Shown here: positions 1 through 51,877 of the stretch, one piece after another
How the letters are laid out: each line of letters begins with the position of its first letter
Position numbering within the stretch: position 1 is the stretch's first letter
DNA from: Methanoregula sp.
GTDB taxonomy: Archaea > Halobacteriota > Methanomicrobia > Methanomicrobiales > Methanospirillaceae
Assembly (NCBI RefSeq): GCF_003170075.1
Contig: NZ_PMZU01000038.1
Span: 1 to 51,877, forward strand
Length of the DNA stretch: 51,877 bases
Reading direction: 5' to 3'
The notes under the pieces: generated by a model
Seen by the model: only the letters and a program-made list of their open reading frames with translations
Told to the model about the DNA's origin: nothing
Databases searched by the model: none
Program-made: the position numbers and the translations under genes

Positions 1-130
1 GCGGAGGGAGGATCAAATCTCCACTGGAAACAAAGGGGTTGCCCCATTTTTATAAAAACAGTTCAAAAAAACGAGAAAATCGTGGATCTCATACTTCTAT
101 TAATGAGTAATCTCCATTACCTTTATCATT

Positions 131-619
131 ATGAAGCAGGAACACGTCCAACCAATTCTAATAACCGGCGCAGTAATCACGGTATCCACAACACGAACAA
201 AAGAAACGGATTCCAGCGGGAAGACTATTCAGGCAATCCTGACCGAAGCAAAGATTCCGGTTCAGCATTATGCGGTCGTTCCCGACCAGATCGAAGCCAT
301 CCGGCTTGAGCTGTACCAAGCCCTTAAAACCTGCAACTGCATTATCATCGATGGGGGCACCGGGCTGACACACGACGACTGTACTATCGAGGCTGTCACC
401 CCGCTCCTTGAAAAGAAGATTGATGGTTTTGGAGAACTCTTCCGGATGAAAAGCTACGAGGAGATCGGGACTTCCACCATGCTCTCCCGGGCCGTTGCCG
501 GTACAATCCGCGGCAGGGTGGTTTTCTGTATACCTGGCTCCACCCCTGCGGTTACCCTTGCCACGAAAACGCTCATTGTTCCGGAGATTCCCCACATCCT
601 CTCCCACGCAAACAAATAA
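131..619 (+). CDS. moaB: MogA/MoaB-family molybdopterin biosynthesis protein
   Basis: This 162-residue protein belongs to the MoaB/MogA family, which adenylylates molybdopterin before molybdate or tungstate insertion. The diagnostic signature is visible in the middle of the protein: IIIDGGTGLTHDDCTIEAV, followed by the GFGELFR segment and the PGSTPAV loop near the C-terminus. The length is normal for the family. The ATG at 131 gives a full-length N-terminus; a TATA-like stretch (TTTTTATAAAAAC) lies near 48-60, with no strong Shine-Dalgarno site. In a methanogen the likely client is the molybdopterin or tungstopterin cofactor of formylmethanofuran or formate dehydrogenase; that is inference. 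The gene converges on cgi121. The family call is secure; MoaB versus MogA is not resolved. Confidence 0.93.
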   Translation: MKQEHVQPILITGAVITVSTTRTKETDSSGKTIQAILTEAKIPVQHYAVVPDQIEAIRLELYQALKTCNCIIIDGGTGLTHDDCTIEAVTPLLEKKIDGFGELFRMKSYEEIGTSTMLSRAVAGTIRGRVVFCIPGSTPAVTLATKTLIVPEIPHILSHANK

Positions 620-708
620 CCCTCTTTTTGGTTTTCGTGCCCGAAAAACAGATCTGGTTGCAGGCTCATAACAAGCTGGCGCAGGTGGGACGTGCGTTAT
701 TACATCCG

Positions 709-1281
709 TTATTTACAGACGTCCAGCAGCGCGACTCTCTCCAGTACCAGGTTGCGGATACGATCGTGACCCGTCGCCGCGATTTCTTCTGGTGTGATAT
801 CGAACAGGACTGCAAGCCTAGCGGCTTTTTTAGGAGATATGGTATCGTCAGGTTCCCCGCCAAACTGCATGTGCACGGCCAGATCCCTCCAGATTCCCTC
901 CGGTGCCGGGCAGCAGCAGACATACAGGTGGTTTTCGCCGTCGTGGAGGCCAAACGAGACGGCCGCACTGCATTGCCGGGTCCCGGCAGCGTAAAGCAAC
1001 GCCTCCATCTCAAACGAGTTGGAGATCGCGCTGCCCTGTGCGAATGACCGGTGTGCATGCCGGAGTGCGGCCTCTGCGTGCGCCCGGCCGGCGAGTTTTT
1101 CCGCGTCAAAACAGACAATGCGGGCGGCGTAGCGACGGGCAATCTCCCGCAGCACGCCAAGCAGGGCAGCGCGATCCCGGATCGTCACTTCTGCAAACCC
1201 AATCTCGCAGGAAAACGATGCAGGCTCCACAAACTCACCCGAAACGGAACAGCGTGGACTGGCCGGCAGATCTTTCCCCAT
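709..1281 (-). CDS. cgi121: KEOPS complex subunit Cgi121-like
   Basis: A 190-residue protein resembling Cgi121, the KEOPS subunit that binds the tRNA 3' CCA end during N6-threonylcarbamoyladenosine (t6A37) synthesis. The recognisable part is the C-terminal half, with the segment [20 protein letters not shown] and a conserved G-rich stretch after it. The gene starts inside the last 47 bases of hel308, so the two are probably co-transcribed and translationally coupled. A Cgi121 gene directly downstream of hel308 is a common archaeal arrangement, which supports the call. The first 20 or so residues, encoded in the overlap, look poorly conserved, so the true start could be slightly downstream. 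It is rich in cysteine (a CCC triplet). Confidence rests on motif plus context. Confidence 0.78.
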
Positions 1282-3400
1282 TCACGCTTGTTGTATCCGT
1301 ACTTTTGTTCTTTGGCTCTAACTGTTCAAAAATCTGATCCGTTATACCCTGCCCGAGGATCCGGACGATATCCTCACGCGGGTGTTTTTTGATCTCCTCC
1401 GGTGACGTCATACCGTTATTGAAGAGGCGCCGGGCACGGACACGGCCGATGCCCCGGAGCCGGATGAGCGGGAGCAGCTCACGCCGGGTCCCGTTTTTCA
1501 TGCAGATCTCGCATTCGTTAATCTGCGGGTAGAATTTCGGGGCAAACATCCGGGCCAGCTGGGATGTCGCATGCAGCAGCCAGTTGATGCTCTCGACCAG
1601 TCCATAAACATCGCCCGGCCCGACGGCATACCGCTCGCAGATATTCTCTTCCGGGAGCTCATCAGTCCAGTCCGATAGAAGCATCGCAGTTTTTACTGCA
1701 CGGTAATACCCTTCAGCCTCCTCCTCGTCCGTTGGCAACGGGAGCCAGAGTTCGTCGGCCTTGTCTTCCATCATACGCGAGAGCGCGGCAAGATCGGAAT
1801 TTCTGGCATAGAGTTTGGGCATATCGGGCGTACTGCAGATGAGCTGGACAAGGCCCAGATCCGCGTATTCCTCTCGTTCCCGAAGAGTCGTGACAATCGC
1901 AGATGCACTTCTCGGGTCGATGTACATCCGTGAGACAAGGGTGCCAAGCTCGGTTGCTCCCAGGTGCTCCCCGACTTCCAGGACCATTTCTGCCGAGATC
2001 AAAAACTCAAGCGCAGCATCCACCGCCCGGTGCATGAGCCGGCCCTGCCGGTGTTCGTGGACGTAAAACGAACGGTTCATGAACTCTGAGAGCTCGTCAC
2101 GGGTCTTTGCAAAGCCCGAGGCGATAAGGGAAAGAACATGGGTGTAGAGTGCGGTTGGCTCGGCGATCCGTGAATGGACATCATCAGCGGCCGCTTCGAT
2201 ATAACACGCAAAAAGTTCCGGTACCTGCACGGCCTCCTTTGCGATCAGCACGGCCTCGCCATACGGATCGAGACGGGGCCGGCCGGCCCTGCCAGCCATC
2301 TGCCGGTACTCGCTGACCGGGATCGGCTGCATCCCCTCGCCGGCCGAGAACCGAAGGTAGTCGCGGATCACGACCCGGCGTGCCGGCAGATTGAGACCAG
2401 CGGCAAGGGTCGGCGTGGAGGAGATGCACTTGATCCAGCCTTTACGGAATGCCTCCTCCACAATCGATCGCTCGTTCCGGCTCAGGCCGGCATGGTGGAA
2501 TGCAGCGCCTTTTGCCACGCACGCGGCAAGGGTCTTTCCCATCTCGGTCTGTGCCGCGGCCAGAAGCCGGTCTGCACATCCGGTAAGCGCCGGGTCCTCG
2601 CTTTTTATCGCCGCCGCTGCCCGTTTTGCAAACGCCTCAGCGTTCCGGCGCGACGAGACAAAGACAAGGCACTGCCCTCCTTCGGCAATCGTATCCAGGC
2701 AGAGGTTTAGATCGTCGTAGTTCTTCGATACCTGTTTGACTTCCCGCACCCCTTCCGTGAACTGGATCCGGTTGTTGAAAAAAACGCCCTGGCGCAGGTC
2801 CACCGGCCTCCAGGTACTGGTGACCAGCTCCGCATCCAGCCACCCGGCAAGCATCTTCGGGTTGCCGATTGTCGCCGAAAGGCCGATAATCTGCATGGCA
2901 GGATTCCGGTACCGCATCTTTGCGATCACCATCTCGAGCGTCGGGCCCCGGTCCGGGGAATCGATCAGGTGCACTTCATCCACGACAATGAGCGTGATCT
3001 CCGGGATCCAGCGTGCGCTGTTCCTGAGCAGGGAGTCCACTTTCTCGCTCGTCGCGACAATGATATCGTTCCTGCCAAGGGCATCATCGCGCCGATCAAG
3101 ATCCCCGGTCGAGATACCAACCCGTACCCCTTTGTTACCGAACTCCTCGAACTTTTCCGACGCAAGAGCCTTAAGCGGGACAATGTACAGGCACTTTCCC
3201 CCGGCGGCGATATGGCGGTGCATCGCCATCTCCGCGATCAGCGTCTTCCCGCTTGCAGTCGGGATTGCGACAAGGAGGTTCTTGCCGTCAAGCAGCCCTT
3301 TCTCGACACACGTGGCCTGCGGCGGGTAGAGTTCCCTGATGCCAGACCCTAAGTACTGCTGTTTTAGGGCATCGGGTATGGCAAGATCCTGAATCTGCAT
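1235..3400 (-). CDS. hel308: ATP-dependent DNA helicase Hel308
   Basis: A superfamily 2 3'-5' DNA helicase of the Hel308/HelQ family, which acts at stalled replication forks. From the preferred start it is 721 residues. The Walker A motif AIPTASGKT is at about residues 45-53 and the DEVH box at 141-144; the SATIGNP and QMAGRAGRP motifs and the C-terminal helix-hairpin-helix region ([18 protein letters not shown]) follow. The last eight residues, QSTLFRFG, match a PCNA-interacting (PIP) box. An ATG 63 bases further upstream is in frame, but the one at 3400 has a Shine-Dalgarno site (GGAGAT) at the right distance and starts where the family normally starts (MQIQDL). A TATA-like sequence lies at about 3431-3447. 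It overlaps cgi121 by 47 bases. Confidence 0.95.
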
Positions 3401-3430
3401 GGAATCTCCATTTAGTATCGTGGTCGGCAT

Positions 3431-3447
3431 CGATATATCGTTATATT
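3431..3447 (-). promoter_or_regulatory. Putative TATA box for hel308
   Basis: On the minus strand this stretch reads as two overlapping AT-rich blocks (AATATAAC and GATATATC). It lies 31-47 bases upstream of the preferred hel308 ATG at 3400, which would give a short leader carrying the GGAGAT Shine-Dalgarno site. This is motif and spacing only. Confidence 0.4.
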
Positions 3448-3582
3448 CCGGTGATGGCGACACATGCAGCCGTCCGGTCTTGGGGTTCTCCAGTTGGGGT
3501 CTCGGGCACTTTGTTTTCGAGAGAATGGAACCGTGGTGGATCGCATAAAAAAAGACGGTTGAATCTGGAAAAATCGAGGGGA

Positions 3583-4128
3583 TCAGTAGTAATAACTGAT
3601 CATATCCTGCTTGGCCTCTTTTTTCTTCTTGTCTAGGAACGCAAAGACGTTCTCGTGGGGAACGCCCTCGATGAGCATGTCGATGGCCGCCCGTGCGATC
3701 TTCATCTGTTCGGGATAGCCGATGAGGGCAACGGTGTGACCAAAGACCGAGAGATCCACATCGGTCATGTTCTCGATCTGCTCGCGGGCCCGGCCGTCTT
3801 TACCTATGATCCGCCCGCGGAGCCGGTCGAGCTGCTTGGGATTGTCTGCCGCACGGGAGAGGTCGATGATATCGAGAAGGAGATCCTCGTCTTCGATCAT
3901 CTCGAATGCACGCTCGGGTGAGAACCCTGCGTTAATGGCGTTGATGATCTCGACGGCCCGGAGGAGAGGGATGGCGTTTTCCTCTGCACCCTCCACTTTC
4001 ACCAGCCCCTCCTTGCTGTCGATAGAAATGGTCGTGTGGGTCTTTGATTCAAGCTCTTTTTTTGTCGCACCGCCCTTTCCAATCAGCACGCCCACCCTGC
4101 TTGTTGCAACTTTTAGTTCCTGTATCAT
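3583..4128 (-). CDS. KH-domain protein, archaeal Dim2/Pno1 homologue
   Basis: A 181-residue protein with two KH RNA-binding domains. The GXXG loops are visible as GKGG at residues 17-20 and GKDG at 109-112. It is the archaeal counterpart of eukaryotic Dim2/Pno1, a small-subunit rRNA maturation factor that partners Nob1 near the 3' end of 16S rRNA. It lies immediately downstream of rio1 in the same direction with a 95-base gap, the usual archaeal arrangement of two ribosome-assembly genes. Length and domain order are normal. The C-terminus ends in a Lys-rich segment and YYY. Confidence 0.93.
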
Positions 4129-4223
4129 GATTCAATCACCTGTAGTTTGTAAAACCGGTTATATTCTTCGGGCCGGGGTTTCTTTTGGATCCTTTGTGCA
4201 TACTGGTATGCGCTCCATCATTA

Positions 4224-5003
4224 TCAGGGTTCAGCAACATTAAGTCCGGTTATGGCATTAAAGACTTCATATTCTGTCTTTACCCTGCAGCCTTTCTTTT
4301 TGAAAAACCGGATGACATTCCGGATATCCCGCATCAGGAACTGGAGTGCACGCGGGTGATCCCGGGTCACCGACTGTCCCATATCGATGAGGTATGGGTG
4401 GTCATGGTATAATATATTGAACTCGCTTAAGTCACCATGCACCAGTTCTGCCTTGTTATATAACGTGTCGATCATTGCTATAACGCTTTCATAAGTGTCG
4501 GCAGGATTGTCGATTGCCACATTTCTCAGCTGGGGATACGGGCATTCCCCTTCTCCAAGAAAGGACATGATAAGGATATTCCTGTCCCACACAAGTGGCT
4601 CCGGTACGGGAAGTCCTGCTTCCTGTGCCCGCGCAAGATTGGAGAACTCCTTTTTTGTCCAGGCAAAGACGAGCTCCTTTTTGGACTTTTTCACATGGGA
4701 GAACCGGCGGTCTCCGGTGATGTACGAGCTCATAGTGGTGAAATTCGCCGACTGGATCCGGTAGATCTTGATGGCGACTGCCGCATCTCCCCGTTCGCCC
4801 AAAAAAACGTTGGCCTCTTTCCCGGTGCTGATGGAGCCACCGATCGCCGTTAGCCATTTCTTGTGTACGAGTTTGTAAAGGGCAAGAAGTGTGACCTCGT
4901 CAAAGACATTCTCGCTGACCTTGAGGTTGTTCGCATCTTTTATGCGGATACCCATCTCAGCGAGGCGCTTGTCGAATGCCTCCTCCTGTTGTTCGATGCT
5001 CAT
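4224..5003 (-). CDS. rio1: RIO1-type serine protein kinase/ATPase
   Basis: A 259-residue atypical protein kinase of the RIO1 family, which acts in late maturation of the small ribosomal subunit. Visible motifs are the nucleotide-binding loop STGKEANV (residues 59-66), the AIKIY lysine near 79, the catalytic loop HGDLSEFN with Asp191, and the metal-binding IDMGQS with Asp207, the site autophosphorylated in the family. The N-terminal winged-helix region is short. It is followed by the KH/Dim2-like gene, and tyrS lies upstream in the same direction, so all three may share transcripts. Nothing is missing from the catalytic set. Confidence 0.95.
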   Translation of the reverse strand: MSIEQQEEAFDKRLAEMGIRIKDANNLKVSENVFDEVTLLALYKLVHKKWLTAIGGSISTGKEANVFLGERGDAAVAIKIYRIQSANFTTMSSYITGDRRFSHVKKSKKELVFAWTKKEFSNLARAQEAGLPVPEPLVWDRNILIMSFLGEGECPYPQLRNVAIDNPADTYESVIAMIDTLYNKAELVHGDLSEFNILYHDHPYLIDMGQSVTRDHPRALQFLMRDIRNVIRFFKKKGCRVKTEYEVFNAITGLNVAEP

Positions 5004-5042
5004 GGCGATTCCCGGGCTCCGGGTTACACGGATTTCATCCGT

Positions 5043-5984
5043 TCAGCGTATATAGTCGCGCACCGGGGCGAGGATCTCGACCAACCCTTCGCCGCAGGCT
5101 TTCTTGAGATCGAGCGGGTGAATCTCTCCTTTGCTATAGGCAGATTCGAGCTCCGTGTATCTGGTAAAGGTCCGGTCGCCCCCAAATTTTTCCGGCCGCT
5201 TTATCGTGATCTCAGGGAGGCGGGGGAAGATATGGTACTGGAAGATCTGGAGGATTGGGTTCTCGGCAATCTCCGGCGGGCAGAATGCCTTCTGGCATTT
5301 TTTCCTGATCTCGTCCTCGCTGTCGGCAACCGAGATATAATTCCCCTGCGACGAAGACATTTTCTTCCCGTCAAGGCCGTTTAAGATCGGCGTGTGGATG
5401 CAGACCGGGGCCGGGAATTTGAAGTTTGGCAGGTGCTCCCGGGCGAGCATGTGGATCTTCCGCTGGTCGATCCCGCCGACTGCGGCGTCAACGCCGAGCA
5501 TCGCGATATCCGCCATCTGCATGATCGGGTACACCATCTGCGAGACGGTCGGGTGGTCCATCTGCCGGCCGACCTCGTCCATGCTCCGGGTCGCCCGTGC
5601 AAGGGTGATCTGCTGGGAGAGCTGGTGGACAAGCAGCTCGTAGTCGCGGTTGAGCTGGAGATCGGAACCGAGCACGTATTTTACGTTTTTGAGGCCGAGT
5701 CCTTCAAAACAGCGGCGATTGTACTCGGCGAGATCCCCGATCTTTTCCATGGTCCCTTTCCGGTTGAGGAACGCGTGCAGGTCAGCGAGCAGGACCGTGA
5801 CTTCAAAGCCTGCTGCCTGGAGATCGACAAGTTTGTTTACCGTAACAAGGTGGCCAAGGTGGATCTCGCCGCTTGGTTCGTACCCTGCGTATACCTTCTT
5901 TATGGGTCTGGCAAGAAGAGCACGGAGTTCGTCTTCCGTGACGATTTCAACGGTGTTCCGGGTAACCCGTTCGAATGTGTCCAT
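5043..5984 (-). CDS. tyrS: Tyrosyl-tRNA synthetase
   Basis: A 313-residue class I aminoacyl-tRNA synthetase charging tRNA-Tyr. The archaeal TyrRS pattern is clear: the substrate-binding segment VYAGYEPSGEIHLGHL with the HIGH-type motif HLGH at 42-45, and the second signature KMSSS at 208-212 within GLDGKKMSSSQGNYI. The VYPIMQMADI segment is also typical. The length matches the compact archaeal enzymes, which lack the bacterial S4 tail. It sits in the leftward block between gap and rio1, 39 bases upstream of rio1. Confidence 0.97.
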   Translation of the reverse strand: MDTFERVTRNTVEIVTEDELRALLARPIKKVYAGYEPSGEIHLGHLVTVNKLVDLQAAGFEVTVLLADLHAFLNRKGTMEKIGDLAEYNRRCFEGLGLKNVKYVLGSDLQLNRDYELLVHQLSQQITLARATRSMDEVGRQMDHPTVSQMVYPIMQMADIAMLGVDAAVGGIDQRKIHMLAREHLPNFKFPAPVCIHTPILNGLDGKKMSSSQGNYISVADSEDEIRKKCQKAFCPPEIAENPILQIFQYHIFPRLPEITIKRPEKFGGDRTFTRYTELESAYSKGEIHPLDLKKACGEGLVEILAPVRDYIR

Positions 5985-6009
5985 TAAAAAGTATGGGTTA
6001 TGAAGGGAG

Positions 6010-7041
6010 TTAATGGTTATTCTGGATGGGGGTAAACCCGAGAGCGTCGTTGGTGATCTTTATGGAGGTTGCCGCATCCTTACACAGGCCGGTCATCGCA
6101 CGGATCGCGTCCACGTTCTCGACAACAACGTCCGCCTCCTGGTGGATGGCCTGGAAGAAGCAGAGCTCGTTTTTATTGGCATAGATGGAGTCCTCAAAGA
6201 TACAGTTCTCGTAGAGATCCGCCCGCTGCCGGCCAAGGTCCATGGCAAATTCCTTGAGCTCTGCGGTGCTCCTGATACCAGCGGTTTTCTTCACGAGACC
6301 CATGCGGGGATGGTTTTTGATAAGCTCGATCACTTTCTCGCGGTTCACGTCTTTTTTTGTCGTGATCCGGATTGCGTGCATATGCATCATTGTGGTCGGG
6401 ACAATCATCGCCATGGTCGTGATCGAGATGTGAGGGAGTACGGTCTGCACATCGGGGCCGTGATGGCTCGGGACGGTCACCGGGTCGAGGACCACGGCAT
6501 CGATCGGTCCTTTCTTGATCTCGCCGGGATCGGATCCCCTGCGTACCATGATCGCGTGGACGTGCTCCACTCCGAATTCCTTGTCAATCTCATGGATGAT
6601 CCGGCAGAGGCCGGTGGTATTACAGGAGACCACCCGGACAAACTGCCGGCCGATGGCATCCTTGAAGTTGCAGGACGAATTAAAGGAGAATCCGGCAACT
6701 TCATGTTCTTCGCCGCCCTGCCAGAGCGCCTTTTTCCCGAGTTTCTCGTAGAGGGGCTTGTTGGTCGCACCGACATCACCGGGTGTCGCGTCTACAATCA
6801 CATCAGCAGCCTTGCACATGTCCTCGACCGAGCCGGCAACCGTAAGGCCTGCTTTTTCAAACGCCGCCTTCTTTGAGAGGTCCGCAATGTAGAGGGCGTA
6901 TCCCCGCTGTTTTGCGATAAATGCCTCGGCGTTCGGGCGGGTCTTTGAGACGCCGATCACTTTCATGTCCTTCTGGGCTGCAACTGCATCGGCAACGCGC
7001 TTCCCGATGGTACCGTACCCGTTGATGGCAACCTTGATCAT
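6010..7041 (-). CDS. gap: Type II glyceraldehyde-3-phosphate dehydrogenase
   Basis: A 343-residue archaeal-type (type II) GAPDH, which interconverts glyceraldehyde 3-phosphate and 1,3-bisphosphoglycerate; in methanogens it mainly serves gluconeogenesis. The N-terminal nucleotide-binding motif INGYGTIGKRV and the catalytic cysteine Cys140 within VVSCNTTGLCR are present. The SHHGPDVQTVLP segment is characteristic of the archaeal enzyme. A TATA-like sequence (ACCTTTATC on the minus strand, about 7069-7078) would place the transcript start close to the ATG, so the mRNA may be nearly leaderless. It precedes tyrS by 25 bases. Confidence 0.97.
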   Translation of the reverse strand: MIKVAINGYGTIGKRVADAVAAQKDMKVIGVSKTRPNAEAFIAKQRGYALYIADLSKKAAFEKAGLTVAGSVEDMCKAADVIVDATPGDVGATNKPLYEKLGKKALWQGGEEHEVAGFSFNSSCNFKDAIGRQFVRVVSCNTTGLCRIIHEIDKEFGVEHVHAIMVRRGSDPGEIKKGPIDAVVLDPVTVPSHHGPDVQTVLPHISITTMAMIVPTTMMHMHAIRITTKKDVNREKVIELIKNHPRMGLVKKTAGIRSTAELKEFAMDLGRQRADLYENCIFEDSIYANKNELCFFQAIHQEADVVVENVDAIRAMTGLCKDAATSIKITNDALGFTPIQNNH

Positions 7042-7255
7042 ATACCGAAACTGTAGGAATCAGATGAGATAAAGGTTGCTTGTTGGGCCTGATTGGATCT
7101 TTCGGGATATTTTTTTAGCAGAATACACTGGTATTTTGTAATCCGTAGTGCTGCAGACCCAGATCATCAGGTACCATATCTTCACTTCTGTCACCTCAAC
7201 AATCAGGATTCTGTCGATGCCCTGAGAGTCGGGAGATCATAAGATTCAGGGACCC

Positions 7256-7747
7256 CTATAAAAACAGTGCCTGAAACTTCACCACTTCTGTGCTGTCCTT
7301 TGCCGTAGCATACAGTTCCAGCGGTTCCTTGTTGACCTCCAGAAACCGGATGCCCCAGCTGACACAGCCAAGGATCTGTGCCGCCCGTTCCTGCTCGCCA
7401 AGGATATAGAGCGAAGCGGCGAGGGCCTCAATGGACGTGAGCTTGCAGGGTCTGCCAAAATTGACGGGGTTTGCCGCCATCAGAAAGGGAAGTGCCCGTC
7501 GGATCCTCCACGACCTGACCGAACCGGTATCCAGCACCTCCCACGAACAGTCCAGAGCGGTAATGGATTTTACGTGCTTGTCTGCGGGAGAGAGTGCCTG
7601 TTCGGCGGTCGGGTCGAGCAGCAGGGTGTTTCTCGGGATCTGCGAGATTTTTTTTACGATCCTCAAAAAGCCGGCCCGCTCGAGTTTCTTTACCGTGCAC
7701 TTGCGGGGATCGCAGCTGTTGTCCCGGTAGGCAACAAGCGGAATCAT
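7256..7747 (-). CDS. tsr3: 16S rRNA aminocarboxypropyltransferase Tsr3 (DUF367)
   Basis: A 163-residue protein of the Tsr3/DUF367 family, SPOUT-like enzymes that move the 3-amino-3-carboxypropyl group of S-adenosylmethionine onto a hypermodified pseudouridine of small-subunit rRNA. Recognisable family features are the N-terminal DPRKCTVKKLER segment, LLLDPTAEQALSPAD, the DCSW motif, RALPFLMAANPVNFGRP and the SSxEA-type helix, here LTSIEALAASLYILG. Length is normal. It is divergent from the TudS/NDT fusion with only 30 bases between start codons, so promoters must overlap coding sequence or each other. It is one of several small-subunit maturation genes in this window. Confidence 0.93.
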   Translation of the reverse strand: MIPLVAYRDNSCDPRKCTVKKLERAGFLRIVKKISQIPRNTLLLDPTAEQALSPADKHVKSITALDCSWEVLDTGSVRSWRIRRALPFLMAANPVNFGRPCKLTSIEALAASLYILGEQERAAQILGCVSWGIRFLEVNKEPLELYATAKDSTEVVKFQALFL

Positions 7748-7777
7748 TGATTATTCTGTGCGTTCACAACTGTATCA

Positions 7778-8650
7778 ATGTACGTACTTTGTTCCCCCTG
7801 TATTCTCAACCCCTCCCTGCGGGCAAAAGGAATTACACATCCCTCTGATATTGCATTGTTTGCACGTTCCATCGGACGCTGTAAGAAGTTTGGGATAGAC
7901 GTTGTGCCCCTCTCATGCCCTGAGACCCAGTACCTTGGGCCGGACCGGAAACCCGGAACCTATCTTGAACGCCTGAATACCCCGGAATTTGCCACGCTTC
8001 TCGAAGAGCTGTGTAGGCAGGTGAACACGATCATCAAAGAGTGGGGGCCGCCGCTCTGTATCCTTGGCGTCAACTCATCGCCCACCTGCGGTGTCACGAG
8101 CACCTATTATGGCGCAGAAGGCGACAAACCCGCCAAGAGAGCCGGTCGGGGTGTATTTTACGCAAAATTCCCGAACATCCCGGCACAGGATGTCGCCGAG
8201 TTCTCGAAATACCGGATCTACTTTGCCGCCCCGCTCTTTTCTGAAAGCGAGCGATCCTACAATGCAGCCATTGCGGAGCTGCTCAGATCTCATTATTTTG
8301 AGATCTCTCTCCCGCAGGATACCGGGGACAACCATGCGGTAAGGGACCGGCAGGAACATGTTCGGATATACAATCACAACAGGAGAGCGATCCGCGATGC
8401 GGACATCATAGTCGCGATCATTGACGGGGCTGATGCAGACTCGGGAACCGCATGGGAGATGGGCTATGCTGCGGCTCTTAAAAAACGGGTGATTGCCCTC
8501 AGGACAGATTTCAGGATGACCGGGAGCCACGAACGGGTTAATCTCATGCTCGAACAAGCGTCACGGGTGGTGACAGATAAAAATGAACTCCTCGCAGCAC
8601 TGGGCGTCCCTCCGGTTGGCGCACCTCACCCGGAACAAAAATCCCCATAA
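7778..8650 (+). CDS. TudS/DUF523-like domain fused to nucleoside 2-deoxyribosyltransferase-like domain
   Basis: A 290-residue two-domain protein. Residues 1-130 resemble DUF523/TudS, the Fe-S thiouracil desulfidase family: the N-terminal CSPCILNPSLRAKG has Cys5 and Cys8, LSCPE has Cys47, and the SPTCG loop has Cys104. Residues about 145-275 resemble a nucleoside 2-deoxyribosyltransferase: YRIYFAAPLFSESERSYN at the start, then DADIIVAIIDGAD and DSGTAWEMGYAAALKKRV, with Glu227 in the position of the catalytic glutamate. The likely theme is salvage or repair of (thio)nucleobases or nucleosides, but the substrate is unknown. The ATG at 7778 places the first Cys motif at the very N-terminus, as usual for the family. 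It diverges from tsr3. Confidence 0.85.
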   Translation: MYVLCSPCILNPSLRAKGITHPSDIALFARSIGRCKKFGIDVVPLSCPETQYLGPDRKPGTYLERLNTPEFATLLEELCRQVNTIIKEWGPPLCILGVNSSPTCGVTSTYYGAEGDKPAKRAGRGVFYAKFPNIPAQDVAEFSKYRIYFAAPLFSESERSYNAAIAELLRSHYFEISLPQDTGDNHAVRDRQEHVRIYNHNRRAIRDADIIVAIIDGADADSGTAWEMGYAAALKKRVIALRTDFRMTGSHERVNLMLEQASRVVTDKNELLAALGVPPVGAPHPEQKSP

Positions 8651-8750
8651 TAACCGTTTTTCTTTAATCCGGTGAATAAGGAAGATCCCTTAAATTATTT
8701 TCATGGTGGTCTGTAAAGCATAATACATCACAAATCCAATGCTCTCCATC

Positions 8751-9722
8751 ATGTCCAATATCACCGTCGCCGTTTTAGCCCCGAACGGCTATGCCGACGA
8801 TTTGGGAAAGAAGGGGACCACGAGCGATATTACCTTCTATAACCTCAAGAAAGGCGGAGCAACGATCACCTTCATCGAACCGACGCGGTACCCCGAAAAA
8901 CTCTCATCACTGTTCTATGCGATCACCCTTGCGGACCGTGTGGTTCTCGTTGTTGATGAGATCAACGCGACGTTCGGGGAAACCGTCCTGATGCTCCAGT
9001 GCGCAGGAAAAGCGAATGGATATATTATTTTCAAGAATTACCTCACTCCTGACCAGATCGCCCCGCTCATCAAAGGTACAGTCCTTGAGCACTACGAGGT
9101 CATTGAAAACGATCCGCTCGGCTTACGGGAGAAACTGCTCGACGCCGCATCCAGGATGACCGCCCACCAGAAAGTAAAGGAAGGCGGTGGAAACGGCGCA
9201 GTTCCCATCGATCACCACTTCAATGTCAAAGGCGTCGGCGTCGTTGTCCTTGGATGCGTTACCCACGGGGTCATAAAAAAACACGATTCCTTAAAGGTGC
9301 TCCCGACCACAAAAACCGCCCAGATCCGATCCATCCAGAAGCACGAGGATGATGCGGAGATCGCGGTTGCCGGAGACCGTGTCGGCCTGGCTCTCAAAGG
9401 CGTCGAGACAGAAGACCTCGACCGGGGCTACGTCCTCACAAACGATCCAGCAGTGAAGTGTTCGGCCACCGTCACGGGCAAAGCGCAGCTGGTGAAGTAC
9501 TGGCCGGCGCCGTTAAAGGAAGACATGGTGATTTATCTTGGCCACTGGATGCAGTTTGTGCCTTCCCGTATTACCAAAGTGTCGTCAGGGGGGGACTGGA
9601 GGATGCCTGAACTCACGTTCACCCTTGAAAAGGATCTGGTGTACCCCTCCGGCGCCCGGGTGGTGCTCAATTACCTCGAAGGCGGTAAGCTCAGGGTTGT
9701 CGGAACCCTGACCCTGCCATAG
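8751..9722 (+). CDS. SelB/EF-Tu-like protein lacking GTPase motifs
   Basis: A 323-residue protein related to SelB/EF-Tu translational GTPases. Residues about 150-235 match EF-Tu domain 2 of the SelB type: FNVKGVGVVVLGCVTHG, then AGDRVGLALKGVETEDLDRG. The N-terminal part keeps the length of a G domain, but the P-loop is replaced by APNGYADDLGKKGTTSD, and no DxxG or NKxD motif is present. It is therefore unlikely to bind GTP in the usual way. It could bind a tRNA or another translation factor; that is inference. An upstream ATG at 8739 is in frame; I prefer 8751, which begins like a normal family member and lies about 25 bases from an ATAATAC element. Such proteins are often labelled GTPase by homology. 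Confidence 0.8.
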   Translation: MSNITVAVLAPNGYADDLGKKGTTSDITFYNLKKGGATITFIEPTRYPEKLSSLFYAITLADRVVLVVDEINATFGETVLMLQCAGKANGYIIFKNYLTPDQIAPLIKGTVLEHYEVIENDPLGLREKLLDAASRMTAHQKVKEGGGNGAVPIDHHFNVKGVGVVVLGCVTHGVIKKHDSLKVLPTTKTAQIRSIQKHEDDAEIAVAGDRVGLALKGVETEDLDRGYVLTNDPAVKCSATVTGKAQLVKYWPAPLKEDMVIYLGHWMQFVPSRITKVSSGGDWRMPELTFTLEKDLVYPSGARVVLNYLEGGKLRVVGTLTLP

Positions 9723-9843
9723 GTTGCTATAATCTCCAGAACCTCTTTTTCTTTTGATCTGATCACTCGTGAGAATTCCTGTCATGATGTTGGGGTACCT
9801 CACCTATTATCTGGTACCGGGTTCATCAGTGTACTGATAAAAC

Positions 9844-10413
9844 ATGCTTGGAGATATCATTGGCTGGATAATCCTTGCCGTCATCGTCATCATCATCATC
9901 GGGCTTGTCCTTTGGGCAGTCGGGATATACAACCGGTTCTATTCCCTGAAAAATTCTTCCGAGGCAACCCTCGGGCAGATCCGGGTCGCGATGAAGAAGC
10001 GTCTGGACATGATCGAGCAGCTGCTCGGTGCAGTCAAGAGCTACGCGAAGTTCGAGCAGGAGACCTTTACCAAAGTTACCGCCATGCGGGCGAGCGTTGC
10101 AACGGCAGGGCCCGGGGACCTCAACAAAGTCGAGGCAGAGTCCCGTTCAATCTTTGGGCGCCTGCTTGCCGTGGCCGAAAACTATCCCGAATTAAAGACC
10201 TCCCAGACCGTCACCTCGCTCATGGACTCAGTCAAAGGCCTCGAAGATGAGATCGCACGCCAGCGGTATACCTACAACAACATCTCGCAGGAGTTCAACA
10301 CGATGATGGACACAATTCCTTCGAAGTTCATCGGGTACCTGATTCACCTGCCGAAGCTCGAATATCTCCAGTTCGAAGAAGAGATCAAGACTCCCCCGAA
10401 AATCGAGTTCTAA
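9844..10413 (+). CDS. lemA: LemA family protein
   Basis: A 189-residue LemA family protein. One N-terminal membrane helix (about residues 5-27) precedes a coiled-coil domain with the family segments IYNRFYSLKNSSEATLGQI, LLGAVKSYAKFEQETF and a C-terminal SKFIGYLIHLPKLEYLQF. The biochemical function of LemA proteins is not known. It is followed after 12 bases by a DUF2207 membrane protein, and this LemA-DUF2207 pair is common in bacteria and archaea, which suggests a joint envelope role. Confidence 0.93.
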   Translation: MLGDIIGWIILAVIVIIIIGLVLWAVGIYNRFYSLKNSSEATLGQIRVAMKKRLDMIEQLLGAVKSYAKFEQETFTKVTAMRASVATAGPGDLNKVEAESRSIFGRLLAVAENYPELKTSQTVTSLMDSVKGLEDEIARQRYTYNNISQEFNTMMDTIPSKFIGYLIHLPKLEYLQFEEEIKTPPKIEF

Positions 10414-10425
10414 TGGGGAATTGTC

Positions 10426-12255
10426 GTGGGTGAAACACGGCAGATCGCCGGCATCGTCATTGTCACTCTGATTCTGGGCATTGTGGGCCTGATCCTTGTA
10501 ACCGTGATTCCGCCTCTTCTCCAAGGGGACCTTGTCGTCGACTCGTATACAGCAACACTGAACGATAACGGTACCCTGCAGGAGCAGTACATTTACAATG
10601 TGCATTCGTCCGGAGAATACCGGATGCTTTACCGTTCGTGGGACTCGACGCTGACGTTCACAAGCAGCTCCGAGCCGTATGTCCAGTTTGAATCGATTGT
10701 GCCACCCCCCGGTTCCTTTGGATATGCGAAGGATGCGTCTTCTGATGTTGCAGTAACGGGAACCTCCGCTGCGTCAGTAAAAGAGCAGATCGGCAGCCTG
10801 GCTGATACAAACGAAGTGGGAATCTTTGACCCGGATTACTATTCAGAGGGAACCTATACGGTTCAGACCACGTATGTGGTTCATCCACCCATTGAGGATG
10901 ACGGGACAACTGCCCATCTCAACCTCCAATTCGCCGGGTCGAATCATATCCCCTACCAGTATATCAGGATCACGGTGCCGGCAGACGGTATTGAGCAGAT
11001 TTATGTATACCCCCCTACCCTTACCGCTGATAAGACCGGGGATACCTATACGATTACCGGAAGTGCCGCAGAAAATGAGAATATCGCCGTTGAAATGCTG
11101 GCAGGAGAAAACGGATTTGGCCAGATGCCGGGATTCCGGAGCAAGGCTTCGAATCTGCAGTCACAGACCGCATCTGCGAATTTCTGGTATAACCTGCCCT
11201 ACACGGTTGCCACGCTCCTTAATTACCTGGCAAAAGCGGCCGTGCTTCTGGTGCCGCTTATCATGCTTCTCATATATTACCATTACGGGCGGGAGAGAAA
11301 ATTCACCGTTACGACCTACCTGAGCACCATCCCCAACCCCGGGCTCAAGCCCTGGCAGGTGAACCTGCTCTTCAAAGACGACGCGTTGGATTTCGACCAG
11401 GACGGATATTATGCCACGCTCCTTGATCTGCACAGGAGAAAACTCATATCTATTACCACCAACGGTGAAGGGAAAGGTCCTGAGATCCGGGTTCTTTCCA
11501 CGGCGACAAACGATCCCTATGAGCAACGAGTCCTTGCATTTATCCAGCGTCTCTCAGAAAACAGCGTGCTCAATACCGATACCCTTAAAACGCTGGTCAG
11601 AAATGCGCAGGTTAACAGTATTGCTGAGGAAAAAGCGCTGCAGTACCAGAGAAATCTCTCCGATGTGACGACCCGGGCGGATACCACCATTGCCTACGAA
11701 TACATGGTTGACGGCAGGGATCATATCTCCCCGTTTATTGCGGTAGGTGCTGTGCTCTGTGCTATCACATTCATGCTTGCGCTTATACTGCCGATGCAGT
11801 CTTTCATCCTGTATCCTGCAGTGGCGCTTCTGGTTATTGTGGTCGTGCAGCTGGTTATTGCCTGGTGTGCGCCATCGACCCTTTTCGGACACTGGAAGGA
11901 CGATCATTACAAGGACAAGCTGGAATGGGATGCATTTGCGCATTTCCTGTCCGATCTTGCCATGATCAGGAAATATGCCCCGGAGGATCTCCCCATGTGG
12001 GGAGACTGGCTGGTCTACGGTACGGCACTCGGTGTCGGTGACAAGGTGGAGCAGGCGATGAAGGCGCTCAATATCCCGATCGCCGATACCGGGGTCCCGC
12101 TTGGTGTTATGGGAATGAATTCCGTATTCCTGCCGATCAGTACCTTCATGCCCATGAGTCAGGGAAGCTCCCGCGGCGGGTTTGGAAGAGGAGGTTTTGG
12201 AGGCGGCTTCGGTGGTGGCGGAGGGTTCGGCGGTGGCGGGGCCGGGGGAAGATAA
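10426..12255 (+). CDS. DUF2207 membrane protein with glycine-rich C-terminus
   Basis: A 609-residue membrane protein of the DUF2207 family. Residues about 8-30 form the first membrane helix, residues 35-250 an extracytoplasmic beta-rich domain, and then come a second helix around 275-292 (AVLLVPLIMLLIYYHYG), a cytoplasmic segment, and a helix pair around 440-480. The C-terminal 40 residues are almost only Gly, Phe and Arg (GRGGFGGGFGGGGGFGGGG), a tail typical of this family. It starts with GTG at 10426, 12 bases after lemA, so the two are likely co-expressed. The molecular function is unknown. Confidence 0.88.
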   Translation: MGETRQIAGIVIVTLILGIVGLILVTVIPPLLQGDLVVDSYTATLNDNGTLQEQYIYNVHSSGEYRMLYRSWDSTLTFTSSSEPYVQFESIVPPPGSFGYAKDASSDVAVTGTSAASVKEQIGSLADTNEVGIFDPDYYSEGTYTVQTTYVVHPPIEDDGTTAHLNLQFAGSNHIPYQYIRITVPADGIEQIYVYPPTLTADKTGDTYTITGSAAENENIAVEMLAGENGFGQMPGFRSKASNLQSQTASANFWYNLPYTVATLLNYLAKAAVLLVPLIMLLIYYHYGRERKFTVTTYLSTIPNPGLKPWQVNLLFKDDALDFDQDGYYATLLDLHRRKLISITTNGEGKGPEIRVLSTATNDPYEQRVLAFIQRLSENSVLNTDTLKTLVRNAQVNSIAEEKALQYQRNLSDVTTRADTTIAYEYMVDGRDHISPFIAVGAVLCAITFMLALILPMQSFILYPAVALLVIVVVQLVIAWCAPSTLFGHWKDDHYKDKLEWDAFAHFLSDLAMIRKYAPEDLPMWGDWLVYGTALGVGDKVEQAMKALNIPIADTGVPLGVMGMNSVFLPISTFMPMSQGSSRGGFGRGGFGGGFGGGGGFGGGGAGGR

Positions 12256-12336
12256 ACCGCGCGCGGCAGTTTTCTCATCTTCCCTGTACGGCACCGGCCG
12301 GGAACCGTGATTTCTCCCTTTTTTGGAGGAAAAGAG

Positions 12337-12344
12337 ATATAAAT
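12337..12344 (+). promoter_or_regulatory. Putative TATA box for the PPC/DUF296 gene
   Basis: The sequence ATATAAAT lies inside an AT-rich stretch before the PPC/DUF296 gene. Archaeal transcription usually starts about 25 bases downstream, which would be near 12365. That is beyond the first in-frame ATG at 12358 and favours the ATG at 12391 as start codon. Confidence 0.45.
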
Positions 12345-12390
12345 TCACGTCAATCGTATGAATACCCAGATACAAAAAAAGAGCGCGTAT

Positions 12391-12987
12391 ATGCAATATT
12401 CGGAAGGTCGGCTCGGCAGGGTTTTTGTCGTGAGGATCGATGACGGCGAAGATTTTCTGGCTGTCACGCACGAGTTCATACGGAATAAATCGGTACAGAC
12501 CGGTGCAATCCTTTTTCTTGGCGCACTCAGGCAGGGTCGGATGGTGACTGGTCCCGAGGAGGCAGTACTTCCTCCTGAGCCGCATCATGTCATGTTTGAA
12601 GGTGGCTGGGAGATGGTGGGCATCGGTACCATCTGCCCGGGTGATGACGGTCCTTTTATTCACTACCACGCATCGGTCGGCCGGGCCGGGCACGCGTTGA
12701 CCGGGTGCCTGCGGGAAAAAGCAGTCACCTACATCGTTGCCGAGGCAGTCATTCTCGAATTTACCGGGCTTGACATCCACCGCGTCTTCGATGAAAAGAC
12801 CCGGGTGTCCCTGCCGGTCCATAAAAAAGATGAGGCGACCGTAAAGGCGTCCCCGCCGCACGAGAAGGAAACCGCACCGGCAGAAAAGCCCGTGCCCAAA
12901 GAGGAAGAGACAGCAAAGGAAGAAGAGGGCACGTCAGGGGGACTTGCCGAGATTATTCGCGACCTGACCCGGCGGCCACGGGCATGA
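12391..12987 (+). CDS. PPC/DUF296 domain protein
   Basis: A 198-residue protein whose first 145 residues form a PPC (DUF296) domain: EGRLGRVFVVRIDDGEDFL, the core GAILFLGALRQG, and the histidine-rich FIHYHASVGRAG, which in the family can bind metal. The domain also occurs in plant AT-hook proteins and as single-domain prokaryotic proteins of unknown role. The C-terminal 50 residues are a charged Lys/Glu/Pro-rich tail, probably disordered. An ATG at 12358 would add 11 residues, but the TATA box at 12337-12344 places the likely transcript start downstream of it, and the domain begins at the ATG used here. Whether it binds DNA is not shown. Confidence 0.85.
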   Translation: MQYSEGRLGRVFVVRIDDGEDFLAVTHEFIRNKSVQTGAILFLGALRQGRMVTGPEEAVLPPEPHHVMFEGGWEMVGIGTICPGDDGPFIHYHASVGRAGHALTGCLREKAVTYIVAEAVILEFTGLDIHRVFDEKTRVSLPVHKKDEATVKASPPHEKETAPAEKPVPKEEETAKEEEGTSGGLAEIIRDLTRRPRA

Positions 12988-13009
12988 GCCGCACAAATCC
13001 CCGGTTTTT

Positions 13010-14851
13010 ATGAGATCCCAGCCCCCGTTTCTTCCAGTCTCCCTCAAAGAGGGAAAGGCTCTTGGCATCGATCAGTTCGATATTATTCTTGTCACCGGTG
13101 ATGCATACGTTGACCATCCGTCATTTGGCACGGCACTTATTGGCCGGGTCCTCTGGGACGCAGGATTTTCGGTCGGCATTATCGCCCAGCCGGACTGGAA
13201 GACCGACCGGGACGTTACGGCTCTCGGAAAGCCCCGGCTCTTTTTTGGCATATCGTCCGGCAACGTCGACTCGATGGTCAACAACCTCACGCCGAACTTG
13301 AAACGGCGAAGTTCCGATGTATACTCTCCCGGCGGGGTTCCCCGGCGCCCGGATCGGGCGACCATCGTGTATGCAAACCGGGTTCACGGGGCATATCCCG
13401 ATGTCCCGATCGTTATCGGGGGCATCGAAGCGAGCCTGCGCAGGTTTGCGCACTACGATTACTGGCAGGACCGGGTGCGCCAGTCGATCCTTGCCGATGC
13501 CCCTGCCACCCTTCTGGTCTACGGCATGGGCGAGCGGCAGATGGTCGAAATTGCACGGCAGCTGGATGTGGGGGAGCCTGCCCGATCACTGCGGGATATC
13601 CGGGGAACTGCATATGCGATGGAAGTTGCCGAATGGCGTACCGCCCGGCCGGAAGGGGTTATCGAGATCCCCGGTTTTACCGATGTTAGTTCGGACAAGA
13701 CCGCATACGCCCGGGCGTTTGCCCTCCACTACCGCGAACAGGACCCGGTCCGGGGAAAACCGGTCGTCCAGCCTCACCCAAAGACGGTGATCGTCCAGAA
13801 CCCCCCGGCCCAGCCTCTCTCTACGGCCGAGCTCGACCATATCTACGAGCTGCCCTTCTCCCGCCGGGCTCACCCTTCGTACCAGAAGCCGGTCCCTGCG
13901 CTTGAACCGGTGCAGTTCTCTGTCGTGAGCCACCGGGGATGTTTCGGGAGCTGCTCGTTCTGCGCCCTCACCCACCACCAGGGACGGATCATCCAGAGCC
14001 GGAGCATTGAATCCATCGTCCGCGAAGTGACCCGGATGGTCGCGATGCCAGACTTCAAGGGGATCGTCCAGGATGTGGGCGGCCCGACGGCAAACATGTA
14101 CGCGATGGAATGTGGGTGCTGGGAAAAGGTGGGCGCCTGCCCGGACAAATCCTGCACCCCGGCGTGCAAGACCCTCAAAACAAGTCACCGGCGACTCACC
14201 GAACTCATGGAAAAGGTCAGCGAAGTGCCGGGCGTGAAAAAAGTATTCGTTAGTTCAGGCATCCGGTACGATCTTGTCCTCGTCGACGATCCCGGCTCCA
14301 ATTATCTTTCGCAGCTCTGCGACCGGCACGTTTCCGGCCACCTCAAGGTCGCCCCGGAGCATGCTAGCCCAAAGGTCACCGCCGCGATGAACAAGCCGGA
14401 CGGTGCAGTCTTTGACCGGTTCCACGACCTATTCGAGGCACTCCAGCAGGGGAAACGAAAACGCCAGTACCTTGTTCCTTACTTTATGTCCGGCCATCCG
14501 GGCTGCACAATCGGGGACATGGTCGAGCTCGCGGAGTATATCCGGGACCGCCAGCTCTACACCGAGCAGGTGCAGGATTTCACGCCGACGCCCATGAGCG
14601 TTTCCACGTGCATGTACTACACCGGCATGAACCCGTTTACGCTCGAACCGGTGTATGTGCCCAAAGGCCGGGAGAAGAAGATCCAGCGGGCGCTGATGCA
14701 GTACCGGGAACCGGGAAACCGAACCCTCGTACTCGAAGGGCTCCGCATAGCGGGCAGGAGAGATCTTATCGGGAGCGGAAAAAAGTGTCTGGTGGCAGGG
14801 GACGGGCATGGGGATTGGGGTCCGTCCCCATCTTTTGTGCGGCGGAAGTAA
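13010..14851 (+). CDS. YgiQ-family (UPF0313) radical SAM protein
   Basis: A 613-residue radical SAM protein of the YgiQ/UPF0313 family. The N-terminal domain carries the family's DAYVDHPSFG motif and GGIEASLRRFAHYDYW. The Fe-S cluster motif CxxxCxxC is Cys311, Cys315 and Cys318 in RGCFGSCSFCALTHHQGR. A second Cys-rich part (CGCWEKVGACPDKSCTPACK) follows, and the domain ends in the QDFTPTPMS segment. The reaction catalysed by this family is not established. It is 22 bases downstream of the PPC gene and converges on a pseudogene, separated by 3 bases from its stop. Confidence 0.94.
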   Translation: MRSQPPFLPVSLKEGKALGIDQFDIILVTGDAYVDHPSFGTALIGRVLWDAGFSVGIIAQPDWKTDRDVTALGKPRLFFGISSGNVDSMVNNLTPNLKRRSSDVYSPGGVPRRPDRATIVYANRVHGAYPDVPIVIGGIEASLRRFAHYDYWQDRVRQSILADAPATLLVYGMGERQMVEIARQLDVGEPARSLRDIRGTAYAMEVAEWRTARPEGVIEIPGFTDVSSDKTAYARAFALHYREQDPVRGKPVVQPHPKTVIVQNPPAQPLSTAELDHIYELPFSRRAHPSYQKPVPALEPVQFSVVSHRGCFGSCSFCALTHHQGRIIQSRSIESIVREVTRMVAMPDFKGIVQDVGGPTANMYAMECGCWEKVGACPDKSCTPACKTLKTSHRRLTELMEKVSEVPGVKKVFVSSGIRYDLVLVDDPGSNYLSQLCDRHVSGHLKVAPEHASPKVTAAMNKPDGAVFDRFHDLFEALQQGKRKRQYLVPYFMSGHPGCTIGDMVELAEYIRDRQLYTEQVQDFTPTPMSVSTCMYYTGMNPFTLEPVYVPKGREKKIQRALMQYREPGNRTLVLEGLRIAGRRDLIGSGKKCLVAGDGHGDWGPSPSFVRRK

Positions 14852-14854
14852 TCC

Positions 14855-16148
14855 CTACGTTCTCCCGTAATCGTCCTTGAACCGGACGATATCGTCCTCT
14901 TCGAGATATTCCCCGAGCTGCACCTAGATGATCTCTAAAGGGATCACGCCCGGGTTCCTGATCCGGTGCCGGATCCCGCTCCTTACAAAGGTACTCTCCC
15001 CCTGCCGGAGCAGTGTTGTCTCACCGTTGAGTTCGATTTCCGCCGTCCCCGCTCACAACGACCCAGTGTTCGCTCCGGTGGTGATGGAGCTGGAGGGAGA
15101 GTTTCCGGTTGGGCTTTACGGTCATGCGCTTGATCTTGTAGCCCTTCGCATCCTCAAGCACTGTATACAATCCCCAAGGACGGTGCACCTGCCGGTGGAA
15201 CCGGGTGACCGGGTCGTCCCGCTTCTTATACCTGTGGATGAGGTCTTTTACCTGCTCCGTGTGACGTTTGTCGCAGATGAGAAGTGCATCGGCCGTATCC
15301 ACGACGACGAGGTTATCCACGCCGATCATGCCCACGTGCTTGCCTGGTGCTTGCACGTAGCTGTCCCGTGCCGACAGGCACTCGGCTGTCCCGACATTTC
15401 CCTCGGCATCGTGCGGCACCACGGCCACCTTCTTTGAAGGTTCGGGCAGGCCGTAATCGATCGAGATGGATGCCAGCTTCGCGTACTCCGGGACGCTGGC
15501 ACTGCCAAACGCGGCAGAGAGGTGAGGCTGGTATTTTTTGAGTTCCTCAAAGAATACCGGGATGGAAAGGAGGAAGATCCCGCTGTTCCAGAGGTACCCT
15601 TTCTTCACGTAGTCCGTTGCGGTCTTTTCATCCGGTTTTTCCTTGAACTGATCGACACGGATCCATGGGTGAGCGCCTTTCCCGGTTTGCTGTACCCGTA
15701 TCCTGTGTGGGGCGATGTGGGTTTTACCCCGAATGTGACAAGGTATTCCCGTGCGAGAGGTTCTGCGGCCTTAATCTGGTCGATTGCGACATCGCCGAGC
15801 AGATGATCGCTTGGGAACACCACTGCGGTAGCGTTCTTGTCCTCTTTTTTGATCTGCTGTATCGCTCATGCGATCGCAGGCAACGTATTCTTTCCTTCCG
15901 GCTCAGAGAGGATGTGGTCGTCCGGGATTGAATAGCCCAGATCGTCCATCTGGTTTTTGACAAGATACTGGGGGATCTCGTTTGTCACCACCCAGATCTC
16001 ATCCTCCCGCGAGAGTTTGGCCGCCCGTTCGCAGGTCTTCTGGAACAGGGAATTTCCATCCATCGGGATGAACTACTTGGGGAAATATTCACGCGAGAGA
16101 GGCCAGAGCCTGGTTCCCACGCCGCCCGGCAAGGATAATCGTCTTCAT
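14855..16148 (-). pseudogene. Degraded mannose-1-phosphate guanylyltransferase/mannose-6-phosphate isomerase
   Basis: Conceptual translation across frames gives a type II phosphomannose isomerase/GDP-mannose pyrophosphorylase: it begins MKTIILAG, keeps DEIWVVTNE, VVFPSDHLLGD, GYLWNSGIFLL, DALLICDKRH and the cupin part RPWGLYTVLEDAKGYKIKR, and ends at the TAG at 14855-14857. The frame is broken at least six times: a frameshift near 16124-16128, TAG at 16073-16075, TGA at 15866-15868 (probably a former Trp codon), a frameshift near 15660-15670, a frameshift near 15044-15052, and TAG at 14924-14926. The intact gene would make GDP-mannose for glycans. Overall similarity is still high, so inactivation looks fairly recent. 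Six independent sequencing errors in 1.3 kb is unlikely. Confidence 0.9.
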
Positions 16149-16261
16149 GAATTCGCCTTGATAGGTGTACCGGAACCTGTCAAGAGATCCCGGAACGGTA
16201 TTCATACAGGACATTGTGTCCGGAGTTATTCCTTATAAAAGTCGATCCCGCACGATACTGG

Positions 16262-18097
16262 TTACGCTACCGGCGCCGTCCCACACGGAGAATCAATAAA
16301 TTTCCTCAACCACATTTCGGCGCAGATGATCCGCCAAACATCAAAGGAATATGCGGACGTACCTTCGATGAACGCGAGATAGTTTTTTGCCACCGCATCA
16401 GCATCCCAGTAGGGCCGGGATTTGAAACTCCCTGATGAGAGGATCCCGAGCACGAACGGCCTGAGTTCGTTTTTCATCCAACATTCTTCCGGGGTAACAA
16501 ACCCCATCTTATCCTGGCGGCAGCGGATGGATTCCGGGATCAGGCCCTTGATTGCCCGCCGCAGCACCGCTTTCGTGACACCGTTGTGGATCTTTTCTTT
16601 GAAGGGGAGTGATGCGATGTACTCAGCTACCCTTATATCGAGATACGGCACCCTTGCTTCAATGGAAAATGCCATGGAGTTGCGGTCCTCGTAATGAAGA
16701 AGTTCCGGCAGATTGGTGGAGACGAGCTCGCGATAAAGGACTTTATCAAGGGTGCCCTGGTAACGATCGATCGTTTCCGGGATACATTTCAGAAGACCCC
16801 TGCGCGCTTTTCGCACCCTTAACTGCTGCAGTGCGGCAGTAAAGAAGCCATGGTGGTGCCGGATGCTTCCGATAATCTCAGAGAGTGCGGTTCCCCAGTG
16901 GAACGTCCATATGAGTTCCCTGATGTAACTGCCTTGGTACCCCAGGTACCCGGCAAGGAGTTCGTCAGCCCCCTGTCCATCCAACACCACCTTGACCTTT
17001 GTGCTGGCGAGTCTCATCACGCAGTACTGGGCGTACATAGAGAGCGAACCGAAAGGTTCGTCCTGTATATACACGAGGCGGTCTATGTCTTCCCAGAGCT
17101 GGTTGGGTGTTGGTTCTGTACGGGCTGCATCTACGCCCGTTGCGGCTACGACATCGTTGATGTATTGGCTTTCATCAAATTTTTTATTGGAAAAAACTAC
17201 GGAGAAGGTTTTCTGCCGTGTGCCAACTCTGTCGGGGGAATCTTTTCTGATGAGCGTGTTGATGATGACGGCAAGCGTCGATGAGTCAATCCCGCCCGAG
17301 AGGCACGTGCCGACAGCCACATCGCTTTTTAAGTGGCTACGGGCGGCATCGGTCAGGAGTTCGCGGAGGTGTGTGGCTATTGCATCCTCATCGCTATCAG
17401 TTCCGATCTCGGGGTTTACCGTTATGTCCCAGTACCGGAACGGCGGCTGTATCCCCTCTCTTGTAACGATCAGGGCATGGCCCGGTTCGATCTGGAGGAT
17501 GCCTTCGAACATGGTCCGGCTGCAATGGTCCTGCACGCCCCAAGCGAGGTAGGTGCAGAGCATTTTGTCGTCCGGTGTGTTCCCGGCATCCGGGTGGACG
17601 AGCAGTGCCTTGATCTCGGATGCGAATAAAAACGAGCCGCCGACAGTAGTATAATAAAAGGGCTTGATGCCGAACCGGTCCCGGGCGCAGAAGAGTTCCT
17701 GTTTTCTCTCGTCCCAGAGTGCGAACGCCCACATACCGTTGAACCGTGCGAGGCAGTCATGCCCCCATTCCTCATAGGCATGGAGGATCACCTCCGTATC
17801 TGACTTGGAGTAAAATGTATGCCCTTTTCTCGCCAGTTCTTCGCGGAGTTCGACAAAATTGTAGATCTCGCCGTTAAAGACCAGCCAGAGCGAGCTGTCT
17901 TCGTTTGTCATCGGCTGGAGACCGTCGGGAGACAGGTCGATGATGGCGAGCCGCCGGTGGACAAGCCCGGTGCTTCCGCTGATATGCGTGCCCTCGCCAT
18001 CGGGCCCCCGGTGAGCGAGCCTCTCCGACATGGCTGCAAGGAGTCGGCTTTTCGGCCTGCCGCCTTTAAAGCAGTACTGTCCTGCGATCCCGCACAT
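16262..18097 (-). CDS. asnB: Asparagine synthase (glutamine-hydrolysing)
   Basis: A 611-residue glutamine-dependent asparagine synthetase. The N-terminal nucleophile Cys2 (MCGIAGQY) heads the class II glutamine amidotransferase domain, which keeps LAHRGPDGEG and LVFNGEIYNF. The synthetase domain has the PP-loop SGGIDSST at about 267-274 and the LDGQGADELLAGY segment. All catalytic features are present, so it is probably active. It could make asparagine, or amidate sugars or surface glycans, as AsnB paralogues beside polysaccharide genes often do; the adjacent dead GDP-mannose gene hints at the latter. No Shine-Dalgarno site is visible; an AT-rich TTTTTAATC block on the minus strand (18122-18132) fits a leaderless transcript. 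Confidence 0.95.
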   Translation of the reverse strand: MCGIAGQYCFKGGRPKSRLLAAMSERLAHRGPDGEGTHISGSTGLVHRRLAIIDLSPDGLQPMTNEDSSLWLVFNGEIYNFVELREELARKGHTFYSKSDTEVILHAYEEWGHDCLARFNGMWAFALWDERKQELFCARDRFGIKPFYYTTVGGSFLFASEIKALLVHPDAGNTPDDKMLCTYLAWGVQDHCSRTMFEGILQIEPGHALIVTREGIQPPFRYWDITVNPEIGTDSDEDAIATHLRELLTDAARSHLKSDVAVGTCLSGGIDSSTLAVIINTLIRKDSPDRVGTRQKTFSVVFSNKKFDESQYINDVVAATGVDAARTEPTPNQLWEDIDRLVYIQDEPFGSLSMYAQYCVMRLASTKVKVVLDGQGADELLAGYLGYQGSYIRELIWTFHWGTALSEIIGSIRHHHGFFTAALQQLRVRKARRGLLKCIPETIDRYQGTLDKVLYRELVSTNLPELLHYEDRNSMAFSIEARVPYLDIRVAEYIASLPFKEKIHNGVTKAVLRRAIKGLIPESIRCRQDKMGFVTPEECWMKNELRPFVLGILSSGSFKSRPYWDADAVAKNYLAFIEGTSAYSFDVWRIICAEMWLRKFIDSPCGTAPVA

Positions 18098-18399
18098 TCG
18101 TTTAATCTATGGTCTGTGGAGGATTAAAAAGGTGATATGGAGCCTGTACTACGATTTTCATGATTGCTAGCTGGGGGTAGGGGGGGTTGGGAGGGTACAT
18201 ATGTGACCACCCCCCCTTCCGGCTCCCCTCTGCAATGTTCCCGGTTCATGTATCTCTCGTCCTGGGAATTACCGTGCCGGAAACTTCCCTGTGGGGAAAA
18301 AAACAGTTGAAACAACCCTCGGAAATCCCGGGAAAGTCTCCCGGAAAAATCAGGGCAGCCCCTGAAGGGTTCAGGGACTACCAAAAAAGGAAACCGGTC
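18098..18399. other. Gene-free interval between asnB and the AhpD-like gene
   Basis: About 300 bases without a convincing gene. It contains the probable asnB promoter near its left end, a striking G-tract/C-tract imperfect palindrome centred on CATATG (18181-18218), and a short hairpin TTCCCTGTGGGGAA around 18285-18299. Several GGGAAA/TTTCCC-type words recur between 18300 and 18350. Nothing else was recognised. Confidence 0.6.
18181..18200 (+). repeat. Copy A of a dispersed 20-bp motif
   Basis: Sequence GGGGGGTTGGGAGGGTACAT. It aligns with three other copies at 41156-41175, 41313-41332 and 41412-41431, consensus GRGGGGTYNSRNRGGTACAT. Here it forms the left half of an imperfect palindrome with TATGTGACCACCCCCCC on its right. 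It is intergenic. Confidence 0.6.
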
Positions 18400-18894
18400 T
18401 CACTTTTTCTTATGAGCCGTTCCAATCTTCTTTTTCCCGGCGGCTTTCTTCTGCGGCACCGATTTTACATCGCAGGGAAAACACTTCTCCAGTTTCTCGT
18501 CGACGACCCTGTAGGCGTTGGCAAGCACCGAGGAGTTTGCAATCATGCCCGAGAGCAGTATCACTTCAAGGATCTCCTCCCGGCTTGCCCCCATCCTGGT
18601 CGCTGCCTGCATATGGTAACTGGTACAGTACGGACATTTCAGGGCCGCCCCGACCGCCATGCTGATCAGTTCCACGTACTTGGGGTCAAGCTGACTCGTC
18701 TCAGCCACGGTACTTTTGTACAGGAGGTGAGAGATGAGGACTTCGGGCCGCTCTCCCATGCGCCTGAAGATGAGCGGCACCTTACCGTACTCGTTCTCGA
18801 TCACCCTAAGCCATTCATCGGCCGTGGCGTCAGCGCCCTGATCAACAATCTGCCGTAGCCGGGCCTCAAAATCATCTTCCTGTTTGCGTCCCAT
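18400..18894 (-). CDS. AhpD-like carboxymuconolactone decarboxylase family protein
   Basis: A 164-residue protein with an AhpD-like fold. The redox motif CPYCTSYHMQAATRMG has the CxxCxxxH arrangement of peroxidase-type members, followed by the GASREEILEVILLSG helix typical of the family. The C-terminus is an unusual Lys-rich tail (KKAAGKKKIG and KKK at the end). It starts 6 bases downstream of mmp7 in the same direction, so it is probably the last gene of the MCR-activation operon. A thiol-dependent role in redox protection or electron delivery is plausible for such a neighbour but unproven. Confidence 0.88.
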   Translation of the reverse strand: MGRKQEDDFEARLRQIVDQGADATADEWLRVIENEYGKVPLIFRRMGERPEVLISHLLYKSTVAETSQLDPKYVELISMAVGAALKCPYCTSYHMQAATRMGASREEILEVILLSGMIANSSVLANAYRVVDEKLEKCFPCDVKSVPQKKAAGKKKIGTAHKKK

Positions 18895-18900
18895 GATACC

Positions 18901-19839
18901 TCATATCACCGTGTTTGTCTCAGAGAACGGTCTGACCCTCACGATAATGTAGTCCCGCATCCGCGAGGGCTCGATGTCCGCGATGTCGCCGATTTTTATT
19001 CCATCCTCGATCTCGATCTTCCGGAGCACCTCTGCGTAGGTGTCGTACGGCAGCTTCACCCGCAGCCCCGACATCTGCACCGTGAGAGGGGTCGGAGAGG
19101 TCACAGTAAGAATGGCCGGCACCTGTTCCCGGATCACGTCCATGAGCCGGGCCGGGGAGACCGAGAGCGGATCTTTTGCAAGTGCCTCCCGGCGTTTCGA
19201 AAGAACCCGGGTGATCTCCGCGATGATCTCGTCGAGCTTCGTGAGTTCCTCGGACTCTTTTGTCCGGTGCATGAACCGGCCGACGTTTCCTACGTACCCC
19301 TCCACTTTTGGCTCCACGATACGCTGGAGCACTTCCTTGTCCGGGCCGCCGCAGACGACGACCGGCACCTCGATCCCCCGGAGCAGCACCGGCATCTTGT
19401 GCTCGATGCAGGTCTCGAAGTTCCCGAGCAGGTACACCGCGATATCGTGCTCGTTGATGATATCGCGCTCCTCGTCATTGAGGCCAGCGATCCGTTTCCC
19501 GACACCCCGGGCCATCCCCACCATGTTGCTTTTGGCCCCGAGCCGGCGCACGTACTCGGCAATATCGCAGGACGGGTGCGGCAGGTGGTGGATCTCAAGG
19601 CTCATGCTCACGACCGCGATCTCGGTGCCCACGAGCGGCGAATCGGTCACTTCCCCGGCAAGTGGCTTTCCGATCGCCCGGATCAGCTCGACATCGTCCT
19701 TTGGCACGAAGCACTGGAGCACGACTTCCTGCGCGATCATGTGCTTCTGGATGATGTAACCCCCGAGGTCTTCGATTAGGTCGATGATCTCGCTGTGCCG
19801 GTAGACCCCGCCCCTGTACGTGATCGGGACAAGGATCAT
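18901..19839 (-). CDS. mmp7: Methanogenesis marker protein 7
   Basis: A 312-residue protein recognised as methanogenesis marker 7, a family essentially confined to organisms with methyl-coenzyme M reductase. Family features include the N-terminal ITYRGGVYRHSEIIDLIEDL, the HHLPHPSCDIAEYVRRLGAK segment, NFETCIEHKMPVLLRGI and VVVCGGPDKEVL. It has several conserved cysteines. Marker proteins encoded in this cluster have been described as parts of the ATP-dependent complex that activates MCR. It overlaps mmp17 by four bases (ATGA), an arrangement that favours coupled translation. Confidence 0.92.
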   Translation of the reverse strand: MILVPITYRGGVYRHSEIIDLIEDLGGYIIQKHMIAQEVVLQCFVPKDDVELIRAIGKPLAGEVTDSPLVGTEIAVVSMSLEIHHLPHPSCDIAEYVRRLGAKSNMVGMARGVGKRIAGLNDEERDIINEHDIAVYLLGNFETCIEHKMPVLLRGIEVPVVVCGGPDKEVLQRIVEPKVEGYVGNVGRFMHRTKESEELTKLDEIIAEITRVLSKRREALAKDPLSVSPARLMDVIREQVPAILTVTSPTPLTVQMSGLRVKLPYDTYAEVLRKIEIEDGIKIGDIADIEPSRMRDYIIVRVRPFSETNTVI

Positions 19840-20417
19840 GGCGTCTCCCCCATAAGCGCGAATTTCTCACGTAGAAGCGCCATGCCGGCGTCCGTTAAGG
19901 TGTCCTCGCTTGCCACAAACGAGAACTTCTCGGCGCCGTAATTCTCGCTCCTGACCCGAAATCCCTCGGGACAGATGCACCGGAGGGCGTAGACAAGGTC
20001 CTTGTACAGCGCCTTGCTCGGGTCAGCGATGGCTATTTCCTCAATCTCCCGGGCTCCGGCCGTGACCCCATACAGGATCACCGTGAACCGGTCCGGCTGG
20101 TCAACGTGCTCTTTCCCGAACCGATCCCAGAAGATCTTCAGCATCGGTGCGAGCCAAGTCTCGTCTGAGATGGCGAGCGTCAGTTTCCCTTCCTGCGGGT
20201 TAACATTTGCGATATCGCCAACTTTGACAAGCGTTGTTACTTTTCTTAAGACCCCGACAGCGACAAAGATGGGCACCTTCGGGTCGATGTAGACGTGGAT
20301 CTTGTGGATAACCCGCAGCAGGTTGTGGTCGAGGAGCACGTCATTTGCGATCTGCCGGTAGTACTCGCCGCCCAGTTTCTCCGTGCACTCCACTTCAAAG
20401 TATTCAATGGCCTGCAT
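19836..20417 (-). CDS. mmp17: Methanogenesis marker protein 17
   Basis: A 193-residue protein of methanogenesis marker family 17. It begins with [20 protein letters not shown] and carries the central [19 protein letters not shown] and the C-terminal [19 protein letters not shown] with two cysteines. It is soluble, with no membrane segments. It overlaps the end of mmp15 by 14 bases and the start of mmp7 by four. The family is found only with methyl-coenzyme M reductase and is reported with the activation machinery; its precise chemistry is not visible from sequence. Confidence 0.92.
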
Positions 20418-21657
20418 CTGTCCCGTCCTTTATAAACCCTGATGCCAGCAGCGCTGAGCCGACCGCACCGATGTACTGCGAGTGCGGCGGGACGACGATT
20501 TTTACCTTGAGAAGTTCGCCCATCGCGTGCACCAGCCCCTCTATGAGCGAGGTGCCGCCGACCATGAGCACGGGCTCCTTGATATCGACTTCCTGGAGCT
20601 GCTGCTCGAAGACCTGCTCGGCGACACTGTGGCAGGCCGCTGCCGCGACATCCTCCCGTGTGCTGCCGGCGGCAAGGGCGTTCACGAGGCTCTGGGTGCC
20701 AAACACGATACAGTAACTGTTCATAGGCACCCGGCTGCCCATGCCTTTCATCGCAAGCGGCCCGAGTTCCGTGATATCGACACCGAGACGTTTTGCGGTC
20801 ATCTCCAGGAATCTGCCGCTTGCACCGGCGCAGATGCCGCCCATTGTGAAGGTACCGGGGATCCCGTCCATGACAGTGATTGCCTTGTTGTCCATCCCTC
20901 CGATATCGATCACGGTCGCCGGCCCATGCTGCTTATTGGCGAGATAGACTGCACCTTTTGAGTTCACGGTCAGTTCTTCCTGGATCAGGTCGGCGTTGAA
21001 GTCTTTTCCGACCAGAAAACGCCCGTAGCCGGTGGTGCCGATCGCCTGTACAGCTTCAAGTTTCATTCCCGCCTCGGCAAGAGCGTGGTCGACTACCTCC
21101 CGTGCGCACTTAAGTACCTCGGTCGTCGGCTGCCATCCGGTGCCGATGATCTTGTTGTCCTTCATCAGGATGGCCTTCGTGGTCGACGAGCCGGAATCGA
21201 TCCCGAGCGTGATCCCTTCCTGGACCTCCCGGGCAAGAAGGGCCCTTCTCCGGGCAATCGTCGTGAGCGCTTCCATACGGGTTAGAAGCGTTCCTGCAGT
21301 AGTGCGTTCCGTAAATGAGTAACTGACGACCGGGAGCTTCGAGTGCTCAAGGATGTAGCGCCTGAGCTCGTTTCGCACGATTGCAGCCTCGGCGCACCGG
21401 AAACAGGTTGCAATAAAGACCGCATCGGCTTCCACACGGCCGTCGACCAGCGCCATCGCCCGCGATATAGCGAGTTTTAAGTCGGGGCTCCTGACTTCGA
21501 GGCCGAATGCGTCAAAATCCCGTGTTATGTCCTTGAGCGCGACGTCCGGGAAGAATATCTCGCCGTTGACGGTTTTTGCGGCCGCGTTAATCTCCTGCTG
21601 CACGCCCGAGTAGTCCGGGCCGCAGGAGAGCTGGGCGATACGTACCGGTGCGGTCAT
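20404..21657 (-). CDS. mmp15: Methanogenesis marker protein 15 (HgdC/BadF-type ATPase)
   Basis: A 417-residue protein of methanogenesis marker family 15. Residues about 148-417 form an ASKHA ATPase of the 2-hydroxyacyl-CoA dehydratase activator type: [28 protein letters not shown] and [12 protein letters not shown]. The two cysteines that hold the bridging Fe-S cluster in HgdC have counterparts: Cys276 in [13 protein letters not shown] and Cys316 in [11 protein letters not shown]. The N-terminal 140 residues are additional and carry Cys85 and Cys88 (ATCFRCAEA). By analogy it may be an ATP-driven electron donor (archerase); MCR activation needs such low-potential electrons, but this is inference. 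It overlaps mmp5 upstream by four bases. Confidence 0.93.
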
Positions 21658-22100
21658 GGTTTTCCCCCGAGGTCATTCAGGAACTTTTTGATCGCGGCGA
21701 CAAACCGTACACCCTCATCCTCGTTTGCGGGGTACTCCAGTTCGAGTTTCGGGATATCCTTTTGCCGGAGCAGGAACTTTAAGAGTTCGTTTGTCCGGGC
21801 ACAGCCCATGCAGCCGAATGCGAGGTCAGCGTTGTTGATGATGATCGCGGCGTCACATTCCTCCACCATCGGGCCGTACAGGGACATGCGCCCCCGCACC
21901 CCGCTCGGGACTTCAACTGCCGCCCAGCGGAGACCTTTCTTTGGCTCTTCGGGCGTGATCTGGAGCGGTACTGATTCGAGTCCCGGGGTCTGGACGCGTT
22001 CGCGGATAGCAATCGCAGAACCAAGCGGGGTGTGCCCGAACCGGGTTACCATGTCGGAGAGGATTAGGCTCGTTGCGGGATAGATGAATACTTTTACCAT
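21654..22100 (-). CDS. mmp5: Methanogenesis marker protein 5
   Basis: A 148-residue protein of methanogenesis marker family 5. It opens [20 protein letters not shown] and has the cysteine pair Cys97 and Cys100 in [13 protein letters not shown], plus an earlier [19 protein letters not shown] segment. The Cys pair could bind a metal or cluster. It is followed by mmp15 with an ATGA overlap and lies two bases downstream of mmp6. The function is unknown beyond its strict association with methanogenesis. Confidence 0.9.
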
Positions 22101-22102
22101 GG

Positions 22103-22561
22103 TCAGGGCTCCTGTGTATCGATCATTTTCTTTAAGGTGTACACGTCAAGCCGGGGGGCGTTCTGCGCACTTTTCGGGGCGGCAATGGCTGCGGCGTCAC
22201 GGTGGTCGAGCTCTTCGAGCGCGTGGGAGATGTAAGGGAGGATCCCCATTTCGAATTCGATCCCATGGAACCCGGGCCGTGCACCCCCGAGCGTCGCCCG
22301 GCACCTTCGGGCGTCTCCCGGGGGAAAGCCCCGGTCCTTGACAAATATATGCGCCGGGTCCATCTTCCGGACTTCGGCAATAACCCGGTCAACATCTTCC
22401 TCTTTTCCCATGACGACCAGGCCAAAACAGTTCTCCTTGATCATCACGCCCTTTGCTATCTCGTACGCCCGGATCGCGACATCTGCCGGGGTCACGTTGT
22501 ATGACTCCACCACCACGTACCGGGTCACGGTCCCGGCGTTTGTCGGAGTGTATTCTGTCAC
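22103..22561 (-). CDS. mmp6: Methanogenesis marker protein 6
   Basis: A 152-residue protein of methanogenesis marker family 6. Recognisable parts are TRYVVVESYNVTPADVAIRAYE, the centre CFGLVVMGKEEDVDRVI and FVKDRGFPPGDARRCRATLGG. It overlaps mmp3 by four bases at its start and precedes mmp5 by two. No enzymatic motif is evident. The role is unknown; the gene order places it with the MCR-activation proteins. Confidence 0.9.
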   Translation of the reverse strand: MTEYTPTNAGTVTRYVVVESYNVTPADVAIRAYEIAKGVMIKENCFGLVVMGKEEDVDRVIAEVRKMDPAHIFVKDRGFPPGDARRCRATLGGARPGFHGIEFEMGILPYISHALEELDHRDAAAIAAPKSAQNAPRLDVYTLKKMIDTQEP

Positions 22562-24084
22562 TTCCTCACCTCGCGGATATACACCATATACCGCTCCTTA
22601 ACGCTCTTTAATTTGTCCGTATCGATCACGCGCCCGATGATATTGGTGCCTTCAAACGGTTCTGAAGTCGGGCCAAATTCCCGGTTCGCCGATAACCGCA
22701 CCCCCACAAGACCGGCCCCTTTGCGCGAGTCATTGGTGATGGCGAGGGCTGCGCCGGGGACTTCCCTGGTTGGGCAGTTCTCGGGATAGATCTTGATGGT
22801 GGTCGGGATCTTCGGCTTGAAGAGGTACACATCATCGAAGACAAAAAACGCCGGCATCATGCCGGCATCGTGCTCCTTTAACCCGGTGATCCGGCGGAAT
22901 ACATCGCAGCTCATGGGGGCCCGTGCATCGTCGAGTTCGATATCGATCACTTGTTCAAACGGCGCTGTTGTCACCGTTGCCGAACGTTCGCTGAGCACGT
23001 CCAGCGTCGTGCCCGGTTCCTGCGACACGACAATCCGGTCCGCACCGTCGGTATCAATCGCAAAGGCGATCCCCCGGGCTGCCGCCACCTTTTTTGCCTC
23101 CTCAAGCGGCAGGCCCAGGAGATCAATACGTGAAGGCACTATCCGGGTGGAGAGGAGATCGCCTTCTTTTGCAAGTTTTACGAGTTCGATCCCGTGAACG
23201 ACCTGTCCGACCACGCTGTGGGCCGGGCTGCTCGGGACATCCGCCCGGTAGATGTATACGCCTCCGACTGAAGGCCCTCCGGTGCGCACGGTCACTGTTC
23301 CTTCCCGCCGTGGGCGTTTGAACTGGGAGGGTACATCGGTACCGACCAGCCTCTGGTCAAGGATGTGGGTGCTTGTCGCACGCCCGACCGCAAACTTCCC
23401 GGACTGGAGGGCGACGAGCAAATGCTCGACACTTCCTGCGGCCTCGGTCGTGATCCGCTCCGGGGTATACCCCTGTGCCAACACTTCGACACGGGTCACA
23501 ATAAGCATCCCGTCTTCAAGGACGAGATTCGGGTCGGTGGTGGTGAACGACCGGCTTGTATCCGCCCAGCTGATGACCGGCTCGGTTTTGGTCACCCTGT
23601 CGCCCGTCGCCCACCGGTCGAGCACGGCCTTCCCGCTCACGACCTGTCCGACCACGCCACCGGACTCATCGGCGCCGTGATCCGCGAGGTGGCGGCTTTT
23701 TGAAAAAATAAGGTACGAGGTTTTCGGGTCGTATCCGCCGCAGCCGAGGATCACATTGCCCCGCTCGTAGAGATGGGGTTTCCGGGCCGGGCGGATTTCA
23801 GAGGGGAACGGGCCGAACGCCGCCGCGTACCGGTCCGTCCAGTGGAGAACGAGGCTGCCGGCCGCCTCCGGGCGTTCGAGCACATCCACCTCACGGCCGG
23901 CCAGTTCGATGGTGATTTCCCCGGTGGTCGTCGTCACCGTGATACTTGCGGTCTTCTCCTGCTCCTGTGTTGCAGGCCGTATAATGGCGACAGCGCACCC
24001 GGCAGGCTGGCCCGGAATGAGCGTGGAAAGCGAGCTCCTCTCGCTGATTTCACGGATCTCCCCGTCAAGGTGAACACGGATCAT
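22558..24084 (-). CDS. mmp3: Methanogenesis marker protein 3
   Basis: A 508-residue protein of methanogenesis marker family 3. The N-terminus resembles a small beta-grasp-like domain (MIRVHLDGEIREISE), and two internal segments (GGVVGQVVSGKAVLDRWATGD and, later, HSVVGQVVHGIELVKLA) look like repeated cyclophilin-type elements, matching the peptidyl-prolyl isomerase-like label often given to this family. Cysteines occur in AGCAVAI, ILGCGGYDP, MSCDVF and PENCPTREVP. It follows atwA by 13 bases. Mmp3 has been reported as part of the MCR-activation complex; which residues matter is not visible here. Confidence 0.93.
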   Translation of the reverse strand: MIRVHLDGEIREISERSSLSTLIPGQPAGCAVAIIRPATQEQEKTASITVTTTTGEITIELAGREVDVLERPEAAGSLVLHWTDRYAAAFGPFPSEIRPARKPHLYERGNVILGCGGYDPKTSYLIFSKSRHLADHGADESGGVVGQVVSGKAVLDRWATGDRVTKTEPVISWADTSRSFTTTDPNLVLEDGMLIVTRVEVLAQGYTPERITTEAAGSVEHLLVALQSGKFAVGRATSTHILDQRLVGTDVPSQFKRPRREGTVTVRTGGPSVGGVYIYRADVPSSPAHSVVGQVVHGIELVKLAKEGDLLSTRIVPSRIDLLGLPLEEAKKVAAARGIAFAIDTDGADRIVVSQEPGTTLDVLSERSATVTTAPFEQVIDIELDDARAPMSCDVFRRITGLKEHDAGMMPAFFVFDDVYLFKPKIPTTIKIYPENCPTREVPGAALAITNDSRKGAGLVGVRLSANREFGPTSEPFEGTNIIGRVIDTDKLKSVKERYMVYIREVRK

Positions 24085-24097
24085 GTGCGCCTCTTTT

Positions 24098-25717
24098 TCA
24101 AGCAGGAGGCTGGCTCTGGCTCATGACCTTGCGCTCATCGTCGGTCAGGTGCGCGAGTACATCGGCGGTTTTCCCCATCTCAACAATCTTTCCGCCCCGC
24201 ATCAGGGCAAGCCGGTCGCAGATGTCGTGCACGAACTCCATATCGTGCGAGACCACGATGAACGTCTCGTCAATCTCGTCCCGGGAGTGCATGATGGAGT
24301 GCTTCACATCGATCTTCGTGATCGGGTCCATGGTACCGGTCGGCTCGTCGAGGATCACGATCTTGGGCTCCCGGATCAAAACCTGCGCAAGGGCGACCCG
24401 GTGGCGCTCCCCCTCAGAGAGTTGGGCCGGCATGCGGTCGAGAATCTCTTTGCTCTTTTCTTCGGAGAAACCGGACATCTTTAACGTGACGATCGCCTTT
24501 CGCATGGCCAGCTCTTTTGGGAATTCAAGGCCGATCGCATCGGTGAGGTTATCGAGCACTGTCCGGTGCGGGTAGAGGTCGTACTCCTGGTGCAAAAGGC
24601 CGATATACTCCTTTGCCCGGCCCCGCTGGTCGATGCCGGGCTTCGTCATGTCCACCCATTCCTCTCCGATCCTGATGTTGATCTCCCCGCTCGTGGGCTC
24701 GATGAGGCCGGCGATGATTCGCGAGAGCGTTGTTTTTCCCGCCCCGCTCTTTCCTATGATGCCGAATATCTCCTTTGTATACACATCGAAACTGACGCCG
24801 TTAACGGCTTTGACGACTCCCCGGTCGACCGATATGTAGCGCTTGACAAGATCCCGTGCCGCCACGATCTTCTCGCCCGCTGCCGTGTGTTCGAAGGTCT
24901 CCGTGTCGTCGCAGCCTTTCATGAACTCGACAATCACATCCTTTGGCGCTCCGATCTTTGCGATGGCACCGTCGACGAGCAGAAGGGCACGGCTGGCCAC
25001 ATCCTCGATCACCTGCGAGAAGTGGGAAGTAACCACCATGCCCATATTGTTGGTCTTTGCCGCTTCGGAAAGCACCAAATGGACAATCTTTGCAGTACCG
25101 GGGTCAAGCGTGCCGGTCGGTTCGTCGGCAAAGAGCAGAAACGGCTCTTTTGCAAGCTGCCGCGCAAGCACGACCCGCTGCTTTTCGCCTCCCGAGAGGT
25201 CGCGGGCGATATGCATCATCCGGTGGGAGAGGCGGACCTGGTCGATAAGGTCTGCCGCACGGTTGATCGCCTCGTCCTGTGGGTAATCGATATCGTCAAG
25301 TGCATGAAGGACATTCTCGATCACGCGGTCATCGCCGTACAGGGCAAAAGTCCGCTGGAACATGATCGCGGTACGGCGCATGACCCGGCGTTTTAACGTC
25401 TCATCTGCCTCGTTCCAGAGATCCACATCAATTGCCGCAAGCGTGCCACCGCAGTGCGGGCAAGGTTTCCCGGCAGAACTGGCAACGTCCATAAATTCGC
25501 AGGAAGGGCAGGCCGAAACATGGTAGATGATCCTGCCGCTCGTGGGTGGCTGTTCCACCCCCCTCATCAGGTGCATCAGTACGGTCTTGCCGGCACCGCT
25601 CCTCCCTATAATCCCCATGATCTCCCCTTCTGAGATCTCAAATGAAATATTTTTAAGGGTGTGTGTGCCGTCAAAATCCATACAGATATTGTCGACCGTT
25701 ATCAGTGGAGCCTTCAT
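24098..25717 (-). CDS. atwA: Methyl-coenzyme M reductase system component A2 (twin ABC ATPase)
   Basis: A 539-residue protein with two ABC ATPase domains and no membrane part: component A2, the ATP-hydrolysing factor needed to reduce Ni in MCR to the active Ni(I) state. Domain 1 has Walker A GRSGAGKT (38-45), signature LSGGE (174-178) and FADEPTG; domain 2 has Walker A GKSGAGKT (322-329), signature LSEGE and ILDEPTG. A zinc-ribbon-like insert with Cys70, Cys73, Cys86 and Cys89 lies after the first Walker A motif. It heads the leftward operon with mmp3-6-5-15-17-7. A TATA box at 25765-25773 and the GGGAA preceding the ATG give a leader of about 25 bases. Confidence 0.96.
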   Translation of the reverse strand: MKAPLITVDNICMDFDGTHTLKNISFEISEGEIMGIIGRSGAGKTVLMHLMRGVEQPPTSGRIIYHVSACPSCEFMDVASSAGKPCPHCGGTLAAIDVDLWNEADETLKRRVMRRTAIMFQRTFALYGDDRVIENVLHALDDIDYPQDEAINRAADLIDQVRLSHRMMHIARDLSGGEKQRVVLARQLAKEPFLLFADEPTGTLDPGTAKIVHLVLSEAAKTNNMGMVVTSHFSQVIEDVASRALLLVDGAIAKIGAPKDVIVEFMKGCDDTETFEHTAAGEKIVAARDLVKRYISVDRGVVKAVNGVSFDVYTKEIFGIIGKSGAGKTTLSRIIAGLIEPTSGEINIRIGEEWVDMTKPGIDQRGRAKEYIGLLHQEYDLYPHRTVLDNLTDAIGLEFPKELAMRKAIVTLKMSGFSEEKSKEILDRMPAQLSEGERHRVALAQVLIREPKIVILDEPTGTMDPITKIDVKHSIMHSRDEIDETFIVVSHDMEFVHDICDRLALMRGGKIVEMGKTADVLAHLTDDERKVMSQSQPPA

Positions 25718-25764
25718 AATTCCCTAATTCCCTTGTACCTAATGTTATACTGGTATCATATTAC

Positions 25765-25773
25765 CTTTTATAT
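25765..25773 (-). promoter_or_regulatory. Putative TATA box of the atwA-mmp operon
   Basis: On the minus strand the sequence reads ATATAAAAG, a near-ideal archaeal TATA box, about 50 bases upstream of the atwA start. No other strong promoter is visible inside the tightly packed operon, so this probably drives all eight genes. Confidence 0.55.
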
Positions 25774-25787
25774 GATGCACGCTGTCG

Positions 25788-26618
25788 TCACGATCGGGAA
25801 GTGTTGGGACATTTGAGCAGTGCCTGTATGATGGGCAGCACATCTCCGACATGGCTGATCACGTAGTCTGCGGCCCTGAAGAGTTCCTCGGGACGGTCTC
25901 CTGCCTGCTGAACGGTCAGGATCGCGGTGTCGGCTTTTTTAAAGGCACCGAGATCGTTGATTCCATCCCCGATCATGACGACCTGGTCGTACTCGTTTTT
26001 GAGATCCGAAACGATCTGCGCCTTTACCGAGGGGGTCGCCACCCCGTAGACCCGGTCTCGGGGGATACCGAGATGATCGGCCATGATCTCCAGTTTTGTC
26101 GAACGGTCGCCGGACGCGATGAACGTGGGCACGCCCATCCGGTGAAGTATGGTAATAGTCTCCTTTGCCCCTTCAAACGGCCAGCCTCCCACCGTGATGG
26201 TGAACTCGATGGATTTGTGTGCCATGTTGAGGATGGCGCCGCTGTTGAGCGAGAGCATGGTCTCGTCCCTGCAGACGCCCCAGACGTTACGGATGCACTC
26301 CTGGAGGTCGCCGACATGCGTATGGGTGTCGGTATACAGCATATCCCCGATCTCCTCCGCGGTCGTGATCTTACGGGTGCAGCTGATCCCAAAGCCGATC
26401 TGGTTATCTGCGAGATATTTAGAGAGCAGCATGTCGGGCGGGGCCGCGATGATATGCTTGGAATGGACCGGCAGGACAATCAGGACGCGGTCCGGTGACG
26501 CGAAGGTGAGCGTCGTAGTTTCGATACCGGGCATGAGCACCTGTCGTGAGACCTCTTTTGCGACCCGGTACGTGTTCAAGAGCGTCCCGGCACTATCGAA
26601 AACCACGGCGACTGTCAT
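25788..26618 (-). CDS. HAD-superfamily hydrolase, P-type-ATPase-like soluble domain
   Basis: A 276-residue HAD-fold protein. Motif I is VVFDSAGTLLN, with Asp8 as nucleophile; the second acid of the usual DxD is Ala, as Lys is in P-type ATPases (DKTGT). Motif II is FIASGDRST, and motifs III and IV are the Lys before VMIGDGINDLGAF. The middle 150 residues form a cap with no membrane segments. The substrate is unknown. The start at 26618 is preferred over one 15 bases upstream because GGGTGA precedes it at good spacing. It lies downstream of the atwA promoter region, transcribed separately, and diverges from ribose-1,5-bisphosphate isomerase. Confidence 0.85.
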   Translation of the reverse strand: MTVAVVFDSAGTLLNTYRVAKEVSRQVLMPGIETTTLTFASPDRVLIVLPVHSKHIIAAPPDMLLSKYLADNQIGFGISCTRKITTAEEIGDMLYTDTHTHVGDLQECIRNVWGVCRDETMLSLNSGAILNMAHKSIEFTITVGGWPFEGAKETITILHRMGVPTFIASGDRSTKLEIMADHLGIPRDRVYGVATPSVKAQIVSDLKNEYDQVVMIGDGINDLGAFKKADTAILTVQQAGDRPEELFRAADYVISHVGDVLPIIQALLKCPNTSRS

Positions 26619-26677
26619 CGTTTCACCCGGCAATAAGCTCTATGTAGCATCCCCTCTCCATTGAATCATTGAAGCTG

Positions 26678-27640
26678 ATGATCGTATCTGAAACTGCAGA
26701 CAAGATAAAGAACATGGAGATCCGGGGGGCGGGAAGGATTGCCCGGGCAGTCGCGGAAGCCCTGCGGGACCATGCCCTCACGGTCCGGACCCCGGCGCCG
26801 GCTGCGTTCCGGGAGGAGATGGAGCGTGCCGCATCCACGCTCCTTGCCACACGCCCGACCGCTGTTTCCCTGCCTAATACCGTCCACATTGTCATGGCCG
26901 ATCTCGGGCATGCAAAGACCACGGAAGAGGCCCGGGCCGGCGTGGTTCAACGGGCTGATGAGTTCATCAGGTCATCGCAGCACGCGGTGGAACAGATCGC
27001 ACAGTTCGGCGCGAGTCACATCCGAGACGGCGATACGATCCTCACCCACTGCAACTCGGAGGCCGCGCTCGGGTGTATCATCGAGGCGCACCGGCAGGGT
27101 AAGGAGATCGAGGTCTTTGCAACGGAAGTCCGGCCAAGAAACCAGGGACTCATCACGATTCGGACCTTAAACGATGCGGGCATAAAAACGAATTTCATCG
27201 TGGATTCTGCGGTCAGATCCTTCATCAACGATGTCGATCTCGTGATTGTGGGGGCCGACGCGGTAACAGTGAACGGCGCGGTGGTCAACAAGATCGGGAC
27301 AGCGCAGGTCGCCCACTCCGCCCGCGAGGCCCGGGTAAACATGATAGTCGCTGCTGAGACCTACAAGTTTGCGCCCCGCACGATCCTCGGGGAACTCATC
27401 AGGATCGAAGAGCGGCCCGGAAGCGAGGTGCTGCCCGACGAGATCGCCCGGACGCTTCCCCTTGTGACCGTGAGGAACCCGGCTTTTGATGTGACGCCGG
27501 CAGAGTATGTCGACCTGATCGTTACCGAGAAGGGGGCGATTCCCCCGCAGATGGCCTATGTCATCATCCGGGATTACCTCGGCTGGGGGATCGACGAGTT
27601 CCACACTCCATTCGGGCCGGCGGGTTTCAACTGTGAGTGA
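26678..27640 (+). CDS. Ribose-1,5-bisphosphate isomerase
   Basis: A 320-residue member of the eIF2B-like family that matches archaeal ribose-1,5-bisphosphate isomerase, which makes ribulose 1,5-bisphosphate from the product of AMP phosphorylase for form III RuBisCO. The catalytic cysteine equivalent is Cys125 in THCNSEA and the acid is Asp194 in VIVGADAVT; the N-terminal NMEIRGAGRIARAVAEAL and the EFHTPFGPAGFN end are typical. A TTG nine bases upstream also opens the frame; the ATG used here is more likely. It indicates that the AMP-to-RuBP route operates in this organism. It diverges from the HAD gene. Confidence 0.92.
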   Translation: MIVSETADKIKNMEIRGAGRIARAVAEALRDHALTVRTPAPAAFREEMERAASTLLATRPTAVSLPNTVHIVMADLGHAKTTEEARAGVVQRADEFIRSSQHAVEQIAQFGASHIRDGDTILTHCNSEAALGCIIEAHRQGKEIEVFATEVRPRNQGLITIRTLNDAGIKTNFIVDSAVRSFINDVDLVIVGADAVTVNGAVVNKIGTAQVAHSAREARVNMIVAAETYKFAPRTILGELIRIEERPGSEVLPDEIARTLPLVTVRNPAFDVTPAEYVDLIVTEKGAIPPQMAYVIIRDYLGWGIDEFHTPFGPAGFNCE

Positions 27641-27780
27641 GGACATTATTTCCGGTCGTCCTGCCATAGCAGGCCGATGTGTTTATTGATGGAAAGTAAG
27701 AGAAAGAATACCGGACGATCCGGGTGAACCGGCATCCCCGGAAAAAAAGAAGAATGCATCGGATCAACAGGGGAAGTGCG

Positions 27781-28599
27781 ATGGAGATACCCTTTACCAA
27801 ACTGCACGGGAACGGCAACGATTTCGTGCTCATTGATGAGTATGAGAAGATGGTCATCCCCGATGACATGAAGGCGCATTTTGCTGCCCTCTACTGCGAC
27901 CGGAGGTTCGGGATCGGGGCTGACGGTATCCTGTACCTCTCGAAGTCCGCAACCTCTAGTATTAGGATGCGTATCTTCCAGCCAGATGAAAGTGAGGCCG
28001 AGATGTGTGGCAACGGGATCCGGTGCCTTGCCAAGTACGCGTTCGATGCCGGGTACATCGGGGAGACCTGCACGGTCGAAACGCCCGCCGGGGAAGTCGG
28101 TGTGGCCCTTGCATATGCCAATGAAGATTTTACCGCGACCATCCGTATGCCCACGCCGAAATTCGAACGACGGGATATCCCGGCCACGGGTGACGGGGAA
28201 TACCGGGAGCGTATCGGGGAGTTCGATGTCTATGCCGCAAATACCGGCGTCCCCCACGCGGTGATCCTTGTCGATGCGGTTGACAGTATCGACATCACCG
28301 CGGCCGCCCCGCCGATCCGCCATCATGCCAGTTTCCTGAACGGCGCAAACGTGAATTTCGTGCAAAAGACCGGCGATGATTCTATCCGGGTGCGGACGTT
28401 CGAGCGCGGTGTCGAAGAAGAGACGCTCTCCTGCGGGACCGGTGCGACAGCCTGTGCGGTGATCGTGCGCAAACTCGGCTACATGGGCGATATCGTCCAT
28501 GTTGAGACCCAGGGGGGCCCGCTCACCATTCACTTCAACGATGGCGTGAAGATGGAAGGCCCGGCCGTCACGGTTTTTTCCGGCGTTATCTCTTATTAA
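27781..28599 (+). CDS. dapF: Diaminopimelate epimerase
   Basis: A 272-residue diaminopimelate epimerase, interconverting LL- and meso-diaminopimelate in lysine synthesis. The two catalytic cysteines are in the expected motifs: Cys76 in AEMCGNGIRC and Cys218 in LSCGTGATAC. The N-terminus FTKLHGNGNDFVLID is conserved. An in-frame ATG at 27724 would add 19 basic residues that do not look like the family, so the start here is preferred; an AGGGGA stretch precedes it. It lies 140 bases downstream of the isomerase gene. Confidence 0.97.
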   Translation: MEIPFTKLHGNGNDFVLIDEYEKMVIPDDMKAHFAALYCDRRFGIGADGILYLSKSATSSIRMRIFQPDESEAEMCGNGIRCLAKYAFDAGYIGETCTVETPAGEVGVALAYANEDFTATIRMPTPKFERRDIPATGDGEYRERIGEFDVYAANTGVPHAVILVDAVDSIDITAAAPPIRHHASFLNGANVNFVQKTGDDSIRVRTFERGVEEETLSCGTGATACAVIVRKLGYMGDIVHVETQGGPLTIHFNDGVKMEGPAVTVFSGVISY

Positions 28600-28628
28600 T
28601 CTCTTTTTGTGGCCCTGTTCTTTAGCAC

Positions 28629-29789
28629 TTAGTGGAATCCTGCGAGGGTCGCCTGCCGGGCCGCGCCGGAAAATGCCAGGTGGGGCAGCGCCCGTTTCAG
28701 GCAGGAACCTGGGACGCCAAGATCCCGGGGCGTCCGGATCGTACGGTGTTCCCGGGCCTGGATGATGGCACGAGCGGTGACCGTCCCGATGCCGGGGACA
28801 TGGACGAGATCGGCAAACGATGCAACGTTCGGATCGACCGGTTCCCGGCCCCGGGCAAGGAGGGCTTTGGGGTCATCGTTCTGGAGCGTGCCACAATCTT
28901 CGAGCAGGGGCAGCAGTTCCGTCCTGTTAAAACCGTACTCCCGGATGAGATAGTCCATCTGGTACCAGCGGCGCGAGCGCCAGGCCGGTGTGCTTTCCCG
29001 GGAGGCCAGCCGGGTTTTTGGGAGCGCCTTAAATGCTGAGTAATAGATCCGTGAGGGAAGCATCTGTTCGTAGAGCGCAGTGACACAATTGAAGATCTCC
29101 CTATCGGTTTCTCCTGCCGCACCGATCACGAGCTGCGTTGTATGATGTCCGGGCGCCGCCTCGGCGATCCAGCCGAGTCGTTTTATGATATCGCCGGCAT
29201 AGTCCTTTATCCCGGAGAGGGCCCGGAGCCGGCTCTCTCCGGTCGTCTCGACATTGAGGCTTATCCTGTCTGCAAGTTGTGCAGCCTCATTGATGTCAGG
29301 CCGTTGTGCCCCGGGCAGGATCTTGAGATGAAGGTACCCTGCATACCCTTCGTTTCTGAGGATCCGGGCGGTCTCAATAAGTTCGCTCATCACGTCATCG
29401 GTGTCATACGGAATACCTGAACTGAGAAAGAGGCCCCCGACAAGGTTTTTCCGGTACAGTCCAAAGAATGTTTCTGCCAGTTCGCGGGGGGCAAAAGAGA
29501 GTCGTGACCGGTCGACCCGGACAGGACAGTAGGCGCAGTCGTACGAGCAGCTCCCGTGAAGGAGCACCTTGAGCATCCGGTTGCAGCCGCTCGCGTTCTG
29601 GTTGTACGTGATGCAGGCACTTGAGGTGAGCATCTGCATACACTCCCCCGGCATACAGACATCGTACTGGCTACCGGAGGTCAGTTTTGCCAGTTTTTCC
29701 CCGCACCCGGGCATGTATGCCCGTTTGACAGACGCGGGATTTAAAGAGGCGGCAGGCGAGGAGTGAAAGTGACTGGTATCCCCGGGCAT
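28629..29789 (-). CDS. Radical SAM protein with C-terminal helix-hairpin-helix (putative DNA modification/repair family)
   Basis: A 386-residue protein. The radical SAM motif is CSYDCAYCP (CxxxCxxC), preceded by an N-terminal Cys-rich stretch. The C-terminal region has a helix-hairpin-helix DNA-binding motif, FADLVHVPGIGTVTARAII. This combination matches a family annotated as putative DNA modification or repair radical SAM protein; the reaction has not been established. In many genomes it is paired with a DUF4130-type gene, which is not seen here. It converges on dapF, 29 bases away. Residues 1-30 look poorly conserved, so the start may be internal. Confidence 0.88.
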   Translation of the reverse strand: MPGDTSHFHSSPAASLNPASVKRAYMPGCGEKLAKLTSGSQYDVCMPGECMQMLTSSACITYNQNASGCNRMLKVLLHGSCSYDCAYCPVRVDRSRLSFAPRELAETFFGLYRKNLVGGLFLSSGIPYDTDDVMSELIETARILRNEGYAGYLHLKILPGAQRPDINEAAQLADRISLNVETTGESRLRALSGIKDYAGDIIKRLGWIAEAAPGHHTTQLVIGAAGETDREIFNCVTALYEQMLPSRIYYSAFKALPKTRLASRESTPAWRSRRWYQMDYLIREYGFNRTELLPLLEDCGTLQNDDPKALLARGREPVDPNVASFADLVHVPGIGTVTARAIIQAREHRTIRTPRDLGVPGSCLKRALPHLAFSGAARQATLAGFH

Positions 29790-29856
29790 CCGTTCAGTTC
29801 AGGGAATCAGTCCGGCATTTTGCAGGCATCCTGGCTGTTTTTATTGCACTCTCCCC

Positions 29857-31941
29857 TCATTTCCCGGACTGTTTCCTTTCAGTGATATCTTCTACAAGAG
29901 CGAGCGTCGAGATGATGCGGCCTTCCCGATCCCTGAGCGGACAGACTGTCAGCGAACCCCAGATCTCGGAGCCATCCTTCCTGACATAACGCTTTTCCGT
30001 GCGGTACCTGGCAATACCGCCAGAATAGAGTTTTTTGACCTCAACCATATCCTGATCCAGATGCTCAGGGTGGGTTATATCCGCAAACGTTCTAGTCAGC
30101 AGTTCTCCGGCAGTGTACCCCATCATCTCGCAGAACATCCGGTTCACCATGACAAACCGGTAGTCCTTGCCTACTATCGCCATACCGAGTGGGCCGTCCT
30201 CAAATATTCTCCGGAACCGGTCCTCACTTTCCAGGAGTGCCTCGGATGTGAGTTTCTGCTCAGTCATATCGATCCCGATGCCCCGTATACCCGTGATCGC
30301 GGCATTGTTGATCACCGGTGTGACATACACCTTTATCGGGAACGTGCTCCCGTCACTGCGTATGGCGCTGTATTCAATGGTGGTGGGGAACTGGTCCGGC
30401 GGGTTTGACACTGACTGCGCAACGAGGGCTGATACCATTGGCTGATCAGCTGGGCTTATCATCTGCCCTATCGAGAGTCCGCGTTCAAAGTCGGCCGGGA
30501 TATACCGATACATCGCAAAACTGCCCCGGTTGGCAAAGATCAGATGACCGGAAAGATCGCACTCCCAGACAGACTGGGGCAGGAGATCCGCCAACTCACG
30601 GAATTTTCTTTCGCTTTCCACGAGATGCGTCTCTGCCGCCTTTCTTATCGTAATATCCTCGACAATAGAGATCGTTGAAGTGACCCGGTTTTCCCGGTCC
30701 CGGATGGGGGTGACGGTGATCGATACCCATATGGCAGTACCGTCTTTTCGCAAGTACCGTTTTTCATCATGGGCAAGGGAGATGTTTCCGGTGTAGAGTT
30801 TGTGCAGGTTCTCCAGGGCCTGGCTGATGTCTTCGGGATGCGTCACATCCTCCAATGATTTTCCCAGCAGTTCTTCTGCGGTGTAGCTGAGCATATCGCA
30901 GAATCTCCGGTTGACGAGGGTGAACCGGTGCTCCGGATCGATGATCGTCATGCCAAGCGGGCCGTCCTCAAAGGTCCGCCGGAATCGCTGTTCGCTTTCC
31001 ATGAGCGCATCCTCTGCCTGTTTGCGCCGGGTAATATCACGCGAGACCCCGAAAACCGACCGGATGCCTCCCAGTCCATCGGGGATCGGCACAAGTACGT
31101 GGTCGAACCACCGCATCTCCCCGTTCACCGGGATCGGTCCCTCGCTATGGGAGGGAATGCCGGTGATAAAGGCCTGCTCCAGTATTTTCTCCTGCCGGTG
31201 CGCCAGTTCGGGCGGAAAGAGGTGCGCCCATCCATTCCCTGTTATCTCCCCAGGAATTTTCCCGAAGATCCCTGCGGCATAGCTGTTGATGTACTCGACC
31301 TGGTTGTCCCGGCCGATCATGAAGATCAGGTCGCTCGACGCTTCGGCAAGCACGCGGTACCGCTCCTCGCTCTCCCGCAGCAGCTCGTCCGCCCGCTTTT
31401 TCTCGGTAATATCTTCGAGGATGACCGAGACGCCTTTCTGCCCGTTGTCAAGGGCCGTCGGGGCGATTCGGCAGAAGAAGATGATCTCATGGTTTGCGGG
31501 GGCGAGTTCACCGCTCCACTCGGTGCCGTTGAGCCCCTCTTTCACCCGCTCCAGAAAACCGGCGAAAAGATCGTCAAATGCCGTCACCATTGGGGTGTAT
31601 TCAATATTTTTTCCGATCAGGTCATCGGCCGGTGTGGCAAGAAAGTGTGCAAACGTCTCGTTTACAAAAACGATCCTCAGGCTGCTGTCCAGCTGCATGA
31701 TGAACTCGGAGGAGATCGAGAGCACCGCAGAGATCGGGACGCGATGCGCGAGTGCATAAATCTTGGCCATGCCAAAATGACGCATCTCCACCTGCCCGGA
31801 GATAAGTAGTTTGTCGAGGTATCTTCCTGCGGTGTTCCGGTTGATATGGATCTCGCGGACAATGTCGGTGATATTCAGGCCCTGCGGATTTTTCGCCAGG
31901 ACGTCCTTGATCTGTGCGGTGATCTCCCGGCTTAGAATCAT
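29857..31941 (-). CDS. HTH/multi-PAS sensor protein without kinase domain
   Basis: A 694-residue cytoplasmic protein. Residues 1-70 form a winged-helix DNA-binding domain (LNITDIVREIHINRNTAGRY). Five PAS domains follow, beginning near residues 75, 200, 320, 440 and 565; the third and fifth share almost the same start (EDGPLGM). It ends with ITERKQSGK just after the last PAS, and no histidine kinase, GGDEF or other output domain is present. The simplest reading is a one-component regulator that senses small molecules or redox state. Such architectures are common in Methanomicrobiales. A TATA-like ATTATATC (about 31966-31975, minus strand) fits a nearly leaderless transcript. Confidence 0.88.
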   Translation of the reverse strand: MILSREITAQIKDVLAKNPQGLNITDIVREIHINRNTAGRYLDKLLISGQVEMRHFGMAKIYALAHRVPISAVLSISSEFIMQLDSSLRIVFVNETFAHFLATPADDLIGKNIEYTPMVTAFDDLFAGFLERVKEGLNGTEWSGELAPANHEIIFFCRIAPTALDNGQKGVSVILEDITEKKRADELLRESEERYRVLAEASSDLIFMIGRDNQVEYINSYAAGIFGKIPGEITGNGWAHLFPPELAHRQEKILEQAFITGIPSHSEGPIPVNGEMRWFDHVLVPIPDGLGGIRSVFGVSRDITRRKQAEDALMESEQRFRRTFEDGPLGMTIIDPEHRFTLVNRRFCDMLSYTAEELLGKSLEDVTHPEDISQALENLHKLYTGNISLAHDEKRYLRKDGTAIWVSITVTPIRDRENRVTSTISIVEDITIRKAAETHLVESERKFRELADLLPQSVWECDLSGHLIFANRGSFAMYRYIPADFERGLSIGQMISPADQPMVSALVAQSVSNPPDQFPTTIEYSAIRSDGSTFPIKVYVTPVINNAAITGIRGIGIDMTEQKLTSEALLESEDRFRRIFEDGPLGMAIVGKDYRFVMVNRMFCEMMGYTAGELLTRTFADITHPEHLDQDMVEVKKLYSGGIARYRTEKRYVRKDGSEIWGSLTVCPLRDREGRIISTLALVEDITERKQSGK

Positions 31942-32041
31942 TAAGAGAGTAATATCGGTTCCATGAGATATAATGGTTCAGCATTTCCCACTTGTCAGGG
32001 CTCAAGTCACGAGTGTTTCCCCCGGATGGGAAATGCAGGCA

Positions 32042-32719
32042 TTATTCTTTTGCCCGGATCCCGTCCTGCACGATCTCAAACTCGAACGAAGCGCCCTCGG
32101 GCCGGGACCGGTGTTTGACGAGCGTTGCCCGCCGCCACCCGGGCGCTTCGAGACGATCCAGCCGGATAATCGCTTTTGAGATGTGTTCGAGTGACATGCC
32201 GCCAAGGCCGGCAAACGTGTTCCTCGTGGTGTCCATGTAGACCTGGTTGGTGACAAGCACCGGGAGTTCGTACCGTTTCGCATACCCGAGGAGCTGAAGT
32301 ATCTGCCGGGTGAGCATCTGCATGGCGTCCCGTCCCTTTTCGAGATCAGTGCGGTAGAGAGCGGTTGCTGAGTCAAGAATGAGCAGCCCGGGCTTGTGCA
32401 GCTTGAGGACCTTGTCCGACTCGGCAATCATGCTGCCCTGCTGCTCGAAGTCGACAGGTTCAAAGAGGAAGAGCCGGTCGGCGAGCGCCTCTGTGTCACT
32501 GCCTGCGACCTGGCGGAACCGCTCGATCGAGAAGCCTTCGGAATCGATATAGATCACCGATCCCCCCGCCCGCAGGCAGGAGACCGCAGCGATCGTGCAG
32601 AGCGTGCTCTTGCCGCTCGCCGGGCCTCCGTAGAACTGGGTGATGGTACGGAGTTCGAGCCCTCCGCCGAGCAGCCGGTCGAGGGCTGCATTTCCGCTGC
32701 TCTGCCGGTCGGTCTTCAT
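32042..32719 (-). CDS. radB: DNA repair and recombination protein RadB
   Basis: A 225-residue RecA-superfamily ATPase matching archaeal RadB, a RadA paralogue that modulates homologous recombination. Walker A is GGPASGKST (31-39) and Walker B is LLILDSATALYR. The segment LLGYAKRYELPVLVTNQVY is typical. It lacks the N-terminal HhH domain of RadA, as expected for RadB. It overlaps the end of larC by four bases (ATGA), so the two genes are probably co-transcribed. Confidence 0.94.
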   Translation of the reverse strand: MKTDRQSSGNAALDRLLGGGLELRTITQFYGGPASGKSTLCTIAAVSCLRAGGSVIYIDSEGFSIERFRQVAGSDTEALADRLFLFEPVDFEQQGSMIAESDKVLKLHKPGLLILDSATALYRTDLEKGRDAMQMLTRQILQLLGYAKRYELPVLVTNQVYMDTTRNTFAGLGGMSLEHISKAIIRLDRLEAPGWRRATLVKHRSRPEGASFEFEIVQDGIRAKE

Positions 32720-33927
32720 TTGTCACCCGGGCCTGCATCCTGCCTTTTTTCCCGTACCTGGTTCCACGCCGCGTCCTCAATGGCGCGGAGCACGTCGCGC
32801 ACCGGCAGATCCAGATCCGCCGCCCAGTCACGTGCGGTATCGAACTCGGCCTTGAGCGTGTAGATGCGTCCGTCCATCCACCCGCACTTCACCGGCAGGC
32901 GTTTTTTGTGCCCGCATATCTCCACATCCACGTCTGCCATCGTTCGTTCAGCGACAAACCGGTGGACCACCGGGATGCACCGGATCCCGAGCGTGCCCAG
33001 TTCGCGGGCCATGAGCCGTGCAAGGGCAGCACTCGTTTCAGGAAGCGAGATAACGGTTACAAGATATCCCGGACGCCCCTTCTTCATGACGATCGGCGTC
33101 GCGCTCGCATCCCGTGCCCCGGCAGCCATGAATCGTGCAAGAGATTCCCCGATTACTTCACCTCTCACGTCATCCACGTTTGTTTCGAGGAGGTCGACCG
33201 TATCCTGCGGCAGCGCACCGGTCGTCTCCACCACCATTGCCCGAAGCACGTTCGGGGAATGGGGTGTGTCCCGGCTCCCGGCCCCGTAGCCAACGGCTGT
33301 GATCGTATACCCGCCGAGATCGGCCTGATTAAGCGAGGAAAATTCCGCAAGCAGGGCGGCACCTGTCGGTGTGCAGAGTTCTCCCTCATTGCTCCCCTGC
33401 ATGGAGGTAAGTCCCGATCCTTTGAGGATCGCCACTGTCGCGGGTGCCGGGACCGGGATGGTGCCATGCGATCCGGTGGCCGTACCTGACCCCAGCGCAA
33501 TCGGTAGCACTGCGATGCCATCGACCCGGAGAGTGGCAAGGGCAGTGCAGGCGCCGATCACGTCTGCGATAGCATCGTCGGCCCCGACTTCGTGGAAGTG
33601 GACATGGGCCCCGTGGACTTCTGTTTCTGCCGCGTTGATCCGCGAAAAAACCCGGCGAGCCGTCGCAAGCACTTCGGGAGGCACAACAGGGCTTGCATCA
33701 TCGAGCCGCTTGAATACCTCGTCAAGCGACCGGTGTACCGGGGTGGCGTGGGTATTCACTTTCGTGGCCCGGATCCCGGCCCGGGTCACGGTTTCAACCG
33801 CTGGTTCCGCGACAACGGCCCGCATCGCGGCAGCGACACGTTCCCGATCGGCCCCGCAGTCGAGCAGGGCAGCTGTGATCATGTCACCGGCTGCGCCGTG
33901 GAACGGGTCAAAAACAAGGACTCGCAT
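32716..33927 (-). CDS. larC: LarC family nickel-pincer cofactor biosynthesis protein
   Basis: A 403-residue protein of the LarC family (DUF111), which inserts nickel, with CTP, into the pincer nucleotide cofactor of lactate racemase-type enzymes. Recognisable segments are the N-terminal FDPFHGAAGDMITAALLD, VHFHEVGADDAIADVIG, and the C-terminal LLETNVDDVRGEVIGE and MKKGRPGYLV. The length is normal for single-frame archaeal LarC. LarB, LarE and LarA are not in the window, so the partner enzyme is unknown. It overlaps radB by four bases and diverges from cdc48, with 42 bases between the two start codons. Confidence 0.92.
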   Translation of the reverse strand: MRVLVFDPFHGAAGDMITAALLDCGADRERVAAAMRAVVAEPAVETVTRAGIRATKVNTHATPVHRSLDEVFKRLDDASPVVPPEVLATARRVFSRINAAETEVHGAHVHFHEVGADDAIADVIGACTALATLRVDGIAVLPIALGSGTATGSHGTIPVPAPATVAILKGSGLTSMQGSNEGELCTPTGAALLAEFSSLNQADLGGYTITAVGYGAGSRDTPHSPNVLRAMVVETTGALPQDTVDLLETNVDDVRGEVIGESLARFMAAGARDASATPIVMKKGRPGYLVTVISLPETSAALARLMARELGTLGIRCIPVVHRFVAERTMADVDVEICGHKKRLPVKCGWMDGRIYTLKAEFDTARDWAADLDLPVRDVLRAIEDAAWNQVREKRQDAGPGDK

Positions 33928-33936
33928 TTACAGTAC

Positions 33937-33944
33937 TTATAAAT
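33937..33944 (+). promoter_or_regulatory. Putative TATA box for cdc48
   Basis: TTATAAAT lies about 30 bases upstream of the ATG at 33970 and 15 bases upstream of the alternative ATG at 33955. With initiation about 25 bases downstream of the box, the transcript would start around 33965, excluding 33955 and giving an almost leaderless mRNA for 33970. Confidence 0.55.
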
Positions 33945-33969
33945 CCCTGCGTATATGACCTTTAAGGTA

Positions 33970-36387
33970 ATGCCTGAAGCGCAACTGAAGGTCGATTCCG
34001 CGTATCCCGGTGACCAAGGCGGGGGAAAAGCGCGACTCGATCCTGAAACCATGCTCCTTCTGAAAATTTCACCAGGGGATCTCGTGGTAATCGAGGGGAA
34101 ACGCCGGACCGTGGCAAAAGTCTGGCGATCCCTTGTCGAGGACTGGAACCAGCGCAAGATCCGGATCGACAATTTTACCCGGATCAATGCCGGTGTGAGC
34201 ATCGGGGACACCGTCAAGATATCGACGCTCTCTGAGGAGATCGAGGCAAAAAGGGTCGTGCTCGCTCCCCCAGAAGACCTCCCCAAGAAAATACCGATTG
34301 CCAATAACCCGCATGTGATTAACGGCCTCCTGGATTTCCCGGTCGTAAAAAACGATTCGATCCCGATCATGCTGGGCCTGCCGTTTGTCCAGCCGCAGAT
34401 CGTCGCGTTCAAGGTCGTCGAGATCGAGCCTGAGGAAGCTGTCATCATCACCAAGAATACTTCCATCGAGTTCTCCGACAAGCCGGCCGCTGGATTCGAA
34501 GGGGTCAAACGGTTCAGTTACGAGGATATCGGGGGATTAAAGGACGAGCTCCAGCGTCTCCGCGAGACGATCGAGCTGCCCCTCCGGCACCCGGAGCTCT
34601 TCCAGAAACTGGGGATCGAGCCGCCCAAGGGTGTGCTGCTCTACGGTCCGCCGGGGACAGGCAAGACGCTGATTGCAAAGGCGGTGGCAAGTGAGAGTGG
34701 TGCGCATTTCATCTCGATCGCCGGCCCAGAGGTAATCTCGAAATATTATGGCGAGAGCGAGCAGCGTCTCCGTGAGGTCTTTGAAGAGGCGCGGGAGAAC
34801 GCCCCCTCGATCATCTTCATTGATGAACTGGATTCCATTGCACCCAGAAGAGAAGATGTAACCGGCGAGGTTGAGCGCCGGGTCGTCGCCCAGCTCCTGA
34901 CGATGATGGACGGTCTCGAAGAACGCGGGCAGGTTGTCGTTATTGGTGCCACGAACCGTGTCGATGCGATCGATGCGGCCCTGCGCCGGCCCGGACGCTT
35001 CGACCGTGAGATCGAGATCGGTGTGCCCGGAGAACCGGATCGGATCGATATCCTGAAGATCCACACCCGGGGTATGCCGCTTGCCGAGGACGTAAACATT
35101 GCCACTCTCGCCCAGCAGACCCATGGGTTTGTCGGCGCCGACCTTGCTGCGCTTGCCCGGGAGGCGGCGATCCGTGCCCTGCGCCGGTACATGCCCGATC
35201 TCGATCTTGAGAAGGAGGAGATAGACCAGGAAACGCTCGATAAGCTCCGTGTGCTCGCAAGCGACTTCCGGAGCGCCCAGCGGGACGTGGGTCCGAGTGC
35301 GATGCGCGAAGTAATGCTCGAAGTCTCGCATGTAAAGTGGGAAGCGGTCGGCGGGCTTGACACGGCAAAGACCGAAGTCCGCGAGGCAGTCGAGTACCCC
35401 TTAACCCACCATGACCGGTTCGACGAGCTCGGGATTGTGCCGCCCCGGGGCGTGCTGCTCTATGGTCCACCCGGGACGGGCAAGACGCTGATCGCAAAGG
35501 CTGTCGCAAGCGAGAGCGGCGCCAATTTCATCCCGGTACGGGGGCCGCAGCTCCTCTCTAAGTGGGTGGGCGAAAGCGAACGGGCGGTACGCGAGATCTT
35601 CAAGAAGGCCCGTCAGGTATCTCCCTCGATCATCTTCTTTGACGAGATCGATGCGCTAGCCCCGGCACGGGGGACCTCAAGCGACTCCCATGTGATCGAT
35701 AATGTGCTCAACCAGATCTTAACCGAGATGGACGGCCTTGAGGAACTTAAGGACGTCGTGATCATGGGCGCGACCAACCGGCCGGATATCGTCGACCCGG
35801 CACTTCTCCGGGCCGGGCGTTTCGACCGGCTCGTCTACATCGGTGAGCCTACGTTAGAGGATCGCAGGAAGATCATCGGCATCCACACGCAGTTCATGCC
35901 TCTCGAAGGTTCGGCGCTCGAAGAGATTGTCGGCCTGACCGAAGGGTACAATGAGGACGCGCTCAGCGAACTGGTTGAGAAATTGGGGAAGGATGCAAAA
36001 ATTACTGCGGACACCGTAAAAGCGGCCATCATGCCGGCGGAAGATGCGGGTGCAGGGATCTCTAAAGGAGCAAGGCGGCGGAGGCTGGTCGACTTAATGT
36101 GCGAGAAGAACCTCACGTTCGAAGACCCGGTCCGGGACAAGGACCTTGCGGACCTTGCCCTGATAACCGAGGGATTCGTGGGTGCAGATCTCGAAGCGCT
36201 CTGCCGGGAGGCCGGGATGTTTGCGTTGCGGGATGGCGCAACGACGGTGACCCCGCAGCACTTTTCAGACGCCCAGAAAAAGGTTCACCCGACCATGAAC
36301 GACAACCTGCGGGACTATTACGGCAAGATCCAGCAGCATTTCAAGGGCGGGCTCCCAAAGAAGGTCCAGCCGCCGGAATACCAGTAG
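33970..36387 (+). CDS. cdc48: CDC48/VAT-type AAA+ ATPase
   Basis: An 805-residue Cdc48/p97 homologue that unfolds proteins for degradation or disassembly. Residues 1-90 form the N-terminal double-psi barrel ([19 protein letters not shown]), followed by the second N subdomain. D1 has Walker A GPPGTGKT at 226-233 and [13 protein letters not shown]2 has Walker A at 499-506 and [12 protein letters not shown]. The D2 lid carries an insertion of about 60 residues (roughly 655-723), including [12 protein letters not shown], so that two TEG motifs occur instead of one. The C-terminus (PPEYQ) has no HbYX proteasome motif. The ATG at 33955 is less likely given the TATA box. A VatN-like gene lies 190 bases downstream. 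Confidence 0.96.
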
Positions 36388-36544
36388 TTTCAATAATTTT
36401 CCGCCCTTTTTCGATCAGTGCAGCCCTGTGTCCTTGTGTCCCGGAAAATATTCCGTTGCCAAAAATTCCGGGAAAATGCCGTGTTCTGGAGACCTCCAAA
36501 AGAAAAATAAGGCAGGGAACATATACGAAACCAGAAATCAGGAA

Positions 36545-36553
36545 GTTATATAC
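36545..36553 (+). promoter_or_regulatory. Putative TATA box for the VatN/H1-tail gene
   Basis: GTTATATAC lies 24-32 bases upstream of the ATG at 36577, the spacing expected for a leaderless archaeal transcript. It indicates that this gene has its own promoter and is not only read through from cdc48. Confidence 0.5.
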
Positions 36554-36576
36554 CTGTTCATGACGGTTAATCCACT

Positions 36577-37185
36577 ATGCAGGAAGTCCGGTTAACCCTC
36601 AAGAAGCGGGCATTTCCAAGCCAGGGACGGGTGCGTCTCAATATCGCACACCTGCCCGCACTGGGAATCCATGAAGGGGAACACGTAGATCTCATCAATG
36701 AAGCCACTAAAAAATCCGTTACAACCTCTGTTATCGCTGACACCATGGTACGGGAAGGGCAGGTCCGCATAAGTGAAGAGGATCTCAAGACGCTTGGTCT
36801 TGACGATGACGATGAAGTTCTTGTCAGGAAGTCACTCAAACTGCAGGAAAAACTCTCCAAAGCCGCAGCAGAAACCAACACATCGATTTCTAAAGGTGTT
36901 GGCAAACTTGGCAGCGCGGCCAAAAAAACTGCCGATGAGGTGAAAACCGGGGCGGCAAAGACCGCAAACACGGTGAAAAAGGAGACGAAGAAGGCATCGG
37001 CGAGTATTGGGAAGGCTGCTGCAAAAACCGCAAATACGGTGAAAAAAGAGACAAAGAAAGCATCGGCGAGTGTTAAGAAGACTGCTGCAAAGACCGCAAA
37101 TACGGTGAAAAAAGAGACAAAGAAAGCATCGGCGAGTGTTAAGAAGACTGCTGCAAAGACCGCAAAAAAGGGAAAAAAACGGTAA
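36577..37185 (+). CDS. VatN-like double-psi barrel domain with histone-H1-like Lys/Ala repeat tail
   Basis: A 202-residue protein not recognised as a named family. Residues 1-90 show two similar halves: GRVRLNIAHLPALGIHEGEHVDL, shortened here to its key residues GRVRL and LGIxEGExVDL, and GQVRISEEDLKTLGL with DEVLV. This is the internal symmetry of a double-psi barrel such as the N-domain of CDC48/VAT or AbrB-like proteins. From residue about 95 the protein is almost only Lys, Ala, Thr, Ser and Val, including three 22-residue repeats starting AAKTANTVKKETKKASAS at 126, 148 and 170 and a partial fourth. The tail resembles histone H1 or bacterial H1-like proteins and should bind nucleic acid. 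It follows cdc48 by 190 bases. Confidence 0.85.
   Translation: MQEVRLTLKKRAFPSQGRVRLNIAHLPALGIHEGEHVDLINEATKKSVTTSVIADTMVREGQVRISEEDLKTLGLDDDDEVLVRKSLKLQEKLSKAAAETNTSISKGVGKLGSAAKKTADEVKTGAAKTANTVKKETKKASASIGKAAAKTANTVKKETKKASASVKKTAAKTANTVKKETKKASASVKKTAAKTAKKGKKR
36952..37182 (+). repeat. Tandem 66-bp coding repeats in the H1-like tail
   Basis: Unit 1 is 36952-37017, unit 2 is 37018-37083, unit 3 is 37084-37149, and a partial unit runs to the stop codon. Units 2 and 3 differ by a single base (aaa/aag Lys codon), indicating a recent duplication; unit 1 differs at several third positions and near its end (SIGKA instead of SVKKT). Confidence 0.9.
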
Positions 37186-37462
37186 AGAAGGCAACACGTA
37201 CCGGGGATGATCTGTAACGTGGTCTCTTTTTATGCAGAACCAGACAGGGGCCTCCCGGTTTTTTCACGGTAACGAAAATTTTCTGAAAGGTACACCGGTC
37301 GCACCTTAATCTCCCTCTCCGCAGTCTTACGGTACCCTGCCGCCGTCTTCAGATTGTGTCCAGCGGTCAAAAACCGGTGGCTGGAACGGCTGGATGTGCA
37401 GACCCATATCTCAATCTCTCCACAAGAATCAACCCGGCCAAAAAAAGTTCCTGCCCGGCCGT

Positions 37463-37795
37463 TTATTCGTTATACCGTCGCGCGTTGATCTTTGTGGCCA
37501 TGATAAAATCGTTTAAGGTCAGGCCGCCGGCCGGGTACGTGTAATACCCGACATCCACGAATTTTCCTTCCCGCATAGCAAGATCCGGGATGTGCCCCTC
37601 TTCGGTAGATATCGTCAGCACATCGTTTAAAAATTCGATGGACGTCTCACTGTCCTCGAACGTGAACGTGCGCTTTAAGTGCCCGTTATCAAGCGACCAG
37701 CCAGGCACCTCTTTTAAAAGTTCGACCGTATCCTTCCGTGTGAGCGGCGGCGAGCCGGGCTTGTATGTTGAGCATTTCTTCTGCGCGAGTTCCAT
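37463..37795 (-). CDS. Pterin-4a-carbinolamine dehydratase-like protein
   Basis: A 110-residue protein of the pterin-4a-carbinolamine dehydratase (PCD/DCoH) family. It aligns through PGWSLDNGHLKRTFTFED, FLNDVLTISTEEGHIPD and YPAGGLTLNDFIMATKIN. Two normally catalytic positions differ: the HHP motif reads HIP (His68, Ile69) and the downstream THxxGGLT reads TYPAGGLT (Tyr87). Activity on tetrahydrobiopterin intermediates is therefore doubtful. A role in molybdopterin or another pterin pathway has been proposed for prokaryotic homologues lacking an aromatic hydroxylase, but nothing here decides it. It diverges from the Lhr-like helicase. Confidence 0.83.
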   Translation of the reverse strand: MELAQKKCSTYKPGSPPLTRKDTVELLKEVPGWSLDNGHLKRTFTFEDSETSIEFLNDVLTISTEEGHIPDLAMREGKFVDVGYYTYPAGGLTLNDFIMATKINARRYNE

Positions 37796-38040
37796 AGTTA
37801 TCTAGTCCGCCCCGTAACCAAAAAAGGTTTTCTTAAAAAAAAGTGCAGGAATTGTTCTTTTTTTTACCGGCCGGTGAAGGTGGGCTAGGTGGTATCTCCT
37901 GCCCGGACCGGCTCCGGAGGACAAGCAGCACAACGAACGAGAGCGGCAGGACTCCCCAAAAGACCATAATACGCACGGCACAATGAAGTACTACGAACAG
38001 GCCATCGGTATTTTCCAACCTGCACGAGTCCCTCCGTGCC

Positions 38041-40161
38041 GTGCTTGCTGAACGGCTGGGCTGGTGCGAACTCCGCGAGGTGCAGGAACAGGCGTATACG
38101 GCAATACGCGGGGGAAACGACGTACTTATCATCGCACCGACTGCAGGGGGAAAATCCGAGGCCGCCCTGATACCGGTGCTGGATGATATCCTGAAGTCCG
38201 GCACGAAGGGGGTAGCCTGCCTTTACCTCTCGCCTTTGAAGGCGCTCATCAACGACCAGGAGGAACGCATCGCCGCATTCTGCCGGCCCACCGGCCTTTC
38301 CGTGACAAAGTGGCACGGCGACGTTCCGAAAGGCGAACGGGGATGGAACGTGGACGAAGCACCGCAGTTCCTGCTGATCACACCCGAGTCGCTCGAAGTG
38401 CTCCTGCATGAAAAGGGGCATGGCGCCGACCTTGCAAACCTGCGGTACGTCATCGTGGACGAACTGCACGCGTTCGTGGAGTCGGAGCGGGGAGTCCACG
38501 TAAAAATCCTTCTCGACCGGCTCGACCGGATCGCCCGGGCCCCGCTCCAGCGGATCGGGCTCTCGGCGACGGTCGGGAACCCGGACGAGATCCTCGCGTG
38601 GTTCTCGGGCGGCCGCCATCCCCGAAGGCTCGTTGCCGTCCCTGCGCCGGCAACGGCAAAAAAGTTCCGTTTTGTCATTGAGCCCGACCCGGCCCGAAGG
38701 ATCGACGCTCTGTCCGGGCTTGTTGCCGGGGAAAAAGCGCTCGTCTTTGTCAACAGCAGGAGCATGGCAGAAGCGATCGTGCAGGAAGCATCCGGCCGGA
38801 TAAAAAACCTGCACATCCACCACTCTTCGGTCCCGCCCGCCAAAAAAAAGGCGGCCGAGGAAGCGTTCCACAGCGGGGAGGGGGCGTGCATTATCTGCAC
38901 GAGCACGCTGGAGCTGGGGATCGATATCGGGGACCTGGATATCGTAGTGCAGGTCGGCCCGCCGGACTCGGTCTCCTCGTTCCTGCAGCGGATGGGCCGG
39001 AGCGGCCGGCGGGAACAGGCCGCATTTATCGCTTGGCTCCTTTCCAATCCGGCGGAACTCCTCACCAGCTGCGCGGTGATCGAATGCGCCATGGAAAAAA
39101 AGGTTGAACCTCTCCTGCCGCTGGAAAAACCGTATAACGTGCTCGTTCAGCAGATCTTCCTCTACGTCCTCTCTGCATCCAGGGCCGGCCGGAGTACGAT
39201 TGCCCGCGATCTCCTTACGTTCTCCGCATTTGCGCACCTCTCCGCTGGTGACGTGGATCGAATTCTCGATCATCTTGTCTCTGCCGGCTATCTTGCCGCT
39301 GACGGCGAGATGCTGATGCCTGGTGCGGAAGCGGAACGGGTGTTCGGGCGATCGAATTACCGGGAACTGTACTCGGTGATCAGCGGGGGGAACGAGTACC
39401 GGGCGGTGACACCGGATGGCGAGGTGGTGGGCAGCCTCGATGCCCGGTTTGCCAACCGTTCTGACCCGGGGGAATTTGCGCTCGGGGGGGAAACCTGGTC
39501 GGTGGTCAAGTGCGACGAGAGCCACAACCTCGTGGTAGTGGTGCCGGGCGGGAACGGCGGGGGTACATCTAGGGTTTTCTGGACTGCGGGCGAGGAGGCC
39601 GCGCTCTCGCCGGTGATCTGCGGTGCAGTGCAGCGGATCGTTGCCCGGGGCGGGACCGCCCTGCCGCTTGGGGAAGGGGAGATGGAGGCCCTTAATGCGG
39701 CGCTTCACACTCTTCCCACCGGGATTGGCGGGCAGGGTATCTTTGTCCGGGAGGAACGGGGAAACAGCGGAAAGGAGGTGGTCGTGTACTCCTTTTACGG
39801 CAGCCGGTTCAACCGGGTGCTGGCGTATTTCATAAAAAGCCTGCTCGGCCGGGTTCAGGTCAGGTATGATGATTATCGGGTGCGGGTTATGCGGGCCGGA
39901 AAGATCGGTGCCGCCGTGAAGGTGGCAGAAGCGATCCGTGATATCCCGGCAATCCCCGCCGAAGAAATTGCGGGGCTCCTCCCGCTGCCCTCTTTTCAGT
40001 CATGGAAATTTGCTGCAGCGCTCACGGCGCTGGATTTCCAAGCGATGGTGCTTGCGGATTATTACCATATCGGGGAGTTTACGAAAACCCTTGTGCAGGT
40101 ACCGGTCATCCTCATGCCGGATGCAGAGCCAGGCGCGACAAAGGCGGATGCCGGGGAGTGA
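38041..40161 (+). CDS. Lhr-like DEAD/DEAH-box helicase
   Basis: A helicase of at least 706 residues related to the Lhr family. Visible motifs are VLIIAPTAGGKSEAA (Walker A), the DELH box in VIVDELHAFVESERG, LSATVGNP, TSTLELGIDIGDLDIVVQ and FLQRMGRSGRR. The C-terminal 350 residues contain a winged-helix and Lhr-specific part. GTG at 38041 is used because no ATG is in frame, but the open frame extends upstream to 37987 with family-like sequence (NLHESLRAVLAERLGW). An ATG at 37983 in the neighbouring frame begins MKYYEQAIGIF and would join this after removal of one base near 38016. The start is therefore unsettled, and a frameshift is possible. Confidence 0.88.
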   Translation: MLAERLGWCELREVQEQAYTAIRGGNDVLIIAPTAGGKSEAALIPVLDDILKSGTKGVACLYLSPLKALINDQEERIAAFCRPTGLSVTKWHGDVPKGERGWNVDEAPQFLLITPESLEVLLHEKGHGADLANLRYVIVDELHAFVESERGVHVKILLDRLDRIARAPLQRIGLSATVGNPDEILAWFSGGRHPRRLVAVPAPATAKKFRFVIEPDPARRIDALSGLVAGEKALVFVNSRSMAEAIVQEASGRIKNLHIHHSSVPPAKKKAAEEAFHSGEGACIICTSTLELGIDIGDLDIVVQVGPPDSVSSFLQRMGRSGRREQAAFIAWLLSNPAELLTSCAVIECAMEKKVEPLLPLEKPYNVLVQQIFLYVLSASRAGRSTIARDLLTFSAFAHLSAGDVDRILDHLVSAGYLAADGEMLMPGAEAERVFGRSNYRELYSVISGGNEYRAVTPDGEVVGSLDARFANRSDPGEFALGGETWSVVKCDESHNLVVVVPGGNGGGTSRVFWTAGEEAALSPVICGAVQRIVARGGTALPLGEGEMEALNAALHTLPTGIGGQGIFVREERGNSGKEVVVYSFYGSRFNRVLAYFIKSLLGRVQVRYDDYRVRVMRAGKIGAAVKVAEAIRDIPAIPAEEIAGLLPLPSFQSWKFAAALTALDFQAMVLADYYHIGEFTKTLVQVPVILMPDAEPGATKADAGE

Positions 40162-40264
40162 GTGCCCCCATCTGGGCGGGTGTAATGGTATCATACCCGC
40201 TCCCGGATCTTTAAAGAAGCAGGGCTGTACATATCATTAGAGAGAAAATGAGGAGGGTTCCCTG

Positions 40265-40681
40265 ATGAAACACATTCTTCTTCTCTGTATGGCAGTCATT
40301 TTTCTCCTGCTCATGGCAGGATGTACCCAGACTGCGCAGCAGGGTCAGCCTGCTGCCACAACAACACCTGCACCGGTGAATACCGTGACGATCTCTGCAC
40401 CTGTAGCGACAACGACCGCCTCGGTCTCGGACAATACAGTCCTCATACAGAATATGGTGTATAACCCGGCGCAGATCACGGTGAAGGCCGGCGAGATCGT
40501 GCGGTGGGTTAACAAGGACAAGGTTGTGCACTCGGTCGTGTTTTCCAAGGACTCAAAGATTGATCCGTCCGGTCCGCTATCAGCCAGCCAGTCGTTCTCC
40601 GTGAAATTTTACGACACCGGCGTTTATACTTATTCCTGCGGCATACATCCCCAGATGCAGGGCTCTGTGGTTGTGATCTGA
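40265..40681 (+). CDS. Blue-copper (cupredoxin-like) lipoprotein
   Basis: A 138-residue secreted lipoprotein. A signal peptide ends in the lipobox LMAGC with Cys20 as the lipid anchor; a Thr/Pro/Ala linker leads to a cupredoxin domain of about 80 residues (from 59 on). The copper ligands are all present: His89 in KVVHSVVFS, and Cys125, His128 and Met131 in YSCGIHPQMQG, the CxxHxxM spacing of amicyanin-type proteins. It should carry electrons on the outer face of the membrane. A strong Shine-Dalgarno site (GGAGGG) precedes the ATG. It is followed after 2 bases by a small membrane protein with which it probably functions. Confidence 0.92.
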   Translation: MKHILLLCMAVIFLLLMAGCTQTAQQGQPAATTTPAPVNTVTISAPVATTTASVSDNTVLIQNMVYNPAQITVKAGEIVRWVNKDKVVHSVVFSKDSKIDPSGPLSASQSFSVKFYDTGVYTYSCGIHPQMQGSVVVI

Positions 40682-40683
40682 CG

Positions 40684-40902
40684 ATGCTGCAGGAAATCTC
40701 TTTTTACCCGATCTTTGGCAAACCGCTCATCATGTACCTGGGGATCCTGACGCTCACAGGTTTTCTTGTTACCGCTCTCGTTGCCATCATGAACCGGCGC
40801 GGCATCCATGCGATCCCCTTTGCTTGGCACCCCCGGCTTGCGGTGTTCTCCATCGCGTGTGCGGTTATCCACGGGACGCTTGGCGTCCTGATGTTCTTTT
40901 GA
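40684..40902 (+). CDS. Small two-helix membrane protein with His-rich second helix
   Basis: A 72-residue protein with two predicted membrane helices, residues about 16-36 and 50-71. The second helix carries His49 and His63 in WHPRLAVFSIACAVIHG, a His-x13-His spacing like that of haem-b-binding helices in cytochrome b; a third histidine, His42, lies in the loop. It follows the cupredoxin gene by 2 bases, so co-expression is almost certain. I do not recognise a named family. A haem-binding oligomer that exchanges electrons with the copper protein is conceivable but is inference only. Confidence 0.75.
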   Translation: MLQEISFYPIFGKPLIMYLGILTLTGFLVTALVAIMNRRGIHAIPFAWHPRLAVFSIACAVIHGTLGVLMFF

Positions 40903-40910
40903 ATTTTTTT

Positions 40911-41109
40911 GGCTCTGTTGAAACGCACATGAACGGGAGTTCACACCTGAAGCATGAAAATCGAATACCCGGTTTTTGTTTTGGTGAGATTGGTTAACCC
41001 AACTTTGTTGATTTTCATGAGAAATCCTCCCCAGTTCAGAGATACCCGCTGTTAATTATTTTAAAAGGTTGCAATGCGTGGAACTTGATTTGAGGGTTTC
41101 AACAAAACC
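40911..41109. mobile_element. MITE-like element with 14-bp terminal inverted repeats
   Basis: The left end GGCTCTGTTGAAAC (40911-40924) and the reverse complement of the right end, GGTTTTGTTGAAAC (41096-41109), match at 12 of 14 positions. An inner perfect inverted repeat, CATGAAAATC at 40953-40962 and GATTTTCATG at 41010-41019, is nested inside. Runs of T flank both sides (T7 before, T6 after), a possible but low-complexity target duplication. No transposase is encoded. The ends loosely recall IS6-type termini, but this assignment is tentative. Confidence 0.5.
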
Positions 41110-41155
41110 TTTTTTGGTTCTTTGTGGGATTCCATAGTTTCTGTCGGTATATTTA

Positions 41156-41175
41156 ATGTACCCATCAGACCCCCC
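41156..41175 (-). repeat. Copy C of the dispersed 20-bp motif
   Basis: On the minus strand the sequence is GGGGGGTCTGATGGGTACAT. It fits the consensus GRGGGGTYNSRNRGGTACAT shared with three other intergenic copies. A TTAAATATAC stretch immediately follows on the same strand and could serve as a TATA box. Confidence 0.6.
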
Positions 41176-41312
41176 ACCCAATCAGCACCAGACTGGCTCC
41201 GGGTACTTATGCCGTTTTGTCCTCCATAATCGTATTTCTATGACTATAGTTTTCCTGCACAAGACTTGTGAGGTTTCACAAAGTTCGTAGAAATTTAGGG
41301 ATCTTTTTAGTA

Positions 41313-41332
41313 ATGTACCCATGCGACCCCTC
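41313..41332 (-). repeat. Copy D of the dispersed 20-bp motif
   Basis: On the minus strand the sequence is GAGGGGTCGCATGGGTACAT, one of four intergenic copies of the motif. Confidence 0.6.
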
Positions 41333-41411
41333 CATGACCTCGCGGGAAAAAAGACTTTCTGGGGAAATTTCACAACGTTAATTTCGCTTGAAATTATAGT
41401 ATGGTGGCATG

Positions 41412-41431
41412 GGGGGGTCGGGCAGGTACAT
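41412..41431 (+). repeat. Copy B of the dispersed 20-bp motif
   Basis: On the plus strand the sequence is GGGGGGTCGGGCAGGTACAT, opposite in direction to the two neighbouring copies. Confidence 0.6.
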
Positions 41432-41699
41432 TGATGGATAAGCGGAGGGGGGTTTGTGAACCCGGGGAATTTACCCGGCCCAGATCCGGGTTCACTGCAG
41501 ATTGTCACACAAAACGCCAGCGTCAGTCTTTTTCTCACGAACTCTTCTTTGAGGTTTAGCACTTCCCAGAACGGAGAGATGCGCAGGTGTCTACCCAATC
41601 CCGAAAAAACTGGCAGGATGACGGATGAAACGATTGACGCCCGGTTAAAGAGAATTTTTCCGCTCAAAGGCGGCCGTGCAAAAAAGGATCCCGGGCCGG

Positions 41700-41903
41700 T
41701 CAGTAGCCGGCCACCCGGAGTAACGCACCGACGATGATACCGAACATGGACGAGGATGCCGACATCAGCCCGAGCAGGATATACCCGGCCACCACCCCAA
41801 TCTTTAATGACGTATAGGTACGGTTGATGTTGAGGCGCCGTACCGTACGGAAGGATCTGACATCAGCTGAGATCTTCGGTTTGTTCTTCTTGATCCGGAA
41901 CAT
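41700..41903 (-). CDS. Small membrane protein of unknown function
   Basis: A 67-residue protein with a basic N-terminal half (FRIKKNKPKISADVRSFRTV) and one or two hydrophobic segments in residues about 33-64 (KIGVVAGYILLGLMSASSSM and FGIIVGALLRVAG). The ATG at 41903 has a near-perfect Shine-Dalgarno site, AAGGTGA, six bases upstream; a GTG nine bases earlier would overlap that site and is unlikely. No family is recognised. It stands alone, upstream of the gene-poor interval. Confidence 0.65.
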   Translation of the reverse strand: MFRIKKNKPKISADVRSFRTVRRLNINRTYTSLKIGVVAGYILLGLMSASSSMFGIIVGALLRVAGY

Positions 41904-42094
41904 GGTCTTCACCTTAAGGATCGATCATGGGAATACGGCAATCGTACGGGATGCCCGCAGGTATGTTATACTACGAACAGGGTATATTTAGAATTTTTTA
42001 CATTTCGGGGAGAGGAAAATCCTCTGAAATATGGGATTTAATTACAATCGGAGACTAGATGTGCCGATTTGTTTAATTTTTCCGAGAACAAACC

Positions 42095-42102
42095 AAAAAA
42101 AA
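42095..42102 (-). terminator. U-tract terminator of tRNA-Ser
   Basis: Eight consecutive T on the minus strand, 17 bases beyond the tRNA 3' end. Archaeal RNA polymerase stops at such oligo-T tracts. Confidence 0.5.
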
Positions 42103-42118
42103 GAAAGGGGATTGTTTA

Positions 42119-42203
42119 CGCCGAGGGGGAGATTTGAACTCCCGAGGCGCAGAGCGCCAGTAGCTTTCGAGGCTACCGCCTTCCCGGACTAGACTACCTC
42201 GGC
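42119..42203 (-). tRNA. tRNA-Ser (anticodon CGA)
   Basis: Read on the minus strand, the acceptor stem pairs GCCGAGG with CCTCGGC, with G as discriminator base. The anticodon stem GTAGC/GCTAC closes the loop CTCGAAA with anticodon CGA, reading serine UCG codons. A long variable arm (GGCGCTCTGCGCC) and the T-loop GTTCAAATC are present, as expected of a class II serine tRNA. CCA is not encoded. No intron is seen. The thermosome gene lies upstream on the same strand. Confidence 0.95.
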
Positions 42204-42354
42204 ACCCGGTTCAGATCATTTTCTTTGCGATTCCACTAATAGTTATCTGATTTCCATCGCACCGCACGAATCTGGTGTGTTAAGAAGGACATGGCGTCCC
42301 GGGTGCAGATACGTATCACAAACAACAAAAAAGGTCAGGTATTCTTGTCCGGGC

Positions 42355-43953
42355 TTATGCCATGGGCGGCATGCCCGGGGCTCTCTTGGACTGCGTGATC
42401 ATCATGTCGTCGACACGGATCAGCATGATGGCAGTCTCGGAAGCGCTCTGGATGGACTGGCGCTTTGACCGGAGAGGTTCGAGTACTCCCTCGGCCTGCA
42501 TATCGATAACCTCACCCGTAAAGACGTTGAGGCCGGCCGTCTTCTTTCCCTTCGCATGGGCGTTCTTAAGTGCGACCAGCTTGTCGATCGAGTTGTACCC
42601 GGAGTTCTCGGCAAGGGTTCGGGGGATGGTCTCAAAGGCCGTCGCGTATCCCTCGATAGCGAGCTGGACCCGGCCCCCGACAGTCTCGGCATAATCCCGG
42701 ATCTTCATCAAAAGTTCGGTCTCGACCGCGCCGCCTCCGACAACGTAGGTGCCGTCTTCGATCGCGTCCATGACCACGCGGGTACCGTCGACCACGGCCC
42801 GTTCGAGCTCATCGAGAAGGTAGTCGCTCGTGCCCCGTACGAGGATGGTGATGGTCTTGGGGTTCTTGCAGCCGGAGATACGTGTGATATCGATATCGCT
42901 GTCCTCTTCGACAGCCTCGGCGTGGCCGAGATCCTTTGCGGTCAGGTCCTCAGGCTTATTGACAATATTTGCATTCAGCGCCCGGGCGGCATACTTGAGG
43001 TCCTTTTCCGGGACATCTTCAACGGCATAAATGCCGTTCTTTGCAAGGAAGAACTGGACCGGGTCTGCGATGCCCTTCTGGCAGAGCACCACATTCGCGC
43101 CGGCATTCATGATGGCATCGGCAAGTTTCTTTAATGTCGCCCGCTCCTGCTCGGAGAAGGCTGAAATCTGGTCGGCCGTCGTGATCTTGATCTTCGCCTT
43201 CACCTGCGTCTTTGTGATCTCCATCGGAGTTGCAATGAGTGCAACTTTGGCATTCGTGACCTTCTTTGGCATGCCCTCGCTTATACGCTTTTTGTCAAGG
43301 ACAATCCCTCTGACGAGCTCGGCGTCGTCCATCGACTTGCCCTTCTGCTTCTTGATCATCACATCGTCTTCATCGGCAAGGTACTTTCCGTCGACCTTTT
43401 CTGCGATGGTCATCACCGCATCAACGATGATGCCGTCCAGTTTTCCCTTGACCGATTCGATCGACTTGCCGGTGATCGCGGTATCGGCAATCTTCACGAG
43501 CGTCTTCCTGTCCTTCGGGTCGACCTTGAAGGAGAGGGAGTCTGTGATCTCAAGGGCCTTCTGCATACCCAGCCGGTATCCCTGTGCGATCACGGTCGGG
43601 TGAATGCCCTGCTCCAGCAGATGCTCTGCCTGCTCCATTAACGAGCCGGCAATAACGACTGCCGTGGTGGTTCCGTCCCCGACCTCGTCGTCCTGAGTCT
43701 TTGCCACTTCGATGACCATCTTTGCGCCGGGGTGCTGGACCGAGATTTCCTGTAATATTGTCGCCCCGTCATTGGTGATGACAATGTCGCCGGTAGAACC
43801 TACGAGCATCTTGTCCATACCCCGGGGACCAAGCGTTGTCCGGACCGCACCGGCGATTGCCTTTGCGGCCATAATATTCGAGCGCTGGGCCTCCTTGCCC
43901 GTGTTACGCTCCACGTTGTCTTTTAGGATGATAATTGGTTGACCTGATAACAT
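42355..43953 (-). CDS. Thermosome (group II chaperonin) subunit
   Basis: A 532-residue group II chaperonin subunit, forming double-ring folding chambers with a built-in lid. The family segments are all present: [31 protein letters not shown], the ATPase motif [13 protein letters not shown], and a C-terminal GGGAVETEL. The end, GMPPMA, is shorter than the long GGM-rich tails of some paralogues. A TATA box at 43993-44002 and the Shine-Dalgarno site GAGGATC about 8 bases before the ATG suggest strong, separate transcription. Confidence 0.97.
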
Positions 43954-43992
43954 GTGTGATCCTCTAGTGCTGTAAAAGGTGGAATTGAACTT

Positions 43993-44002
43993 CTATATAT
44001 AC
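43993..44002 (-). promoter_or_regulatory. Putative TATA box of the thermosome gene
   Basis: On the minus strand it reads GTATATATAG, 40-49 bases upstream of the chaperonin ATG, leaving a leader of about 20 bases that carries GAGGATC as ribosome-binding site. Confidence 0.55.
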
Positions 44003-44036
44003 CATTCCCTTGCGGGGTCTGCAGAAAAATAATTGG

Positions 44037-44642
44037 TTAATCAATACGGGATATTTTGAAGAGCGAATAGACCGGGACGCCATCTATATCCTTGATGCCG
44101 CGCTTATCGAAGATCACCCAGATCGCAACCGGGACCGCCCCGTGTTTCTTGAGGTACTTGACGACCTCCCTCATCGTATTGCCCGAGGTGATAACGTCAT
44201 CGACAATGATGCAGCGTTCATCGGCGACAGAAGCAAAGTTCCCGCTGATCGACCCGATCGGGTGCTCGCTCGCATTCTGCTTTGAAGGATGGTAGATCGC
44301 AAGCTGTGTCGCCTCCTGAACTGAGATAATCGTTGCAAGCGGGATGCCGGAGAGAGCGATACCCACAATGACATCTGCGGCTGGTGATGCCGGGTCTTTC
44401 TGCGCAGTATAATACCGGTTCAGCAGCATCTGGGCGATCCCGTCCAGCAGCGGAGCCTGGCTGCTCACCGCAGTCCAGTCGATATGCACGTCCTTTGGTG
44501 CGGCCGTGCCTCCTTTTGCCTGGGTCAGGAGCCAGGTCACCGTTTCCATGGAGAGCGAGAGCTCATCTGCAATCTGGCCGGGGCTGTGCCCCTCGGATAA
44601 CAGCACTTTTGCCCGGGCGATCAGATCGTCAAGGGAAGACAT
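44037..44642 (-). CDS. gfcR: GfcR-type PRPP-binding transcriptional regulator (OPRTase-like)
   Basis: A 201-residue protein with an N-terminal helix-turn-helix ([21 protein letters not shown]) and a phosphoribosyltransferase domain with the PRPP motif [18 protein letters not shown]. This matches the archaeal GfcR family, formerly annotated as orotate phosphoribosyltransferase-like; haloarchaeal GfcR is an activator of glycolytic genes. Its ligand is probably PRPP or a related phosphoribosyl compound. It lies in a leftward set with nob1 and the PRPP synthetase gene, which is a meaningful context. Confidence 0.92.
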
Positions 44643-44663
44643 GCAAAAAAGATTTGTGGTAAT

Positions 44664-45119
44664 CTATTTAAGTTTTCGTTTAATATTTGAGCCGCAGACC
44701 GGGCATTCCCCGTCGGTTTTGAAATAGCGGCCGCAGCCGCTGCACCGGTATTTCCACGCGATCTTTTTTGCCGCCCGCTGCCGGAGCGGCTGCACGGCAA
44801 TCCTCATACCTGCGGCCACGTTCTGGATCGCAAAGTCATCCGTGAAGATGGTGGCCCCGAGTTCTCCGGCAAGGGCGATCACGTCACAGTCAGTGCCGGA
44901 GATCACCGGAAGGTCCCCGGACTTCCTGGCTGCCTCCCTCACCCGTGCGAGATCCTGCCCCGCGGGAGACCGGACGGTGAGCCCGGCGGCGACGAGCAGA
45001 TCGTACCGGCATTTACTCTTGAGATCCACCAGTTCCGCGACCACGGATGGCGTCGTGTAGCACACACCGGTGACCGGGTAATCCGTAAAAAAAACCGTGG
45101 AATCGAGGACGCACTTCAT
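44664..45119 (-). CDS. nob1: Endoribonuclease Nob1
   Basis: A 151-residue Nob1 homologue, the PIN-domain nuclease that trims the 3' end of 16S rRNA. The PIN domain begins with VLDSTVFF (Asp6) and carries the acidic residues of SGTDCDVIAL and IFTDDFAIQNVA. A C-terminal zinc ribbon has Cys126, Cys129, Cys139 and Cys142 (YRCSGCGRYF and ECPVCGS). Length and order are as expected. It precedes gfcR by 21 bases. Confidence 0.94.
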   Translation of the reverse strand: MKCVLDSTVFFTDYPVTGVCYTTPSVVAELVDLKSKCRYDLLVAAGLTVRSPAGQDLARVREAARKSGDLPVISGTDCDVIALAGELGATIFTDDFAIQNVAAGMRIAVQPLRQRAAKKIAWKYRCSGCGRYFKTDGECPVCGSNIKRKLK

Positions 45120-45162
45120 GGTTTATCCAGACCTTACCGGCGCGGTCTTCTGCTCCCGGCAG

Positions 45163-46008
45163 TCAGCCCCGCAAGGCAGCCACGATACGGTCGGCAGCGG
45201 AGATCCTGCTGCATCCCCGTTCGATAGTGTCGCTGCAGAAAACTTCCCGGATCCCGTTTGCCTTCAGATGCACATACGCACCGCCGATCAGTACGCCATG
45301 GACGCAGGCAGCATAGACCTCCGTTGCCCCCTGCTGGTACAGCATATTCGCAGCCGTTGCGATCGTGCTGCCGGTCGAGATGATATCGTCTACGATGACC
45401 ACCGATCGCGATGCAGCACAGAGTTTTTTTGGCGCCATCTTCACATCGACCCCTGAGAGCCGGGTCTTTTCCAGGTGGTCGTAGTCCCATCCGCCCACGG
45501 ATGCCACGTCATCAGCAAAGCCAAGCGCGCCATCGTCCGGGGCGAGGATCAGGGGGTCGGACAGGCCCATGGACCTGAGGTAAGCACCCATGTCCTTTGC
45601 AAGCGAGAGGTTGGTCGTGGGTACATCGAAATATTTCAGTACCTCCGGTTCGTGGATATTGACCGTGATGCAGTTTTCTACGCCTCTCCCGAAGAGGCGG
45701 GCGACCGCACGGGCGCTGATCGGTTCCCCATTCCTGAACCGTTTGTCCTGGCGGGCATACCCCATATAGGGAAGGACGAGGTGGTTTTTTGAGCCCTCGC
45801 AGGCATCGATTAAGAGGAGCAGCTGGACGAGCGCATCGCTGTCGGTGACACTCCCGACAATGATGGTCTCATCGTCAAGTTCACCGGCAGCAAGGTAAAG
45901 CTCGCCGTCAGGAAACCGCGAGAATTTCACATCAACGATTGAGGTGTTTAAGGCCCCGGCGATACGGGCGGCAAGAATCTGGGATTTTTCCGTGCTGATC
46001 ACTTTCAT
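45163..46008 (-). CDS. prs: Ribose-phosphate diphosphokinase (PRPP synthetase)
   Basis: A 281-residue PRPP synthetase making phosphoribosyl diphosphate from ribose 5-phosphate and ATP. The PRPP-binding motif VVIVDDIISTGSTIATAA, the flexible-loop segment YMGYARQDKRF and the FSRFPDGELYLAAG region are present. The length matches the archaeal class. It lies 43 bases upstream of nob1; with gfcR it makes a small PRPP-centred group. The divergent lonB gene starts 191 bases away. Confidence 0.96.
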   Translation of the reverse strand: MKVISTEKSQILAARIAGALNTSIVDVKFSRFPDGELYLAAGELDDETIIVGSVTDSDALVQLLLLIDACEGSKNHLVLPYMGYARQDKRFRNGEPISARAVARLFGRGVENCITVNIHEPEVLKYFDVPTTNLSLAKDMGAYLRSMGLSDPLILAPDDGALGFADDVASVGGWDYDHLEKTRLSGVDVKMAPKKLCAASRSVVIVDDIISTGSTIATAANMLYQQGATEVYAACVHGVLIGGAYVHLKANGIREVFCSDTIERGCSRISAADRIVAALRG

Positions 46009-46136
46009 GATAACGTTCCTGTCCCTTTGTGGTGGGTGGGGGCGTACCTTTCCCTGCCTTACTATTACACCCTGCTGGTTGTATTATTTTTGCATGGTGC
46101 GTGAGGTGTGACAGGATTTTTGCAATTGCTACAAAG

Positions 46137-46165
46137 TACTTAAACTATCATGCGTCAAATTATAT
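46137..46165 (+). promoter_or_regulatory. Putative promoter region of the lonB operon
   Basis: Two AT-rich candidate boxes, GTACTTAAAC and AAATTATAT, lie 35-63 bases upstream of the lonB ATG, which has a Shine-Dalgarno site GAGGT at 46185-46189. The upstream box fits best, as it leaves the ribosome-binding site within the leader. Confidence 0.35.
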
Positions 46166-46199
46166 GGAAACCGAAGGGTGAAAAGAGGTAAAATCTCCA

Positions 46200-48188
46200 A
46201 TGGAAAACTCGGAACCAGCAGTACCGGTGCGCGATGAGGCAGTCTCCCCGGTCCCACAGTCAGAGCCCGCAACTCCCGGGGCAGCAGCGCCCCAACCTGG
46301 TACTACAGGGCAGGCGGCAAAAGTTGTCGAAGGAGCATCCTCTCAGATCGAGGTTCCGGCAAAGCTGATCGACCAGGTGATCGGCCAGGAGCGTGCGGTC
46401 GAAGTGATACGGAAAGCCGCGATCCAGCGCCGGCATGTCATGATGATCGGAAGCCCGGGGACCGGCAAGTCGATGCTTGCAAAGGCGATGGCCGAGCTCC
46501 TGCCAAAAGAGGAGCTCCTTGATATCCTCGTCTACCCGAACTCCGACGATCCCAACAACCCGATTATCAGGACTGTCGCCGCAGGCAGGGGCAAGCAGAT
46601 CGTCGCCGCCCACAAGGCTGAGGCCAAGAAAAAGATCCAGTTCAGGAACACCCTTCTCCTGATTCTCGTTATCGGCATCATCGGGTACGCATTTATCACA
46701 TACCAGTGGCTGATGGGGATCATCGCCGCAGCGTTCGTCTTCATGGCGCTCCGGTACACGACGCCCCGCGAGGAGGCGATGGTACCAAAACTCCTCGTCT
46801 CCAACGACTCCAAGAAAGCGGCCCCCTTCATCGATGCAACCGGCTCGCACGCCGGGGCACTTCTCGGAGATGTCCGGCACGACCCGTTCCAGAGCGGCGG
46901 GCTTGAGACGCCGGCGCATGACCGTGTAGAGGGCGGTGCCATTCACCGCGCGAACGGCGGAGTGCTCTTCATCGACGAGATCAATACGCTCGACCGCCCC
47001 TCCCAGCAGAACCTGCTCACCGCGCTCCAGGAAGGTGAATTCCCGATCACCGGCCAGAGTGAACGCTCGAGCGGTGCGATGGTGAGAACCGAACCCGTTC
47101 CCTGCAAATTCGTCATGGTTGCGGCAGGCAATCTCGATGCGATACAGGGCATGCACCCGGCGCTGCGTTCCCGTATCCGGGGTTACGGGTACGAAGTTTA
47201 CATGGCCGAGAGCATGGATGATACTCCAGAGAACCGCGAAAAGTATGTCCGGTTCATTGCGCAGGAAGTCAAAAACGACGGGAAGATCCCGCATCTCGAC
47301 AAGAGCGCCATTGACGAGATCATCCGCGAAGCCCGCCGGCGCTCGAACCGCAAGGGGCACCTGACCTTAAAGCTCCGTGACATGGGAGGGCTCATCCGTA
47401 TCGCTGGCGATATCGCCCGGCAGGAAGGGGCGACCCTCACCACGGCAGCTCACGTCATCACGGCGAAAACTACGGCCCGGACGATCGAGGACCAGGTCTC
47501 GGACGAGTACATCCGCAGGAGCCGGGAATACGAGCTCACGGTGGTTGAGGGAACCCGGATCGGCCGCGTCAACGGGCTTGCGGTCATGGGAACCGATTCG
47601 GGATCGGTGCTTCCGATCATGGCGGAAGTGACTCCGGCTATCGGAAAAGAAGGCGGAGAGGTCATCGCCACTGGTATGCTAAAGGAGATCGCGCTGGAAT
47701 CGATCCAGAACGTGAGCGCGATCCTCAAGAAGTTCACCGGTAAAGATGTGAAAAATATCGATATCCATATCCAGTTCATCGGCACCTATGGCGGTGTCGA
47801 AGGCGACTCGGCTTCGATCAGCGTGGCCACGGCCGTGATTAGCGCAATCGAGGGCATCCCGGTGCGGCAGGACGTTGCCATGACCGGCTCGCTCTCTGTC
47901 CGGGGCGACGTGCTCCCGGTGGGCGGCGTGACATTCAAGATCGAGGCGGCGGCAAAGGCCGGGATCAAGACCGTGCTCATCCCCCGGACCAACATCAACG
48001 ATGTGATGATTGAGGAGAAGTACAAGCCCCTCGTGACGATCATACCTGTGGATACCATTGACGAGGTGCTTAAGCACGCGCTCGTCCCGGAGAACATGGA
48101 AGGGTTCCTTTCTAAGCTCAAACAGATGGCGATACGGTCGACGTCGGTATTTGCGGATGTCCCGGCCATCAACAAAACACCGGCATGA
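46200..48188 (+). CDS. lonB: ATP-dependent membrane protease LonB
   Basis: A 662-residue archaeal LonB, a membrane-anchored ATP-dependent protease that degrades membrane and regulatory proteins. The AAA+ domain has Walker A GSPGTGKS (84-91) and Walker B VLFIDEIN; two membrane helices are inserted between them at about 151-168 and 171-187. The protease domain has the catalytic dyad Ser537 (VEGDSASIS) and Lys580 ([10 protein letters not shown]), 43 residues apart as in Lon. The first 55 residues are Pro/Ala-rich and probably disordered. It overlaps tldD by four bases, so it heads an operon with tldD, tldE and a BofA-like gene. Confidence 0.96.
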
Positions 48189-49525
48189 CCGAGACGCCCG
48201 GCATCCGGTATTACGACCTGCGGCAGGTGAGTGGGCAGTCTACCCATGTCGATGTCGATATGGGTGTGATTGAGTCTGCCGGCACCACTTTTTATAACAA
48301 GGCCGTGATCCGGGTTCTTGGCCCCCGGGGATGGGGTATCCTCCAGATCGATAATTACACCCCTGTATCCGGTAAAAAATTCGAGGAAATGCTGGCGTCT
48401 GCCGAAAAGCTTGCGCTGGTGGCTGATGATGCGGTCAATCTCGGCGATGTACCCCGCACGATACAGGCTGTTCCCCCGGTAAGAGAGGACTGCCGCAACG
48501 TAAGTATCGAAGAGAAAGCGGAGCTGCTCCTCGCGATCGAGAAGGCAGCGGACCGGCCGCTGGTGACCAGCCGGCGGGCAAACTACCTTGAACGGATTGA
48601 GAACGTCCGGTTCATGGACAGCTCCGGCAGCGAATACTCTTATGAATGCTGCCGGTCGGGATTTTCCGTGATGGTGGTCGCATCTCGGAATGGAACCGTC
48701 CAGATGGGCTATGAACCGGATCACACCATCCACGGCTTCAACCTCCGGCACCGTGAGGATATGGGCAGGAAAGCGGCGGAGATGGCCGTTTCCCTGCTGG
48801 ACGCCGGTCTTGCAAAAGGCGGGAAGATGCATGCCGTCCTTGACCCGGAACTTGCCGGTGTTTTCGCGCACGAGGCCGTGGGCCACGCGAGCGAAGGCGA
48901 CCTTATCGAAGAGGGAAACTCGGTCCTTAAAGGGAGAACCGGCGAAAAGATCGGGGACGCTTCGCTTACAATCGTCGATGACCCGTCCCTTCACGAGTTC
49001 GGGTTTGAGCCGGTCGATGCTGAAGGAATCGCGGTGGCCAGGACCGAGATCATCCGCGCCGGGAAGGTCAACTCTTTCCTCCACAACCGGCAGACCCTTG
49101 CGGCGATCGGAAACGGCGTTGCCGGCCATGCCCGGGCGATGCCCGGTAAACCGCCACTCGTGCGGATGAGCAACACGTTCATCGAGGCCGGGGACGCGAC
49201 CGATGAGGAGATCTTCGCGGAATGCAAAAACGGGATCTTTCTTGCCGGTTCGCGGGGCGGGCAGGTCGATCCGGGCCGGGGTGTGTTCCAGTTCAACGCG
49301 GAGTACGGGTACCTGATCGAGAACGGGGAGCGGACACGGATGGTCAGGGACGTCTCGCTCTCGGGGGAGATCTTAAAAACGCTCCACGGGATCGTCCTGT
49401 GCGGGAAAAAAAGGGTCATGCACTCAGGATACTGCGGGAAAGGCGGGCAGAGCGTGCCGGTGAGCGACGGCGCCCCGCTGGTACTCCTGCGCGATGCGGT
49501 GGTGGGTGGCAGTGGCGTGGATTGA
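48185..49525 (+). CDS. tldD: Metalloprotease TldD
   Basis: A 446-residue TldD subunit of the TldD/TldE peptidase. The zinc motif is [11 protein letters not shown] with His229, Glu230 and His234; [20 protein letters not shown] in the C-terminal half provides further metal-binding context. TldD/E digests unfolded or modified peptides and in bacteria matures microcin B17 and toxin-antitoxin substrates; the archaeal substrates are unknown. It overlaps lonB (ATGA) and tldE. The protein is full length. Confidence 0.95.
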
Positions 49526-50801
49526 GGAACTCTTTAAGCAGGGTGAGAAGCGGGTCGACGAACTTGAGGTGTACTGTTTTTCCGGGACTTCGGTCTCCGC
49601 CGACTTAAAACAGCGTCGCGTGAGCCTCTGCTCGTCATCGATCGAGACCGGCCTGTGCATCCGCACCATCGACAAGGGGAAGATCGGTTCGTCGAGCACG
49701 AACGACCCGCAGCAATGGCAGGCCTGTCTTGATGCAGCCATCGCCGGCGGCCATCTTGCCACGCCGCAGGAATGGAGGGGGCTGCCGGACCCGGTCACGC
49801 TCCCGGTCGAGGATCTCGCGTACGATCTGTCCCTTGCAATCGAACCGGCAATGGCACACGACCTGCTCCGGGAGATGCTGAACGGGGCTGCGGCGCACCC
49901 GGAGGCATCGGTAACCGCGGGTGGAGCAGGGATCGCGGCCGGGGAGATCACCTTTGCGAACAGCCACGGTATCCGGTACGCGTCCCGACAGTCGGAAGTC
50001 TCCATCTCGCTCGAAGCAATCAGCGGCCAGTCCACCGGGTACGAATTCGATCATGCCTTTTCACGGGCGCTGGTGAACCCGGAAAGGGTCGGCGAACGGG
50101 CGGCATTTCTTGCATCCCGGTCGGCAGGAGGGAAGGATGTCCCCTCGGGAGAGTACGATGTCATCCTCTCCCCCATGGCATACGCGGACCTGCTCGGAAA
50201 CATCTTTGTACCGGCGCTGAACGGGCGTAACGTCCTGCAGGGCCGCTCGAAACTGGCCGGCCGGATCGGCGAAACGGTTACCGCGCCGTTGCTCTCCCTG
50301 TACGACGACCCCCACCGTAAGGGGGCGGGCGGGAGCACGTGGTTCGATGCCGAGGGTACCCCCACCCGACGGCTGGACTTTGTCAGGGACGGCATCCTTA
50401 CAGCGTTTGCCTACGACCTCAAGACCGCATACCGGGCCGGCAAGGGATCCACCGGCAGTGCTATCAGGGGCGGGTTTGCCGGGCTTCCCGCGATCGGCCA
50501 TCACAATTTTGTCGTGGATGGGAAACGCGACGAACTCTTTGATGAACCTGCGATCTACGTCCACAGCGTGGTGGGGGCACACACGGCAAACCCCATGAGC
50601 GGGGATTTCTCGGTCGAGATGTCCAACCCGTTCCGGGTAAAGGATGGCGCTCTTGCAGAGCCGATCCGGGGAGCAATGATCTCCGGCAACGTTTTCGATC
50701 TCCAGCATCAGGTTGTCGCGCTCGGGAAAGAGAGTCGTCCCGTCGGATCGTATATCCTGCCCCCGGTAAAAATTAATAAGGTGCGGGTCATTGGTAAGTA
50801 A
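49506..50801 (+). CDS. tldE: TldE/PmbA-type metalloprotease partner
   Basis: A 431-residue TldE/PmbA protein, the inactive-metal partner of TldD in the heterodimer. Family segments include the C-terminal NPMSGDFSVEMSNPFRVKDG and VGAHTAN; unlike TldD it lacks HExxxH. Starts at 49494 (ATG), 49506 (GTG) and 49512 (GTG) are in frame; 49506 is chosen because GGTGG precedes it, while no ribosome site precedes the ATG. It overlaps the end of tldD by 20 bases and precedes the BofA-like gene by two. Confidence 0.93.
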   Translation: MAVAWIEELFKQGEKRVDELEVYCFSGTSVSADLKQRRVSLCSSSIETGLCIRTIDKGKIGSSSTNDPQQWQACLDAAIAGGHLATPQEWRGLPDPVTLPVEDLAYDLSLAIEPAMAHDLLREMLNGAAAHPEASVTAGGAGIAAGEITFANSHGIRYASRQSEVSISLEAISGQSTGYEFDHAFSRALVNPERVGERAAFLASRSAGGKDVPSGEYDVILSPMAYADLLGNIFVPALNGRNVLQGRSKLAGRIGETVTAPLLSLYDDPHRKGAGGSTWFDAEGTPTRRLDFVRDGILTAFAYDLKTAYRAGKGSTGSAIRGGFAGLPAIGHHNFVVDGKRDELFDEPAIYVHSVVGAHTANPMSGDFSVEMSNPFRVKDGALAEPIRGAMISGNVFDLQHQVVALGKESRPVGSYILPPVKINKVRVIGK

Positions 50802-50803
50802 TT

Positions 50804-51067
50804 ATGAGTGACATCATCCTTGCCGTCATCCTTATCGTCATCATCCTTGCCATCGCGTATTATCTGGTAAAAAAACTCGCGGTGCTGGTCATCAACGCCG
50901 TTCTCGGCCTTATCTTTTTGTTTATCTTAAACACGTTCCAGGTCATGCAGTGGGTGGGCAAGCCCGATCTTGGGTACAGTCTTGCAACGCTGATCATCTG
51001 CGGTGTGGGAGGACTACCGGGCGTGCTCGTCCTTGTGCTGCTCAACATCCTTGGAGTTACGGTATAA
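50804..51067 (+). CDS. BofA-like small membrane protein
   Basis: An 87-residue membrane protein related to BofA, the Bacillus inhibitor of an intramembrane metalloprotease in sigma-K processing. It has about three hydrophobic helices: residues 4-22 (IILAVILIVIILAIAYYLV), 28-46 and 57-85, with the Gly-rich ICGVGGLPGVLVLVLLNILG near the end as in BofA. The archaeal function is unknown. It starts two bases after tldE, closing an operon whose other members are all proteases or protease partners. Confidence 0.85.
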   Translation: MSDIILAVILIVIILAIAYYLVKKLAVLVINAVLGLIFLFILNTFQVMQWVGKPDLGYSLATLIICGVGGLPGVLVLVLLNILGVTV

Positions 51068-51081
51068 GATAAAAAAAGATC

Positions 51082-51091
51082 TTTGTTTTTT
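51082..51091 (+). terminator. Putative oligo-T terminator of the lonB operon
   Basis: A T-rich tract, TTTGTTTTTT, starts 15 bases after the BofA-like stop codon and is a likely termination site for the four-gene operon. Confidence 0.4.
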
Positions 51092-51295
51092 AGGAAATCC
51101 CATTGGCGGACTAAAAAAACAAATACCTCAGAACACGTTTGCTTCCGAGTACATCGTCACTTGTGTCTGCCCAATGTCGTAGATCTTGATCTCCAGGGAA
51201 TGGAGGCTCCCCTTGATAAGTAACCGGACTGTACCGGAACCGTAAACAGACATAAATAATACAATGGGGGAGTAGGATACTGAGGTGATTGGAGC

Positions 51296-51451
51296 ATGTG
51301 TAGTGTTGGCGGACCATTGGATGTCGATCTTCCCGAAGACCGGGTCAAGACGAAAGACTACCGGTGCAAGGACTGCGGCGAACAGTTCAAGGGGATCGGC
51401 AAACGGCCCATGTGTCCTTCCTGCCAGTCGGAAGACGTTGTGGAGATATGA
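51296..51451 (+). CDS. Zinc-ribbon microprotein
   Basis: A 51-residue protein with two CxxC pairs, Cys24/Cys27 (YRCKDCGEQF) and Cys40/Cys43 (MCPSCQSED), forming a rubredoxin-like zinc ribbon. The first 20 residues are not Cys-paired. A Shine-Dalgarno-like GGTGATTGGAG precedes the ATG. Its stop codon overlaps the next start (ATGA at 51448-51451), so the two are translationally coupled. The function is unknown; such ribbons commonly bind nucleic acid or partner proteins. Confidence 0.7.
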   Translation: MCSVGGPLDVDLPEDRVKTKDYRCKDCGEQFKGIGKRPMCPSCQSEDVVEI

Positions 51452-51877
51452 ACGTTTCCGTTGGCGACGATGTCCTGCACGTGAAGGGCATCCACTCTTT
51501 TCTTCTCGTAGCAGTTGTCCATGAGAATTTTCCTCTCTGCATCGAGGCCAGCCATGAAGAATACTGCCAGGGCGTCCATGCCGGTGATCTGGTGGTGGTC
51601 TCTGCACCCGAAGCGGGTCCGGTCGAGCCCGCCCTGATGCTTCTGGAACTGGTCAGGAAATACCACCTGCCGCTCATGGTTCTCTCCAGCGACCACCCGG
51701 GATCGAAGCGGATTCCCTACGTGGTATCAGTAGGTCCGGAGATCCAGACTAACTGTTCGATCGTCAGGGGTACGCACCCGGAGCAGCATCTGGTCTGTTC
51801 ATCGGATGAACTCGCCGGTATAACCCTGTCAGGGTCCCGGGACGGTATTACGATCTCGCCGTTTCCGGAAATGCTTA
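51448..51877 (+). CDS. Unrecognised protein, truncated by the window edge
   Basis: The open frame continues past the end of the window; 143 residues are visible. It begins MNVSVGDDVLHVKGIHSFLL, passes through VHAGDLVVVSAPEAGPVE and has a later segment LMVLSSDHPGSKRIPYVVSV. No signal peptide or membrane helix is evident. I do not recognise the family. The ATGA overlap with the zinc-ribbon gene and the unbroken codon pattern support it as a real gene. Confidence 0.7.
   Translation, partial: MNVSVGDDVLHVKGIHSFLLVAVVHENFPLCIEASHEEYCQGVHAGDLVVVSAPEAGPVEPALMLLELVRKYHLPLMVLSSDHPGSKRIPYVVSVGPEIQTNCSIVRGTHPEQHLVCSSDELAGITLSGSRDGITISPFPEML

Follow-up and report, generated by a model that had tools for sequence, protein, structure and literature searches.

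Gene A, as we call the open reading frame analysed here, is the first gene of a six-gene operon (A-B-C-D-E-F) in about 40 relatives. The copy carried by the window (the whole stretch of DNA that we analysed, a 51,877-nucleotide contig of Methanoregula sp.) stands beside cdc48 and is most simply read, from its flanks, as relocated. These results give an anonymous barrel protein and an orphan Prok-RING_2 zinc finger a place in one membrane-type operon, strictly conserved in methanogens, and they put a predicted helix of the apolipoprotein/synuclein type, built on 11 residues, in archaea and joined to a Cdc48-class barrel. They also remove a tempting but unsupported reading in terms of chromatin and Cdc48, which had been drawn from the gene order of a single genome.

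The frame reported in the earlier note is present, together with the separate promoter ascribed to it there:

36577–37185, forward strand: gene A, an open reading frame of 202 amino acids (open reading frame list and translation).
36537–36576, forward strand: leaderless-type archaeal promoter with a TATA-like TTATATA (alignment of the upstream regions of about 28 orthologues).

Within this promoter, AGGAAGTTATATACC lies about 30 nt 5' of the ATG, and the TATA-like TTATATA about 25–30 nt. Most of the roughly 28 aligned orthologue upstream regions have AGGAAGATATTTACC in common at an equal distance from the ATG; the AGGAAGTTATATACC element, too, recurs there in most orthologues. Two further features mark the 3' end of the gene:

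37173–37179, forward strand: run of seven A at or near a frame break (sequence).
37180–37217, forward strand: out-of-frame remainder encoding TVKKATRTGDDL and a stop, equivalent to the conserved C-terminus of the orthologues (frame comparison).

Past the A-run, the other frame gives KKTVKKATRTGDDL and a stop at 37215–37217. Since this reading agrees with the -DEL/-DDL ends of the relatives, we take the end of the frame at 37185 to be a frame break, one that removes the conserved C-terminal -DDL from the window copy. Leu is the last residue in 23 of the 27 tails examined, preceded mostly by an acidic or polar residue (the ending being mostly DEL or DDL). The break may stem from an error in sequencing or assembly, or it may be a true lesion.

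The N-terminal part of the protein had been described as a two-fold symmetric barrel like the CDC48 N-domain, a description that held when we compared profiles:

36577–36834, forward strand: double-psi beta-barrel domain, residues 1–86 of gene A (Pfam, PDB profile, hhalign, AlphaFold2, Foldseek and internal repeat).

The single sequence, when searched against the PDB, returned only chance matches to Apaf-1, and a family profile was required. With a profile of 23 family members, hmmsearch retrieved Cdc48 (E 2.7e-3) and, more strongly, designed double-psi barrels (E 1.6e-5), while hhalign against the CDC48 N-domains of the same order gave a probability of 89.5 (E 2e-6, 80 columns, residues 1–85). 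An internal two-fold repeat at an offset of 44 lays residues 16–42 on 60–86, and none of 100 column shuffles scored as high. By both tests, the psi repeat and the match to solved barrels, the domain belongs to the double-psi beta-barrel superfamily, and we assign residues 1–86 to its CDC48-N class. Structure prediction from only two input sequences gave a moderate AlphaFold2 model (pLDDT 76, pTM 0.65), whose full length matched the double-psi designs 7du6 and 7du7 and the VCP-like barrel 7dg7 in Foldseek at TM of about 0.65, with E values of only 0.03–0.07. Because these E values are weak and other barrel folds rank similarly or higher, the fold assignment leans more on the sequence evidence. 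As for the AbrB/MazE swapped-hairpin barrel, where AbrB had been named for comparison in fold prediction, no such Pfam family matched at E up to 1, and we set it aside.

Gene A thus shares its fold class and internal two-fold repeat with the CDC48 N-terminal domain (PF02359, VatN-type), but differs from it in lacking AAA domains, in scoring below the Pfam gathering cut-off (20.2 bits against 35.1) and in having an invariant R-x-x-PS-x-GR-x-R of its own. The family invariants (R11, P14, S15, G17, R18, R20, D55, V58, R64, D69 and G74) are all present in the window copy. In all loci the gene stands alone, never N-terminal to a Cdc48-type AAA ATPase. Weaker profile matches among 295 genomes of the phylum were frames of the length of CDC48 and AMP phosphorylase; the N-terminal domain of the archaeal AMP phosphorylase, which our searches matched weakly, is unlike gene A in being fused to the phosphorylase and in having no basic tail.

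We searched 60 relatives and found strong gene A homologues in 27, which with one Methanoregula MAG made 28 loci outside the window's own genome. B directly followed A in all 28, always in the order A-B-C, and the genes after C, through F, were seen wherever the contig reached far enough. In a search of 295 genomes of the phylum, with the own genome set aside, 18 were positive for gene A; A to F lay within about 2 kb and in one order in every one of them, and the genomes with strong A matches and those with strong PF14445 matches were the same 18. The operon is found in the Methanoregulaceae and a few related genera. By inspection, B (about 127 aa) and E (about 115 aa) each have a single N-terminal hydrophobic stretch, a predicted transmembrane segment, with coiled-coil-like sequence, which in B follows the stretch. 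C (about 105 aa) and D (about 74 aa) are small helical proteins that share with E a D-x-Y-x-D...EW-x-L motif. F (about 100 aa) has four CxxC pairs and is a Prok-RING_2 zinc finger (PF14445, E 1.9e-26), above the curated cut-off in 18/18 A-bearing genomes; the likeness to this family belongs to F and not to gene A, and its ubiquitin-related role is putative. In one genome (G023, L058), the operon, there of the B-E type, is led by a variant paralogue of A whose C-terminus is a TrkA_C (RCK-C) domain (E 2e-7). The neighbours of the orthologues are thus membrane-anchored and zinc-finger genes, not genes of chromatin or the ribosome. Outside the operon, four loci of one genus (L110–L113; genus g53, family f8) carry Prok-RING_2 proteins of 61–71 aa that are above the Pfam cut-off and have no operon partners; these genes adjoin a dihydroxyacid-dehydratase-like gene.

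The literature that we searched held no description of the A-F operon; a 2011 survey of RING and treble-clef domains, which lies outside that search, may mention the neighbourhood. The parts are of known kinds, while their combination and the operon appear undescribed, and the earlier view that no named family has this architecture still stands.

None of the partners (B, C-E or F) was detectable in the window's assembly. As this assembly is 96.8% complete, they could be missing from it and not lost from the genome. A second copy of gene A in the same genome, of the TrkA_C type (contig C45, L002:1501–2340), is solitary and frame-broken; its broken frame and that of the window copy may be assembly errors or decay. 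The window copy has no partners in the assembly, an amplified tail and final residues that are out of frame, so we read it as a probable relict or solitary version. That it is a decaying pseudogene without function here, which is compatible with any other reading of the family, we consider a tentative possibility. The frame break, the likewise broken and partnerless paralogue and the absence of B-F all point that way, as does a pN/pS in the barrel of 0.34 against the sister genome G008, whose own gene A carries an internal TAG. Yet the window copy retains its promoter and every invariant barrel residue, its pN/pS is 0.10–0.17 against several other orthologues, and frame errors do occur in draft assemblies. 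The TAG of the sister gene (L006, G008:C391) is in frame and lies in the barrel, and its partners B and C are open.

The remainder of the protein had been taken for a tail of 22-residue Lys/Ala repeats resembling histone H1. The repeats are there; their finer unit is 11 residues:

36835–37182, forward strand: Lys/Ala/Val/Thr tail of 11-residue repeats, a predicted continuous amphipathic helix (hydrophobic period, helical wheel and AlphaFold2).
36955–37178, forward strand: 66-bp tandem repeat, 3.4 copies with 91% matches, which lengthens the tail in the window copy (tandem-repeat analysis).

Each 66-bp unit encodes 22 residues, or twice 11 (KTANTVKKETK + KASASVKKTAA). A helix of 11 residues in three turns advances 98.2 degrees per residue. 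The hydrophobic period of the window tail is 98.5 degrees (0/300 shuffles), and the best angle is 97.5–99.5 degrees in 26 of 27 tails, unmatched by any of 300 shuffles in 25; the tails thus have the 11/3 amphipathic period of lipid-binding 11-residue-repeat helices. The period is weak in the two shortest tails (L029, 86/300 shuffles; L030, best angle 95.5 and 10/300). On the pooled wheel, Val, Leu, Ile and Ala sit at 0 degrees with Ala, Thr and Val alongside, Lys flanks this face at 98–131 degrees either way, and the opposite face is enriched in acidic residues. AlphaFold2 models residues 89–200 as one helix with moderate confidence, and the Pfam matches on the tail are apolipoproteins. Hydrophobic moments of five tails, computed over whole tails, are 0.30–0.38, within the range of the values tabulated segment by segment for other helices: alpha-synuclein (0.30), Plin3 (0.35) and apoA-I (0.39; PMC5889406). 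Gene A tails thus share with the helices of alpha-synuclein, the apolipoproteins and the perilipins the 11/3 period, a Lys-flanked apolar face and a similar moment; unlike them, they are archaeal and joined to a barrel, and the likeness is one of pattern and not of sequence family, with lipid binding a prediction. A search for anti-phage systems gave only a match of the coiled-coil type to ZorA on the tail, which we took as an effect of composition.

Eleven-residue repeats also make coiled coils, which counts against the lipid-helix reading. The tail could be a hendecad strand that assembles with B, C, D or E and never touches lipid, as would fit its apolar spacing (4-3-4 per 11 residues), the coiled-coil-like nature of B-E and the strict linkage of A-F. 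Sequence by itself fits this reading and lipid binding alike. We hold the strand possible but unlikely, as the apolar face is short of bulky residues (being made of Ala, Thr and Val) and its flanks are dominated by Lys in the manner of surface-seeking helices.

Doubtful, and clearly more so, is that gene A uses the lysines of its tail, in the fashion of H1, to bind nucleic acid in a chromatin-like role, which the note had supposed, or a different polyanion such as polyphosphate. The net charge of the window tail (+27, the highest among gene A tails) and of L033 (+20) would suit it, but most orthologue tails carry 0 to +14 and those of L010 and L011 end acidic. Bacterial H1-like tails (AlgP, PhaF) are Lys/Ala-rich, disordered AAKP repeats; gene A tails are likewise Lys/Ala-rich repeats, but almost devoid of proline (0–4 per tail), with a strong amphipathic period and a predicted helix in place of disorder. 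The membrane-type neighbours also weigh against a chromatin protein. An H1 tail is less likely than an amphipathic helix lying along the membrane or packed against coiled-coil partners.

We therefore give about an even chance to A-F encoding an uncharacterised complex at the membrane periphery, with gene A as its barrel subunit and the window copy as a relocated orphan. The single N-terminal transmembrane segments of B and E would anchor the assembly. The tail would fold on contact into an 11/3 amphipathic helix and rest on the inner face of the membrane, or partly on the B and E coiled coils; the unusually basic tail of the window copy would also suit a polyanion. The barrel may serve as a binding module, like the CDC48 N-domain, and the zinc finger F as a second one. 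A bolder version of the membrane-peripheral complex, in which the transmembrane coiled coils and the alpha-synuclein-like helix would hold the barrel and the RING-type finger at the membrane as an archaeal machine for quality control or remodelling that follows ERAD logic, possibly drawing CDC48, the proteasome or a tag of the ubiquitin type to its clients in the membrane, is a long shot.

The site of the window copy is unusual for the family. Its neighbours are:

33955–36387, forward strand: cdc48, upstream of gene A (CDC48 NCBIfam, 940 bits), with no link to it by conserved context.
37463–37795, reverse strand: pterin-carbinolamine-dehydratase-like gene (pcd), which directly follows cdc48 in G010 and marks the probable insertion site of gene A.

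In the window gene A lies between these two, while a complete genome of the same genus (G010) has cdc48, then pcd, then a helicase, with no A at the site. Because G010 has the same flanking genes without A, the gene was most simply inserted in the lineage of the window. At the DNA level, similarity with the operon copies sets in about 40 bp 5' of the ATG, at the promoter; the copy would thus most simply have moved with its own promoter. No repeats longer than 8 bases, as a signature of a mobile element, are shared by the flanks of the inserted gene. None of the 28 other A loci lies beside cdc48, nor does A follow cdc48 at any of 29 other loci of that gene. The earlier note had tied its reading to homologues lying near cdc48 and keeping basic tails; the first expectation failed, and the second held in kind, the charge being mostly mild. 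That gene A is a CDC48 adaptor, adjacent for co-function (in the earlier form, one bringing CDC48 activity to DNA or ribosomes), has the adjacency in the window and the CDC48-N class of the barrel in its favour, and deserves hardly any credence against that absence of linkage elsewhere, the separate promoter and the same site without A in G010.

Two observations on the cdc48 region stand apart. The roughly 650 intergenic nt between cdc48 and pcd in G010 (L116) are rich in repeated CGATCGG/CCGATC-like motifs. In two other genomes (L138:1501–4731 of G018 and L139:1501–4665 of G003) cdc48 is about 250–270 residues longer, and the addition, which comes after the second AAA module and before the C-terminus, resembles lid-region repeats ('RRRKI..L' units).
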